DNA of 54,372 bases from Elusimicrobia bacterium RIFOXYA2_FULL_39_19 (GTDB lineage Bacteria > Elusimicrobiota > Endomicrobiia > CG1-02-37-114 > XYA2-FULL-39-19): NCBI GenBank assembly GCA_001800285.1, contig MGVC01000029.1, positions 1 through 54,372 on the forward strand. The letters run 5' to 3'. Positions 1 to 54,372 of the stretch are shown here, piece after piece. Numbering within the stretch: the first letter of the stretch is position 1; each line of letters starts with the position of its first letter. The translations under genes and the position numbers were made by a program. Under the pieces are notes generated by a model that saw only the letters and a list, made by a program, of their open reading frames with translations, searched no databases and had not been told where the DNA came from.

Positions 1-2522
1 TATATTCTGTAATAACTGGCATAATCTCCGTCACCAGCCTGGGTGCTGGCGGTCCAGCTTAGTGTTATACTTGATGTTGTACGGGCAGGATTGGCAAGGT
101 TTGCCGGAGGATTGGGGGCAATTACATCACTGCTGGCTATTAAGCTGCTGATTTTTACTATTGAACTGGAAATGTTTTCCCGCCAGCCGTCTAAATCATC
201 AAGCAATGGGCCGCTATAAGCCTGGCCGTTAGTTCCTTTTACAAGAGCATCCGGAGGATAAGTACCAATACTGCTTCTTATGCTTGTAAGAAGCGCGCTG
301 GCTGTTGTAACATCGCTGTTGGAACCATAACCTGATGCTGTTGCTGAACTTATAAGAGTTTCAAGTTTATAAATGTATCGGTAATCATCTATTCCTTCCC
401 GCGACCATTCATACCAGGTGGTAGGAACCGGTGCTCCGCTTGAAGAAAGAAATACTCCTCCATAAACACCCCAGGTAACACCCGTTAAATCAGAAAATGG
501 ATAATAAGGATTGTCCCAATAATGGTAGGACCATTGCCAAGCGCCCTTGGCCTCCATTTTCCAGGAATAAAAGCCCCATTCATATCTGTTAACATTTTTA
601 CCTAAATTGTAAAACCAGAATACCGGGTCACCATCCTGGGCGCCTGTAATCAAATCCGCTGATTTTGAACTTGGGTGGGTCTGAAGATAATCCATGTAAC
701 CCAGCATAGTTGTATAATCCACCCCGTTATCATCATCATACTGAACATCAACAGTTGATTCAGCACCGGCTACCTGGCTGATAAGCTGAAGATAGCTTAT
801 GGTATCTGCCCGGTTTCTGTTACAGTCTGCAAGGCTGGTTTCACGCGGTTCATCAACAGCCCAGAACACTATAGGAACTTTTGGAGATTTGCTGTTAGCC
901 CAGCTTAATATCTGTGTAATGGCTGATTTATACAGAGTATTGAAATTTGTACCGAATTCTGTCTGGCCGGCATCTATTAAATCATTGGCAACATCCATTA
1001 TAAACATCTGATTTGGATATTTTGAATTTAGGCCAAACCCCGTTTCAGACATTGCCTGATAGTAGATATTTAGATAAGTCCATCTGAGAGTTATCACTGA
1101 CCCGCTGATATTTGATATTTCCGGTGCAGGAATTTCACAACAGTTTAATCCGTGATCTTTCATATCCTGGAATTCCTTTTTTAGTATTTCTAATAATTTT
1201 GCAGAAGCAGCGGTGGGTTCTGAATCAAAAAAATGAAGCAGGCGGTAGTTTTCGCTTCTGGCTTCAGATTTACTGCTCATCCAGGAAAAATTCATATCCA
1301 ACTCTTCCGGGCCAGGTAAACTAAAAGGCCTTACCGTTACAGTAAAAGGTATAGCAGCGGCAGTTTTGTTGGAAGGAGTAAAGGTTATTGTGCCCGTGTA
1401 AGTTCCGGCTTCTGCGTTATCCGGTACTTTTACCGTAAGCCAGTATTGTTTTGTTAAGCCCACGGGAATATCTATGGATGATTTTTTTGTTAAAATCAGC
1501 GGAACGGGTATATAATTTTTAGTCCAGCCCGAACTATCGCTCCAGACCCTTTTTTCAAAATACCGGACCACCCGCACATCTACATTTGAACCGGGAATAG
1601 TTCCCCCGCTGCCGGTAAGATCGCTTACGGTTACATTTACGCCGGTAAGGCTGCTAAGCGGATACACGCCAAGTGTTACAGGCTCATACTCACCTTTGGC
1701 GGCATTTAATGCAAGGCCTGTAGATGTTAATAATTCATAAGATTTAGGTTTTGTGTTAGGGTAAACTTCCCTTACATAGTTTCTGGTAAAAAGCCGGTAG
1801 CCCTTGCCGTCATCTGCAGGCGCGGGCGTTGAATCTGCAGGAAGATACTCGGTATAACAATTATTGCTGAAATAAAGTTTTCTGGTTGTTTCAAGTGATG
1901 ACAGCCAGGCAGTACATTCAGCAGTGCAGGTTGAAGGAAATACCGCTACCATATGCACGGCGTAATTATTAAAATATAACAGCATATTACCTCCGGAAAC
2001 GGTGACATTGCTGTAAGTCCTTATGGGGTATTCCAGGTCAATTATTTTATTAAAAGCGTCCTGGCCGGGCGTATAGTCCAGGCTTTGGCCTTTAAGCAAA
2101 TTGTCTTCTGAATAAACGTTGCTTAAGCTGATAGTTTCACTTAATACTGTTGTTCCCTGGATTCTCATGTAAGAACTTCTGATGGGTGTTGGGTTGGTAA
2201 CCATAACTACTACCGTATAAGTGCCGTTAGCAAGATCCATTCTGAACTGGCAATTTTGGGCGGAATACAAGGCCCAGCCTATCCAATCTTTTGCAACGGT
2301 GTCAGGGTAGGAATCATTTCCTGAAGTATATCTTCCGTTGCCGCTTGAGTACCAGCCGTATTTTAAACCCGAAGTATATGAATTAGTAGATACAATAGGT
2401 ATCATACCGGTTGTACCGGGAGAATTGTATACGCCGAAATCAAATTTAAATATTGTAGCGTAGCAGATATTTGCAGTAAAAGTAAGCAACAAAAAAAATA
2501 ACAGTTTCACAAGATTATGCAT
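1..2522 (-). CDS. Secreted GH123/DUF4091-like glycoside hydrolase with FN3 domains (3' end cut by window edge)
   Basis: The reading frame is open from ATG at 2522 to the window edge (840 codons), so only the N-terminal part is visible. Just upstream of the ATG is the Shine-Dalgarno AAGGTGA. The first ~22 residues form a signal peptide. A malectin-like N-terminal module (to ~residue 220) follows, then the beta-sandwich that precedes DUF4091 domains, then a TIM-barrel region with the WAVDEPRE motif. Its Asp557-Glu558 pair matches the catalytic Asp-Glu of GH123 enzymes. The DUF4091-like C-terminal part with WSREGIDDYRY comes next, and an FN3 domain starts near residue 800. The order matches the 1465-residue paralog at 17448-21845, so the missing end is probably more FN3 and a FlgD-like sorting module. 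It lies 28 bases after the gene at 2551-4299, so the two probably form one operon. The substrate is unknown; GH123 members act on N-acetylgalactosaminides. Confidence 0.85.
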   Translation of the reverse strand, partial: MHNLVKLLFFLLLTFTANICYATIFKFDFGVYNSPGTTGMIPIVSTNSYTSGLKYGWYSSGNGRYTSGNDSYPDTVAKDWIGWALYSAQNCQFRMDLANGTYTVVVMVTNPTPIRSSYMRIQGTTVLSETISLSNVYSEDNLLKGQSLDYTPGQDAFNKIIDLEYPIRTYSNVTVSGGNMLLYFNNYAVHMVAVFPSTCTAECTAWLSSLETTRKLYFSNNCYTEYLPADSTPAPADDGKGYRLFTRNYVREVYPNTKPKSYELLTSTGLALNAAKGEYEPVTLGVYPLSSLTGVNVTVSDLTGSGGTIPGSNVDVRVVRYFEKRVWSDSSGWTKNYIPVPLILTKKSSIDIPVGLTKQYWLTVKVPDNAEAGTYTGTITFTPSNKTAAAIPFTVTVRPFSLPGPEELDMNFSWMSSKSEARSENYRLLHFFDSEPTAASAKLLEILKKEFQDMKDHGLNCCEIPAPEISNISGSVITLRWTYLNIYYQAMSETGFGLNSKYPNQMFIMDVANDLIDAGQTEFGTNFNTLYKSAITQILSWANSKSPKVPIVFWAVDEPRETSLADCNRNRADTISYLQLISQVAGAESTVDVQYDDDNGVDYTTMLGYMDYLQTHPSSKSADLITGAQDGDPVFWFYNLGKNVNRYEWGFYSWKMEAKGAWQWSYHYWDNPYYPFSDLTGVTWGVYGGVFLSSSGAPVPTTWYEWSREGIDDYRYIYKLETLISSATASGYGSNSDVTTASALLTSIRSSIGTYPPDALVKGTNGQAYSGPLLDDLDGWRENISSSIVKISSLIASSDVIAPNPPANLANPARTTSSITLSWTASTQAGDGDYASYYRI

Positions 2523-2550
2523 ATATTCACCTTTTTTCGTCAGTTTTCAA

Positions 2551-4299
2551 CTATCTTGATACTGCCTGCAATTCTATTATTGACTGAGCTATATTCCAAC
2601 GAAAATATTCGTATCTGTTGATGTCTGAAAATCCCGGATGGTCCGCCCAGCCGCTATTATCTACTGCTGACTCAAGCGGAAAATCTACTTCGGTTTCATT
2701 TTTTAATTCACCTAATAATATTTCTGCCCTGGAAACTGCAGATAAAACTGTTTTTTCCTTTTTATCTTTTGCTTTTTTAATTAAAGATTCAAGCGTATAA
2801 ATATACCTGTAATCTTCGGAACCTTCCCGGCCCCATTCCATTTTAATATGGCATAAAAATTCTTCATCTACCGGGTAAATCAATGTGAGCATGTCATCAA
2901 TTTTCTGCATACTGCCGTTTAGTTTATACTGTCTGCGCCCTGCGGCTCCTGTTCTCCACAAATACACACCTTCGGTGAACCTGTTTACTCCTATACTGGT
3001 AAACCAAAAAGGTTTCCCAATTTTTTTTGTTCTATTTATGGTTTCTTCATTTATAACTCCCTTATTATACATAACCACATCAACCCAGGGAATTATTTCA
3101 AGGCCTTCAGGACGGTTTATTGATACAGCTATATTCACACCTTTAACTTCTTTCATGGCCTTCATCAGCTTTTTCCCAAACTCTACTCCTACTTTCCCGT
3201 CGTTCGATAACTCAGCGCTTCCATAAAATAATACCGGCGGCCAGCCCTGTTCTTTGGCATGTTCTATAACCATTTTAAAACCATGTTTTAATTTTGCTAA
3301 CGATTCTTCAGTATCCAGTTTTTTATATTTTTCAATCCCGCCATAAGAGGGCCCGCCCTGGATTATCGTATCCACTAAGACAACAGGCCCGGCCATACCG
3401 GCTTCTTTATATACCTTCATAAATGAATCGGCAATATTAAAATCAATTTTATCTGTATCAATTAATGCTTCATAGCCGGGAAGTATTCCCGTCAAGCTGA
3501 TTGAATTCATTCCATGCTCTTTCAAAACAGCCAGCAATTTCTTTTGAAGCTTCTCGTTTTTAGGAATATCATAATAAAGATGGGCGTAGGTTACATCTTG
3601 GGGAATCTGTAACTTTATAGGAAGTACTTTGAGTTTCAATGTTATAACAGAAACAGGCAAACCCTCTGCGGAAAACTCTATTTGACCCTGATAATCTCCC
3701 GGCAGAGCATCCTGAGAAACTTTTACAGTAAGCCAGAACTGTTTGCATGTTTTTTCTGGAACGACCGTGCTTTCCCTGCTGGTCAACACACCGGGCTCTA
3801 CTGAATAACTTCTTTTATTTCCTGCTTGAGCTACATACCTTACTACTTTAATATCAATATTATTTTTGCTGATTGTTTTTTTGTCCGGCCCTGTTAAATC
3901 ACCAATCTTTACTCTTACATTATTTAATTGCCTTAATGCATAAACCGCAAAGACCGCCGGTTCATATTCCCCCTGCGCAGAATAAATATTTATTTCATTT
4001 TTTATCTCTTCTTTTTTTGGATAAGAAAGAGGATATACTTTTTCCAGATAATTTCTCATAAAAATAACATAACCCCTGTCCTGCAGCTCTTTTTCAAAAA
4101 CTAAGGCCTTTTCTTCCATATAAATGTCATGGCCCAGGGCGCCCACTCTTTCTCTTAATTTTAAAGATGACAGGAAATCTTTGTTTTCACCATCTGTTTC
4201 TAAAGCAATAATATCGGGGGATTGCCCTTCACAATAAACTGTTTGACAAATAAATGAATTCATTACAATCACTGCAAATATTAGTATTGATTTATTCAT
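2551..4299 (-). CDS. Secreted DUF4091/GH123-like protein lacking the catalytic Asp
   Basis: This 582-residue protein has a signal peptide (1 to ~23), a beta-sandwich (about 75-235) and a TIM-barrel-like DUF4091 region (about 240-560) ending in GREGSEDYRYIYTLES. It aligns with the two larger GH123-like paralogs in the window over KQFWLTVKV, the IPWVD strand and KPFWF. Where they read VVDEP, it reads GSAEL: Ala362-Glu363 replaces the Asp-Glu pair. The Asp that assists catalysis in GH123 is therefore missing, and the protein may bind rather than cleave, or use another mechanism. It has no FN3 or C-terminal sorting module, unlike its paralogs. The ATG is preceded by AAGGTAGAG. A dispersed repeat lies between this gene and the preceding one at 4424-8695. 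The family assignment is firm; the activity is not. Confidence 0.8.
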   Translation of the reverse strand: MNKSILIFAVIVMNSFICQTVYCEGQSPDIIALETDGENKDFLSSLKLRERVGALGHDIYMEEKALVFEKELQDRGYVIFMRNYLEKVYPLSYPKKEEIKNEINIYSAQGEYEPAVFAVYALRQLNNVRVKIGDLTGPDKKTISKNNIDIKVVRYVAQAGNKRSYSVEPGVLTSRESTVVPEKTCKQFWLTVKVSQDALPGDYQGQIEFSAEGLPVSVITLKLKVLPIKLQIPQDVTYAHLYYDIPKNEKLQKKLLAVLKEHGMNSISLTGILPGYEALIDTDKIDFNIADSFMKVYKEAGMAGPVVLVDTIIQGGPSYGGIEKYKKLDTEESLAKLKHGFKMVIEHAKEQGWPPVLFYGSAELSNDGKVGVEFGKKLMKAMKEVKGVNIAVSINRPEGLEIIPWVDVVMYNKGVINEETINRTKKIGKPFWFTSIGVNRFTEGVYLWRTGAAGRRQYKLNGSMQKIDDMLTLIYPVDEEFLCHIKMEWGREGSEDYRYIYTLESLIKKAKDKKEKTVLSAVSRAEILLGELKNETEVDFPLESAVDNSGWADHPGFSDINRYEYFRWNIAQSIIELQAVSR

Positions 4300-4311
4300 T
4301 GACTCTACCTT

Positions 4312-4411
4312 TTATTAACTCCCCTCCATCCCCTCTTTCAAAAAAAGGGGATGGGTATCCACCTTTTTAATCCCCCTCTTTACTGACTAAAGAGGGGCCA
4401 GAGGAGTTGAC
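4312..4411. repeat. Intergenic palindromic repeat, copy 1
   Basis: The stretch between two array genes begins TTATTAACTCCCC and ends GGAGTTGAC. It holds two hairpins: CATCCCC/GGGGATG, and CCCCTCTTTA/TAAAGAGGGG at 4373-4397. The start, the second hairpin and the TTGAC end recur at 17357-17435, and the 13-base start alone recurs at 21855-21867. It looks like a dispersed palindromic element. As RNA the hairpins could attenuate read-through within the array. Confidence 0.65.
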
Positions 4412-4423
4412 AACCGTGAGATT

Positions 4424-7400
4424 TCATCTGACTATAGCTATTTTGCCGGACATTTTTTCTCCGGAAGAATCGGTAATTCTATATAGGTAGGTTCCGCTGG
4501 AAAGCTTTTCATTTTCTTTGTTTCTTACATCCCACTGATATTTTCCGTTATTATCTGTTTCTTCAAGAGTAGTTACAAGTTCTCCGGATAGTGAGTATAT
4601 CTCTATTGTTGAATTGTTTGTAAGGTTGTCAAAAATTATTCCCGTGTCCCAGGTACCCGTTTCCGGTTTTTTATCATTGGGCTTAAACGGGTTCGGGTAC
4701 ACCCTTACTTCGTTTAGAGTGTCTGCTGATAATACTGTTCCAAGTATTCTAAACACGCTGAAATGTGAAGTTGCCGCTGACACTGTTTTGTTTACTTTAT
4801 CTATTGTCTGATTTCCGGATACTAACTCCCACCTATTTGTTGTTTCATTAAGACAATATATATTCAGCCCGTTTTCTGTTTCACCGGTTACACTTGCAGG
4901 GTATGGAATTATTATTGTTACTTCAGACAATAAACTGAGTTTTGCTTTGAATTCAGTACAGGTACCTGATAATTCACTTACTGTTTCTGTAATAATTTTA
5001 GTATCATTTGCGGCCGCGTTATTTGCGGCATATATTCCTGCTGCTTTGTCCGCGCCGGGAGCTGCTATGTCTATATACACGCCTATGTTAGTCCCTGGAG
5101 AAATTACCACTTTTGTTTTTGCATCATATCCGGATCCTATCTCATAATTTCCCGCGGCTATCTGATTATTTATCAGCTTAACGGGGCCCGTGCTGGTTAT
5201 TACTGAACTAATATTTCCTGATAAATCTACCGCCGCTACTGCAAAATAGTATTCATTGGCAGAATTTAAACCCGTTACTGTTATTGAAGATATACTTGAA
5301 TTTGAAAGCGGCGAACCGTTAAAATAAGTTGCCTGGGCTGTACTTGAAAACTGTGTATATGCGTAATATATTTTGTATCCTGCAACATCTGCATCATTAA
5401 TTTTTGTCCAGCTTACTATTACGCTGTCTCCTTTATCTGTAGGCCGGTCCACGCCTTTGGTACCTGTTACTTCGGAAGGTGGTGTGGCATCTCCATAAGC
5501 ATAGCTCATCTGGCTGTTTGCTGTTATTGTGTTGGGTGTACCTGCCTTATCCTGAATGTTGTTTATTGTTATTGTGTATGTTATTCCAGCACTGTGCTGA
5601 CTGGCAGCTAAAGTTACTATTCTCTGGCTGGGCCCCAAAACTGCGGCTACTATTGTGATAGAGTTATTAATGCTGAAATTTGATATTGTTTCAGCTGTTG
5701 TTTCATTTACAGGTTCGCTGAATTCTACACTAATACTGACCGAGCTAACCGCTGTTACTGATACAATAGTCGGCGCTGTTGTATCGCTTCCGGATTGCTG
5801 CGTACTGAAACTACCGCTTGCTGCTGTTGCGCTTACGTTACTGGAATCATCTACTGCATATACTGCATAATTATAAGTTGTGCCGGCGCTCAACCCGGAA
5901 TCCGTATAACTGGTGTCCGCTGTAGTGCTTATCTGCACTGATTCCCTTAATATTTTATAATAACTTGCATAATCTCCGTCACCTGCTTGCGCGCTGGCGG
6001 TCCAGCTTAATTCTATACTGGTTTCGGTTTGGTTTGAACTATTTAAATTTGTGGGTGCATTGGGCACAGTTGAATCTGCTAAACTGACGGAAGTATAAAA
6101 TCTTCCTGTTGCTGATGACACGCTTACCAAAGTTGCATCATCTACCGCATAAATACCGTAATTGTAAGTTGTACCAGCCGTCAGCCCTGAATCATTATAA
6201 CTTGTTCCAATTGCAGTACTTATTAATACTGCATTTCTGTATACCCTATAATAACTTGCATAATCTCCGTCGCCGGCCTGGGTGCTGGCGGTCCAAACCA
6301 ATAATAATGTTGTCTGGGTTTTTGACGGGTTTGTAAGATTTGTGGGTGCATTAGGAGCAGTAACATCGCTTGCAATGCCTGACGTATAAAAATTTCCGGA
6401 AGCAGAAGACACGCTGATATTATTGGAATCATCTACGGCATAAATCCCATAACTGTATGTAGTACCAGCGCTTAATCCCGAATCTGTATAACTTGTCCCG
6501 GAAGCGGTGCTTATTAAAACTGAATTTCTGTGTACCCTGTAATAACTGGCATAATCTCCGTCACCCGCTTGCGCGCTGGCGGTCCAGTCCAGGGTTAGGC
6601 TTGTATTAGTTTTTCCCGGATTTGTTAAATTAGTAGGCGCATTAGGAACAGTACCATCCACTACAGAATCACCGGCTATGCAAACCACTCTTTCAGCGGT
6701 CCACACATGATCTGTTGACAGAAGGTTATTTGATTCAACAACAAGAGCGAATATTCTCCCATCTACTGCAACCAAATCTATAACGCAGGTTTTACTGTTA
6801 TTGGCGGAAAGAATTCCTAAATCATATGAAAAAGCTACAGGAGGCGTTACAGGTGCGGCGCTGGAAGTTATATCAAACCCGGCAACTTTTAAAATTGCAT
6901 TGGTTCCGGAAAGATCTACCCAGGCAACATACGCTTTGCTTCCTGATACAACCATTCTTGATCGTTCAAAATATCCCGTAGCTTCATTGGGAGGAAGAGA
7001 CGGATAATTACCGGTCTGGGTAACATTATTTAATTCATAAGTCCATTTAACCGCTTCATCTGTTATACTAAATACCGAAAGTTCCGCTGGCCCCAGAGGA
7101 TTTCCTATGGTTGCTGACCAGTTATTTGCAAACCCGCCCCCGGTAAATTGCCGGTAATACGCGTTTGCGCCGTAATAAACTATGTATTCTTTGCCGCCGG
7201 TACTTATGTAACTCATATTAGGCCATATGTCCTGGCCCCGTCTGCCTGCACCAATACCTATATCGTAAGTTTCATTTACTGTCGGTGATGCGTGGATTAA
7301 CTGTACGTTTCCTGCCTGATTTGGCTTCCATGCCGCCCAGGCTCCGTCGCCCTGCACAAGAATTGCTTTATTTCTGTGGAAAGCATCTATTTCAAGATAA

Positions 7401-8695
7401 GACTCGTGGTTTTCGCAACTTGAAGGATGCGTAGCATCAAGGTAACTGGAATCGTATTTATAACCGAAAAGTGTTGATACATTTGCTTTTTCTTTATAAC
7501 CTATCCCTGCATATCCACCATTAGTATAACTATCTACATAAACAATATTAGCCCCCACTATCGCAAACCCCTGGTCAAAAACCTCAGTCGCTGTCGGTGA
7601 ATACCCTTCATCATTTCCTATTTCACCATCAGCATCTACATCGTTTGAAGCACCCACGTAATAGACTTTATCTCCATCACTTATAATCCCACCCCACATC
7701 TTAAAAGGACGGGTAAGTGCTGACGGGCCGCCGCCATTTTCATAAGCCCGCAAACCTGTATATTTATTAATTATGTGAAGCCCGCCGCAAGTTGTATGCC
7801 CGGACCTGCTGGATTCAGCAATATGGCTGCCTGAAATAGAAACATCAAAAAATCCCGTAGCATTGGATGTGGTCCTGTAATCCCAATGGTCGGTCATGAG
7901 CATGGTATCCCTGAGAGGTGTTTCCTTAACTGCAGGTGTTGTCAGGTCATCTCTTGTGAGCCCCGTGGAATCCTGCAGTAAGGGGTAGTTATCGTAAATA
8001 TCTTTCCAGGCAGAAAGTGAAGCGTATGAAACATACCAGGGCTCGCCATAAACAAAAGACCCTGCGCTATTTAAGATTTTATAAGCTGTCTGGGTTGTAC
8101 CGTCACCGCCATTCATCATAAAAAGAATTTCAGTAGTAGGGTCCCACGCCAGAACACTGAAACCTATACCTGTATCATAGGCTTCCATATAATTGTCGTT
8201 ATTATACATCTGGTCTCTTCTGGGCCCGCACATCTGAGTGGAATTAATGGAAGTTATAACCGTTCCGGTAGAATAATCAAGAAGCGTTACGTAGGTAGTC
8301 CTGGAAATAGGAGTCGGATCAATGGTGTTTGCAACAGCCAGCATACCGTTATAAATAACAATGTTCCTGGAAGTCATGCCGGTACTGCTGTAGGAAGCGT
8401 CGTAGCTTGAACCTAAAGATTTGTAGGCAAACCTTTTTTCCCAATTGAGCTGAAGTGAACCCGATATGTCTATGGCAGAACTGTTCTGGTGAAGGGTTCC
8501 TTCGTAGCCGGGCCAGTTTTCGGCAAAAAGATATGGGGCAAAAAGGGAAGATGCAACAAAAAACAATAAAACAAGCGTTAGGTCATTACGAATCCCATCA
8601 ATTCGTGCACGACGGGTAAAGCAATTTTTCTTCAATTTATCATTGGGCTTACTTCGCTTCGCTCGTAATGACAAATTTATAAATATTTTTTTCAT
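4424..8695 (-). CDS. Secreted PQQ-like beta-propeller protein with FN3, Ig-like and FlgD-like C-terminal domains
   Basis: This 1423-residue protein has a signal peptide whose n-region is lengthened by an inserted repeat (hydrophobic core about 41-57, then AENWPGYEG). A large propeller-like domain (about 58-680) follows. It contains the ENWPxYEGTLHQNSS start and EYIVYYGANAYY, both shared with the 1032-residue protein at 44135-47233. Three near-identical FN3 domains begin near 682, 782 and 877. An Ig-like domain (about 975), another FN3 (1072), a ZU5-like segment (1177) and a FlgD-like module (about 1332-1423, VYPNPFKPND to SGTYLYRIT) complete it. The last module resembles type-IX-secretion or surface-anchoring C-termini, so export to the cell surface is inferred. 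Its ATG overlaps the stop of the upstream CBM-like gene as ATGA, so the two are translationally coupled. The propeller ligand is unknown. Confidence 0.85.
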   Translation of the reverse strand: MKKIFINLSLRAKRSKPNDKLKKNCFTRRARIDGIRNDLTLVLLFFVASSLFAPYLFAENWPGYEGTLHQNSSAIDISGSLQLNWEKRFAYKSLGSSYDASYSSTGMTSRNIVIYNGMLAVANTIDPTPISRTTYVTLLDYSTGTVITSINSTQMCGPRRDQMYNNDNYMEAYDTGIGFSVLAWDPTTEILFMMNGGDGTTQTAYKILNSAGSFVYGEPWYVSYASLSAWKDIYDNYPLLQDSTGLTRDDLTTPAVKETPLRDTMLMTDHWDYRTTSNATGFFDVSISGSHIAESSRSGHTTCGGLHIINKYTGLRAYENGGGPSALTRPFKMWGGIISDGDKVYYVGASNDVDADGEIGNDEGYSPTATEVFDQGFAIVGANIVYVDSYTNGGYAGIGYKEKANVSTLFGYKYDSSYLDATHPSSCENHESYLEIDAFHRNKAILVQGDGAWAAWKPNQAGNVQLIHASPTVNETYDIGIGAGRRGQDIWPNMSYISTGGKEYIVYYGANAYYRQFTGGGFANNWSATIGNPLGPAELSVFSITDEAVKWTYELNNVTQTGNYPSLPPNEATGYFERSRMVVSGSKAYVAWVDLSGTNAILKVAGFDITSSAAPVTPPVAFSYDLGILSANNSKTCVIDLVAVDGRIFALVVESNNLLSTDHVWTAERVVCIAGDSVVDGTVPNAPTNLTNPGKTNTSLTLDWTASAQAGDGDYASYYRVHRNSVLISTASGTSYTDSGLSAGTTYSYGIYAVDDSNNISVSSASGNFYTSGIASDVTAPNAPTNLTNPSKTQTTLLLVWTASTQAGDGDYASYYRVYRNAVLISTAIGTSYNDSGLTAGTTYNYGIYAVDDATLVSVSSATGRFYTSVSLADSTVPNAPTNLNSSNQTETSIELSWTASAQAGDGDYASYYKILRESVQISTTADTSYTDSGLSAGTTYNYAVYAVDDSSNVSATAASGSFSTQQSGSDTTAPTIVSVTAVSSVSISVEFSEPVNETTAETISNFSINNSITIVAAVLGPSQRIVTLAASQHSAGITYTITINNIQDKAGTPNTITANSQMSYAYGDATPPSEVTGTKGVDRPTDKGDSVIVSWTKINDADVAGYKIYYAYTQFSSTAQATYFNGSPLSNSSISSITVTGLNSANEYYFAVAAVDLSGNISSVITSTGPVKLINNQIAAGNYEIGSGYDAKTKVVISPGTNIGVYIDIAAPGADKAAGIYAANNAAANDTKIITETVSELSGTCTEFKAKLSLLSEVTIIIPYPASVTGETENGLNIYCLNETTNRWELVSGNQTIDKVNKTVSAATSHFSVFRILGTVLSADTLNEVRVYPNPFKPNDKKPETGTWDTGIIFDNLTNNSTIEIYSLSGELVTTLEETDNNGKYQWDVRNKENEKLSSGTYLYRITDSSGEKMSGKIAIVR
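8582..8672. repeat. MITE-like palindromic repeat inside the signal-peptide coding region
   Basis: A 91-base element has perfect 10-base inverted ends (GTCATTACGA and TCGTAATGAC) and inner text of the GAGCGAAGCGAAG / CGTCGTGCACGA type, known from dispersed bacterial repeats. It lies inside the first 40 codons of the gene at 4424-8695. It supplies the basic stretch LSLRAKRSKPND...RRARIDGIRND ahead of the hydrophobic core, and the frame stays open. Confidence 0.75.
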
Positions 8696-9894
8696 TCACC
8701 GGTTTCCAATCTTATATTACTGACATAAAAAGTTTTTGGCTGCTTTATTACTTCTCCTGCCGCGCTGAAAGACCAGGATTCCGGGCTTTTAAAACTCATT
8801 TCCCGGCCGTCTTCCGCTTTAGCATCTATCAATACTATTTCCACCTGGTTTTTACCGGGCTGCAATACAAATCCTTTATTAAAAGGTTTTCCGGCACTGG
8901 CAGGCATATCCCTTATGACAAAGGATAAAGCAAGAGAACTTTCATATGGATTGTATGCGTCAAATTTAATCACATCAAAACCTGACCAGGACCTGTTAAT
9001 TTTATTTGCGCCTACCCAGCCCCAGGGCTTATCGGCATCTCTGTGTGCCAGCGTTATTTTTAGTGCCAGCCCGATTTCTTTTTCATAATCAGCGCTGAGG
9101 GTTGCCATTGAATTATCACTTATAGCGCCGGGCATTTCACCTTTGGCAACATCTAAAACCAATGCAGCTTTTGGGCCTTTTGATTTATTTGCAGTTTTCT
9201 TGTTTTCTTTCTTTTCTTTATCTGTTTCTTTTAAAACTGTTTTTGTTAAACGGAAATTATCTATATAAATAACAGCTCCCGCAGGAGGGTTATTGCATCC
9301 AAAAGCTACTCTTTTAATTTTAGACCACTCTACTTCACGGCTTCTGTCATGAACCAATAAACCAGCTAATTCCCATTCCAGAGTATTTTTACCCGGTTGG
9401 AGCCTGATATTAGTGCTGCATCTGAATTTATTGGTGCCAAAATATGATTTTTCAGTAAACCCTGCATCTTCATCTGCTACAGCTAAAAATGTTTCTAATA
9501 TTTCGTCCTGTGAATTGTAAATATCCAGCTGAACTTTATCATACTGGCTCCAATCTTTAGGCAAATTAATAAAATGTATGCCGGGATAGGGGGCATCTGT
9601 AGGAAAAGTCATTTTTAAAGAACTTTTTCCTGAAGTAACATATTCTTTTGACAATTCCACTTTGAAATTCTGCGGGTCTTTTACCTCTTCTATTTCAACA
9701 AATATTTTATCCGGTTTAATATCTTCCGCTGTTTCAAAATCACATAACATTTTTACATCTTCAACATAAACAGGCTCAGGCTTATCCTGCTTATTCTGCA
9801 AATCTTTTTTACTCTTTGCCGGCGCGTTAACAACAAGACAAACACTTAATAAAAACGTTAAACTTATTACGTTAATTATTCTTTTTTTTAACAT
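8692..9894 (-). CDS. Secreted protein with two CBM-like jelly-roll domains
   Basis: This 400-residue protein has a signal peptide (1 to ~26) and two beta-sandwich domains of the carbohydrate-binding-module or DUF type. The first (about 48-218) has SGKSSLKMTF, LQPGKNTLEWEL and a closing YIDNFRL strand. The second (about 245-398) has NRSWSGFDVIKFDAYNP, LQPGKNQVEIVL and FYVSNIRLE. A Lys/Asn-rich linker joins them. The second domain is homologous to the 221-residue protein at 21871-22518, and the first to the C-terminal half of the protein at 50702-51520. The start ATG has GGAGG five bases upstream. No enzyme motif is visible, so a periplasmic or surface sugar-binding role is inference. It overlaps the next gene by four bases. 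Confidence 0.75.
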   Translation of the reverse strand: MLKKRIINVISLTFLLSVCLVVNAPAKSKKDLQNKQDKPEPVYVEDVKMLCDFETAEDIKPDKIFVEIEEVKDPQNFKVELSKEYVTSGKSSLKMTFPTDAPYPGIHFINLPKDWSQYDKVQLDIYNSQDEILETFLAVADEDAGFTEKSYFGTNKFRCSTNIRLQPGKNTLEWELAGLLVHDRSREVEWSKIKRVAFGCNNPPAGAVIYIDNFRLTKTVLKETDKEKKENKKTANKSKGPKAALVLDVAKGEMPGAISDNSMATLSADYEKEIGLALKITLAHRDADKPWGWVGANKINRSWSGFDVIKFDAYNPYESSLALSFVIRDMPASAGKPFNKGFVLQPGKNQVEIVLIDAKAEDGREMSFKSPESWSFSAAGEVIKQPKTFYVSNIRLETGE

Positions 9895-9904
9895 TTATTC
9901 CTCC

Positions 9905-10095
9905 AAAAAATAGTGGTTATGTTGTTAGGTGCTTAGGTGATTTGTAAAAAACTTAATTAATCACATATCTATACAGCAATTAACAACCATCTTTTAAGCT
10001 AATCACTTTATCACTAACCACGTATCCACTTTTATTTTCTCACTATCCTACCATCCCACTATCCCTGTCTGCCAACAGGCAGGCAACCAGCCCCT
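9905..10095. repeat. Intergenic repeat downstream of a PorV-like gene, copy A
   Basis: The gap between the PorV-like gene and the CBM-like gene carries text built on TACGTGGTTAGTGAT and CACCTAA..AACATAACCAC. The same elements in the same order recur at 28300-28400, after the other PorV-like gene. A short inverted repeat, GTCTGCCAACAGGCAG, lies at its upper end. No promoter or gene was recognised here. Confidence 0.5.
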
Positions 10096-10104
10096 GCCAC
10101 TTTC

Positions 10105-11286
10105 TTATTTTTTCTGCATTGAGATTTTTATAAACAAATCCCTGGCGCGCTTATTGGTAGAATCTATTTTTAATACTTCCTGCAATACTTCCAGCGATTC
10201 TTTCATCTTGCCTCTGGTGTAATACAATTCTGCTTTTTTACATAACTTATCTATTTTTTCCGAATTATCTTCTACTTTCTTTGTTTCTGTTTTTATTTCT
10301 GTCTGTTTTACTTCTTCTTTTTTTGCCTTAACCTTTTTAACTTTTTTAACATTGGATTTTTCTTTTTCAACAATTCCCAGCATATAATTTAAACTCACCC
10401 TGTGAGTTATCCCCAAGTCCCCGTAACCGGCATAGGCATAATCTATACCAACATTATTTTTGAAAATCCCGAACCCGGCCCTTACACCCATATCTATGTC
10501 TGTTCCGGTTTTGTATCCTGCCCTTAAATTTATCATTTCATTTAATTTGTATTCTACGCCTGCATTAATGTATCCGGCATTGTCATTGGGGACATTATAA
10601 TCCACGCAAACCATTGTTTTTTCATTTGTTTTATACCCTATACCTACTTTTATGTTCTGCGGCAGGGGGTCAACTTCATTAATATATTTAACTCCTGAAC
10701 CAAGATTTTGAATATTTACCCCTAATGACATTTTGTTATTAGAAAACGCTTTTTTGCTCAGCAACCCCAGGTCAACAACGGGAACCGATATGCTTTTATC
10801 GGCCAGCGTTTCCTGAACCATTTTTATGGTTATGCCGCCGGAAAGGTTTTTACTGCCTTTCATTAATTCGCCTTTCGCATACGTAACCCCTATTGCCATA
10901 GCTCCGGCACTGGTTGAACCGTTAAGGGTACCGCTTATATCATATTTATTTATAGCACCGCTGGTTAATGAATTAATACTAACCCCTATAACACCCTTAT
11001 TATCTTTTAACGGTCCTGCATATGCCAGGTACTGAGAATTTATTCCTTCCAGCCAGCTTAAATACGCTGCAGTCATTTCACGGTTTTTTAATTGAGCCAA
11101 TCCCGCAGGGTTCCAGTAAATAGAATTTATATCATCGCTCAAGCCCGCAAAAGCGCCGCCCATGCCTACGGGCCGGGCACCCACGCCGATTTTTAAAAAA
11201 TTAAAACCGGTAGTTCCGGCAGAAAATAAATTGCCAGCTGTAATTAAACAAACTAAAATAGAGATTTTAAATATATTTTTTATCAT
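10105..11286 (-). CDS. PorV/PorQ-family (UPF0164) outer-membrane protein with C-terminal TPR
   Basis: This 393-residue protein has a signal peptide (1-22) followed by the family start GTTGFNFLKIGVGARPVGMGGAFAGLSDDINSIYWNPAGL. Amphipathic strands follow to about residue 300, ending GIDYAYAGYGDLGITHRVSLNYML. PorV-like proteins are outer-membrane barrels; in Bacteroidetes, PorV/LptO escorts type IX secretion substrates. A Lys-rich linker (about 300-335) and a single TPR-like hairpin (about 343-393, AELYYTRGKMKESLEVLQEVLKIDS) are unusual additions that the paralog at 28404-29357 lacks. It lies between giant secreted proteins with FlgD-like C-termini, fitting a role in their surface display, though that link is inference. 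Its Shine-Dalgarno is GGTGAGG. Confidence 0.85.
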   Translation of the reverse strand: MIKNIFKISILVCLITAGNLFSAGTTGFNFLKIGVGARPVGMGGAFAGLSDDINSIYWNPAGLAQLKNREMTAAYLSWLEGINSQYLAYAGPLKDNKGVIGVSINSLTSGAINKYDISGTLNGSTSAGAMAIGVTYAKGELMKGSKNLSGGITIKMVQETLADKSISVPVVDLGLLSKKAFSNNKMSLGVNIQNLGSGVKYINEVDPLPQNIKVGIGYKTNEKTMVCVDYNVPNDNAGYINAGVEYKLNEMINLRAGYKTGTDIDMGVRAGFGIFKNNVGIDYAYAGYGDLGITHRVSLNYMLGIVEKEKSNVKKVKKVKAKKEEVKQTEIKTETKKVEDNSEKIDKLCKKAELYYTRGKMKESLEVLQEVLKIDSTNKRARDLFIKISMQKK

Positions 11287-11334
11287 TACACCCTCACCTT
11301 CATCCTATCCCTTTTAGAGAGAGGAGGCATAAAC

Positions 11335-14300
11335 TTATTTTATTACAATAAACTTTCCGGTTTTCTTGTCAGACGCATCGTCCTGGCGGTAAATGTAATA
11401 AATATATACTCCGCTGGCGAGCATTTTATTTTCTTTTGTTTTCACATCCCATTCATAAATGCCATCGCCATTATCTTCCAGCAGTTCTGTTACCAGTTCT
11501 CCGCTTATGGTATAAATTTTTATTTTGGCAGCTGCGGTTAAATTTTTAAAAGAAATTATTGTATGGCCCAGCCCGGGTTCAAAAGGAACCGGGTAAGCAA
11601 AAGCCTCTTTCAGGTCACTGCTTGCAGTTGTACCCTTGCCGGATATTAAGCTGAACACGCTGAAATGGGCAACTTTTGAACGGGCTGTATTTAATGCAGT
11701 ATCAACATCTGTTACAGCTAAAGCATCCCAGGCCTTATCAGATTCATTAAGCCAATAAATCTTTAGGGTGCTTTCACTGGCCGGCGGTGATACATTATCT
11801 ACAAAACCGTCATTATCAACGTCATCATAGTTAATTGTTATATAAACATCCGCCCCAAAACCACCGGCTAATCTTTCACCTGAAGTATTGTAGATATTTA
11901 ATTCATATACTAACCCGGTTAAAATTTCAGAGCTATCAATACTGCCGTTTGCTGTTGTTATATCCGACGGAGTAATTTTATCGGGTGAATTAACCGGGTC
12001 GGTGCCTATTTTAACATAAAAGTTTACCGGCAGGGCTCCTGACGGTATTTCAGCTTTTATTTTACCATCACCGGAAATATACGTATTGCTCTGCTGATAA
12101 TCCGATATGGTTACAAAAGTAAAACTGTAAGACAGGGCCAATGCATTGCCTGAAACATCTTTCACTATAGTAGATATATCCACTTGATATTTGTAATTGT
12201 ATCCTGCATTAACTGATGGAGTAAAGGAAAGTTCATGGGTGTTTGCATCATAGCTGGCAGTGCCGGATAGGGCTGTATCAATTGTCTGGCCAAGGCTGTT
12301 TTGAATTGCTTTAACGCTTATGCACGACAGTGCGGATGCCTCGTCTACATTTTCATTGAACATCACTTTTACCACCAGGCCTGCAACATTAACACCGGAT
12401 AATAAATTTGTAGGTGTGATAGATGAAATAACCGGCGGTATAAATTCAGGCATTATGTGGGTTCTGGTTGAAATTGTAATACCGGCAATTGTTGCTGCTG
12501 CTTCCTCATTATAGGCCATTACCTTATAATAGTAAGTTGAATTTGCAGAAAGCGTAGCATCTGTGTATGAAGTGTCAGTGTAATTTGAGCCATAATTCGT
12601 TAGTGCGTTGGTGCTTGCAAAGTTATCAGTTGAACGCAATATGCCCCAGCGGGTATAGGCCGGGTTATTGTTTGCATTCCAGGTTATGGTTACACTTGTA
12701 ATGAATACTCCGCTGAAAGTTGTTGATGACGGCTTGTTTGCATAAGTATATTTTGACGCCGTTACAGAATTGCTGGACCCAAGAACATTCTGCGCCTGGA
12801 CATATATCTGATAGCTTGTGTTAGGTATTAACCCCTGCTGGGTCCAGGTAGTTATATTCTCTCCAACTGAACCTACCTGTACATTCGGTGAACTGGTGGT
12901 TGTATAAACCTTAAACCCGTCTTCACGCGCTAATCCTGATGAATTATCTGTCCAACTCCAGGTTATACTGGAGGCTCCCGCTGCCGTACCGCTTATCCCG
13001 GCAGGAGCTGAAGGAATATCTGTTACTGTCGGCCTAAACGTAATTACTGAACCTGCATTTGCACACAATGTCACTAAAGTTTCTTCATTTATGGCTTGTA
13101 CTTTATACCAGTACGTACTCCCGATACTTAAAGTTGTATCTATGTACGATGTATCAGTGTAATTCGATGTAAAATTCGTAAGTGTTGTTGTAGATACAAA
13201 ATTATCCGCTGATCTCAAAATTCCCCAGCGGGTATAAGACGGGTTGCTGTTTGCAGTCCAGCTGATTGTTACACTTGAATAGCCTATACCTGCATAAACT
13301 GCACTTAACGGTATATTTGCAAATGTATACCTGGCTGCTGATGAAGATGCACTGGAGCCCGTAACATTATAGGCTTCTACATATACCGTTGCTGATGTAT
13401 TTGCCGTAAGAGCTGCCTGCCGCCAGAACGTTGTGTTGGCTGAAACTGAATTAAGAATATTATTATCAGACTGCCTTCTTATACGGTATCCTTCTTCATT
13501 TGAAATATCTGTCCAGCCCCATTCTACTATGTTGGTTGAAATTGCTGTACCTGTAAATGAAGCGGGAGCAACGGGTGCCGCTGGTTTGGTTTTTGTAGAA
13601 ATTGTAATATCAAACAAGGTAGCTATGCCTTCTTCATTAAATGCCTGTACCTTATAATAATAGGTCGTCAGCGTTAAACAGTTAGTGTCCGGATAAGATG
13701 TGCTTGTATAATTTGATGCGAAATTCGTTATTGTATTGGTGCTTACAAAATTATCTGTTGAACGCAATATACCCCAGCGGGTATACGTTGGGTTGCTGTT
13801 TGCATTCCAGCTGATTGTTATGCTTGTTATAAATACACTGTCAAATACAGTCGTTGCCGGCGGTTTTGCGTGAGTGTATTTATAGGAAACTCCTGAACTG
13901 CTTGAACCGGCTGTATTATAAGCCTGAACATATATCTGATAACTTGTATTAGAATTTAAATTTGTCTGGTTCCAGGTAGTTATATTTTGTCCCACTGTTG
14001 CTATCTGCACATTCGGTGAACTGGTAGCTGTAAATATTCTGAACTCCTGTTCCTGGTACACTCCTGATGAGTTATCGCTCCAGTTCCAGGTTATACTGGA
14101 TACTCCAAGTACTGTTGGCGTTACGGCTGACGGCGCAAAAGGAGCGTCTGTTGCATTCTTTGTTACTGTTGAACCGCTAATATTTGAAATTACATCATTG
14201 CCATACCAGCTACGTGCAATAATTCTGCCGTAATAGGTGGCATTTACAGTCAGGCTTTCCAAGGTTACCGATTGTGCGTTGCGCGCTGCTGCATTAAAGC

Positions 14301-17300
14301 TGACAGTGGTAAAATTATTTGCTGTTGATACCTGCACAATATAAATGGTATCTTCCGGATTTGCAGGTGTTTCCGTTTTTGTCCAGGTAATTGTCATTGA
14401 ACTGTAATAAACACTTCCAAAACCTGCCCCGCCTGGCGTGCTGCACTTTGTTGCGGTGGATGTTATGTTTGCATAATTAACTGCAACTACTTCATCCCAG
14501 TTTTTTGAAAGTATAACTATCTGATGCGAAGTATTCGGTGTTAGAGATTGCCCTACCCAGGTATTTGTGCCTGAGGCCCAGTTATCCGTACTCTTCCAGA
14601 CTGCGCTGGCTCCCAGCGCGCCTGCGTTGTCCTGAACATACTGCCCCTGGGTTGTTATATTTTCTGCTCGGCTGGAAATTTTTATTGCATATTTTGTCGG
14701 GTACGGGTTGGTGCCGGTATTTATTGAAATACTTATGCTTGAGGCATACACTTCCAGCAATGACGGCGCGGAAGGCACAGCGCTTAAGGTTGAAGAAGAA
14801 CCGCTGATGTTTGTAACCTGATTTATTCCCTGCCAGCCCTGAACTACTATTCTGCCGTAATAAGTGGTGTTTATGCTTAATCCGCTGATTACTGCTGACT
14901 GTAAACTGCGCGCCGTAACAGAGGTATAGGCTGTTATAAATCCGCTTGTTGACGAAACCTGTACAATATATATTGTATTCTCAGGATTTTGGGGTACTTC
15001 TGTTTTTTCCCAGGTAATTGTTGCAGAAGTATAATATACCGCACCAAAAGTTACATTAGCGGGCTGATTGCATAATGTTACTGTAGTAACTAAATTTGAA
15101 TAGTTTACTGAAATAATTTCACTGTGATTTTTTGCAAGAATTGCTATCTGATGAGTTGTATTAGGCGCTAAAGAAGCATCTCCTATCCAGACATTTCCGC
15201 TTGAGACCCAATTATCCGTACTCTTCCAGACTGCGCTGGCTCCCAGAGTTCCCGTGTTATCTTGAACGTATTGGCCGGCAGTTGAAATATTTTGATTATT
15301 GCTTGCTACCTTAATAGCGTACAAAGTCGGGTAGGGGTTAGTGACGGGATTTATTGAAACACTTATGCTTGACAGGTAAACTGTTAATAGTGCTGGTGTT
15401 GAAGGAATATCACACCGGGTTGCTGTTGCTACTGTATTTGAATATCCGGATTCAAGGGCAACAGGCCCCTGATCAACTACAGTAATTTTATACATATACG
15501 TTGTATTTGGCTTTAACCCATAATCTATACAGGAAGTATAAACAACGCTTGTTGAACCCATTAATTTGTAGTCTGTTCCATTGGGCCAGGTCCAGCTGTC
15601 ACAGTATATCTTATACACATCCAGGTCAGACCCGCTGACTGCGCTCCAGGATAAATTTGCCTGTACACTGCTTACACTTACCATCAGAAGGTTTGTCGGC
15701 GCTGAAGGAAATGCGTCATAGGACGGGCCGTAAGCGGCAAGATTAATAGTACTGACATCTTTACTTGATACCCAGATTGACCAATTTGCATCATCATCCC
15801 TGGTTTTTATGGCAAAGTAATAGGACGCTCCCGGAGTAAGGCCAGTTATTACAAAAGTATGTTCTGTGCCAGGAACAGTAGCTGTGGCAATATTTATCTG
15901 CATTACTGCATGGGAAGACGGAGGGCTGTCAAATTCACTGCCCGTTATTACATTTACTGACGACCATTTTATTAAATAGAATCCGCTGTTAAGGTTATAA
16001 GTTGTGCCATCATCTCCCGGAGCCGTCCAGACAAGTTTTACTTCACCATCATTAACACCTGAAAGAGCTGTTAAATTTGAGATGGCTGCCGGAGGAAAAA
16101 CATCTGTAGGTTCATATTCATCTGCTCCCACATCCCAGGCAGAACCAAAAGGGCGTGAATGACCATCAATATCTGTAGTAAATTGTAAATCTGCATCTAA
16201 GGAAAGATTGGCACCGGCATCTTTTGCAAAAGTGTCCCCTCCGGTTAAGTGAAAATTAAAAGAAGAAACAAAAATTGCTGTCCCGGTAATGGGGTTGGTT
16301 CCCGGTGCATCGCCGGTTAAATCGGAAGCATTGTTGTCGCTGCTGGCATCAAACCCGCTGGTATAACCGTCGGTACATCTTTGCACGAGATTATTTTTAA
16401 GGACAACATCTCCATTAATCCTTGAAATACCTGTCTGACAATTATAAATTGTGTTATTGTATTCGTATATGGTTCTATTTACGCCTCCCACAGGTAAAGC
16501 AATGGTAGAATTTGAGCTATAGTTATTGGAGAAATCATAAAATATGTTGTTCCAGATTTGAACAACACTTCCGACAGCGTGGCTGCCTGAATGATAAATT
16601 CCACGAACACCTGTATAGTTATACCCTCCCTCTTTACCTTTAAAAATACAATTTGTTAACCTTATATCCTGAGCACCATCTGCCGCATTACCGCTTAATG
16701 TAATAGCAGTGGCATTAGCCGCATCATAGTTATGATAAAACTGCAAACCCTCTATCCTGACATTTGCTTCAGTGCTTTGTATACAATAATTGTTTACAGG
16801 ACTCATCCTGAACACATTATCATTCCATACACCGTTGTGCCTGTCGGAAGCCGGTGTGCGGACAACTATATAATTACTTGCGCTGGTTCCCCACCCATTT
16901 AAATACAATGGTGATGTATCTTCCATCGGATAGCATTCTGCTACAGCAATGGCGGAATCGCCTGCATCGGATAAAATTACATAATTTACATTCTGGGTCC
17001 TATAAACCTGTTCACCGCTTTGAAAGGTCCCGACAATATTATTTATTAGTATCTGGCTGGCAGTTACATGCAATGCTGTTCCTGTGGCTCCTGAAGTTAC
17101 TCCTGTAACTGCCTGTCCATCAAGTATTGAACCCGTAATTCCGCCATGTGAAAATACCATAGTAGTACTTACATTAAGCTCACAATCAACATAAGACTCC
17201 CACGTTAACAAATTGGTATAATCCCCCCCGGCAGGTTTTATAGTGCAGATAAATTCAGTTGCCGCCTGTATGGGCTGGATTGAAAAAAACAAAGACATCA

Positions 17301-17343
17301 AAAAAATGGTAGAAATTATTATTTTTCTAAAATTCCTGATCAC
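11335..17343 (-). CDS. Giant secreted protein: beta-helix module, about 12 FN3 domains, Ig-like and FlgD-like C-terminus
   Basis: This 2002-residue protein starts at GTG (17343), supported by GGAGG six bases upstream. After the signal peptide (1 to ~27) comes a right-handed beta-helix module (about 29-411), from EFICTIKPAGGDY to DIDGHSRPFG..WDVGADE. About twelve FN3-type domains follow to about 1630, several as alternating near-duplicates (ASAVWKSTDNW; YTRWGILRSTDNF). Then come an Ig-like domain (about 1634-1750, VKVMFNENVDEAS), a ZU5-like segment (from about 1758) and a FlgD-like module (about 1914-2002, YPVPFEPGLGHTIISF to SGVYIYYIY). It is probably an extended surface stalk with a polysaccharide-binding or lyase-type head; no catalytic residues can be named. 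It lies in the array between the GH123-like gene and the PorV-like gene. Confidence 0.85.
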   Translation of the reverse strand: MIRNFRKIIISTIFLMSLFFSIQPIQAATEFICTIKPAGGDYTNLLTWESYVDCELNVSTTMVFSHGGITGSILDGQAVTGVTSGATGTALHVTASQILINNIVGTFQSGEQVYRTQNVNYVILSDAGDSAIAVAECYPMEDTSPLYLNGWGTSASNYIVVRTPASDRHNGVWNDNVFRMSPVNNYCIQSTEANVRIEGLQFYHNYDAANATAITLSGNAADGAQDIRLTNCIFKGKEGGYNYTGVRGIYHSGSHAVGSVVQIWNNIFYDFSNNYSSNSTIALPVGGVNRTIYEYNNTIYNCQTGISRINGDVVLKNNLVQRCTDGYTSGFDASSDNNASDLTGDAPGTNPITGTAIFVSSFNFHLTGGDTFAKDAGANLSLDADLQFTTDIDGHSRPFGSAWDVGADEYEPTDVFPPAAISNLTALSGVNDGEVKLVWTAPGDDGTTYNLNSGFYLIKWSSVNVITGSEFDSPPSSHAVMQINIATATVPGTEHTFVITGLTPGASYYFAIKTRDDDANWSIWVSSKDVSTINLAAYGPSYDAFPSAPTNLLMVSVSSVQANLSWSAVSGSDLDVYKIYCDSWTWPNGTDYKLMGSTSVVYTSCIDYGLKPNTTYMYKITVVDQGPVALESGYSNTVATATRCDIPSTPALLTVYLSSISVSINPVTNPYPTLYAIKVASNNQNISTAGQYVQDNTGTLGASAVWKSTDNWVSSGNVWIGDASLAPNTTHQIAILAKNHSEIISVNYSNLVTTVTLCNQPANVTFGAVYYTSATITWEKTEVPQNPENTIYIVQVSSTSGFITAYTSVTARSLQSAVISGLSINTTYYGRIVVQGWQGINQVTNISGSSSTLSAVPSAPSLLEVYASSISISINTGTNPYPTKYAIKISSRAENITTQGQYVQDNAGALGASAVWKSTDNWASGTNTWVGQSLTPNTSHQIVILSKNWDEVVAVNYANITSTATKCSTPGGAGFGSVYYSSMTITWTKTETPANPEDTIYIVQVSTANNFTTVSFNAAARNAQSVTLESLTVNATYYGRIIARSWYGNDVISNISGSTVTKNATDAPFAPSAVTPTVLGVSSITWNWSDNSSGVYQEQEFRIFTATSSPNVQIATVGQNITTWNQTNLNSNTSYQIYVQAYNTAGSSSSGVSYKYTHAKPPATTVFDSVFITSITISWNANSNPTYTRWGILRSTDNFVSTNTITNFASNYTSTSYPDTNCLTLTTYYYKVQAFNEEGIATLFDITISTKTKPAAPVAPASFTGTAISTNIVEWGWTDISNEEGYRIRRQSDNNILNSVSANTTFWRQAALTANTSATVYVEAYNVTGSSASSSAARYTFANIPLSAVYAGIGYSSVTISWTANSNPSYTRWGILRSADNFVSTTTLTNFTSNYTDTSYIDTTLSIGSTYWYKVQAINEETLVTLCANAGSVITFRPTVTDIPSAPAGISGTAAGASSITWSWTDNSSGLAREDGFKVYTTTSSPNVQVGSVGENITTWTQQGLIPNTSYQIYVQAQNVLGSSNSVTASKYTYANKPSSTTFSGVFITSVTITWNANNNPAYTRWGILRSTDNFASTNALTNYGSNYTDTSYTDATLSANSTYYYKVMAYNEEAAATIAGITISTRTHIMPEFIPPVISSITPTNLLSGVNVAGLVVKVMFNENVDEASALSCISVKAIQNSLGQTIDTALSGTASYDANTHELSFTPSVNAGYNYKYQVDISTIVKDVSGNALALSYSFTFVTISDYQQSNTYISGDGKIKAEIPSGALPVNFYVKIGTDPVNSPDKITPSDITTANGSIDSSEILTGLVYELNIYNTSGERLAGGFGADVYITINYDDVDNDGFVDNVSPPASESTLKIYWLNESDKAWDALAVTDVDTALNTARSKVAHFSVFSLISGKGTTASSDLKEAFAYPVPFEPGLGHTIISFKNLTAAAKIKIYTISGELVTELLEDNGDGIYEWDVKTKENKMLASGVYIYYIYRQDDASDKKTGKFIVIK

Positions 17344-17356
17344 GAACTGCCTCCAA

Positions 17357-17435
17357 TTATTAACTCCCCTCTATTCTTTTTCAGGAACTCCCCTTTTATT
17401 CCCCTCTTTAGCAAAGAGGGGCCAGGGGCGTTGAC
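17357..17435. repeat. Intergenic palindromic repeat, copy 2
   Basis: This repeat starts TTATTAACTCCCC and contains the hairpin CCCCTCTTTA-GC-AAAGAGGGG and a second AACTCCCC block. It ends TTGAC. The start, hairpin and end match the copy at 4312-4411. It sits immediately upstream of the GGAGG and GTG start of the 2002-residue gene. Confidence 0.65.
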
Positions 17436-17447
17436 CATAGTGGGGGT

Positions 17448-20400
17448 TCACCTTATTACCCCGATTTTCCCCGTTAATTTTTCGCCGTTTGAATTTGTTA
17501 TCCTGTAAATATAAGTTCCGCTGGCAACCCTGTTGCCTGATTTATCTTTTACATTCCATTCATATTTTCCATTATTGTCTGTTTCATTTAAAGTAACAAT
17601 ATGTTCACCTGACATTGTATATATTTTTATGGTTGAATTGTTTGTTAAACCGTCAAAGATTATTCCTGTAGACCAGTCACCGGTCCCTGCTTTTGCATCA
17701 TTTGGTTTAAACGGATTCGGATAAACTCTTACGCTGGTAAGGTTATCTGATGACAAAACTGTGCCGAGTATCCTGAAAATACTGAAGTGAGGCACTGATA
17801 CCGAAACAGTGTTGTTTACCTTATCTAAATCCTGGTGAGCGCTTACAAGGTCCCATTCATTGGTTATTTCATTTAATGTATATATTCTTAAACTATCTTC
17901 CGTTTCTCCTGTTATATTGGCAGGATATGGAATAACTATTGTAACTTCTGACAATAAACTGAGTTTTGCCTTAAACTCCGTACATGTACTTGATAAACTA
18001 TTTACGGTAGTGCTTATTATTTTTGAACTTACTGACGCTTTAGAATTTGCCTGGCTGACCTGGCTCAAAGTAGCTTCACTAAGCACACTGCTGGTTCCTT
18101 CTACTGTAAGTATATCAATAAAAACACCTTTATTTGTACCGGGAGGTACTAAAACTTTAATTGAAGTATTAAAACCGGCAGCAATTTCATAATTTTCTAT
18201 ACCGTTAACCAGTTCACCGATCCTGTTATTTATAGCTCTTACGGGCCCGGTGCAGCCTGTTTCTGAACTGACATTCCCAAAACTATCCACTGCCAGTACA
18301 CCAAAATAATAGGGCTGGCTGTTTACCGCCAGGCCTGTTACCGTGCAGGAAGATGCATCCCTGTTATTTACCGGTGACCCGCTAAAATAGGTAGCTCCGT
18401 TTATACTGCTGAAAGGTTCAGACCCGAAATATACTTTATATCCGGCCAAATCTGCGTCTGTGCTGACAGCCCAGCTTACTACTACCTTACCGCCGGTATC
18501 TGCGGGATTATCTGCAGATTTTAAGGCTTGTACTTTTTCCAGCGGTGTTATGGTACCGTTATATACAAAACTAATTTGGCTGTCTGAAATTATTGTATTA
18601 GGGCTTGTGGCCCGGTCCCTTACACTATTTACAGTTATTGTGTAGGTAGTACCTAACGATAAATCATTAGTAGTCAATATAACAGTTTCAAGGTCAACAT
18701 CTAATACAGCTGACGTAGCTGTTATTGAGTTATCTAAACTATAGCAAGAAACTGTTTCAGCAGATACTTCTTCTACCGGTTCATTGAAAGTTATCCTGAC
18801 TGCATTTTTATTTGAAGCAGAAGCTGATTCTATTTCCGGCGGTGTTGTGTCTCCGCCGACAGATAAAGTAGAGAAACTTCCCTGTAATCCGGCTGTGCTT
18901 TGATTGCCGGAATCATCTACTGCATAAATTGTATAGTTATAGGTAGTATTTGTGCTAAGCCCTGCATCAGGCATGGTTGTACCGCTGGGTGTTCCTATCA
19001 ATGTTGATTCCCTATATACACGGTAATAAGCTGCATAATCGCCGTCAACAGCCTGCCCGCTGGCAGTCCAGCTAAGGGTGATACTGGTTTCGGTTTGTCC
19101 TGTGCTAATAAGAGACGTAGGCGGGTTTGGTGCAGTGACATCTGCCGTTATTGAAGTATAAAAATTTCCACTGGCGCTGGCTGCGCTTTGGTTGCCCGCA
19201 TCATCTACTGCATAGACTGTATAACTATATGTTGTGCCTGCGCTTAATCCTGTGTTTGTATAAGCTGTCCCGCCTGCCGTACTTATATAAACTGAATTTC
19301 TATATATTCTATAACCACTGGCATAATCTCCGTCGCCGGCCTGGGTGCTGGCGGTCCAGCTTAAACGTATGCTTGAAGTTGTACGGGCCATACAAACAAG
19401 ATTTGAAGGAGCATTCGGAGGAGTTGAATCTCCCGGAGTTCCCACTATTGTTTGAAGCGCCAATATAGACAATGCAATATTTTCTCTATATAAATCTAAA
19501 TTATCAAATTCTGAACCACTGTAAGCCCTGCTTAACACACCCTCACAGATTGCTTCTGTTGGATAGGTAAGCATACTGCTTTTAATACTTGCAAGAAGAG
19601 CAACAGCTGCAGTAACATCACTATTTGAACTATACCCCATTGCAACAGCGCTGCTTATCAGCGTTTCTAATTTATATGCATACCTGTAATCATCTATGCC
19701 TTCACGGGCCCATTCATACCAGGTAGTAGGAACCGGGTTATCGTCTTCCGAAGGAAGCACCACTCCGTACTCTCCCCAGTCAGAACCTGTCATGTACTCA
19801 AAAGGAAAATACGGTGTTACCCAGAAATGATAGTTCCACTGCCAGGCGCCGACAGCTGAAGTAGACCAGTTCCAGAAACCCCATTCATATCTGTTGACAT
19901 TTTTTCCCATATTATAAAACCATAAAGGTTTATTGTCAGTTTGCGCATGAGCGACTACTCCGCTTCCAAGTGAGCTTGGTAAAACCTGAACAATGCTCAT
20001 ATAATCAACCATGGGAATGTAATTTACCCCTCCATCAGAATCTCTTAACATTGTAATTGTAGTTCTTACATTAGAAACTGAATTGACTAAATTAAGGTAT
20101 TGTATAGTATCTGCATAATTTGCCTGGCAATCACTGGTAGGGCTTTGACGCGGTTCATCAACCACCCAGAATACTAAAGGGATATTATTTGTATTAGCCC
20201 AGTCTCTGAGAGAAGTAACAATATTTTTAAATGTTGTGTTAAATGAGGTACTGAATTCTGTGTAACCGTTGCTTATAAGCCTGCTGGCTATAGTTTTAGC
20301 AAATATCAGGTTTGGGTGCGCAGGGTCCAGGCCGAAATTTTTGCTTGCCATAACTTCAGCATAAATATTAAGAATGGTATAATCAACACTGGTTCCGGAT

Positions 20401-21845
20401 AATTCCGGCGTAGGTATCTGTATGGCATTATATCCGTGATCTTTCATGCTCTGCATTTCTTTTTCAAGTATGGATTTAAGTTTGTTTTTTGCCTGAGTTT
20501 TTACAGGTTCTGCTAATTCTATTGAAAAAAGTAAACGCAGGTTCTCGCTGCGAGATTCCATGCCGGCCTGCATCCAGCCGAAGGTATGGCCGCATTGATT
20601 TGGGGTAGGCAAACTGAAATTCCTTACTGTTACGGTAATAGGAACTGAAGTTGCTGTTTTGTTGGAAGGCGCAAAATTTACAGTACCTGTATAATCACCG
20701 GCTACAGCGTTGTCCGGAACTTTTACTGTTATCCAGAATTGTTTTGTCAGCCCGTTAGGAATATTCACTGCAGCATCCTGCATAAGAGCATACGGAACTG
20801 GTGTATAATTTTTTTGCCAGATATCTGATACTTCAATTCTTTTTTCAATGTAGTGCGCATTTCTTACTTCTACATTTGCAGCTGGTATTGTCCCGCCGGC
20901 GCCTGTTAAATCACTTACTGTTACGCTTACATTATTCAGGTCACTTAAAGGATATACACCGAGTGTTACCGGTTCAAATTCTCCTTTAGCTGCACTTAAA
21001 GTTATTACAGAAGTTGCTAAAATTAATTCATAAGATTTTGGTTTGGTATTTGGATAGGCTTCGTATATATATTTTCTGGTAAAAAGACGGTAACCTTTAC
21101 CTTCATCAGACGGGACAGCAGTTGAATCTGACGGTAAATATTCAGCATAATAACTGCCGTTAAAAGTAGCTTTACGGGATGTTTTTAATTCTGCCTGCCA
21201 GGTATTTCCTGCTGCCTCCTGGCTTTTTGGATAAACCACTATCATGCTTACTGCACAGTTAACAAATTCTAAAAGCAGGTTACTGTTTGTCACTGTGACA
21301 TCGTATCTGCGGATGGGATAATATAAGTCAATATATTTGTCAAAGGCATTCTGCCCGGGAGTATAATCCAATCCTTTGCCTAAAAAAAAGTGGCTCTGCG
21401 TATAAGCATTGCTTAAACTGATGCTTGAACTGAATAATGTGGTGTAGGACGAACCGCTGTTAAAACTGCATCTGACTGAATAATCCCTTATCGGCACGGG
21501 ATTTCTGAACATTAACAACACAATATAATCGCCATTTGCTACATCCACCCTGAATCTGCAGGTTTGTGAATAAGCCCTGTACCAGCCGATCCAGTCACAG
21601 GCAATAGGGTCAGGAAAATTGCTGTAAGACGGCACATCCAAACCAGAACCGGAATAACCTGAAGTGGTGGTCCAGCCAAAACCAGCGCCTGCGGAATAGG
21701 TCATAGTGGTAGTTACCCTGGTAAAACCGGACTGTACAGATGAAGCCGTTGTGCCCATGTCGTACATTTTTATGCCGGCCGGTACTTGCGCGTATCCGGT
21801 AACTGAAAAACCTATCAATAACGAAAAAATACTAATTATTTTCAT
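17448..21845 (-). CDS. Secreted GH123/DUF4091-like glycoside hydrolase with FN3, Ig-like and FlgD-like C-terminus
   Basis: This 1465-residue protein has a signal peptide (1-19) and a malectin-like N-terminal module (about 20-215). A beta-sandwich follows (about 255-420, FEPVTLGVYPLSDLNNVSV and TKQFWITVKVP). The GH123/DUF4091 TIM-barrel region (about 420-795) carries VVDEPRQ with Asp563-Glu564 as the likely catalytic pair, and ends WAREGIDDYRYAYKLETL. Two FN3 domains (about 807 and 902), an Ig-like domain (998), FN3 (1100), a ZU5-like segment (1205) and a FlgD-like module (1375-1465) follow. GH123 enzymes are retaining beta-N-acetylgalactosaminidases using the neighbouring acetamido group; the substrate here is untested. 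The start ATG has only a distant GGGGAG, inside the repeat that abuts it. It is a full-length paralog of the gene cut at the left edge. Confidence 0.87.
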   Translation of the reverse strand: MKIISIFSLLIGFSVTGYAQVPAGIKMYDMGTTASSVQSGFTRVTTTMTYSAGAGFGWTTTSGYSGSGLDVPSYSNFPDPIACDWIGWYRAYSQTCRFRVDVANGDYIVLLMFRNPVPIRDYSVRCSFNSGSSYTTLFSSSISLSNAYTQSHFFLGKGLDYTPGQNAFDKYIDLYYPIRRYDVTVTNSNLLLEFVNCAVSMIVVYPKSQEAAGNTWQAELKTSRKATFNGSYYAEYLPSDSTAVPSDEGKGYRLFTRKYIYEAYPNTKPKSYELILATSVITLSAAKGEFEPVTLGVYPLSDLNNVSVTVSDLTGAGGTIPAANVEVRNAHYIEKRIEVSDIWQKNYTPVPYALMQDAAVNIPNGLTKQFWITVKVPDNAVAGDYTGTVNFAPSNKTATSVPITVTVRNFSLPTPNQCGHTFGWMQAGMESRSENLRLLFSIELAEPVKTQAKNKLKSILEKEMQSMKDHGYNAIQIPTPELSGTSVDYTILNIYAEVMASKNFGLDPAHPNLIFAKTIASRLISNGYTEFSTSFNTTFKNIVTSLRDWANTNNIPLVFWVVDEPRQSPTSDCQANYADTIQYLNLVNSVSNVRTTITMLRDSDGGVNYIPMVDYMSIVQVLPSSLGSGVVAHAQTDNKPLWFYNMGKNVNRYEWGFWNWSTSAVGAWQWNYHFWVTPYFPFEYMTGSDWGEYGVVLPSEDDNPVPTTWYEWAREGIDDYRYAYKLETLISSAVAMGYSSNSDVTAAVALLASIKSSMLTYPTEAICEGVLSRAYSGSEFDNLDLYRENIALSILALQTIVGTPGDSTPPNAPSNLVCMARTTSSIRLSWTASTQAGDGDYASGYRIYRNSVYISTAGGTAYTNTGLSAGTTYSYTVYAVDDAGNQSAASASGNFYTSITADVTAPNPPTSLISTGQTETSITLSWTASGQAVDGDYAAYYRVYRESTLIGTPSGTTMPDAGLSTNTTYNYTIYAVDDSGNQSTAGLQGSFSTLSVGGDTTPPEIESASASNKNAVRITFNEPVEEVSAETVSCYSLDNSITATSAVLDVDLETVILTTNDLSLGTTYTITVNSVRDRATSPNTIISDSQISFVYNGTITPLEKVQALKSADNPADTGGKVVVSWAVSTDADLAGYKVYFGSEPFSSINGATYFSGSPVNNRDASSCTVTGLAVNSQPYYFGVLAVDSFGNVSSETGCTGPVRAINNRIGELVNGIENYEIAAGFNTSIKVLVPPGTNKGVFIDILTVEGTSSVLSEATLSQVSQANSKASVSSKIISTTVNSLSSTCTEFKAKLSLLSEVTIVIPYPANITGETEDSLRIYTLNEITNEWDLVSAHQDLDKVNNTVSVSVPHFSIFRILGTVLSSDNLTSVRVYPNPFKPNDAKAGTGDWSTGIIFDGLTNNSTIKIYTMSGEHIVTLNETDNNGKYEWNVKDKSGNRVASGTYIYRITNSNGEKLTGKIGVIR

Positions 21846-21854
21846 AAATATATT

Positions 21855-21867
21855 TTATTAACTCCCC
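21855..21867. repeat. Partial intergenic repeat, copy 3
   Basis: The 13 bases TTATTAACTCCCC are identical to the starts of the copies at 4312 and 17357. They sit at the same place relative to the next gene, 9 bases upstream of the ATG of the 1465-residue gene. The rest of the element is absent. Confidence 0.5.
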
Positions 21868-21870
21868 TTT

Positions 21871-22518
21871 TTACCCTTCAACCCTCATGTCGCTGACAAA
21901 TATTGTAACTTCATCAGGGCCGGTTTCTTCCCATTTTTGCTCGGGAAAAAATTTGTATGAAAAATGCCAGGTCTTTATTTCAGAAAGGTCAAGATCTCTT
22001 TTTTCACCGTAAGGTTTTGCTTTATTTAAATCCAGTGATACGTTGTTCATTCCGGGCTTTAAAACAAATGGCAAAACTATCCAGGTATCTCTGCCTACTT
22101 TGTTAGTTATACTTTCTTTGTCTTTAATTACAAGAGTGAACGTAAGATCTTTATCCTGCGGATTAAAAGCATTGAATTTAAAACTGCCAAATCCGGACCA
22201 GGACCTGTCAATTTTGCCGCAACCGCACCAGCCCCTGCCGTTAAAATTAATTTTCAAACCTAACTCGTCTCCGGCTTCAATATTTTCTTCTGTTAAAACA
22301 GCTGAAACAGTTTCACTAACACTGCTGGGCAGTTCCCCTTTTGAAAAATTTAATACAGATAATTTGCGTGCCGGTGCTGATGAACTGACTTTTTTTGTTT
22401 GTTTTGTTTTTGCAGATTTTTTTGTTTTTGCCTCACTCATAGTTACACAACTTAATGCGAACAATACCAACACAACTGCTGTAAAAATACCAAAAGTCTT
22501 TTTGTTAATTTTATGCAT
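21871..22518 (-). CDS. Small secreted CBM-like protein
   Basis: This is a 215-residue protein when started at the ATG at 22518, chosen because GGAGG lies six bases upstream; an in-frame ATG at 22536 lacks such a site. It has a hydrophobic signal peptide (LFALSCVTMSEA, possibly a lipoprotein) and a Lys/Thr-rich spacer. One beta-sandwich domain (about 48-214) follows, with KIDRSWSGFGSFKFNAFNP, VLKPGMNNVSLDL and FVSDMRVEG. It is homologous to the second domain of the protein at 8692-9894. It lies 25 bases before the GH123-like gene, matching the other array block, where a CBM-like gene precedes a propeller gene. Function is inferred only from fold. Confidence 0.75.
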   Translation of the reverse strand: MHKINKKTFGIFTAVVLVLFALSCVTMSEAKTKKSAKTKQTKKVSSSAPARKLSVLNFSKGELPSSVSETVSAVLTEENIEAGDELGLKINFNGRGWCGCGKIDRSWSGFGSFKFNAFNPQDKDLTFTLVIKDKESITNKVGRDTWIVLPFVLKPGMNNVSLDLNKAKPYGEKRDLDLSEIKTWHFSYKFFPEQKWEETGPDEVTIFVSDMRVEG

Positions 22519-22605
22519 CTTACGCCTCCAATTCAAATTTTCTCAACTGTGCCCCGCTACGCTCGAAGAATAACTTTATATATAAGCGAAGTCGAGAACC
22601 TGTCT

Positions 22606-25600
22606 CTATCGCACTATAGCCATCTTACCCGTCATCTTATCTCCGGCTGTATTGGTAACTATATAGATATACGTTCCGCTGGATACTTTTTCTTTTTCTT
22701 TATTTTTTACGTCCCAAATGTATTTACCGTCATTGTTTGTTTCTTCAAGTGTATTTACAAGCTCTCCGGTTAACGTATATATTTTTATTGTTGAATTGTT
22801 TGTAAGGTTATCAAATACTATACCTGTATTCCAGTCACCGTTTTCTAATTTATTATCATTGGGTTTAAAAGGATTTGGGTACACTCTTACTTCTTTTAAA
22901 TTGTCCTTTGATAATACTGCCCCCATTATTCTATAAACGCTGAAATGTTCTACTTCTACCGCCACTGTATTTGCAAGCGGGGATAATTCCTGCGCCCCGG
23001 GCACCAATTCCCACTCATTACTGGTTTCATTAAGACAGTAAATCCTTAACCCGTTTTCTGTTTCACCGGTTATTGTTGAAGGATAAGCTAATACTATCGT
23101 TACTTTTTCCACCAAATTCATCAAAGCATTAAACTCTGTACTGGTATCCGATAAATCATTTATTGTTGTACTCAATATCCTTGTATCATTCTGCGCAGCT
23201 GTGTTTGCCTGCGTTATCTTTGAAGTTTTATCTTCAGGTTTTTTTATGTTTATGTACACCCCGTCATTTAACCCGGGATTTGCTATAACCTTAGCTTTCA
23301 GGTTATAACTATTCATTATTACTTCATATACTTTTTGGCCGTTTATGGTTTCACCTAACCTGTTGTTTATAGCTCGTACAGGGCCTACGCTGGATATACT
23401 GCCGCTGACATTACCCGATAAATCTATTGCCAATACTCCAAAATAGTAGTCCTGACTGTTTACTACAAGTCCGGTTACTACACAGCTGGATGTGTTCGGG
23501 TTGGAAACAGGGGAGCCGCTGAAATACGTTGCCCCGGTTATACTGGTAAACGGGTTTGGTGAATAATATACTTTATAACCGGCTATATCACTATCTGATA
23601 CGTTGGTCCAGGTTACTATTACTTTTCCGCCTTTATCTGTAGGATAATCTTTTGCACCTAAACCGGATACTGCTTCGGGCGCGGTTGTATCACCGTACAT
23701 ATAATTCATCGTACTGTTGGCTGATATTGTATTGGGTGTGCCTGAAAGGTCTTTAATGTAATTTATGGTTATGGTATATGTTGTTCCTACGCTATGCTGG
23801 CTGGTGGTTAAAGTCACAGTCTTTTGGTCTGACCCTAAAACTGCATTTATTACATTTACACTGTTGTTTATTTCATAGTTTGTTTCTTCTTCTGCTGAGG
23901 TTTGTTCTATAGGCTCGCTGAATTCTATGGTTATTATGGTTGCAGTTGTTACTGATACAGATACTATTGCAGGCGGTGTGATATCTGAACCGGAAGTTGA
24001 AAAACTCCCCAATGCATAACTTATGCTTACGTTGCTGGAATCATCTACTGCAAAAACATAATAACTGTAGGTTGTATTTTTTGTAAGGCCGGTATCTGTA
24101 AATGTTGTACCATCGGCTGAACCTACTAATCCTAATGCATTTCTGTATACTCTATAGTAACTGGCGTAATCACCGTCACCGGCCTGCGCACTGGCTGTCC
24201 AGCTCATGGTTATACTGGTTTCGGTCTGCGCAGAACTGCTTAAACTTGATGGTGCGTTTGGCGGCGTTGTGTCTGACCCGCCGGCTGATGTTGAAAAACT
24301 GCCGCTGGCAGAAGATACGCTTACATTGTTTGAATCATCTACGGCATAGACCCCGTAACTGTAAGTTATTCCTGCTGTTAATCCGGAATCGGTATAAATT
24401 ATTCCGACGGCTGTACTTATTAATACTGCGTCTCTGTATATTCTGTAGAAACTTGCGCTGTCACCGTCACCGGCTTGGGTTGATGCCGTCCAGTCCATTG
24501 TTATTGTTGCCTGGGTTTGATTTGAACTTGTTAGATTTGTTGGCGCGTTGGGCGGGGTTACGTCTCCTCCGCCGGCACTGTATTCATCGGCACCTATATC
24601 CCAGGTACCGCTTCTTGAGGTTCCGTCTATATCTGTGTTGAATGATAAGTATACGTCAGCTGAAAGGTCAACGCCGGCATCCTGGGCCTGCGTATCTCCA
24701 ACTGCTATATGAAAATCTTTACCGGTTTTATTTTCAAAGGTTACTGTTACACCGTTTTTTGAATTTGCGCCGGGTGCGTCACTGGCAACATCTGATATAT
24801 TGTAATCTGATGCCCCGTCAAAACTTGCTCCAAATCCGTCTGTACAATCCTGTGCTATATTGTTTTTGGCTATGGCGCTGGCTTCATCGGAATAATATCC
24901 GTACCCGCAGTTTACTGCCGTATTGTTGTATAGGTACCTTTTTCTGTCTGCATCTCTTATATACATACCAAAATAACTTGTACCCGTACCGTTCATATCA
25001 TAGATTAGGTTGTTCCAGATTCGTACTATACTGTTCTGCCCGGTTGCGGCGGTTTTTGAACCGAAAATTCCTCTCTTATTACTCGTTGTGAAATTGCCAG
25101 GGCCTTTTATTATGCAGTTGCTTATCCGTATATCTTCTGCGCTGGTTTCATCACCATACACATCTATTCCATTGCCGCCGTCTATATCGTTTTTTGTGAA
25201 ATTTATTTGTAAGCCATTTATGCGGACATTGGATTCACCTATATATAAAGAATCTGTTGTAGTGCCGGCGCTTAATATATATGCGTTTGTATCCCACTTA
25301 CCGCTGTGTTTATATCCGTCAGGTGTACGGATTTCTATGTAGTTTGTTGCGTTGGTGGTCCACCCGAATATTGATACAGGTGTTGTGTCTGTCATGGGGT
25401 AACATTCTGCTACTGCTATTACTTTATCGCCGGTATTGCCGGCAGTAAAATAATTGTTTGAATCTACCCTTATCTGTTCACCGGTTTGAAATGTACCGGC
25501 GATTACATTTACATATAACTGGCTGGCAGTGCAATGATACACTGTTGCAGTAGCACCGGAAGTTGCTCCGGTTACACTTGCGCCGTCATTGATTGTGCCG

Positions 25601-28242
25601 GTCTTCGCACCACTGAATACTTTGCTGGCTGCACTGGTGATATCGCTTTGGATTGCTGTTTCCCAGCCGGCAATTGATTTATAATCCCCGCCGCTGCTTT
25701 TTATTGAGCATACAAATTCAGAGTAACCGGAAGGAATAACATAGGTTCCGGTAAAGTTTTGCGATGTCTGGTTAGTTCCTAACCCTGAATAGGTTCTGTT
25801 TACCGGGCTGAAACTCCAGTTACTAAGACTGGGAGCTACTGTATAATTTCCGGGAGGCAAGGTACTGAACTGATAGGCACCGCTTCCATTGGTTGTTGTG
25901 GATCCGTTGCTGTCACCGCTTAAGGTTATTGTTACCCCGCCAAGCGCTGAACTTGTACTGGTGGTTACTGTTCCGGATATGTCATATCCTGTGCCGGTAT
26001 AACTGCCAAAGAAATCCTGGCTGCCTTGTGCTGTCATGATATTTGTGTAGGATTTGTTTACCGGGTTTATATTCCAATCTGTTTTTGTTGGGGTTACTGT
26101 GTAATTTGCGCCGGTTGATACACTGAATACATAAAATCCGCTGGAAGTTGTTGTGTATGTGCCGGTACTGCTGCCGCTTAAAGATAACAATACACCGCTT
26201 ACACCTGCTGATGAATTATTCTTTACATACCCGCTGATTGTTGTGCCGGAAGTAGGAATTGGAACATACATCTTTATATATTTATTCCCGGGAGAAACAC
26301 TGTTGCTTCCAAGAGGCAGAGCCCCGCCGACATTTACTGTATAACTGTAAGAATTTGTGCCTGCAGGAATTGTTTGAGTCTGGGTATAGGTTGAACCGCT
26401 TATCTGCCAGCCATGGGTAATTTCTAATTCTGAAGTAGAAGGATTTTCATAATAGGCATAGATAAAGAATCCCCTGAACCCGTTATTGTTCTTTTGTGCA
26501 GGATCCGGCGTTATCTTAAATTTTACCAGGCATTGGGTTGCTGAACCGGATAACACAGCGCTGCCGTTATATAAACTGCGCGATGAATATACCCAGGAAT
26601 CTGGAGTGTGGCTGGAAATCAGCACCCAGGAACTTCCGTTATCTGTGGAATAATACATCTCATGAAAGGGTTGACTAAGCCAGAGCTGGTAATGACAGGT
26701 TAAATCAAGTTTTCTTATCGCCCCGGGACAATCTACCTTATATACAACTTCTAAAGGAAGAGCTGTGCTAGTTAATGTCAAATGCGCAGTATCTACATTA
26801 TTCCATTTAGCATTTGAATCTGAATACCTTCCAGCTTCATATATTGCCTGGCTGGTCCAGATATCGGGAACTATTTCCCTCACTGATAAATTATCTGAAG
26901 TGTAAGTGACATTGTTTACGCCATTTTCCAAACCGCATAAACTGTATAACATCATGGAGTTTACCATTACTCTTGTATTTAAGGTTAAATCATCCAATCC
27001 GCTGCCATTTGTAAAATTAAATTTAACCCAATATTGGTATCTTCCTTTAACGTAATCTGAAATGTCATTACTGAATGAACCGCTTAGACTTCCTATACTT
27101 ATCCAGGAAGCTCCCATGGTATAGGAAATACTCATAGTTACACTGCCTACTGCACTGCCGCTTATTACAGCTCCTTTAGTTGCTCCGGCAAGGCTGGGAT
27201 TTGTATCATCCGAAGGATGAGGGGCTATTACGTAGGGTGTTCTCATATAAAATATTACTTCGGAACTGCCGCTGGTACCTGCTAATTTCGGCGAGCCGCT
27301 CTGTGAAACTACATCTGTGCTTGCCAACATGCCTTCAAAACAGGAGGAATGTGATAAGTTCGGTGTATAAATGAATTCGCCGTTTGCATACATACCGAAA
27401 CCATTATAACCGGAGGTCTGGGTAGGCGGAGCATTTGGAATTTTTACATAACTATTTCCCCAGGTACGTGTATTAATTGTTGAATTATTATTACCCCAAA
27501 ATTGATAACTGGGGCTCCATTGCCGGTCAAAATATCTTGTGAATGTTTCACCGGGACGAAGAGTAATATCCATTGAGTGACTGTAAGAATATCCGAAATA
27601 TGGATAGGCATAAGTGATATTATAATCCCACAGGTGATCATAGCCGTATCCAGGCAGCTGGTAATGAGGGTCATCTGCTGAAACAGAATTGCCAAATAAT
27701 GCAGCCCGGTCTGTTAAACTTAAAGCTCTTATTTCATCTACGCTTGCAATTTTTCCTGTGCCGTCAACCGCATAACCGCAGCCATCGCCGTCTATCATGT
27801 GCCAGTTGCCGTCATAATAAACTTCCGGGACGGTGTGGGCCGGAAGGTTTACGGTTCTTGTACGGAACCCGGCTTTTTCAAAAAATGAATTCATTACCGG
27901 AGCGTTCTGCCCGCAGATAGCTGAACCATAGGAGTGCAGATGTTTTAGCGCGTCAATGTTGCCGCTGTCTAAACTTCTGTTAAGCGGTTCATATACGGAA
28001 GGTGAATGATAGATGTTAGTCATTACATATTTCCAGATTTTATTTGCTTTCTCTGCATCGGTCATACTGCCGTCAAGAATTTCGTCAAGTATTTCATCTA
28101 TATTCCTGCCGCTGACATAATACTTATCCGGATGCTTGTTACCTTCTACCCAAGCGCCAGAAACAACCGCAAAAACATTGGAAGATACTGTTGACATTAA
28201 ACAAACTAAAGTAATAACACTTTTTAAATTTATTCTTTCCAT
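22606..28242 (-). CDS. Giant secreted protein: transglutaminase-like head, carboxypeptidase-regulatory repeats, beta-helix, FN3, FlgD-like C-terminus
   Basis: This 1878-residue protein has a signal peptide (1-25). A transglutaminase/protease-like domain (about 45-200) has a plausible Cys110-His136-Asp151 triad in SAICGQN, LPAHTVPEVYYDG and WHMIDGDG. Jelly-roll-like sequence follows to about 650. Two carboxypeptidase-regulatory-like (SdrD-B) repeats follow (ISGYVKNNSSAGVSG and ISGTVTTSTSSALGG). A beta-helix module (about 841-1222) ends DIDGTSRSGTWDIGADE. Two FN3 domains (1227, 1324), Ig-like (1424), FN3 (1521), ZU5-like (1624) and FlgD-like (1790-1878) follow. The head may hydrolyse or crosslink proteins, or act on peptide bonds, at the surface; that is inference from the triad. 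The start ATG has AGAGG. It follows the PorV-like gene by 161 bases containing a repeat. Confidence 0.85.
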   Translation of the reverse strand: MERINLKSVITLVCLMSTVSSNVFAVVSGAWVEGNKHPDKYYVSGRNIDEILDEILDGSMTDAEKANKIWKYVMTNIYHSPSVYEPLNRSLDSGNIDALKHLHSYGSAICGQNAPVMNSFFEKAGFRTRTVNLPAHTVPEVYYDGNWHMIDGDGCGYAVDGTGKIASVDEIRALSLTDRAALFGNSVSADDPHYQLPGYGYDHLWDYNITYAYPYFGYSYSHSMDITLRPGETFTRYFDRQWSPSYQFWGNNNSTINTRTWGNSYVKIPNAPPTQTSGYNGFGMYANGEFIYTPNLSHSSCFEGMLASTDVVSQSGSPKLAGTSGSSEVIFYMRTPYVIAPHPSDDTNPSLAGATKGAVISGSAVGSVTMSISYTMGASWISIGSLSGSFSNDISDYVKGRYQYWVKFNFTNGSGLDDLTLNTRVMVNSMMLYSLCGLENGVNNVTYTSDNLSVREIVPDIWTSQAIYEAGRYSDSNAKWNNVDTAHLTLTSTALPLEVVYKVDCPGAIRKLDLTCHYQLWLSQPFHEMYYSTDNGSSWVLISSHTPDSWVYSSRSLYNGSAVLSGSATQCLVKFKITPDPAQKNNNGFRGFFIYAYYENPSTSELEITHGWQISGSTYTQTQTIPAGTNSYSYTVNVGGALPLGSNSVSPGNKYIKMYVPIPTSGTTISGYVKNNSSAGVSGVLLSLSGSSTGTYTTTSSGFYVFSVSTGANYTVTPTKTDWNINPVNKSYTNIMTAQGSQDFFGSYTGTGYDISGTVTTSTSSALGGVTITLSGDSNGSTTTNGSGAYQFSTLPPGNYTVAPSLSNWSFSPVNRTYSGLGTNQTSQNFTGTYVIPSGYSEFVCSIKSSGGDYKSIAGWETAIQSDITSAASKVFSGAKTGTINDGASVTGATSGATATVYHCTASQLYVNVIAGTFQTGEQIRVDSNNYFTAGNTGDKVIAVAECYPMTDTTPVSIFGWTTNATNYIEIRTPDGYKHSGKWDTNAYILSAGTTTDSLYIGESNVRINGLQINFTKNDIDGGNGIDVYGDETSAEDIRISNCIIKGPGNFTTSNKRGIFGSKTAATGQNSIVRIWNNLIYDMNGTGTSYFGMYIRDADRKRYLYNNTAVNCGYGYYSDEASAIAKNNIAQDCTDGFGASFDGASDYNISDVASDAPGANSKNGVTVTFENKTGKDFHIAVGDTQAQDAGVDLSADVYLSFNTDIDGTSRSGTWDIGADEYSAGGGDVTPPNAPTNLTSSNQTQATITMDWTASTQAGDGDSASFYRIYRDAVLISTAVGIIYTDSGLTAGITYSYGVYAVDDSNNVSVSSASGSFSTSAGGSDTTPPNAPSSLSSSAQTETSITMSWTASAQAGDGDYASYYRVYRNALGLVGSADGTTFTDTGLTKNTTYSYYVFAVDDSSNVSISYALGSFSTSGSDITPPAIVSVSVTTATIITIEFSEPIEQTSAEEETNYEINNSVNVINAVLGSDQKTVTLTTSQHSVGTTYTITINYIKDLSGTPNTISANSTMNYMYGDTTAPEAVSGLGAKDYPTDKGGKVIVTWTNVSDSDIAGYKVYYSPNPFTSITGATYFSGSPVSNPNTSSCVVTGLVVNSQDYYFGVLAIDLSGNVSGSISSVGPVRAINNRLGETINGQKVYEVIMNSYNLKAKVIANPGLNDGVYINIKKPEDKTSKITQANTAAQNDTRILSTTINDLSDTSTEFNALMNLVEKVTIVLAYPSTITGETENGLRIYCLNETSNEWELVPGAQELSPLANTVAVEVEHFSVYRIMGAVLSKDNLKEVRVYPNPFKPNDNKLENGDWNTGIVFDNLTNNSTIKIYTLTGELVNTLEETNNDGKYIWDVKNKEKEKVSSGTYIYIVTNTAGDKMTGKMAIVR

Positions 28243-28299
28243 TTTTAGCCTCTAAAAAATTAACACGAATTTTATCTAAAAAATTATTACGCGAATGAT

Positions 28300-28400
28300 A
28301 ACGAATTGTTAAAACACAAACACGGTGATTATGTTTTTAAGTAATTAGGTGGCTTCTAAAAGACTTAACTAATCACTAACCACGTAACAACTAATCACTG
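28300..28400. repeat. Intergenic repeat downstream of a PorV-like gene, copy B
   Basis: This gap shares TACGTGGTTAGTGAT, TTAAGTCTTTTA and CACCTAATTAC..AAACATAATCAC, in order, with the gap at 9905-10035. Both copies lie directly 3' of a PorV-like gene, which suggests the gene and flank were duplicated together or the element targets that context. Confidence 0.5.
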
Positions 28401-28403
28401 GCT

Positions 28404-29357
28404 TTAAAATCTGTTAGTAATTGAAATTCTATGCGTTACTCCTAAATCTCCGTAAGGCACCCAGGCATAATCTATTCCTATCCCGCTTACATCCTTATAT
28501 CCAAATCCGCCTGATAACCCCGCTAAGCTTTCACTGCCGCCTGCTTTCCTGTACCCTGCTCTTAAAGCCATTGTTTTACCCATCAAATACTCTGCACCCA
28601 AATGCAGAGTCATATCACTGCTGCCTGCTTTACTTATATCAAAAGCAAAATTTACTTTATCATCAGATTTATCCACTAAATATATGTAAGACAATCCTGC
28701 GCGGTAAGACATGGGAAGGGATTCGCTATCCTGCATGTACTTTATGCCTGCACCTAAATTCTGAACAGATATACCCAGCATAAAAGGAAAATCATAATTT
28801 ATCAGGTCTATTAATACCCCTGCATCGGCAGCATAAGTATTTGCTGACTCTGCCTCAATACTGCTTTGAATCATTTTCAAACTTATTCCACCAAGAGTAT
28901 CTTCACCAATTTGTTTTCCCATACTTACGTTAACTGCCATATCCTGACTGCTGAATGTTTTACCGGTTGCCACATAACTGTTGTTAGTGTCTATCTCGGT
29001 TTGTTCTATTGAACCGGTTGTCAGGTAGTTTATTCCCACACCTATTGTGCTTTTACCTTCCCTGCTTTGCACATAACTCAACTGGCCGCAGCTTATCCCT
29101 TCCAGCCACATAATATAGTTTCCGCTTAATTCCCTTCCTTTAATATTGTTCAATCCTGCCGGATTCCAATACATGGAGTTTACATCATCTGCCAGGCCGG
29201 CATAGGCCCCGCCCATTGCTATAGGACGTGCTCCAATACCTATATTAAGGAAGTCTGCACCGTTAGTTCCGGCAGCAAGGGCCTTAAACGGTAAATAGAA
29301 AGCAGAAAACAGAAAAACACAAATGCTTAGATAACGAACTGATTGTTTTTTGTACAC
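28404..29357 (-). CDS. PorV/PorQ-family (UPF0164) outer-membrane protein
   Basis: This 317-residue protein starts at GTG (29357), with GGAGG eight bases upstream. A signal peptide (1-28) precedes AGTNGADFLNIGIGARPIAMGGAYAGLADDVNSMYWNPAGL, the N-terminal hallmark of UPF0164/PorV proteins. The end, GIGIDYAWVPYGDLGVTHRISITNRF, finishes in an aromatic residue, as in outer-membrane barrels. Length fits the family without the TPR extension seen in the paralog at 10105-11286. It starts 16 bases after the lacI-family gene, so both are probably on one message. Its likely role is in outer-membrane assembly or escort of the secreted proteins encoded downstream. Confidence 0.87.
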   Translation of the reverse strand: MYKKQSVRYLSICVFLFSAFYLPFKALAAGTNGADFLNIGIGARPIAMGGAYAGLADDVNSMYWNPAGLNNIKGRELSGNYIMWLEGISCGQLSYVQSREGKSTIGVGINYLTTGSIEQTEIDTNNSYVATGKTFSSQDMAVNVSMGKQIGEDTLGGISLKMIQSSIEAESANTYAADAGVLIDLINYDFPFMLGISVQNLGAGIKYMQDSESLPMSYRAGLSYIYLVDKSDDKVNFAFDISKAGSSDMTLHLGAEYLMGKTMALRAGYRKAGGSESLAGLSGGFGYKDVSGIGIDYAWVPYGDLGVTHRISITNRF

Positions 29358-29373
29358 GATTGTAACCTCCGGA

Positions 29374-30393
29374 TTATTTATTAACTAATTTTGCGCCGCA
29401 AGATTCCCTGATAACAAGTTCGGGTTCAATAACTATCTTTTTATACTGCATGTCAGGGTTTTCTATATTTTCAAGCAGTAGTTTTATACTTTCTTCAGAC
29501 AAAGTGGCAGTAGATAATTTAACTGTAGTTAAAGGAAACTTCATATGAGCAAGGTATTTAATGTCATAAAAACCTGTTATTGCAATATCTTCCGGAACTC
29601 TGATTCCTCTGCTGTTTAATTCTCTCCAGTAAGCCATAGCCATATTATCATCCACTGCCGAAATAACTGTAGGCCTGGGATTTATTTTCAGAATACTGTC
29701 AATGGTTTCAGGAATTTTACTTAAGTCAGAACGAATAATAAGTCCTGGGTTAAACTCAATATTGCTTTCTGCCAGAGCTTTTTTGTAACCTTCCATTTTC
29801 TGAACATTGGGCACCGGTTCTAAAGAACCCAGCGGGAAACAAATATTTTTATGGCCAATGCTTATCAGATGCCTTACCAGAAGATACTCACCCCAAAAAT
29901 GGTTAAAGCTGACACAGTTACAACTAATGTTTGCATCTCCGAATATAAGTACAAACGGAAATTTGCTTTCTTTAAGTTTCTCAAGCCTTTCAATAAAATT
30001 CTCCGGGTGCGATGTCGGCATAAGAGTGATAAGCGCCCCGTCTACCTTGCGCTTCATTAACAGTTCCATATAGGCCGCTTCCCTGTCATCTTTGTGGCCG
30101 CTAAAAAACAATATCATGTCCTGGTTATTTCTATACATAGTTTCTTCTATGTCTTTAAGCAATTCCGACCAATAGGGGTTTGTAATAGTATGAAGTACCA
30201 GCCCTACAGTCTGTGTTTTTTTGTTTTTAAGTGACCTGGCAATGTTGTTAGGCGTATAATTTAATTCATCAGCAATCTTTAATATTTTCCTTCTTGTTTC
30301 TTCGCTAATTCTCGGATTATTATTCAGTGCCCGCGACACCGTAGAATTATTTACGTTAGCTAACTTTGCGATGTCTTCTATTGTTTTATGCAT
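29374..30393 (-). CDS. LacI-family transcriptional regulator
   Basis: The start is placed at ATG 30393 (339 residues) because GGGAGG lies nine bases upstream and the protein then begins MHKTIEDIAKLANV, the normal LacI N-terminus; an in-frame ATG 42 bases upstream would add an unrelated tail. The helix-turn-helix and hinge are clear (IEDIAKLANVNNSTVSRAL to NNIARSLKNKKTQTVGLVL). A periplasmic-binding-like effector domain follows, with AVDDNMAMAYWRELNSRGIRVPEDIAITGFYD. Such regulators usually sense sugars. It is the first gene of the surface-protein array, so it probably controls the array and itself. Two similar operator-like sites lie upstream. The effector is unknown. Confidence 0.92.
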   Translation of the reverse strand: MHKTIEDIAKLANVNNSTVSRALNNNPRISEETRRKILKIADELNYTPNNIARSLKNKKTQTVGLVLHTITNPYWSELLKDIEETMYRNNQDMILFFSGHKDDREAAYMELLMKRKVDGALITLMPTSHPENFIERLEKLKESKFPFVLIFGDANISCNCVSFNHFWGEYLLVRHLISIGHKNICFPLGSLEPVPNVQKMEGYKKALAESNIEFNPGLIIRSDLSKIPETIDSILKINPRPTVISAVDDNMAMAYWRELNSRGIRVPEDIAITGFYDIKYLAHMKFPLTTVKLSTATLSEESIKLLLENIENPDMQYKKIVIEPELVIRESCGAKLVNK

Positions 30394-30408
30394 CTGTGCA
30401 AACCTCCC

Positions 30409-30424
30409 TGCGCAAACGTCTTCA
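30409..30424 (-). promoter_or_regulatory. Candidate LacI-family operator in the lacI leader
   Basis: The minus strand reads TGAAGACGTTTGCGCA, an imperfect dyad around a central CG like PurR and CcpA-type sites. The 9-mer TGAAGACGT recurs at 30759-30767 over the upstream transcription start. This copy lies just upstream of the GGGAGG of the lacI-family gene and downstream of the terminator, so it could act as a roadblock or control a second, weaker promoter. Confidence 0.45.
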
Positions 30425-30456
30425 TAAAGTTTCAAAAAAAATATATACTATAAAAT

Positions 30457-30500
30457 AAAAAAACCAGCCTATATTAGAAAACCTAAAATAGCCCGGTTAT
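30457..30500 (-). terminator. Strong intrinsic terminator between leader RNA and lacI-family gene
   Basis: On the minus strand, AACCGGGCTATTTTAG and CTAATATAGGCTGGTT form a 16-position stem with two mismatches and a short loop, followed by seven Ts. It lies 64 bases before the lacI-family ATG and downstream of the promoter at 30773-30801. It either ends a stand-alone RNA or attenuates the regulator gene. Confidence 0.8.
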
Positions 30501-30540
30501 ACCACAAAAAATACAAATCAAAACATGAGTTAAGTATTAT

Positions 30541-30743
30541 CGGTAACCGGCTGCCCTGCAAGCATCATCCTTTTTTGTACAAGCTAAGAACTTCGCTCAG
30601 GGCCCATTGGTTTTGCCCCGTCATATGCTTATGAACGGGAGGCTCGTCTGTGTCTGCAAGACGGCCTGTCCTCTGATTTCTCAGAGTTTGCCATTTCGGG
30701 TTTCTGTAACTTTCACTGCAAAGAACAATTATTTCCTATTGTT
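30541..30743 (-). ncRNA. Structured leader or stand-alone RNA of unknown family
   Basis: Between a consensus promoter and a strong terminator, this non-coding stretch is richer in G+C than its A+T-rich flanks. It holds at least five hairpins on the transcribed strand. In order they are AACAAT/ATTGTT (30743-30724), CTCTGA-GAAA-TCAGAG (30686-30671), GGCCGTC/GACGAGCC (about 30665-30641), CCCGT(T)CATA-AGCA-TATGACGGG (30639-30616) and a long GCCCTG/CAGGGC stem (30603-30553) with an inner AGC/GCT hairpin. No peptide ORF explains it. The message would be about 310 bases from promoter to terminator. It matches no class I can name: it lacks the GEMM-I core and the single rod of 6S RNA. Strand is set by promoter and terminator. 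Confidence 0.6.
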
Positions 30744-30753
30744 TGCTAATCTA

Positions 30754-30767
30754 TGCACACGTCTTCA
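30754..30767 (-). promoter_or_regulatory. Candidate LacI-family operator at the transcription start
   Basis: The minus strand reads TGAAGACGTGTGCA, sharing TGAAGACGT with the site at 30409-30424. It begins six to seven bases after the -10 box at 30773-30778, so a bound repressor would cover the start site. Confidence 0.5.
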
Positions 30768-30772
30768 CTATT

Positions 30773-30801
30773 AATATAATAGGTTTTTCCCATAAAGTCA
30801 A
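30773..30801 (-). promoter_or_regulatory. Sigma70 promoter of the leader RNA / lacI operon
   Basis: TTGACT (30801-30796), a 17-base spacer and TATATT (30778-30773) are near consensus. The predicted start is near 30766, inside the operator-like site. Confidence 0.75.
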
Positions 30802-30958
30802 GCTTTTTTTAAATATTGCCCTTTAATCTTTCAAAAAATGACACCATAACAAAGATGAACGTAAAGAGAATTTTTACTGTTTGAACGTTATTTAAAAATT
30901 TTACGTTTTATAAAGAACCGACTAACTATAATTAGAATATATGATAATGAAAAAAAAC

Positions 30959-31099
30959 TTATTTTGCCTGGCTTTTTAAAAAATCCCATATTACTTCGCA
31001 GGTATATGTATCTTTTGATGTTTTACCCACATATTTTTCTGCCAGGTATTGATAACCGCCGGGCCCGGCATGGATTTCTGCGAAGGGTATTAAAACGGT
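30959..31099 (-). pseudogene. C-terminal remnant of an alpha/beta-hydrolase (esterase)-like gene
   Basis: An open stretch of about 46 codons ends in TAA and reads IPFAEIHAGPGGYQYLAEKY, then VGKTSKDTYTCEVIWDFLKS. This resembles the last strand-histidine-helix part of esterase/PHB-depolymerase-like hydrolases (SEVIWDFFK-type ending). The upstream part is gone: the frame runs into a dispersed GTCATTCTGAACT repeat and has no start codon. The family call is tentative. Confidence 0.4.
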
Positions 31100-31128
31100 G
31101 TCATTCTGAACTTATTTCAAGGTCCCGG
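31099..31128. repeat. Half of a dispersed GTCATTCTGAACT-type repeat
   Basis: GTGTCATTCTGAACTTATTT and the following CAAGGTCCC match the widespread palindromic repeat usually written as GTCATTCTGAAC...GTTCAGAATGAC; only one arm is present. It sits between the two gene remnants. Confidence 0.45.
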
Positions 31129-31148
31129 TGTTTAATACTGCAAACTCC

Positions 31149-31478
31149 TTAGAACCTTGATGTAAATGATAGTTTACTAACATTTCCTAATACACCCATC
31201 GTACCAAAACCCATATCAATCTGATAACCTGTTATATTCAGCCCTATTCCTGCTGTATAACTTTCTAAGGTATAGCCATTTTTAAATCCAATACGAAACG
31301 CTATCAGCTTTGCATACCAGTATTCCAGGCCCAGGTGGATTTTTATTTCTTCATCATTGGGCCTTACTACTTCTCCGCTTAAAGCCACTTTATTTAAATA
31401 CGTGTCTTGTAGATTATAGGCTACAACAAAACGAAAGTGTATGCAGAGCGCTTCTTGAATAGGCCTAGGCAGTCTCAA
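31149..31478 (-). pseudogene. C-terminal remnant of a PorV/PorQ-family gene
   Basis: The last ~95 residues (VAYNLQDTYLNKVALSGEVV, RPNDEEIKIHLGLEYW, IAFRIGFKNGYTLESYTAGI, then YQIDMGFGTMGVLGNVSKLS and final FTSRF) align with the barrel end of the PorV-like proteins at 10105-11286 and 28404-29357. The signal peptide, the GARPxGMGGAY start and two thirds of the barrel are missing. The first ~12 codons look unrelated, and no promoter or Shine-Dalgarno was seen. It is a third, broken copy of this family in the window. Confidence 0.7.
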
Positions 31479-31491
31479 TTCGTTAAAATGA

Positions 31492-31536
31492 AAAATGTAA
31501 CAATTAAACCGTTTCTATAGAAAAAGCTTAATTGTT
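31492..31536 (-). terminator. Terminator of the reversed AbiE operon
   Basis: AACAATTAA and TTAATTGTT form a 9-bp stem (31536-31499) with an inner TTTCTATAGAAA palindrome, followed on the minus strand by ACATTTTTC. It overlaps the TAA stop of the AbiEi-like gene. Confidence 0.6.
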
Positions 31537-32154
31537 GCGTTTTTTAATTATTTCTTCAAGTTTAATTTCTGCGGCAACCAGGGCTTTTTTATCAGGTATT
31601 TTTTGGATCCACTCCCTGGCTTTTTTTACGTCAAATGGCTTTTTTAGATTAAGCTCCGGGAAAAAACCATATTGTTTTTTTTTCCTTGTAAAAAGATAAA
31701 GACAATCGGCTAATGCTTTTTCAGGTTCGGCTACAAGAAAACTCCCTGTACCCTTATACCATTCAAAACCGGAAAAAAACTGAGATGATATTTTATGAAC
31801 CAAAAATGTGCCAACCGTTGTGGTTATTTTTCTGGTATGAGCAGTTGAAGCCAGGGTTATAACCTGCGGAATCTGTTCAATAATTCCGTGCAAGTGTAGA
31901 GCGCTTAAAAAGGAAACGTAAACCCTGCTGCCCCGGAAAAGATGAGGGACCACCATATAAGGGCTTAATAGTTTACCTCCCACTTCAACCCAGACCCCGC
32001 GATAAATTTTTTTTACAATAGTATGCTCGCTGAGATAAGCAAGCGCCTGGCTTACCGTAGACATGCTTTTGCCGGAAATGTCGGACAGCTCCCGTGTAGT
32101 AAAAACAGGCCGGCCAAGCCTTCTGATATATTCAACTGTTATTGCCTGGGGCAT
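31528..32154 (-). CDS. AbiEi-like antitoxin / transcriptional regulator
   Basis: This 208-residue protein has an N-terminal winged helix (about 8-58, FTTRELSDISGKSMSTVSQALAYL). The AbiEi-type body includes YVSFLSALHLHGIIEQIP, the AEPEKALADCLYL motif and a short C-terminal helix. AbiEi proteins repress their own operon and counter the AbiEii nucleotidyltransferase toxin. The gene overlaps the 3' end of the toxin gene by 16 bases and has no Shine-Dalgarno, so translation is probably coupled. The usual abiE order is antitoxin first; here the toxin is first. Confidence in the family is good; activity is inferred. Confidence 0.8.
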   Translation of the reverse strand: MPQAITVEYIRRLGRPVFTTRELSDISGKSMSTVSQALAYLSEHTIVKKIYRGVWVEVGGKLLSPYMVVPHLFRGSRVYVSFLSALHLHGIIEQIPQVITLASTAHTRKITTTVGTFLVHKISSQFFSGFEWYKGTGSFLVAEPEKALADCLYLFTRKKKQYGFFPELNLKKPFDVKKAREWIQKIPDKKALVAAEIKLEEIIKKRNN

Positions 32155-32912
32155 ATAAACTCGGTGATTTTTATTTTAATCTCATCCCATAAATCAGGAT
32201 TTTCATAGGCCATCCTTGCTTCATCAGCAAGATAATTCAATACGGTATCCCGGTACTGGCGGAAGCTGACAGAAAATGTATTATTACATGCGGTATCTTT
32301 CACGGTTGCCGGTATGTTTATTTTACCGGAGCCTTCAGTTAACTGGGTAGATAGGGTATAAAGATCAAAAATATCCCGGGCCTGAACTATACTTCTGCCT
32401 GCCAAGGCATATATTTTCTGCAGGGCTGCGCTTTGAATATCATAATGACTGACTATCAATGGGGAAATTTTATAACTGCGAAGAATCTTTTCAGAAACAG
32501 GCCCTACTACAGCCTTACCTAAGGCTTCCCTTCGGGAAAATTCAATTTTTGTAAAAAGGTCTTCCCCCCGAGAAGCTAATATATGTATTTTAAAACGCTG
32601 GGTGGTTTCTATTTGTTTTGCTTTTGTTATATTTGGCGGTATTATTTTTTCAATACCGAATGGTTTAATTTCGTTCAATAAAGCTTGTGAATCAAGTATT
32701 TTCATAACAATATCCCGCAAGGTTATAACATTTATGGTATTAATATCTATGTCCATATCTTCCGAATACCTGATATTGCTGAAAAATAACCGCATATTTA
32801 CCCCGCCTTTAAGAGCATAAATATTAGGCCTTAACTTTAATGAAAGCAGGCGGAGAAATTCAATATGGAATACTTCTCTAACCTGAAGATTGTTATATAA
32901 ATGGCTTTTCAT
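32139..32912 (-). CDS. AbiEii-like nucleotidyltransferase toxin
   Basis: This 257-residue protein carries the AbiEii/MenT-type nucleotidyltransferase signature: GGVNMRLFF (Gly36-Gly37) and RYSEDMDID (Ser50-Glu51-Asp52, Asp54) in the N-terminal third. The helix LQKIYALAGRSIVQARDIFDLYTL, with the Lys and Asp typical of the family's second core motif, follows. Such toxins transfer nucleotides, in studied members to tRNA 3' ends. It is the first gene of its operon, from a consensus promoter whose start site is only about 20 bases upstream, and no Shine-Dalgarno is visible. A shorter start is possible but would lose part of the first helix. Confidence 0.82.
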   Translation of the reverse strand: MKSHLYNNLQVREVFHIEFLRLLSLKLRPNIYALKGGVNMRLFFSNIRYSEDMDIDINTINVITLRDIVMKILDSQALLNEIKPFGIEKIIPPNITKAKQIETTQRFKIHILASRGEDLFTKIEFSRREALGKAVVGPVSEKILRSYKISPLIVSHYDIQSAALQKIYALAGRSIVQARDIFDLYTLSTQLTEGSGKINIPATVKDTACNNTFSVSFRQYRDTVLNYLADEARMAYENPDLWDEIKIKITEFICPRQ

Positions 32913-32925
32913 ATATGTTATATAT

Positions 32926-32969
32926 TTTAGTTGTAACTAAATAATAGGACATATTAAATAAAATGTCAA
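32926..32969 (-). promoter_or_regulatory. Promoter and operator-like inverted repeat of the reversed AbiE operon
   Basis: TTGACA (32969-32964), a 17-base spacer and TATTAT (32946-32941) form a near-consensus promoter. TTTAGTTACAACTAAA (32941-32926) is a perfect 7-bp inverted repeat with a 2-base centre that abuts the -10 box, a likely autoregulatory site for the AbiEi-like protein. Confidence 0.72.
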
Positions 32970-33103
32970 TTTATGATAAACGCTGGGTATGGTGGTTTAC
33001 GCAAGAGGTGCTGCCTGCCGGTATTTTTTCTGCAGGACGGGTTTTCCCTATCTTTCCCTTTTAGCAGTTCACTGTTTTTTGTTTTACGGTTAGAATTAAA
33101 TCC

Positions 33104-36100
33104 CTATTCGCTTTCAGTGGCGGTTATTACAACAGGCATTACCTGTTCTCTTACGGTGGTTGTGCCGACGGGTGTATCAAGCCTGAACCATAAAGTGGTG
33201 TCGCTTAATAACGGCAGAATGTTATACGGTTCTATTCTATTGCCGTCAAAAGAAGTGTTTACTGCTGTGCCGGTAGAAAAATGTACCAGAGATGTCATGA
33301 TAGTTGAAGACGAAATAATTATATCATCGCCGATAGACGTACCAAAATCTGCAAGGGCGGGGCGCGTGTCACTGAACACTCCGTACAATACATACCTGTT
33401 GTTTCCGGCGGTAACTCCCTGTTCCCACTCACAGGAGGTGCCCGGCAACAGGGCCATAGTACTTATCATCAGCGTGTAGTTTTCTCTTACAGTGCTGTTA
33501 GGGCCGTTACGGATAATAAGGCCTGCCATGGAAACCGTGGAAATATTTGTATCAAGAGTTCCAAAATTGTAAAAAGTACTTGGTTCTACCAGATCAATGC
33601 TTAATATCACTACCTGGGCATAATTTGTTGTGCCCGGATTACTTTCAAGAGACCAGTGTGTAGAATATTCATCCCGGGTCCAGGCCCTGAAGTAATATGT
33701 TGTTCCGGGTGAAAGGCCGGTTATGGTCCAGGACTGTTTCTCCCCGGGTTTTACTGCTGTAGGGTTGCCTGTTGAAATGGTGATACCGGAAGATTTTATA
33801 CTGTGCGTGCTCCAGTAGGTATAATAATTATCTATCCACTGCGTTTGATTGGCCCAGGTTGAATACTGAATAAGAAAAACTGCATCTGTAAGATCAAGTA
33901 TATATCCGTCATCTCCGGGAGCGCTCCAGGTAAGTTCTATTGTACGTCCATAAGCGCCCACAGCTGCTGTCAGGTCTGTGATTGCGCCCGGATTTATTAC
34001 CTGGACAAAACACGTGGCTCCATTTGAAAGAGGTGACCAGTTTAATACATCGTCAGCCACCCAAATATGAAAATAGTGAGAAGTATCTTCCAATATGGCA
34101 TCAAAAACACAATATTGGCTCTGCCCGGGGTTCACATTAATTGTTGAAATTACTAAATCTGCTGTTGACCTATTCCACACAAAAGCAGCATCTGTAGAAT
34201 ATTGAATAGCATATCTTCCGTAGTTAAGAGTTCCGGTATCACCATCATCGCCGGGAGAACTCCAGAACAACAGAATTTTATTTGAAAACCCTACTTGTGA
34301 TGCTGCAAGGCTTGACACAGCAGAAGGCGCTATTGCGTCAATCATTTCATCTGCACCTATGTCCCAGGCGCCATTAAAAGGCCTGGGCTGGTACTTGACG
34401 TCATTAGGAACTCTAAGGTAAGAATCGCTGGTTAAATCTGCTCCCTGGTCCCGTGCAACTGTGTCAGTATTTGTAAGACGGAAAATTTTGTTGGCTGCAT
34501 CACTAAACTCTACTGTGCCGGTTAAATCTGTATCACCTGCCAGGTCTGACATATTGCTGTCAGTAGTATCAAAAGAACCATTGTAACCGTTTGTGCAACC
34601 CTGAACTAAATTGTTTTTAAGAACCACTGTTCCATTAACTTTCTGAATACCTATCTGGCAATTATATACTGTATTATTGTAAATATACAATGACCTGTCT
34701 ACGCCGCCAGCCCATATTCCATAACAAACATTTGTACTGTATATTGTTCCAAAATCATAAATAATGTTGTTCCAAATTCTAACTTCACTTCCAACTGCAT
34801 GACTGCCGGCATAAGCAATAGCACGGACATTATTATATTGAAAATTGCCTGTTCCCTTTATTATGCAATTCGTTACTCTTATATCCTGCACGCCTTTAAT
34901 ATCATTACAGCCTAAACTCAAAGCCTGAGAATTAGTTGTATCATTTGTATTATTAAACTGAATACCTTCAATTCTAATATTTGCTTCATTACTAGTAATA
35001 CAATAATTGGTACCTACGTTCATCCTGTAAACATTATCATCCCAGATACCGCTATGCCTGTTTGAGGCGGGAGTGCGGACTACTATATAGTTTTTAGCAC
35101 TGGTATACCAACCATTAATATAGCAGGCTGTTGTATCTTCAAAAGGATAACATTCTGCAACAACAATTACTGAATTACCGCAATTGGAAATGGTCACATA
35201 GTTTGAGCCCTGGTTTTTGTAAACATGTTCCCCGGATATGAATTTACCTTCAATTCCTTCTATCATCACCTGGGCAGCGGTTACATGGGTAACATAGCCG
35301 GTGGCTCCGGATAAAAGCCCCCAGACTTTTGAACCGTTAGAAATTGTTCCTGTTAAACCGCCGTGCGAAAACACTACAACTGTGCTGACAGTTAAATTAC
35401 AATCATTGGCCGCTTCCCAGGCAGACAAACTGGCAAAGTCCCCGCCAACATCTTTTATGGTACAGATAAATTCCACAGGCGGCAGATACCAGGTAGTACC
35501 GTTAGAAACAGCAGACCAGTTACCCGGGCTTTCATCCTGCGTCCAGATACGGAAATAATAAGTAGCAGGCTGGTATAAACCGGTAAGTGTAAATGAAGCT
35601 TTTGTTCCTACGCTTGTACCGGATGTAGAAATAGCAAACGTATAACCATCCATTGAAGAGGTACCCCAGACAGCACTGAAGGTGGCATATTGAATGTAAT
35701 ATAAACTACCGGAATCTAAAATGTTTGTTGTGCCTAAATCATCGCTGGGCGTGCTCCAGGTTAGTTTTAAATCTCCAAAACTGTTTCCTATTGTTGATGC
35801 CAGGTCTGTTATGGCGTCGGGAGGTATCAATTGTATATAACAGGTGGTCATATTGGATTTTTCTGACCAGTTGTCCCAGTCATCACGGGTCCATAACCGG
35901 AAATAATAACTTGTATTTTCAAGCGGAAAACTTGTAATGCAATATTTCAGGCTGGTATAAGGATTTACGTTAACTGTAGAAATTGTTACCTGAGCGCTGG
36001 CGGTAGACCAGAAAACTGTAGAGCTGTTGCTTGACCAATGAACTCTAAACTGGCTGTCACCATAAATAGGCCCGGTGACTAACATACCGGTAGTTCCGTC

Positions 36101-39100
36101 ATCTCCCGGGCACAGCCAGCTAAGTACTGCTGTATCTCCTATAGGCGGAGTGCATGCCAGGTCAACAGTGGTAGGCGCACTGGGAAAAGAAATATAAAAT
36201 TCGTCCATATCACCGGCCGGGCCGTTATAAGAATTATTGGGCCTGCCTCCAATTGACATTTTATCTATCACGTAAGTTGCCCAGCCTGCAGTTGTGGAAG
36301 TATAAGAACTTTTAGTCCCGTCTATCCAAACCTCTGCATTACTGTTAACCCGGTCCCAGACGAATTTATAAAGATGATATTCTCCGGAAGGATAACCCCA
36401 CCAACCGGTATATGATTGCGCTTGAACACCATTTGCTTCATTTGCTAAAAATTGTAACCGATAAGGAGGATTACTCGTGCGTAAAGTTCTCATATTTTGG
36501 GCGTAAGGGCCGCTGGAACAGAACAAACCATTGCAATTAGTACCTCTGGCATAAACATCAATCTGGCCTTTATCAGGATTAATATTTGCACCGTCAATTA
36601 ACGCATAATGGCCGCTAGTATTCCAATGAGTTGGAAAATAAAGGCCATTTCCATTAACCCCGTCCGTGGCTACTATAGCACTGTTTGGATTATATATCCT
36701 TATATTTCCCACACCAATATTTGGAACAGTATCTGATAAATTTTCCATATCCCAGTAAAAACACGGGTCAAAACCCGCCCGGGTTCCGTAACCGCCAAAA
36801 GTCTGGGGATAGTTAGTTGCACCATTGGAAATTGCTGACCACAAAGGGCCCTCATCTTTCATCCATAAACGGAAATAATAGGTTACGCTTCCCGTTAAAT
36901 TATTGGCATAATATTCATTATAGCGCCTTTGGGCCAGAGTAGTGGCAATTATTATTTCGTACTGGTTATACTGGTCCGTCCAGCCGGACGGGGAGTCCCA
37001 GTCTACAGCCTCAAAAGTTGAATACCTGACACGAAAGGCCCCGTTGGTTACGGTGCCCGTATTGCCATCGTCGCCGGTACTGGTCCAGGTAAGCCTTATC
37101 CTGTAAGCGGCCTTGATTGTTGAAGCGCTTAAATCTGTTACTGCATCCGGCAATTGATAATAAGCCCAGTTAGTTGCCCCGTTTGAAATTGCAGACCAAT
37201 TACCCAAACCTTCATCACGCGCCCAAAGCCTGAAATAAAATGTTGCAGTTTCAGTTATCCCGGTAACCAGGCGTGACTGTGCCATGCCAAATACACAGGT
37301 AGTGTCCCACTCCAGCTGATATTTATTCTGTACATCATTCCAGGAACCTGTTTCCCAAAAATCCGGCTCTGCAGAAGTAAACGTAGCATATTTTACACGG
37401 TATCTTCCGTTAGTTATATTGCCGCTGGTGCCGTCATCTCCGGGGGCCAGCCAGTTTAATTTTATTTCACTTGGGTTTGCGGTTGTAAATGCCTCCAGTG
37501 TGGTAATATTGTTAGGCGGCATAAAAGTAACCCAGGCCTGGCCCGTATTTGAAACATCAGACCAGTTTTTACATTCATCACTTGTATAAACTTTTATATA
37601 GTAGGTTACACTTTCTGATAAACCTGCCAGCGTCCATTTTTGATTGTTGCCGGGAACTGTGTTGGTAGCCCAGGTAATCTGGTATTGAAAAATTGGATTT
37701 GTAAATATTACAGTTGACTGCCAGTCTACCGTAGAATAAGTGGCATATTTTATCCGGTATAACCCTCCGGTAATAGCACCCGCCCCTGCATCATCTCCCG
37801 CAGAGGTCCATTCCAGGTCAATTTGGCCTACCGTTGTACCCGAAGAAGCAAACACATCAGTTAACGGGGAAGGCGGGATGCCGATAATATAATTTGTAGC
37901 GCCATAAGAGGTTAAAGACCAGTTATCCCATTCATCACAGGTCCATAACCGGAAATAGTAAGTTGCATAAACCGGTGCAAGCTCTGTGTTGGGCAAGCCT
38001 GTAAGAGCATATTTTTGTACCTGTAAGGCAGGGACATTGGTTGTTGAAATGGTTATTTGTGCCGTACCTGTGGTCCAGAAAAGAGTATAAGTTGAATACT
38101 GGATTTTATATTTACTGTTGCCGTAAGAATAGCTTGTTATAAGCGGATTTGAGGTTCCGTCATCGCCCGGGGAGGACCAGGTAAGAACTACCTCTCCTTC
38201 GTTGGCGCTGGCAGCTGCCATAAAATCTGTTGTAATTGTGGGCGCGCTGGGAAAATGAACAAAGAATTCATCCATGGTACCGTGGGCATCACCCCAGTTA
38301 CTTCCTCCATGCCTGTTTAAAACACCAATATTATTGAATGTCATTTCTTGCCAGCTGCCGGCGTTAGCTACGTTTCCGGATCTTTTTACGCCGTCAATCC
38401 AGATTTCTGCTTTTTGTACTGACCGGTCCCAGGCAAATTTAAAATAATACCAGGTCCCTGCTACCGGCGACCAGCCTGTGGTCTGAACATATACGTTATT
38501 CTGTGTATCCGGATAAAAAATACAAGAGGCACCGCTCCAGATTACCCCTGCGTAAAGATAAGAATTGACTGCTGTACAGCTGGAAGAAAAGAAATAGTTC
38601 TGCACGCCGCCCGGGTTGCCTGTATTGTCCGGTTTAAACCAGAATTCTATTACACCTTTACTGCCGTCAACATTTCCGGCATCAAGGTTATAATATGCCG
38701 GATTTGCCTGCCAGCCGCTGGTCAGGTGGATTGCCTGGCCGTTTTGCCCCGCTACGTTTGTTATTGACGCACCGCTGGGATTTATAAAGGTAATATTTCC
38801 AAAACCAAGATTCGGAGCTTCATCGGTTGTATTTTCCATGTCCCAGTAAATACGGGGGTCATAACCGGTAACAGAACCGGTCTGCGCGTAAGCGGTAGCC
38901 CCATTGGAAATTGCTGACAAGTTACCCAGAAAATCCTGCGTCCAGACACGGAAATAGTAGGTTACGCCTCTGGTAAGATTAGAAACAATATATTTATTTG
39001 TTTTCCTGTTTCCAATATTTGTAGCAATGTTTATTTCATATCTGCTTAACGGGTCAGTCCAGGTACCGGTAGTCCAATAATCTGAAACCGTTGTATCGTA

Positions 39101-42100
39101 AGATGAATATCTTATCCTGAAAGTTGCGCTTTGCAGGTTGTACATGGTTCCGTCATCGCCGGTATTGGTCCAGGTGAGCTTTATTTTCTGGGCAGTTTTA
39201 TATGTTGCGGCGGTTAAATCTGTAACTGCATCCGGCGGCGTGTTATCATCATTTTCATCGGCGCCTATGTCCCATGTGGTAAACTGCGGGCGGGTATCTC
39301 CGTCAATATCAGTATTAAAAGGAAGATTGACGTCAGTAGATAAATCAAACCCTCCATTTACTGCAACAGTGTCGCCTGCAAGATGAAAATCATCGTTGGC
39401 GCTATTTGCAAATATGACTGTCGCAGCCTTGGAATTTGCTCCCGGAGGAAAATAGGCTGCAGCTACATTTGTTATATTATAATTAGAATCAGCCCCCCAG
39501 CCATCACTGGAATAATAAGCGGCGGTAGAACCCTGAACCAGGTTATTTTTAACATAGGTTCCTGCCATGCCTCCATTTACCGCGTTATAACTATTGTAAA
39601 TTGTGTTGTTATAAAAATAAACACCGGTTACACCAGAATCAACACGAAAGGCGGCCTCAGATCCTCCTGTAAAATTATATATTACGTTATTCCAGATTTT
39701 TGTATTGTTCCCCTGCCGGGTCCGAATGCCGGAAGTATCAGTGGAACTGCTGAGGGCTTTTAAAATATTATTTGAAACTCTGATATCGCTGTTTGTTACT
39801 CCCGAGGTAACAGTGTATACGTTTATTAAAACATCATTGGGTGATAAACTTTTTGATATTTGAAGGCCATCTATTCTTACAAAATCTTCACGAATGGTAA
39901 CAGTTCCTAAAATGTTAAACTTATTGCTATTCCAGGCACCGTTGTGCCTTTCTGAAGCAGGGGCATACACTTTAATAAAATTATAAGGGCCTGTAGTCCA
40001 ACCATCAATATCTAAACTGCCGGTCCCGCCGGGCCAGTCAGCATAACATTCTGCTACTGCTATTACTGAATTTCCTACATTAGAAATAGTTACAAAATTT
40101 GTACCCTGATTTTTATAAACCTGTTCCCCGGAAATAAAAGAACCTTCAATTCCTTTAAGCATTACCTGCCCTGAACCCGCCGTGGGGGTTGTAACATGCA
40201 CCACTGTCCCGGTAGCGCCTGAAATTAAACCCCAGACTGTTGAATTATTAGTTATGGCACCTGTTATTCCGCTGTGTGAAAAAACCACAACAGTACTTAC
40301 AGTTAAATCACACTGGGTTGCTGTTTCCCAAAGAGATAAAGTGCTGTAATCACCTGTCCCTGCTTTGATTGTGCACACAAATTCTGCCGGCGGCAGGTAC
40401 CACTGCGAAGCATTGGAAACACCGGACCAGGCGCCAACGCTGTTTTTTGTATAGATACGGAAATAATATGTTGTAGGTAAAAATAATCCTGTAAGTATGC
40501 CGGTTTCTTCTGTTGTTGGTGTAATGCCGTTAGTTGATATTACATGCCAGTAAACATTTGTACCGCCGGCTGACCAGACAGGAGTATAAGTTGCATATTG
40601 AATATGGTATAAACTGCCTTCGCCCAGCGCACCAACAGAACCAACTTCGCCGGGAGCGCTCCAGGTTAGTTTCACGTTGCCAAAACTGGTGCCTGTTTCT
40701 GAGGCCAGGTCTGCAATAGTCCCGGGTGAATAAGTTTCATCTGCGCCAATATCCCAGGAAGCGCCCTGCGGGCGTATATCACCGTCTATATCAGTAGAAA
40801 ATTTCAACAAATCGTCACCGGATAAATCTGCCCCGGTATTTTTTGCAACAGTATCACTGCCGGAAATATGCAGGTTCCGGTTAGATACATCAACAAAAGT
40901 TACAGTACCTGTTAAATTTGTATCACCTGCCAGGTCTGAAAGATTGTTGCTGGTGGTATCATAAGAACCATTAAACCCGTCGGTACAACCCTGCACAAGA
41001 TTGTTTTTTAGATTTATTGTTGCACTCATCTTGTAAAAACCTATTTGGCAGTTATAAATTGTATTATTATATAAATTCCATGTTGAGTCCACACCGCCAA
41101 TTAATATTCCATAACAAGCATTGCTGCTATATGCTGTGCCAAAATCATAAATAATATTATTCCATAATTGAATTACACTGTTAACTCCATAAGTGCTGCC
41201 ATAACAAATTCCACGGTTACCACTTTTATTATATTGACCCGTCCCCCTTATTATGCAATTTGTCACTCTTACGTCCTGAGCACCGTCATCACTGGCACCC
41301 ATCAACCCCAAATTCAAAGCATTAGCAGAATCATAAGTACGGTATAACTGTAATCCTTCAATTCTTATATTTGCTTCCTGGGAATAAATACAATAACTAT
41401 CAGCTACAATCATCCTGTATACATTATCATTCCAGACACCGCTATGCCTGTTTGAAGCAGGGGTACGGATTACTATATAGTTTTGCGCTCTAGTATGCCA
41501 ATTGTTTACATACACACCTGTTGTATCTATCATCGGATAACATTCTGCAACAACAATTACCGAATTTCCCGGATTGGAAATAGTTACATAGTTTGTTCCC
41601 TGATTTTTATAAACCTGTTCCCCTGATATAAAACTTCCCTCAACGCCTATTATCATAGCCTGGGTAGCACTAACGTGGGTTACATAACCGGTAGCCCCGG
41701 ATAAAAGCCCATATACTTTTGAACCATCGGTAATTGCTCCGGTTATTCCGCCATGTGAAAATACCACAACTGTACTGACAGTTAAATCACAATCATTTGC
41801 CGATTCCCAGGTTGATAAACTGTCGAAATCGCCCCCGCTTGATTTTATTGAACACACAAACTCAACAGGTGCCAGGTACCAGGTAGTGCCATTTGAAATA
41901 CCTGACCATTCAACCGCCGCGTTTGCTGTCCAGACACGAAAATAATAAGTGGTAGGCAAAAACAATCCTGTGAGTGTATATGAAACACCTGCCCCGACAT
42001 TTGCACCTTCAGTAGAAATAACAAACCAATAAGTGTTTGTACTGCCGGCAGACCAAACTACATCAGTTGTATAGGTAGAATACTGGATATGATAGATACT

Positions 42101-42304
42101 GCCTGAATCAAGAGGGGCTGTGTTTGCATCAGTTCCGGGTGAACTCCAGGAAAGGGTTACATCACCAAAACTGTTGCTCCCTGTAGCTGATAGTAAATCA
42201 GTTATATTGCCCGGCGCTGCCGCCATTACCATTGTTGGTAAAAACAACATAACTAAAACAGCACAACCTAATTTTAATAATTTGTGCAAATAATTAGTAA
42301 TCAT
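33104..42304 (-). CDS. 3066-residue secreted surface protein: three beta-helix modules, FN3-type repeats, two LamG-like domains
   Basis: A signal peptide (1-28) is followed by an FN3-type domain. Three beta-helix modules (about 146-522, 638-1017 and 2276-2655) each run from EF(V/I)CxIK..GD to DIDG.xRP...WDIGADE. Many FN3-type domains of one subtype (W(S/T)xxGDDGxxG...FRxxYSTY...YYFRxWTxD) and two LamG/jelly-roll domains (about 1145-1348 and 1843-2038, each starting YWDMEN and ending DEF(F/Y)xxFPSAP) lie between. The C-terminus (about 2900-3066, ending VMPVVITATESE) is a different domain; the FlgD-like cassette of the other giants is absent. It has its own promoter at 42381-42409, about 70 bases upstream, with only a weak Shine-Dalgarno. 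It lies between two AbiE toxin-antitoxin pairs. An adhesin or polysaccharide-binding role is likely but unproven. Confidence 0.85.
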   Translation of the reverse strand: MITNYLHKLLKLGCAVLVMLFLPTMVMAAAPGNITDLLSATGSNSFGDVTLSWSSPGTDANTAPLDSGSIYHIQYSTYTTDVVWSAGSTNTYWFVISTEGANVGAGVSYTLTGLFLPTTYYFRVWTANAAVEWSGISNGTTWYLAPVEFVCSIKSSGGDFDSLSTWESANDCDLTVSTVVVFSHGGITGAITDGSKVYGLLSGATGYVTHVSATQAMIIGVEGSFISGEQVYKNQGTNYVTISNPGNSVIVVAECYPMIDTTGVYVNNWHTRAQNYIVIRTPASNRHSGVWNDNVYRMIVADSYCIYSQEANIRIEGLQLYRTYDSANALNLGLMGASDDGAQDVRVTNCIIRGTGQYNKSGNRGICYGSTYGVNSVIQLWNNIIYDFGTAYSSNACYGILIGGVDSTWNLYNNTIYNCQIGFYKMSATINLKNNLVQGCTDGFNGSYDTTSNNLSDLAGDTNLTGTVTFVDVSNRNLHISGSDTVAKNTGADLSGDDLLKFSTDIDGDIRPQGASWDIGADETYSPGTIADLASETGTSFGNVKLTWSAPGEVGSVGALGEGSLYHIQYATYTPVWSAGGTNVYWHVISTNGITPTTEETGILTGLFLPTTYYFRIYTKNSVGAWSGVSNASQWYLPPAEFVCTIKAGTGDYSTLSLWETATQCDLTVSTVVVFSHSGITGAITNNSTVWGLISGATGTVVHVTTPTAGSGQVMLKGIEGSFISGEQVYKNQGTNFVTISNVGNSVIAVAECYADWPGGTGSLDIDGWTTGPYNFIKVYAPASERHNGAWNSNKFNILGTVTIREDFVRIDGLQISKSLSPNDVLINVYTVTSGVTNSDIRVSNNILKALSSSTDTSGIRTRQGNNTKIWNNVIYNFTGGSEAAFRVDSGVTGVYFYNNTIYNSYNAVNGGMAGTYVKNNLVQGSTAAYYSSDGWGADSNYNITNVAAAYFPPGANSKAATVIFANSANDDFHLAGDTVAVNGGFDLSTDVNLPFNTDIDGDTRPQFTTWDIGADENDDNTPPDAVTDLTAATYKTAQKIKLTWTNTGDDGTMYNLQSATFRIRYSSYDTTVSDYWTTGTWTDPLSRYEINIATNIGNRKTNKYIVSNLTRGVTYYFRVWTQDFLGNLSAISNGATAYAQTGSVTGYDPRIYWDMENTTDEAPNLGFGNITFINPSGASITNVAGQNGQAIHLTSGWQANPAYYNLDAGNVDGSKGVIEFWFKPDNTGNPGGVQNYFFSSSCTAVNSYLYAGVIWSGASCIFYPDTQNNVYVQTTGWSPVAGTWYYFKFAWDRSVQKAEIWIDGVKRSGNVANAGSWQEMTFNNIGVLNRHGGSNWGDAHGTMDEFFVHFPSAPTITTDFMAAASANEGEVVLTWSSPGDDGTSNPLITSYSYGNSKYKIQYSTYTLFWTTGTAQITISTTNVPALQVQKYALTGLPNTELAPVYATYYFRLWTCDEWDNWSLTSYGATNYIIGIPPSPLTDVFASSGTTVGQIDLEWTSAGDDAGAGAITGGLYRIKYATYSTVDWQSTVIFTNPIFQYQITWATNTVPGNNQKWTLAGLSESVTYYIKVYTSDECKNWSDVSNTGQAWVTFMPPNNITTLEAFTTANPSEIKLNWLAPGDDGTSGNITNGRYRVKYATFTSAEPDFWETGSWNDVQNKYQLEWDTTCVFGMAQSRLVTGITETATFYFRLWARDEGLGNWSAISNGATNWAYYQLPDAVTDLSASTIKAAYRIRLTWTSTGDDGNTGTVTNGAFRVRYSTFEAVDWDSPSGWTDQYNQYEIIIATTLAQRRYNEYYANNLTGSVTYYFRLWMKDEGPLWSAISNGATNYPQTFGGYGTRAGFDPCFYWDMENLSDTVPNIGVGNIRIYNPNSAIVATDGVNGNGLYFPTHWNTSGHYALIDGANINPDKGQIDVYARGTNCNGLFCSSGPYAQNMRTLRTSNPPYRLQFLANEANGVQAQSYTGWWGYPSGEYHLYKFVWDRVNSNAEVWIDGTKSSYTSTTAGWATYVIDKMSIGGRPNNSYNGPAGDMDEFYISFPSAPTTVDLACTPPIGDTAVLSWLCPGDDGTTGMLVTGPIYGDSQFRVHWSSNSSTVFWSTASAQVTISTVNVNPYTSLKYCITSFPLENTSYYFRLWTRDDWDNWSEKSNMTTCYIQLIPPDAITDLASTIGNSFGDLKLTWSTPSDDLGTTNILDSGSLYYIQYATFSAVWGTSSMDGYTFAISTSGTSVGTKASFTLTGLYQPATYYFRIWTQDESPGNWSAVSNGTTWYLPPVEFICTIKDVGGDFASLSAWEAANDCNLTVSTVVVFSHGGLTGTISNGSKVWGLLSGATGYVTHVTAAQVMIEGIEGKFISGEHVYKNQGSNYVTISNCGNSVIVVAECYPFEDTTACYINGWYTSAKNYIVVRTPASNRHSGIWDDNVYRMNVGTNYCITSNEANIRIEGIQFNNTNDTTNSQALSLGCNDIKGVQDIRVTNCIIKGTGNFQYNNVRAIAYAGSHAVGSEVRIWNNIIYDFGTIYSTNVCYGIWAGGVDRSLYIYNNTVYNCQIGIQKVNGTVVLKNNLVQGCTNGYNGSFDTTDSNMSDLAGDTDLTGTVEFSDAANKIFRLTNTDTVARDQGADLTSDSYLRVPNDVKYQPRPFNGAWDIGADEMIDAIAPSAVSSLAASQVGFSNKILLFWSSPGDDGDTGTLNYGRYAIQYSTDAAFVWNRSTADLVISTINVNPGQSQYCVFDAILEDTSHYFHIWVADDVLNWSPLSNGATCFVQVINPGAITDLTAAVGAYGRTIELTWSAPGDDGYILDLTDAVFLIQYSTWANQTQWIDNYYTYWSTHSIKSSGITISTGNPTAVKPGEKQSWTITGLSPGTTYYFRAWTRDEYSTHWSLESNPGTTNYAQVVILSIDLVEPSTFYNFGTLDTNISTVSMAGLIIRNGPNSTVRENYTLMISTMALLPGTSCEWEQGVTAGNNRYVLYGVFSDTRPALADFGTSIGDDIIISSSTIMTSLVHFSTGTAVNTSFDGNRIEPYNILPLLSDTTLWFRLDTPVGTTTVREQVMPVVITATESE

Positions 42305-42380
42305 ACAGGTTTTTAACGGACAAGGTACCCTTAGATTGATTAATCTTAAATTAAGAAGCTTACTTTAATATCCTGATATA

Positions 42381-42409
42381 TATATAATTCATATTAGAGT
42401 AAAAGTCAA
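42381..42409 (-). promoter_or_regulatory. Sigma70 promoter of the 3066-residue surface protein gene
   Basis: TTGACT (42409-42404), a 17-base spacer and TATATA (42386-42381) precede the ATG at 42304. The predicted start is near 42374. Confidence 0.65.
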
Positions 42410-42464
42410 TGGGTATTTTAAAAGGTGCTTTAGTACCACAAGAAAAGCAAATAATCAAGACCGT

Positions 42465-42506
42465 TTTATCTATGATTATGCCATAAATCAAGGGCGCATA
42501 GATAAA
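42465..42506. terminator. 10-bp inverted repeat after the AbiEii-like gene
   Basis: TTTATCTATG and CATAGATAAA are perfect arms separated by 22 bases, starting six bases after the toxin stop codon. No T-run follows, so it may be a weak terminator or 3'-protecting hairpin. Confidence 0.4.
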
Positions 42507-42511
42507 TCTTC

Positions 42512-43288
42512 TTAGAAATTGTGGCCTCTTACGAAGTCAACAAAATACAATACTTTCTTTGAATCATCCGGATTGAAAAGAAACGGCTCTACGTCTCTTG
42601 CCAATTGTTTAAAATTCAGTTTTTCACATTTAGTTAAAAGTTCTGCTTTTAAAACCTCAGCAGATTTAAAGTTCAATTTTTCTTTTAAATAGTTCATTGA
42701 AGGTTTTACCAGTCCTGATAAAAAAACAACATCATAAAAATCACGGCCTAGAGGCCGTTTTCTCTTGAATATTGCGGCTATTTTTTGAGCCAACAGAAGG
42801 TCTACGGGAACTACGTTTATCCTCAGGAATACATCAAATTTATTCAGCACCTTCTTGTCAAGTGTATATAAATAATTCTGGGGTTCTGCATCTATATAAA
42901 TAGAGAGTTTTTCCTGGCTATTTGTTGTTAACCCGTAATTATGAAAAATTCCGGGGAACTTTAGGTAAATGTGAAAAGCCCCTTTTAATACTACCGAAAC
43001 CTCTGTGTTATAACCTTCCTGCGTAAGTTTCTTTTTCAAAAGTTCCGCCAGGCCCTTAAAGGACTTTTTGTCCAGCCCCTTATTATCAAAATCCAAATCT
43101 TCCGAGAACCTGGTATTGTTGTATATAATACGCCCTGCAGTACCCCCCATAAAAACAAGGCTTTCCGAATATTTTGAATCAAATATATAGCCCAAAATCT
43201 TATATTGCAGGTACTCGCGCAGCATATTGCGTTTAAACGGTTTTACCTGTTGCGGGTAGAACTGCTCTAGGCTTTTAATATCAATCAT
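42512..43288 (-). CDS. AbiEii-like nucleotidyltransferase toxin
   Basis: This 258-residue protein has the motifs FMGGTAGRIIYNNTRFSEDL (Gly48-Gly49; Ser62-Glu63-Asp64, Asp66) and AQKIAAIFKRKRPLGRDFYD, placing it in the AbiEii/AbiGii nucleotidyltransferase family. It follows the AbiEi-like gene with an 8-base overlap (ATGATTGA), the canonical order. It is diverged from the copy at 32139-32912: beyond the core motifs little is identical, so this is not a recent duplication. An inverted repeat follows its stop. Confidence 0.85.
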   Translation of the reverse strand: MIDIKSLEQFYPQQVKPFKRNMLREYLQYKILGYIFDSKYSESLVFMGGTAGRIIYNNTRFSEDLDFDNKGLDKKSFKGLAELLKKKLTQEGYNTEVSVVLKGAFHIYLKFPGIFHNYGLTTNSQEKLSIYIDAEPQNYLYTLDKKVLNKFDVFLRINVVPVDLLLAQKIAAIFKRKRPLGRDFYDVVFLSGLVKPSMNYLKEKLNFKSAEVLKAELLTKCEKLNFKQLARDVEPFLFNPDDSKKVLYFVDFVRGHNF

Positions 43289-43898
43289 TTTTAATACACT
43301 CCTTAAATATTTTTATTTTCCCTTCAAGCGCCTTATTCTGAAATTTAGCCAGGTATTCATCCAGCACAGGCATTGCCAGTACACCCTGGACCCGGTTTTT
43401 ATTTATACGCAATTCCAGTATATCAGTTTTTGTCTTTATATGTTCATTGATGTAGAAAAAATCAAGCAAGGCTTTTTCTGCCGATGCAATAATAAAACTT
43501 TCTTTTTTATAAGCCATGAGTTTATAACCGAAAAATAGTTTTTTATGAAGGGTGTGGTAGGATAATTTACCCAGAGGCGTGTTAAAATTATAAGTTTTTT
43601 TTGTTGCGGCAGAAGTGATTTTATACACACTTTCAGGAATCAAACCATAATACGCCAAAGCGGTTTCAAAAGAAATATAGGAGGGCTTATAAATCTTGTT
43701 AGCAGTTAAAAAAAGCAGTTGTTCGTTTATTTCTGTGTCAGAAAAAATGTAATACTTGCGGACAATCTTTTTGATATACCCCTTTTTCTGCCATTCAACC
43801 AAACGCTGGTTAAAAAACCAGGGATCAAGCAGCCTGATATCATTTACTGAAAATATTAAAAAATCCTTAAACTTTTCCTTAAAAGTTATAAAATTCAT
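43281..43898 (-). CDS. AbiEi-like antitoxin / transcriptional regulator
   Basis: This 205-residue protein begins with a winged-helix-like N-terminus (FSVNDIRLLDPWFFNQRLVE, then KKGYIKKIVRKYYIF). The AbiEi body contains YISFETALAYYGLIPE, FNTPLGKLSYHTLHKKLFFG and the ASAEKALLDFFYI motif. It is first in its operon, with AGGAG seven bases before the ATG. A palindrome over the transcription start suggests autoregulation, as known for AbiEi. It probably neutralises the nucleotidyltransferase encoded next. Confidence 0.85.
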   Translation of the reverse strand: MNFITFKEKFKDFLIFSVNDIRLLDPWFFNQRLVEWQKKGYIKKIVRKYYIFSDTEINEQLLFLTANKIYKPSYISFETALAYYGLIPESVYKITSAATKKTYNFNTPLGKLSYHTLHKKLFFGYKLMAYKKESFIIASAEKALLDFFYINEHIKTKTDILELRINKNRVQGVLAMPVLDEYLAKFQNKALEGKIKIFKECIKND

Positions 43899-43909
43899 TT
43901 ATTTCTCCT

Positions 43910-43967
43910 AAGTACTAAATATAGTACTTTAGAGAAACATAATACATTATTTTATTCTGCGTGTCAA
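43910..43967 (-). promoter_or_regulatory. Promoter and operator-like palindrome of the canonical AbiE operon
   Basis: TTGACA (43967-43962), a 17-base spacer and TATTAT (43944-43939) form a strong promoter. AAGTACTATATTTAGTACTT (43929-43910) is an inverted repeat with 8-bp arms between the start site and the Shine-Dalgarno. Confidence 0.75.
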
Positions 43968-44002
43968 TATTGCGCATCCTTCGCTAACCGCTTCTGCAAC
44001 AT

Positions 44003-44128
44003 TCAAGGTTCTTTGCCGCATTGCATAAGCAGCTTTTGGGGATACCTCACAACGTATTCATGCCTAAGTTTACATTTGGGGCATTCTGCAAAAGCGGGTA
44101 AAACTAAACTGCAAAAAAACTTTACAAT
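44003..44128 (-). pseudogene. Small signal-peptide/zinc-ribbon fragment directly after the propeller gene
   Basis: In the same frame as the propeller gene, two codons past its TGA stop, an open stretch reads IVKFFCSLVLPAFAECPKCK, then LRHEYVVRYPQKLLMQCGKE and a final Pro, and stops. It looks like the hydrophobic core and cleavage site of a signal peptide followed by a CPxC zinc-ribbon start, as in the protein at 50702-51520. There is no ATG, GTG or TTG start, so it is probably a gene fragment. Chance is not excluded. Confidence 0.3.
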
Positions 44129-44134
44129 AGCCCG

Positions 44135-47100
44135 TCACTTAATCACACCTACTTTTTTTGTCTCATTAATTCCCGGGCCGTTTATATTTATAAGATAGAT
44201 GCCGCTGCTGACCACCTGATTTCCCAGATTAGTCCCGTCCCAGTATTTAGTTAATGTTCCTGCGCTTACATCTTCATCAATAACAGTTTTTACCAGTTGG
44301 CCGTTTAGAGTATAAATATTTATGGTCAACTTTCCTGATTTGTTTATGCTGCATATTATGCTTGTCTTTTCTTTTCCGGGGTTTAACTTATTATTTTCCA
44401 GCCTTACATTAGATACTGCGGGCACTTGAACCGTACCTGTGAAGTTCTGCCCGGCCCGGCTGTCTGCGTTAATTGTTAATTCTATATTTACCGGATTAAA
44501 TACATAACCCGTTTTGGAAGGTGTTATTGTATAATTTCCGTTACTTAAATTAGTGATTAGATAGCAGCCGGCGCTGTCTGTGGTTGTACTGCCATTACTA
44601 CTGCCTGTTAACACCAGGGCTACATTGCTGATTGCTATGTTATTACTGTCTTTTACATATCCGCTCAGGCTGTAAACCGGCGCCGAGGCTATAAACACCT
44701 CAAAAATATCCGAAACAGTTTGATTGCCGGTTAAATTTATAATTGTATAAACCGGATTAAAAGTACTGCCTGTTTTTGCAGGTGCTAATGTATAAGTCCC
44801 GGTGCTTAAATTTGTAAATGCATAAAGCCCGCTTATGTCTGTTGTGGTGCCGGTGTTTTCATTGCCGGTTACATTTATAGAAACTCCGTTTACACCCTGA
44901 CTGCTTGAATTTTTAACATAACCGGAAAAACTGCAAAGTGTAATAGTTCCTGTATAAACACCAACAAAATTCTGGTTTGTAATATCTGCTGTTAAAGTAA
45001 AAGTGGAACTTTGCGGCGTAAAAACCCAATTCGTTTTCCTGGGTGTTATCACATAAGTGCCGGAACTTAATGCTGAAAAAGAAAATTCACCGGAGGCAGG
45101 CGTTGCCCTGCTGCCGGATGCTAACCCGCCAAGCTGTACTGTTACGGCAGATATTCCATTATTACTACCGTCTTTTATTGTACCGCTTACCAAATAAGTT
45201 GGAGCCGGGGCAACCACATTTCCTCCGGCACAAACAATTCTTTGTGCAGTCCAGCCGTGAGTTTGTGTATCTAATACATTTGATTCTGTTATAAGAACGT
45301 ACAGTTTTCCGTCGGCTGTTATTAAATCCATTACACAACTTCTGTTGTTTGATGCTGAAAGCACCCCCAGATCATAGCTAAAAGGAACCGGGGCTGAAGC
45401 AGGCGTTGAGGCGATTATATCAAATCCGGCAATTCTTAAAGTTAAATTTACTGTACTTGAGTCTATCCAGGCAAGGTATGCAGTGTTTCCCGCTGCCGCC
45501 ATTCTGGAGCGTTCAAAATAACCCATGGCTTCATTAGGCTGAAGCGACGGATAGTTTCCAGACAGGGCAGTATTATTCAATTCATAAACCCATTTTAATT
45601 TTCTTTGGGTTACATCAAACACTGCAAGTTCTGACGGGCCCAGAGGAGTTGTTTCAACGCCTGTCCAGGCAGTAGAACCGTTAGTAGCCATATAATAGGC
45701 ATTTGCCGCATAATAAACTATGTACTCATTGCCGCCGGTACTGACATAACTTATGTTCGGCCAGATATCCTGGCCTCTTCTGTTTTTTCCCACGCTCAAA
45801 TCATATGTATTATTTTCCGAGGCTGTAGCGCGTATCAGCTGGACCCCGGCGGATTTTGCAGGTTTCCACGCCACCCAAACCCCGCTTCCCTGCGCAAGCA
45901 GGGCTTTGTTTCTGTAAAAACCGTCTATTTCAAGATAAGATTCGTGGTCTTCACAATTTGCAGGATGGGCGGGTGTAGAAGTAAGATTAACATACGGAGA
46001 GTCGTGCCTTTTTACAAAACTCACCGAAAGGTTTGCTGTTTCCTGTATTCCTGTTCCTGTATAACCGTCATTGGCCCGGGAGTCAGCATAACTTACATTG
46101 CAACCTACAATATAAAGCCCCTGATCAACTTTCTGGTTTGAAGGAACCGGAATATCAGTACTGGTAGAACTTTCGCCAAAATCCCTGTCCGCATTTATAT
46201 CCTGAGACGGGCCGATATAATACATTTTGTTTCCATCCGCTATTACCCCGCCCCACATTTTAAAAGTACGCGTAGCGCCCCATTGCAAAGCCGGGCTGTA
46301 CACCGGCGGTTCAATAACATCAGCAGGGCCCGATGCTTCGCGGTAAGCCCTTAATCCTGTATATTTGTTTACCAGGTGGTTGCCCACACAGCCTAAATGG
46401 TTGGACCCGCCGGCATCAACAACAAAATTTCCATCCAGTGAGATATCAAAAAATGCGGTATCATTTGAATTTGCTGCCCGGTCCCAATTGTCAGAAGGCA
46501 GCGTTGTTTCACCGCCGGGAACAGTTGCAGGATTAGCCCTGGTACGGCCGTCCCGGTCCTGTAAGTTCGGATAAGCTGTTGCTATATCTCCCCAGGCAGC
46601 TGTGCCGGCATGTGTAACAGGGCTCATGTTTGACAATACTTTATATCCGGTACGGCCCGGGGCGTCGCCGCCATTTGCCATAAACAGGATTTCTGTTGCC
46701 GGGTCCCAGCCTAATACGCTGAAACCCATGCCTGTATCATAAGCCTCCATCCAGTTGCTGCCCGCACCTGAAAACTGGGGCCTGCCCGGCCCTCTTTGCT
46801 GGTTTGTGGTTATTGAGTTTAAAACAGACCCGTCATAACAACTGAGAATAGTTACATAATTTTTGTAATTGGTTGGGGTTGTATCGTTAGAGGCAGCTAT
46901 AGCAAGTTTGTTATTATAAATAACTATATTTCTTGATGCATATCCGGTTTCAGGCCAGCTGTCTGACGCTAAAGGCCTGCCGGTAAAACGCTTTTCCCAT
47001 TTGAAAGTCAAGGAACCTGCTATAGTGGAAGTAGAACTGTTTTGGTGGAGAGTACCTTCGTATTGAGGCCAGTTTTCAGCAGAAACAGATGCACTGATTG

Positions 47101-47233
47101 CAAATACCGTAAAGATCAGCAGATATCCCGAATAAATATATCCAACATTTATACGATAGTTTGAAAAAATAAAGTTGTCTCTAAATAACTTAGTTTGATA
47201 AATCAAACCGCTGCAAAATTCACAAAATAACAT
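44135..47233 (-). CDS. Secreted PQQ-like beta-propeller protein with three SdrD-B/carboxypeptidase-regulatory repeats and sorting-type C-terminus
   Basis: In this 1032-residue protein a long n-region precedes a hydrophobic core (about 35-51) and SAENWPQYEG. The ATG at 47233 has GGAGAGG ten bases upstream; no better start was seen. The propeller-like domain (about 52-665) is a paralog of that in the 1423-residue protein (LHQNSS, TFKMWGGVIADGNKMYYIG, NEYIVYYAANAYY). Three carboxypeptidase-regulatory-like repeats follow (about 671, 764 and 848; VSGTIKDGSNNGIS, FSGYVKNSSSQGVNG, LSGYVKDSNNIAIS). The FlgD/type-IX-like end (about 938-1032, IYTLNGQLVKTV to SSGIYLININ) closes it. The propellers are shared but the stalks differ (FN3 in the paralog), which shows module exchange. 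The ligand is unknown. Confidence 0.85.
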   Translation of the reverse strand: MLFCEFCSGLIYQTKLFRDNFIFSNYRINVGYIYSGYLLIFTVFAISASVSAENWPQYEGTLHQNSSTSTIAGSLTFKWEKRFTGRPLASDSWPETGYASRNIVIYNNKLAIAASNDTTPTNYKNYVTILSCYDGSVLNSITTNQQRGPGRPQFSGAGSNWMEAYDTGMGFSVLGWDPATEILFMANGGDAPGRTGYKVLSNMSPVTHAGTAAWGDIATAYPNLQDRDGRTRANPATVPGGETTLPSDNWDRAANSNDTAFFDISLDGNFVVDAGGSNHLGCVGNHLVNKYTGLRAYREASGPADVIEPPVYSPALQWGATRTFKMWGGVIADGNKMYYIGPSQDINADRDFGESSTSTDIPVPSNQKVDQGLYIVGCNVSYADSRANDGYTGTGIQETANLSVSFVKRHDSPYVNLTSTPAHPANCEDHESYLEIDGFYRNKALLAQGSGVWVAWKPAKSAGVQLIRATASENNTYDLSVGKNRRGQDIWPNISYVSTGGNEYIVYYAANAYYMATNGSTAWTGVETTPLGPSELAVFDVTQRKLKWVYELNNTALSGNYPSLQPNEAMGYFERSRMAAAGNTAYLAWIDSSTVNLTLRIAGFDIIASTPASAPVPFSYDLGVLSASNNRSCVMDLITADGKLYVLITESNVLDTQTHGWTAQRIVCAGGNVVAPAPTYLVSGTIKDGSNNGISAVTVQLGGLASGSRATPASGEFSFSALSSGTYVITPRKTNWVFTPQSSTFTLTADITNQNFVGVYTGTITLCSFSGYVKNSSSQGVNGVSINVTGNENTGTTTDISGLYAFTNLSTGTYTLAPAKTGSTFNPVYTIINLTGNQTVSDIFEVFIASAPVYSLSGYVKDSNNIAISNVALVLTGSSNGSTTTDSAGCYLITNLSNGNYTITPSKTGYVFNPVNIELTINADSRAGQNFTGTVQVPAVSNVRLENNKLNPGKEKTSIICSINKSGKLTINIYTLNGQLVKTVIDEDVSAGTLTKYWDGTNLGNQVVSSGIYLININGPGINETKKVGVIK

Positions 47234-47436
47234 TACGCCACAACCTCTCCGCCTTTGGGCATTAACTTAACGGATACTAATATTATAAACCACTATTGTA
47301 GCTATATGATTAACAACCTGTGAATAATTTGTAAACTTTTATAAAAAGAATGGAAAAACTTTAAAAAAATCTGTTTCTTGTTATGTTTTGCGGTTTTTGT
47401 AAAACAATATATCAACAGCCTTGAAATACTGACAAC
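47234..47436. other. Intergenic region upstream of the propeller gene
   Basis: A TATAAT box on the minus strand (47287-47282) lies about 50 bases before the ATG, but no matching -35 box at normal spacing was found. The rest is A+T-rich with no gene. Further right, up to 47620, lie a terminator and GATGATAGGCTGATAAG-type low-complexity repeats that also occur near 50520 and 51660. Confidence 0.4.
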
Positions 47437-47470
47437 AAAAAAGACAGCTAAACAACAGCTGTCTTTTTTT
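47437..47470. terminator. Bidirectional intrinsic terminator
   Basis: AAAAAAGACAGCT and AGCTGTCTTTTTT form a 13-bp stem with a 7-base loop, flanked by A- and T-runs on both strands. It lies 150 bases after the stop of the Asp-box protein gene and probably ends that transcript. Confidence 0.85.
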
Positions 47471-47620
47471 GGTATTGTTGAAATTATATTGGTTTCTTCC
47501 GTTATTTCATATCACGCTGTAATCAGCCGCAAAAAATAATATATATGATAATGTGTTGTTCTTCTTGAAATTTCTCTTCTGTTTTTTCTTATCAACTTAT
47601 AAACTTATCAGCCTATCATC

Positions 47621-50419
47621 TTACTTAAATGTAAGTTTGCCGAATTTTTCCGGCTGGTGTTCTCCAATAGGCTTGGTTAAATATTCCCAGGTTAATACTT
47701 CACCTACTGACTTCTGATCTCTTGAAATATTAAAACCAATAGTTGGTTTTTTTCCGGTAAGAACTATACCCAGCTCACTCAGCGGTATTTTCAGCTCTGC
47801 CACCCAGCGGTCTTTCAAAACTTTTGCTTCTGCTGTCAAAGGAGGGTTCCAGGAATTATCATTTATGGTTCTGTTCATGCGGTCCCTGTTGTGCCTGGCT
47901 TCCAGCGTGGCTCCATTTGGTGTAACTAATATGTGTTTATAAAAACCGGTTGGTATTTGGGCATCAAACCATAATTCCATAGTATCATCTTCCCATAGGT
48001 CTGCGTCGCGTTGTTCTTTTTTAAAAGTCCTGCTCATTCTTCCTACATTGCTTTCGTAGCAAGTTACAGCAACATAAAAATATTTGTCGTCATAAGCTAT
48101 TTTTACCGAGGTTTTATCCCTGGGCTCGCCTCCGGCACAAATAATAAAATCTTCAATGGGTTTTACCTCTGCCCAGGCAGGGTCGTTTACATTTCCGTCA
48201 ATTGTTACCGGCCCGGTAAGTTTGCCGCAAGTTTCCATTTTTTTTATCTGGGTAGATTTTGTTTTTGTTGTTCCTGCCTTGGCTGTTTCCTCATGTATTC
48301 CGTTTTTGTTTACAAATACTCCGCCGCCAAAAGTGGTGACATATATTTTTTCAATATCGTTAGGGTGCAGGGTTACACGGTAAGTGTTTATGAAAGGCAT
48401 GTCATTTATATTTTCCCAGGTGCCGCCCTTATTTTTACTTACATATATGCCCCTGCCCTTGGGTAAATCATTATCATTGCAATAAGTTGCATAAATAAGG
48501 CTCGGGTCTCTTTTATCAACGGTCAGGCCTAAAATATAATCCTGGTTTAAAACTCTTTTCCAGGTTTTACCGGCATCTACGCTGCGGTAAACACCGCCTT
48601 CGTTGCCGTTGCCCCTGAAACCGCAGATGTATAAAGTATTTTTATCAGACGGGCAGACCGCTACATCAAGTATATAGGGAAAATTTAAAGAAGTATTTAC
48701 TTTACTCCAGGATTCCCCGCTGTCAATAGATTTGTATAAGCCTCCGCCGGTACCGGTAAGTTTTCGTGTCACTACAGTATAAAGCGTACCGTCGGCAGTT
48801 CTAATAATTCTCCAGCCGTTTAGGCTTTCGGTAAGGCCGTTGTTTTTTGCAGTCCAGTTTTTACCGCCATCAACGCTTTTATAAACCCCGCCGTCCCAGA
48901 CGGTAGCATAAAGCGTTCTTGAATTAACTTTGCTGGCAGGGTCTAAGACAATGCACGTTATGGGCTTTTTAGGCAGCCCCTGGGCTGCTTCATCCCAGCT
49001 TTCACCGGCATCTTTACTTATAAACACTTTTCCAACACCCACTTTATTGGCAAACATTTTGCTTTGCGGCAGGTCATGCATGGCAGATGTTGCACCCCAA
49101 ATTCTATCTGTATTGTCCGGATCAATTTCAATCCAGTAAAATGTGTTTGTGTGATTGCCTATATATTTCCAGCTTTTACCTGCATCTACTGATTTGAAAG
49201 CTCCAATATCAGTATAAGCAATATACATTTTATTAACATTCTTCGGGTCAAAAAATACGCCGTAGCAGGTAGTTACTTCCATACCGTTGCCGGCCCAATA
49301 ATTATTGTTTTTGTTTGTAGAAGAAAGCTGATGCCAGGTTTGCCCGCCGTCTGTGGTAAGCACCGGCTGGGCATCATTGGTAAAAAGTACTATGTTGGGG
49401 TCCGTAGGTGAAATGCTCATTTCTCTAATGGGGTAAGGGCTTTGAAAACCTATAGAGTCTGTTATCCAGCAACAGTCTGCATTTTCCTGGTAAAAAATGG
49501 GTTCCCACGTAGCGCCGCCATCTTCACTTTTTAATATATCCTGATTTCCGCTCCAATAAACTGCTACATAAACAATATCAGGATTTGATAAAGACACAGA
49601 TATGTGGGCGCGGTTTAATGAAGCCGTAGATTCCAGAGTTTCCTCTATTTTTTCCCAGGTTTGCGCGCCATCTGTGGTTTTATAAACATTTTTTTCATCA
49701 TAAACATAAAGAACTGTACGCTGATTTTCCATATCACAGCCGCCGGCAATTTTAAACACCCTTCCCGAAGGAAGGTCTTTTGATACAAGTTTAAAGCTTT
49801 TTCCATTATTTTCTGATTTATAAACACCTGATCCGGTACCAATATATATGGTTCTGCTTCCCTGCGAAGTATTTCTATCAAAAAATATTTCTGTAAATAA
49901 TTCCACATCTCTTGGCAGTCCGGAACCAGCGGCTTCCCAGCTTTTTCCGCCGTCATATGTAATCATAATATTTCTTAACTTATTTGTGTACATGCTTCCT
50001 GAATCACCGCTTAATAAAAGCATGGTGTCCGGGTAATCCGGATCAATGGCCATCATAAGTGGATATCCATTGCTAAAAACATCATTATCTGCAAAAACTT
50101 CCCAGGTTTTTCCATAATCCCTTGATTTGTAAACTTTATCGCTTCCTATATATATGGTCTGTTTATCTTTATAATCAAATTTTGTAAACTGGACCAGCTT
50201 TTTCATGTCAAGCATAAGCCAGTTTTTTCCACCGTCAGAAGTAATATAATAGCCGCCCATATCACAGGAAACACCCATCACGTCCGGATTAAACGGGCTG
50301 ATAGAAGGCCGATGCACGCCGCCTCCGCCGCCGGGGCCTATGTTATACCATCTGGCATAAGCTGTGGATACTAAAAATAAAAAACACAATGCCGTAAAAA
50401 ATCCTTTATGCTGCTTCAT
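47621..50419 (-). CDS. Secreted Asp-box (GH74-like) double beta-propeller protein with C-terminal CBM9 domain
   Basis: The start is placed at ATG 50419 (932 residues) because GGAGG sits five bases upstream; an in-frame TTG at 50422 is too close to it. A signal peptide (1 to ~22) is followed by about 690 residues with some thirteen Asp-boxes (SxDxGxTW type, such as TSDGGKNW, SRDYGKTW, SVDAGKSW). This number fits two seven-bladed propellers, as in GH74 xyloglucanases. VSCDMGGYYI near the N-terminus resembles their TDVGG motif, whose Asp is catalytic. A family-9 carbohydrate-binding domain (about 728-932, VTIDGNVNDPAWAEV to FNISRDQ) ends the protein. Secreted glycan cleavage or binding is likely. 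It is monocistronic, with its own promoter and a downstream terminator. Confidence 0.82.
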   Translation of the reverse strand: MKQHKGFFTALCFLFLVSTAYARWYNIGPGGGGGVHRPSISPFNPDVMGVSCDMGGYYITSDGGKNWLMLDMKKLVQFTKFDYKDKQTIYIGSDKVYKSRDYGKTWEVFADNDVFSNGYPLMMAIDPDYPDTMLLLSGDSGSMYTNKLRNIMITYDGGKSWEAAGSGLPRDVELFTEIFFDRNTSQGSRTIYIGTGSGVYKSENNGKSFKLVSKDLPSGRVFKIAGGCDMENQRTVLYVYDEKNVYKTTDGAQTWEKIEETLESTASLNRAHISVSLSNPDIVYVAVYWSGNQDILKSEDGGATWEPIFYQENADCCWITDSIGFQSPYPIREMSISPTDPNIVLFTNDAQPVLTTDGGQTWHQLSSTNKNNNYWAGNGMEVTTCYGVFFDPKNVNKMYIAYTDIGAFKSVDAGKSWKYIGNHTNTFYWIEIDPDNTDRIWGATSAMHDLPQSKMFANKVGVGKVFISKDAGESWDEAAQGLPKKPITCIVLDPASKVNSRTLYATVWDGGVYKSVDGGKNWTAKNNGLTESLNGWRIIRTADGTLYTVVTRKLTGTGGGLYKSIDSGESWSKVNTSLNFPYILDVAVCPSDKNTLYICGFRGNGNEGGVYRSVDAGKTWKRVLNQDYILGLTVDKRDPSLIYATYCNDNDLPKGRGIYVSKNKGGTWENINDMPFINTYRVTLHPNDIEKIYVTTFGGGVFVNKNGIHEETAKAGTTKTKSTQIKKMETCGKLTGPVTIDGNVNDPAWAEVKPIEDFIICAGGEPRDKTSVKIAYDDKYFYVAVTCYESNVGRMSRTFKKEQRDADLWEDDTMELWFDAQIPTGFYKHILVTPNGATLEARHNRDRMNRTINDNSWNPPLTAEAKVLKDRWVAELKIPLSELGIVLTGKKPTIGFNISRDQKSVGEVLTWEYLTKPIGEHQPEKFGKLTFK

Positions 50420-50444
50420 CAAAGCCTCCTGAAATTTTAGTCTG

Positions 50445-50472
50445 ATAATAGATAATATAACAAATTAGTCAA
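50445..50472 (-). promoter_or_regulatory. Sigma70 promoter of the Asp-box protein gene
   Basis: TTGACT (50472-50467), a 16-base spacer and TATTAT (50450-50445) lie 26 bases before the ATG at 50419. Confidence 0.6.
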
Positions 50473-50643
50473 TGCGATGACAAACAACTGTCAAAATGTT
50501 ATCAAATGTGTAAAGACGGTTGATAAGATGATAGGATTCTTGCACTGAGCGAGGTCGAAGTGATATGTTGATAAAAAAAGAAGATAAAATCAGTTATGGA
50601 AAACAACGCACTGAGCTTAATGCTTACCACATTTTACAGAAAT

Positions 50644-50674
50644 AAAAAGAACCCTGTATTAGAGGGTTCTTTTT
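50644..50674. terminator. Bidirectional intrinsic terminator after the zinc-ribbon/CBM-like gene
   Basis: AAAAAGAACCCT and AGGGTTCTTTTT form a 12-bp stem with a 7-base loop, 28 bases after the stop codon of the gene at 50702-51520. Confidence 0.85.
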
Positions 50675-50701
50675 ATTTTTTCTGCCGGTTAGTTTAAGCG
50701 T

Positions 50702-51520
50702 TTATTTTACCAATCTTAAATTATCATAGTAAATCACGGAAGGAACAGTAATGGCTTCCCCTAACTGCCAAATTCTTAATCTGGCTATATCCATACCATC
50801 TCTAAGCCTGGAAGAAACTCTCTGCAAATTTAACTTTATAGTGTTTTTGCCAGGTTTTACGCTAATGTCACATTCAGTTGAATTCTGGCCTGAAGCATTT
50901 GCCAGGAATATGTCTATAGTTGTAGTCTTATCACCTGGATTATAAACATCTATCAGCATAGTTTTATAACCAGACCAATCCTTTAGTTCTAAAACCGAGC
51001 CGGGTATTTCCATGCCGGGATAATTCCCGCCTTCGTGACTTACTTTTAAGGCGACTGAACCCTGGGTAACATATTCTGAATCTGATTCCGGTATTAAAGT
51101 TGACTGGTTTTCTTCAGGATCATTTGGAATTAACTGTGAAATATCTTCAAAACTAAAAACCAGTGCCTCGTCTCCCGATGCAGCAGAAGATGAACCTTTG
51201 GCTGGCATTCCCGGAGGAGGCGGTAATTTCTTTGCTCCCGGGGGCGGAGGCAGTTTTTTTGCCGGCGGTGGCGGTAATTTTTTAACAACCTTTGCCGGGT
51301 CATACCCCTCATCCATATATTTGCCTTCGCTTTCACAGTACCATCTTGAATATTCCTTTATATAGGAAAGTGACTTCCCGCATGAAGGGCACGCATCCTT
51401 AACCTGGGCATAAGCACCGGTGCTTAACAAGCTTACCTGGATAAAACAAAGAGAAACTGCCGTTAAAAATGATAAAACCATGCTTCCTGAAACTAACAAT
51501 TTAAATTTCCTAAAAAACAT
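50702..51520 (-). CDS. Secreted protein: degenerate zinc ribbon, proline-rich repeats and CBM-like domain
   Basis: This 272-residue protein has a long signal peptide (1 to ~39, ending TGAYA). A small zinc-ribbon-like segment follows (DACPSCGKSLSYIKEYSRWY, then C) in which the fourth ligand is missing: CESEG stands where CxxC is usual. Three KKLPPPP repeats (about 80-105) form a stiff linker. A CBM-like beta-sandwich (about 118-272) has ALVFSFEDIS, WSGYKTMLIDVYNPG, VKPGKNTIKLNL and a closing YYDNLRLVK strand, homologous to the first domain of the protein at 8692-9894. GGAGG lies four bases before the ATG. No enzyme motif is present; a binding role at the envelope is inferred. Confidence 0.75.
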   Translation of the reverse strand: MFFRKFKLLVSGSMVLSFLTAVSLCFIQVSLLSTGAYAQVKDACPSCGKSLSYIKEYSRWYCESEGKYMDEGYDPAKVVKKLPPPPAKKLPPPPGAKKLPPPPGMPAKGSSSAASGDEALVFSFEDISQLIPNDPEENQSTLIPESDSEYVTQGSVALKVSHEGGNYPGMEIPGSVLELKDWSGYKTMLIDVYNPGDKTTTIDIFLANASGQNSTECDISVKPGKNTIKLNLQRVSSRLRDGMDIARLRIWQLGEAITVPSVIYYDNLRLVK

Positions 51521-51557
51521 AGTACCTCCATTAATTATTTTTATCTATTGTTTGGCT

Positions 51558-51586
51558 CTAATACAATAATACATTTTCTATATCAA
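51558..51586 (-). promoter_or_regulatory. Putative promoter of the zinc-ribbon/CBM-like gene
   Basis: TTGATA (51586-51581), a 17-base spacer and TATTAG (51563-51558) lie about 40 bases before the ATG at 51520. The -10 match is only moderate. Confidence 0.45.
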
Positions 51587-51754
51587 GTTTAACCCTTAAT
51601 AACGTCAAATACTTGTCAAAAGACACCAGTTTATATGCTAACACCTTGAGACGTTTGTAAGATTATATGTTGATAGGTTGATATGATAAAACAAAATTTT
51701 TAAATCTTTTATTTTATTGTTTCTATGATTTTTTACTTTTTTTTCCTGCCTTTT

Positions 51755-51828
51755 ACTTCATCGCTGTCTTTGGTATTTATTTTACTGCAGTAAACTCCAT
51801 CGCTGCCGTTAACTTCATCGCTGTCTTT
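51755..51828. repeat. Short direct repeats after leuA
   Basis: ACTTCATCGCTGTCTTT occurs at 51755-51771 and 51812-51828, with a diverged AACTCCATCGCTGCCG between them. The right copy overlaps the leuA stop codon. The remaining bases down to 51587 are A+T-rich with no gene and no clear T-tailed terminator. Confidence 0.55.
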
Positions 51829-53524
51829 ATATCCTATTAAACGCGCTTAGTACAGCCTTCATGGAAGCTACGGTAATATTTTCATCAATACCGGCACCAA
51901 AAATGTTTTTTCCCGCCGATGTTTTTATGCTGATGTACGCAATAGCTTTTGAGTCTGCACCTTTGGCTACGGCATGCTCGCTGTAGTTTTCCAGCACAAA
52001 CCTGGTGCCCGTAGCCCTGATAAGCCCCTTTACAAAAGCGTCTACGGGGCCGTTGCCGTATTCATTGAAAGAGATTTCTTTGCCTTTAAAATCTATTATA
52101 CAGTTTGTTTTCACCTGTTTGGCTTTATCTTCCTTGGACTGTTTTACATCTACTTCAATGCTGTCAGCATCAATATGGCATTTTTTCAGTTTGTACGCCC
52201 AGCCGGAAGTATCCAGATAAGATTGTTTAAACACATCATTAATTTCCAAAGAAGAAAGCTCTTTGGCTGTTTTATCTGTAACGTTCTGAATCAATTTGCC
52301 AAAATCCGGCTGCATCCATTTGGGTATCAATATGCCGAAATCATTTTCCATGATATACGCCACACCGCCCTTACCGGACTGGCTGTTTATCCTGATAATT
52401 GACTCATAAGTTCTGCCTACATCTTTCGGGTCTATGGGCAGGTAAGGCACATTCCATATTTTATCTTTTGATTTGGCGTAACACTTCATTCCTTTATTAA
52501 TAGCATCCTGATGCGAACCTGAAAATGCCGTATAAACCAGTTCACCTGCATACGGATGGCGCGGAGGCACTTCCATGCGGGTTGTTTTTGTATAAATTTC
52601 CCGTATTTTATTAATATCGGTAAAATCCAGTTCCGGGTCTATTCCCTGGCTGAACAAATTTAACGCCATAGTAATAATATCCATATTACCGCATCTTTCA
52701 CCGTTGCCAAAAAGCGCGCCTTCCACTTTCTGAGCGCCCGCCATTACCGCCAGCTCTGCAGCCGCCACGGCAGTACCGCGGTCATTATGAGCATGCACGC
52801 TTATTATTACGCAGTCTCTGTTTTTTACATTATTGCTAAACCATTCTATGCGGTCCGCATAAACATTTGGAGTGGACATTTCTACCGTTGCCGGCAGATT
52901 AAATATTATTTTGTTTTTCTTATCTGGGCTCCAGATATCCATAACCGCGTGGCATACTTCCAAAGCATAATCTATCTCTGTACCGGTAAAACTTTCCGGT
53001 GAATACTGCAAACGGATATTAGGATTTTTTGCTTTTTCTTTCAATTCTTTGACAATTTTTGTGCCTTCTATGGCTATATCCATTATTTCTTTTTTGCTTT
53101 TATTGAAAACTATTTCTCTTTGCGCTGTTGAAGTGGAGTTGTACAAATGCACAATGGCATTATCCACGCCTTCTAAAGATTCAAAGGTTCTTTCCAGCAA
53201 GTGCCGTCTTGCCTGTGTTAAGACCTGTACCGTTACATCTTTTGGAATTTTCTTTTCTTCTATTAAACGCCGGACAAACTGAAACTCTACCTCAGAAGCT
53301 GACGGAAAACCCAGCTCTATTTCTTTAAACCCCATGGATACCAGAAATTCAAACATCATCATTTTTTCATCCAGGTTCATAGGTATGCTCAAGGCCTGGT
53401 TTCCGTCCCGCAAATCTACACTGCACCAAATAGGGGCCTTGGTGATGGTTTTATTTGGCCAGGTTCTGTTTTTGAAATCCATAATCTGGTATTTCTGATA
53501 CTTGTTTACATTCATTTTCTTCAT
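51827..53524 (-). CDS. leuA: 2-isopropylmalate synthase (type 2 LeuA)
   Basis: This 565-residue protein has the full length of type-2 LeuA enzymes. It catalyses condensation of acetyl-CoA with 2-oxoisovalerate, the committed step of leucine synthesis, in the cytoplasm. The N-terminus has RTWPNKTITKAPIWCSVDLR followed by DGNQ. Arg39 and Asp40 are the conserved catalytic and metal positions, and HAHNDRGTAVAA supplies the metal-binding histidines. The GNGERCGN loop and RHPYAGELVYTAFSGSHQDA are also typical. The C-terminal regulatory domain that binds leucine (about 435-565) is present. The ATG at 53524 has AGGAGAG upstream and overlaps the stop of an upstream small ORF. Expression appears to be controlled by leucine-dependent attenuation about 700 bases upstream. 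Confidence 0.95.
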   Translation of the reverse strand: MKKMNVNKYQKYQIMDFKNRTWPNKTITKAPIWCSVDLRDGNQALSIPMNLDEKMMMFEFLVSMGFKEIELGFPSASEVEFQFVRRLIEEKKIPKDVTVQVLTQARRHLLERTFESLEGVDNAIVHLYNSTSTAQREIVFNKSKKEIMDIAIEGTKIVKELKEKAKNPNIRLQYSPESFTGTEIDYALEVCHAVMDIWSPDKKNKIIFNLPATVEMSTPNVYADRIEWFSNNVKNRDCVIISVHAHNDRGTAVAAAELAVMAGAQKVEGALFGNGERCGNMDIITMALNLFSQGIDPELDFTDINKIREIYTKTTRMEVPPRHPYAGELVYTAFSGSHQDAINKGMKCYAKSKDKIWNVPYLPIDPKDVGRTYESIIRINSQSGKGGVAYIMENDFGILIPKWMQPDFGKLIQNVTDKTAKELSSLEINDVFKQSYLDTSGWAYKLKKCHIDADSIEVDVKQSKEDKAKQVKTNCIIDFKGKEISFNEYGNGPVDAFVKGLIRATGTRFVLENYSEHAVAKGADSKAIAYISIKTSAGKNIFGAGIDENITVASMKAVLSAFNRI

Positions 53525-53571
53525 TTTTCTCTCCTATTATCATTTGTGAAAATGATACTACCTGTAATCAT
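53521..53571 (-). CDS. Upstream ORF 2 of leuA (16 codons, tandem copy)
   Basis: This ORF encodes MITGSIIFTNDNRREK, with AGGAGAG four bases before its ATG. Its TGA overlaps the leuA ATG as ATGA, so termination would feed re-initiation at leuA. It is identical to the next copy upstream, because both come from a 47-base tandem repeat. It contains three isoleucine but no leucine codons. Confidence 0.55.
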   Translation of the reverse strand: MITGSIIFTNDNRREK

Positions 53572-53618
53572 TTTTCTCTCCTATTATCATTTGTGAAAAT
53601 GATACTACCTGTAATCAT
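53568..53618 (-). CDS. Upstream ORF 1 of leuA (16 codons, tandem copy)
   Basis: The peptide and Shine-Dalgarno are identical to upstream ORF 2, and its TGA overlaps the ATG of ORF 2 as ATGA. The two ORFs and leuA form a chain of three coupled starts. Confidence 0.5.
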   Translation of the reverse strand: MITGSIIFTNDNRREK

Positions 53619-53629
53619 TTTTCTCTCCT

Positions 53630-54067
53630 GTGTTCAATTAGTTTTTTGCTGTGTCATTACGGGCAGTACCCCGACTACGATTAGTGTCCTGATAACAATT
53701 GATGAAAGGATAAATCAGGATGTCAAACGGTAAAAGGGAAAATCGGGATTGCGGGCATTCCACTGAATACTTGCGAAGCAATCCCCGTATTTCTTATTGT
53801 CTTTGATTTTTTTTGAACCGATTTATTCGCTTATTTCGATGTTTTTCCTTTGGACCGTTGAAAAAAATTGAGATTTTCAAAACTCCTCTCCCGTTAAACG
53901 GGATCGTCAGACAGTTGAAAATCAGTTTCAATTTTTTCAACTAAAACATCGGATGTCGCTCAAAATCGTTTCGTTTATTTTTAAAATCAAAAACTTTTCA
54001 AAAAAGCCAATCCGCTGGGGCTGCGAGTAGCGTCCTGACCACCTATTATAAAAGGAAAAGTCAGGGT
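53630..54067 (-). other. Long leader segment between the leu attenuator and the upstream ORFs
   Basis: No gene is seen in this 440-base stretch. It contains GGGATTGC/GCAATCCC arms (about 53743-53797), CCTGAC/GTCAGG arms (about 54033-54066) and the large nested inverted repeat annotated separately. Its make-up differs from a normal short leu leader and may be an inserted non-autonomous element. Confidence 0.5.
53837..53951. repeat. 115-base nested inverted repeat in the leu leader
   Basis: Arms occur in matching order around a centre CCCGTTAAACGGG: CGATGTTTT/AAAACATCG, GTTGAAAAAAATTGA/TCAATTTTTTCAAC and GATTTTCAA/TTGAAAATC. As RNA it would fold into one long hairpin between the attenuator and the leuA start. 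Confidence 0.7.
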
Positions 54068-54107
54068 AACGCCATACACATTCGCCAAAATAAGGCGAAT
54101 TGGCGTT
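54068..54107 (-). other. Hairpin directly after the leu attenuator
   Basis: AACGCC/GGCGTT and ATTCGCC/GGCGAAT arms form a two-part stem just beyond the terminator T-run. It has no T-run of its own and may protect the 5' end of read-through message. Confidence 0.5.
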
Positions 54108-54141
54108 AAAAAAACCACCGGCTTTGGGGGACGGTGGTTTT
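54108..54141 (-). terminator. Leucine attenuator terminator with competing antiterminator
   Basis: On the minus strand AAAACCACCG (54141-54132) pairs with CGGTGGTTTT (54120-54111) and is followed by a run of Ts down to 54108. The same 5' arm can pair with ACGGTGTGTTTT (54180-54169), the last codons of the leader peptide, with one bulged base. Terminator and antiterminator are therefore mutually exclusive. Confidence 0.85.
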
Positions 54142-54166
54142 ACTTTTTTTTATTTTTTTTAACGAA

Positions 54167-54250
54167 TTAAAACACACCGTCTGCCGCAGTTTTTAACTGC
54201 AGTAATAGGTTTAGGAGAAGGAGGTTTAAGTTCGTTAATTTTTGTTTCAT
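54167..54250 (-). CDS. leuL: Leucine leader peptide (attenuation control)
   Basis: This 27-codon ORF reads MKQKLTNLNLLLLNLLLQLK, then TAADGVF. Ten codons are leucine, with runs of four and three. The stop lies inside the antiterminator arm, as expected if ribosome stalling at leucine codons decides between antiterminator and terminator. CTGCAGTT/AACTGCGG inside the ORF can form a pause-type hairpin. The -10 box ends six bases before the ATG, so the message probably starts at or next to the AUG and lacks a Shine-Dalgarno. The symbol is by analogy with enterobacterial leuL; the sequence is not homologous. Confidence 0.88.
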   Translation of the reverse strand: MKQKLTNLNLLLLNLLLQLKTAADGVF

Positions 54251-54256
54251 AAAAGA

Positions 54257-54286
54257 ATTATATCAAATATTAAACCCAAAATTCAA
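54257..54286 (-). promoter_or_regulatory. Promoter of the leu leader and leuA
   Basis: TTGAAT (54286-54281), an 18-base spacer and a perfect TATAAT (54262-54257) put the predicted start near 54250, the first base of the leader ATG. Confidence 0.75.
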
Positions 54287-54310
54287 GGGATTTTGGTTTT
54301 CAACAAGTTC

Positions 54311-54372
54311 AATGTGCTAGTGCAACACTTAGATTGAAAGACCTGCTATAATAGGCGGGTTATGAAAAACTA
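54311..54372 (+). mobile_element. Possible left end of an insertion sequence entering from the right
   Basis: AATGTGCTAGTGCAACACTT resembles the terminal repeats of IS30-type elements. It is followed by a TATAAT box (54347-54352) and ATGAAAAAC (from 54362) on the plus strand, which could start a transposase. Only three codons lie inside the window, so this is a suggestion. Confidence 0.3.

Follow-up and report, generated by a model that had tools for sequence, protein, structure and literature searches.

The window analysed here is positions 1 to 54,372 of contig MGVC01000029.1 of Elusimicrobia bacterium RIFOXYA2_FULL_39_19. On its minus strand lies a gene for a lacI-family regulator, followed in the same operon by a gene for a PorV-like outer-membrane protein. 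The region 17448-28242 encodes secreted proteins of very large size, in which fn3, GH123-like, carboxypeptidase-regulatory and CHU_C type IX secretion domains are recognised. The window also contains two gene pairs (31528-32912 and 42512-43898) with an AbiEii-type nucleotidyltransferase toxin (PF08843), which are probable type IV toxin-antitoxin modules. The features ahead of and including the first two genes of the operon are as follows.

30801-30457, minus: leader element, in the order -35/-10 pair, operator-like site, structured stretch, terminator
30801-30773, minus: putative promoter TTGACT-17-TATATT, 10 of 12 consensus matches
30767-30751, minus: LacI-type operator 1, TGAAGACGTGTGCATAG, at about +1
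30702-30539, minus: predicted c-di-GMP-I aptamer, interrupted by an insert (RF01051 at 25.1 bits; paralogue on contig C20)
30686-30671, minus: P2 hairpin CUCUGA-GAAA-UCAGAG, 6 bp, pair probabilities 0.96-1.0
30667-30617, minus: 51 nt insert of two abutting hairpins, exactly between C44 and G45 (Vc2 numbering)
30667-30640, minus: insert hairpin A, 28 nt, from the fold
30639-30617, minus: insert hairpin B, 23 nt, from the fold
30611-30546, minus: P3 stem region with AG bulge, G83 at 30551, from the RF01051 alignment and the fold
30552-30490, minus: predicted antiterminator, 30552-30542 pairing with 30503-30490 (11 pairs) and covering C92 (30543) and G83
30496-30457, minus: intrinsic terminator, 12 pairs in 14 columns with two mismatches, then a U-run
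30424-30408, minus: LacI-type operator 2, TGAAGACGTTTGCGCAG, between terminator and lacI
30393-29374, minus: lacI-family regulator (PF00356, PF13377), ATG at 30393 read from the sequence
29357-28404, minus: PorV-like outer-membrane protein, next operon gene (PF19572)

Much of the layout proposed in the initial annotation of this DNA stands. There is no gene-sized open reading frame over the structured element, the GAAA-capped stem is the 6 bp stem of P2, the end of the terminator U-run lies 64 bases from the lacI ATG as had been stated, and the operator-like site at +1 is present in a window where 0.03 matches to it would be expected. Two claims survive in part. A -35/-10 pair is found, but promoter-like matches are no commoner than chance (6 in the region against 9.1 in shuffles), and the terminator is real although its stem falls short of the 16 positions given for it; a simple terminator scan overlooked this terminator. 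The structured stretch has a folding z of -2.6, with 3 of 100 dinucleotide shuffles folding as well. Operator 2 was absent from the initial annotation; with it the operator sequence TGAAGACGTKTGCRYAG has two matches in the window against 0.03 expected. A Shine-Dalgarno-like GGGAGG at 30408-30403 precedes lacI.

The same annotation had left the RNA unassigned, put it forward as an undescribed RNA, and suggested an Rfam scan. At gathering cut-offs, a scan of the whole window gives no match, whereas a permissive scan of 30380-31000 finds the c-di-GMP-I (GEMM) model RF01051 at 30702-30539 on the minus strand with 25.1 bits (E 0.01). This is below the gathering cut-off of 35 bits and counts against our preferred explanation, the score being low because 51 bases (30667-30617) interrupt the core. 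Matches to a group I intron (15.1 bits) and to RAGATH-33 (13.3 bits) are far under cut-off and were set aside. The genome contains five RF01051 RNAs above cut-off and seven GGDEF matches. The closest of the five to the window RNA, on contig C20, scores 54.5 bits and is uninterrupted, aligning at 85% identity before and 81% identity after the 51-base gap. A genome of the same family (G001) carries a homologue of the same sub-form, GACCCGAAA...GCGCAAAACCA...AGCCGG, again without the insert, which precedes an outer-membrane-type open reading frame that we read as PorV-like. Because of the RF01051 match together with the C20 paralogue and the G001 homologue, the element is, judged by homology, an interrupted c-di-GMP-I aptamer and not an unknown RNA class, and neither 'unassigned' nor 'undescribed' now fits it.

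The conserved core is recognisable on both sides of the insert. Relative to C20, two pairs of P2 are changed on both sides (U-A for C-G and A-U for G-C), and since both sides differ the pairing has been maintained through change. P3 pairs form in a constrained fold, and in silico removal of the insert gives P2, the GC/GC basal pairs and the base of P3 in the arrangement typical of the class. The basal pairs G21-C46 and C22-G45 are given zero probability when the whole leader is folded without constraints, which also counts against our preferred explanation, and P2 is not continuous, in that GAC does not run directly into the GC of the basal pairs but is separated from it by the 51 nt. We take C36-G90 of Vc1 to be equivalent to C44-G83 of Vc2. 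The interhelical P2-P3 pair has been called universal in GEMM (PMC4744006), and both bases are kept in the window (C 30668 and G 30551), the pairing contact between them being predicted. The bases that contact c-di-GMP are G20, A47 and C92 in Vc2 numbering (PMC4744006, PMC11218506), and by alignment all three equivalents are kept (G 30692, A 30614 and C 30543). A tetraloop receptor in P3 belongs to type I forms only, type II forms having none (PMC11218506); its strands, as we read them, are CCUGAG...GGAUGG in C20 and CCUGAG...GCAGGG in the window, so that the first strand is kept and its partner is altered, a further point against our preferred explanation.

Both hairpins of the insert are flush, with a linker length of zero between A and B and between the hairpins and the core. 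The fold is matched by 4 of 10,000 shuffles of the insert, and two flush hairpins are formed by 23 of 10,000. We considered whether the insert is a genomic repeat or mobile element and rejected this, there being no second copy in the genome and no target duplication seen.

The element combines an aptamer, a predicted antiterminator pairing and a terminator, in agreement with the initial reading of a riboswitch-type attenuator. The 3' strand of the aptamer, AGCCGGUUACC (30552-30542), includes G83 and C92, and its antiterminator partner, GGUAUAACCGGGCU (30503-30490), shares bases with the terminator's 5' arm; the 11-pair antiterminator is thus incompatible both with the terminator and with P3. 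The free minimum energy, with antiterminator, is -91.6 kcal/mol against -82.5 kcal/mol when aptamer and terminator are enforced, although of the 11 pairs the free fold contains just those of GGUUACC; from these models we judge that a tight ligand could pay for the gap. With c-di-GMP bound, the aptamer would retain its 3' strand, the terminator would form and transcription would stop before lacI. With no ligand, this strand would pair instead with 30503-30490, covering C92 and G83, and read-through by RNA polymerase would transcribe lacI, the PorV-like gene and the secreted-protein operon. We infer the OFF direction from this modelled attenuation; the Cd1 OFF switch of C. difficile works on this principle (PMC9262584). 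In the C20 copy the terminator is a different one, and as in the window it is followed by the operator and then the gene. We therefore consider it likely that the element is a class-I c-di-GMP riboswitch with two abutting hairpins between C44 and G45, predicted to bind c-di-GMP and to act most likely as an OFF switch.

The c-di-GMP-I class is among the best studied of riboswitches, and its core is usually treated as a compact fixed unit. We found no description of extra hairpins in c-di-GMP-I in the literature, although an earlier mention together with the GGC/UAU variants is possible, and no literature on riboswitches in Omnitrophica/Omnitrophota or Elusimicrobia. When the pattern GGCAAAYYNNNNGNRANNNNRRGACN{25,55}GCAAARCYA was scanned over 84,980 genomes it returned 52 loci, mainly in records titled Candidatus Omnitrophota, with some from Auribacterota. 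In nine of these GAC runs straight into GCAAA, and four appear to be chance matches in apparent coding sequence; removing them leaves 39 loci. The nine (L085, L091, L092, L099, L107, L110, L111, L117 and L126), in which a second GCAAARCYA occurs further on, are probably standard or partly duplicated aptamers. In the 39, inserts of 25-54 nt lie exactly between GAC and GCAAA, as in the window, and nearly all are built of two hairpins with no linker at any of the three joints. Their sequences are unrelated, loops and stems alike being unconserved, and the hairpin lengths vary too much for alignment with MAFFT. Taking four outer pairs per hairpin and no linker as the definition of the flush two-hairpin form, we find it at 31 of the 39 loci, whereas 60 rounds of shuffling gave 0.6 on average and at most 3. 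Each outer position shows four to six of the standard pair types, and because the outer arms were selected for complementarity the shuffle test is the fair one here. The median folding z of the inserts is -4.1.

For a count within Omnitrophota we used the pattern without a forced GNRA loop, which matched in 32 of 384 sampled genomes (about 26, or ~7%, judged real on inspection), while the same pattern run backwards on this sample gave one match. In the window's own phylum the strict pattern has no genuine match in the 340 other genomes, and the window, as sole carrier of the insert among 341, is to that extent evidence against our preferred explanation; the single further match (G136) appears to be a chance one. 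The insert pattern was not found in viral contigs. Genes downstream of the Omnitrophota variants encode pilin-type, secreted, adhesin-like and receiver-domain proteins and so fit the usual gene contexts of c-di-GMP-I. The insert-bearing aptamer reaches the RF01051 cut-off at 15 of 38 scanned loci and falls below it at 23, and the hairpin insert is absent from every Rfam model examined. The two-hairpin c-di-GMP-I aptamer is thus a recurrent structural variant without an Rfam model. At two Omnitrophota loci (L082:1475-1746 and L095:62-660) the insert-bearing aptamer lies less than about 500 bp from a second c-di-GMP-I-type aptamer that is over the cut-off, and two c-di-GMP-I-like RNAs (G116:C122:3993-4068 and G398:C57:38277-38353) have inserts elsewhere in the P2 arm.

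What is novel in the window RNA is therefore the two-hairpin insertion in the core, an architecture common to many Omnitrophota riboswitches. Since uninterrupted relatives are close, in the same genome and in the same family, and the insert is unseen elsewhere in the phylum, the simplest history would be that the insert was gained independently. The shared base step and the shared two-hairpin form would then be convergent, and they suggest that the structure permits an insertion at C44/G45. At this step C44 would leave the P2 stack and pair with G83 in P3, which would turn the backbone, and for the same reason the insert is probably tolerated here as an accessory structural module. The recurrence of the insertion would mean that the fold can open at C44/G45 with contact bases and architecture kept and sequence free. 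It would explain the scores of the many Omnitrophota c-di-GMP-I riboswitches that fall below the Rfam cut-off, would add to the c-di-GMP regulons predicted for uncultured phyla, and would offer a natural attachment point for engineered sensors. A more speculative suggestion, which we regard as rather unlikely, is that the two-hairpin insert is a second control element on top of c-di-GMP sensing that has arisen independently in two phyla; if so, the multi-branch junction beside the pocket would serve as a protein- or RNA-binding arm or would control the rate of folding.

The main rival to a working switch, unlikely in our view but to be taken seriously, is that the aptamer was broken by a chance insertion and no longer binds c-di-GMP, with the leader reduced to an attenuator of fixed output or to a simple 5' UTR under LacI control. 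Such decay would be consistent with the uniqueness of the insert in its phylum, with the P3 receptor strand that differs from that of C20, and with the score below the Rfam cut-off. However, the contact bases are all kept, P2 has been maintained by double changes, and the switching strand and the terminator are still mutually exclusive. A chance insert would also rarely form two flush hairpins, as the shuffles indicate, and the same form of insertion is widespread in Omnitrophota, and therefore the site tolerates it. Improbable for different reasons is an altered input, in which the inserted hairpins would be a second sensor (for a protein, RNA or other ligand) or would change the ligand of the pocket. 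The insert does adjoin the binding pocket and is highly structured, but the 39 inserts lack the conservation of loop or stem sequence that a ligand pocket would have, and RNAs that bind c-di-GMP have the same G20, A47 and C92.

It is very improbable that the RNA is a stand-alone sRNA under LacI control that ends at the terminator, as had been entertained in the initial annotation. Although it has its own promoter-like site, operator and terminator, the terminator arm pairs by way of the antiterminator with the ligand-binding strand of the aptamer, the order of riboswitch, terminator, operator and gene is the same ahead of a secreted-protein gene on C20, and the same type of RNA precedes secretion genes at other loci. 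The further proposal made there, of a new riboswitch-type attenuator for the substrate of the array, taken here as a class that would sense a sugar or another substrate of the gene cluster, has hardly any likelihood left, since apart from the position ahead of a lacI-family gene it is contradicted by c-di-GMP-I homology on both sides of the insert and by the alignment with the intact C20 paralogue.

Compared with known systems, the preferred c-di-GMP-I assignment of the window RNA agrees with RF01051 (Vc2, Vc1, Cd1 and Bc1) in GGCAAA, a GNRA-capped P2, GAC, GCAAA and ACCGA, in a P3 with an AG bulge, in the equivalents of G20, A47, C92, C44 and G83, and in its place in the 5' leader of surface and secretion genes; with Cd1 it further shares an antiterminator in which the aptamer's 3' strand would pair with the terminator's 5' arm. 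It differs from RF01051 in the insert and the resulting score, in having lacI as first target gene, and in a tetraloop receptor that is not clearly recognisable. The c-di-GMP-I-GGC family (RF03167), whose Rfam model has a short P3, has clan and core in common with it, and several Omnitrophota variant loci score best with that model, below its cut-off, but the 80 positions of the model run GGGACGCGAAgCc without any insert. The cGAMP (c-AMP-GMP) GEMM variants, reviewed in PMC7266159, have the same fold; the G20A form of GEMM-I binds cGAMP (PMC6274999), whereas the window has G at position 20. Like the composite of c-di-GMP-II and a group I ribozyme, the window RNA combines a c-di-GMP aptamer with another RNA element, although c-di-GMP-II is another aptamer class and is joined to an adjacent ribozyme and not interrupted (PMC9481103).

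A second input at this locus would come from LacI, or a paralogue, at the two operators, one at +1 and the other between the terminator and the gene, so that we predict two-input control of the secretion operon, with c-di-GMP attenuation as the other input. Three lacI paralogues, 52-61% identical, are present in the genome. Further copies of the operator TGAAGACGTTTGCRCA occur (G000, at C20:46730, C20:55826 and C34:15849), two of them ahead of secreted-protein open reading frames; the sites on C20 lie about 35-45 bp upstream of these frames, and that on C34 just behind another lacI. These copies look like a LacI regulon of secretion modules, and LacI would probably regulate both itself and related modules of this kind. 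Two of the three paralogues lie close upstream of another c-di-GMP-I aptamer. The adjacency of lacI and c-di-GMP-I recurs, with the aptamer about 100-330 bp downstream of the lacI-family gene, at G000:C12:13750-15110, G000:C85:5804-7191 and G014:C44:12289-13467. The ends of contigs C12 and C85 of G000 (L010 and L011) fall within a partial c-di-GMP-I aptamer or immediately past it, and these partial aptamers sit behind a short tandem array of hairpin-like units of about 45 nt.

Follow-up and report, generated by a model that had tools for sequence, protein, structure and literature searches.

A leucine-rich leader upstream of leuA in an Elusimicrobia genome: a probable ribosome-mediated attenuator, very probably related to the Chlorobiaceae leu leader

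Does the DNA upstream of leuA in this Elusimicrobia genome hold a leucine-sensing switch, and, if so, where did the switch come from and how is its leader peptide translated? The window (the whole 54,372-nt stretch that was analysed) is a complete contig, whose edge is reached 86 bp beyond the -35 box of the promoter described below and sets the limit of readable upstream sequence. From 54286 to 54108 on the minus strand, the sequence runs in order through a promoter, a Leu-rich ORF, an antiterminator arm and a T-tailed terminator, all upstream of leuA, which is the next gene downstream on that strand. Gene leuA (51827..53524, minus strand) encodes a 2-isopropylmalate synthase of 565 aa, has a strong Shine-Dalgarno sequence, and scored 730.5 bits against TIGR00970 (cut-off 697.4). 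We conclude with high confidence that the region is a ribosome-mediated leuA attenuator, which very probably shares an ancestor with the Chlorobiaceae leu leader and reached this lineage together with leuA.

Promoter, leader ORF and competing RNA structures

A consensus scan placed a -35 box, TTGAAT, at 54281..54286 and a -10 box, TATAAT with an extended-10 TG, at 54257..54262, both on the minus strand. This promoter (TTGAAT-18-TGATATAAT) has an 18-nt spacer and 10 of 12 consensus matches, and was the top site of the region. The ORF that follows (minus strand, 54250..54167) encodes MKQKLTNLNLLLLNLLLQLKTAADGVF*, with 10 Leu in 27 codons; given the local Leu usage of 6.3%, the probability of at least 10 Leu in 26 codons was 2e-6. 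The rare Leu codons CTA and CTC account for 4 of these 10, versus ~6% of Leu codons in the window genes. The ORF lacks a Shine-Dalgarno sequence: the anti-Shine-Dalgarno duplex was +0.6 kcal/mol for the leader and −7.3 kcal/mol for leuA.

Four strands of the minus-strand RNA compete for pairing. Strand 1 (UUAACGAA, codons 5–7, 54231..54238), which is conserved in Chlorobiaceae, pairs with UUCGUUAA on the 3' side of the stop codon (54159..54166) to form a protector helix of eight pairs; in ribosome-free RNA this helix encloses a weaker pairing of strand 2. Strand 2 is the antiterminator arm GACGGUGUGUUUUA, made of the final ORF codons and the stop (54168..54181). Strand 3, UAAAACCACCGUC (54130..54142), is the common partner of antiterminator and terminator. 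The intrinsic terminator hairpin and its T tail occupy 54108..54141, with arms AAAACCACCG (54141–54132) and CGGTGGTTTT (54120–54111). The antiterminator (GACGGUGUGUUUUA:UAAAACCACCGUC, −13.1 kcal/mol) and the terminator (−12.3 kcal/mol) are mutually exclusive, and in the folding model the pairings 1:2, 2:3 and 3:4 correspond to the classical attenuator scheme with four strands. A local hairpin within the ORF, CUGCAGUU-AAA-AACUGCGG (54184..54202, minus strand, −9.4 kcal/mol), was found in the window only and lies outside the conserved Chlorobiaceae structure.

Folding of the region gave z = −4.2, and none of 200 shuffles was as stable. Base-pair probabilities favored the terminator (P 0.90) both without a ribosome and with a ribosome on the stop codon. 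With a simulated ribosome stalled at a Leu codon, antiterminator P was 0.81–0.99 at 8 of 10 stalls, and was mixed for the stalls at codons 8 (0.48) and 10 (0.41). When the upstream 109 nt were shuffled and the terminator was kept, 0 of 500 sequences reached an antiterminator P ≥ 0.8 with the stalled ribosome, and the shuffle mean was 0.009 versus 0.95 for the window. In these simulations, ribosome position decided between antiterminator and terminator. Sequence, folding and shuffles thus agreed with the preliminary description, which had listed a promoter, a 27-codon ORF with 10 Leu, an antiterminator arm and a T-tailed terminator. In an AT-rich intergenic region next to a contig end, such as this one, an ORF might stand by chance ahead of an ordinary terminator, but the Leu excess, the fold and antiterminator shuffles, and the Chlorobiaceae homology given below refute this explanation, whose probability we consider negligible.

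We propose that RNA polymerase would start at or beside the AUG, and that a ribosome would load on the leader without a Shine-Dalgarno sequence and translate the ORF. When Leu-tRNA is scarce the ribosome would stall at Leu codons (codons 5–19) and open the protector pairing of strand 1, leaving strand 2 free for strand 3; the 2:3 pairing would block the terminator, and transcription would continue across the spacer to leuA. When Leu-tRNA is plentiful, the ribosome would reach the stop codon and mask strand 2, allowing the terminator to form. If no ribosome were present, strands 1 and 2 would pair and the terminator would likewise form. Ribosome-mediated leucine attenuation had been suggested in the preliminary description, and this proposal was strengthened: the predicted folding of the alternative stems is what such a switch needs, and the Leu-rich ORF, antiterminator arm and terminator all recur in Chlorobiaceae.

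Related leaders in Chlorobiaceae

Nearly all Chlorobiaceae relatives carried a homologous Leu leader 165–210 nt upstream of leuA, a family that goes beyond the preliminary description. Its layout is a Leu-rich ORF, a terminal arm like GGAGGTGCTTTTTAG, and then AAAGCCGCC...GGTGGCTTTTTT. We found and aligned 62 of these leaders for analysis. A sequence-only profile of 39 Chlorobiaceae leaders, from which the window was excluded, gave a single match in the window, at the leader (E 2.9e-9), and a single match in the host genome (E 1.5e-7). The window and Chlorobiaceae leaders share a Leu-rich ORF of similar length, the protector helix, an antiterminator arm that has the stop codon at its end, a T-tailed terminator, the lack of a Shine-Dalgarno sequence and a TIGR00970-type LeuA downstream; they differ in that the Chlorobiaceae promoter lies ~40 nt further upstream, with a predicted 5'UTR, and the Chlorobiaceae spacer to leuA is short.

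Leu itself was conserved at ORF positions, although the codon used for it differed (position 17, for example, was Leu in 27 of 28 sequences, through four different codons); this pattern would be expected of a peptide whose translation serves to read leucines. Across the protector helix and terminator 93% of pairs were kept, with terminator pairs counted over 61 sequences, and the covariation score was reached by 0 of 500 shuffles. The antiterminator kept 77% of its pairs, versus 40–57% for slid versions. The preliminary description had asked whether Leu codons and both stems co-vary in relatives; Leu was conserved and the protector helix and terminator covaried, but covariation of the antiterminator in the leader alignment was not above shuffles. 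In strand 3 of the window, the G of AAAGCC has become A; a C to U change in the terminator 3' arm matches it, and the antiterminator arm fits too. With a simulated stalled ribosome, 54 of the 62 Chlorobiaceae leaders formed the antiterminator before the 3' arm of the terminator existed; when the ribosome was placed on the stop codon, 2 of 62 did so. At equilibrium, many Chlorobiaceae leaders favored the terminator regardless of ribosome position, and their support for the switch comes from the kinetic view only.

Could the likeness be convergence of Leu-rich attenuators, with the leader and leuA having met independently? A his-type leader in another genome of the same class (G024) has similar antiterminator and terminator arms, and poly-U arms impose similar ends, such as GGTGYGTTTTA. 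This partly similar attenuator scored 27 bits to the profile via arms that may be convergent, and therefore the profile score rests partly on generic attenuator features. However, the ORF part stripped of antiterminator and terminator still matched, its base sequence beating 998 of 1000 codon-order shuffles against a scoring matrix. The window and Chlorobiaceae also have AACGAAC...UUCGUU in common, as the protector helix AACGAAC:GUUCGUU, and the gene downstream is the matching LeuA type. We consider convergence improbable and favor common descent of the two leaders.

Some Chlorobiaceae depart from the usual layout. Two Chlorobium-type genomes (L042:2336-2500 and L078:2337-2500) lack the Leu leader and have a tRNA-Asn gene in its place, with a terminator alone before leuA. 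In four others (L013, L014, L023 and L068), a one-base frameshift ends the leader ORF ahead of the GGAGGTG arm; the ribosome would therefore halt earlier than in relatives.

Origin of leuA and the spacer behind the switch

The closest relatives of the window LeuA were Chlorobiaceae proteins, which were about 58–63% identical to it, whereas LeuA proteins elsewhere in the host phylum were at most 29% identical, and genomes of the same family carry a different LeuA type (as judged by Pfam score and length). A maximum-likelihood tree grouped the window LeuA with Chlorobiota and one Omnitrophota sequence (L064) at 100/99 support, its long branch falling outside the crown of Chlorobiota. The preliminary description had suggested a search for the same leader upstream of leuA in related genomes; Chlorobiaceae have it, but none was found elsewhere in the host phylum, where a profile search of 340 genomes gave no leader match of comparable extent and an ORF scan upstream of LeuA-type genes gave no convincing Leu leader. 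Neither L064 nor L066, the nearest other LeuA relatives, had a leader. Partial profile matches in the host phylum were rejected as Leu leaders, and look like terminators or other attenuators. Because the leader was not found elsewhere in the host phylum, joint acquisition of leuA and switch is probable, and acquisition of both from a Chlorobiota relative is the simplest reading. We infer the donor and the direction of transfer from this distribution and one long-branched tree. The locus would then be a probable case of an attenuator that moved across phyla together with its gene.

A second feature absent from the preliminary description is the spacer from terminator to leuA (53525..54107, minus strand), which is interspersed with host repeats that have ~50 matches in the genome itself. 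The terminator–leuA distance was about 590 nt in the window versus a median of 36.5 nt (32–68) in Chlorobiaceae. Because this long, repeat-bearing spacer now lies between them, present-day control of leuA by the switch is likely rather than certain; leuA might instead rely on a different promoter or have lost its coupling to the switch. In the extreme, the switch would be a relic, uncoupled by repeat insertion from a leuA now read from a spacer promoter, and the distance (587 nt versus 32–68 nt) and the many genomic copies of the spacer repeats speak for this. Against it, the leader, the promoter, both alternative stems and the T tail are intact despite divergence of LeuA to ~63% identity, and the G to A change in strand 3 is compensated in both partner arms. 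A consensus scan of the spacer towards leuA found no promoter above threshold, only 9-of-12 AT-rich sites with AAAAAT as the second hexamer. We therefore regard a relic as unlikely, if somewhat less so than convergence, and prefer a switch that still acts on leuA.

An interspersed repeat of ~190–200 bp with imperfect inverted halves lies at 53805-53993, between attenuator and leuA, and has at least 15 copies in the host genome at 72–88% identity. A 47-bp tandem repeat at 53521-53639 covers the leuA ribosome-binding site and duplicates the Shine-Dalgarno sequence and an ATG; these copies might serve as decoy start sites or as short ORFs. Two genes past leuA, positions 47621-50422 encode a secreted-looking protein of 933 aa that carries sortilin/BNR repeats and, at its C terminus, a CBM9-like domain.

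Known leader systems and the mode of initiation

Scanned against Rfam at gathering scores, four Chlorobiaceae loci and the corresponding region of the window gave tRNAs only, and a permissive cmscan returned chance-level matches only. A T-box or riboswitch was rejected, having no Rfam match. The leader of the E. coli leu operon (Rfam Leu_leader, RF00512) is alike in ribosome stalling at Leu codons and in opposing an antiterminator to a terminator, but it gave no sequence match to the window even with permissive cmscan. The E. coli leader has a Shine-Dalgarno sequence, unlike the window leader.

No paper on the Chlorobiaceae leu leader was found among the open-access papers searched. The mechanism is known, and the Chlorobiaceae leu leader family is apparently absent from Rfam and from those papers. 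A 2010 survey considered leader-peptide attenuation to be shown only in Proteobacteria and Actinobacteria, and itself added Firmicutes (PMC2965389). To a mechanism described mainly in these three phyla, the present results add a leu attenuator family that is common in Chlorobiaceae. In actinobacteria, the LEU element likewise has a leader with a Leu run upstream of leuA, but there a pseudoknot sequesters the leuA Shine-Dalgarno sequence and no terminator is present (PMC1262725).

Six bases (TTCTTT...) separate the -10 box of the window promoter from the AUG, whose A is the nearest purine downstream of the box; transcription would therefore be expected to start at 54250, and a leaderless leader mRNA is plausible. 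The host genome contained 28 TTGAC-17/19-TATAAT-ATG arrangements versus 7 in a reversed control, and in 12 of the 28 the ATG lay 6–8 nt after the box (p 1e-4). Promoters at this distance precede ordinary host genes (valS-like, MFS, PHP and RnfC-like; e.g., L141, L143, L144, L145 and L148). This host-wide excess suggests that leaderless starts are probably ordinary in the host. The leaderless leader of the preliminary description is thus supported as a prediction from sequence, by the predicted start on the A of AUG, the lack of a Shine-Dalgarno sequence and the host-wide pattern.

The description of this layout as uncommon was not supported, given that leaderless promoters look common in the host and that leaderless Leu and Trp leaders have been published. 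Leaderless Leu leader peptides, LeuL1 and LeuL2, were reported in Streptomyces lividans (PMC8079986); LeuL1 stands before leuA as in the window, but it has 15 aa and is without a typical intrinsic terminator, and LeuL2 precedes leuS. The ilvB leader of Corynebacterium diphtheriae is also leaderless (PMC5784534). In Sinorhizobium meliloti, the trpL attenuator RNA begins at the AUG of its leader peptide, although it senses Trp and is unrelated in sequence (PMC7298713).

Chlorobiaceae leaders appear to start differently. In 55 of 63 sequences (including the window row), a TATWTT box preceded the AUG by 39–65 nt, from which their 5'UTR would seem to be about 35–40 nt, and an anti-Shine-Dalgarno check found no Shine-Dalgarno sequence in them. 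By analogy, the window mRNA might also start further upstream and bear such a 5'UTR. The window, however, has no such box there, its top promoter predicts the AUG's A as +1, and its own genome has the excess of promoters 6–8 nt before ATG, including that of the valine-tRNA synthetase-like gene. An upstream start is accordingly a minority possibility in our judgment, and we favor the predicted leaderless start.

A more specific history, which we offer tentatively, is that the whole attenuator crossed phyla together with its gene and stayed functional, but came to be initiated differently, from a Chlorobiaceae 5'UTR without Shine-Dalgarno to a truly leaderless message in the host. If so, the same stall sensor would be loaded by a different route of initiation, possibly by 70S ribosomes, with any resulting change in sensitivity; the preliminary description had raised a possible sensitivity of the switch to 70S initiation. 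The UTR-borne and leaderless leaders would form a natural pair for asking how initiation mode affects attenuation. In the same class, an apparent attenuator (L130:1421-1640) lies upstream of a hisG-containing cluster, with a 30-aa leader containing HH, a terminator, and TATAAT 9 nt before the leader ATG.
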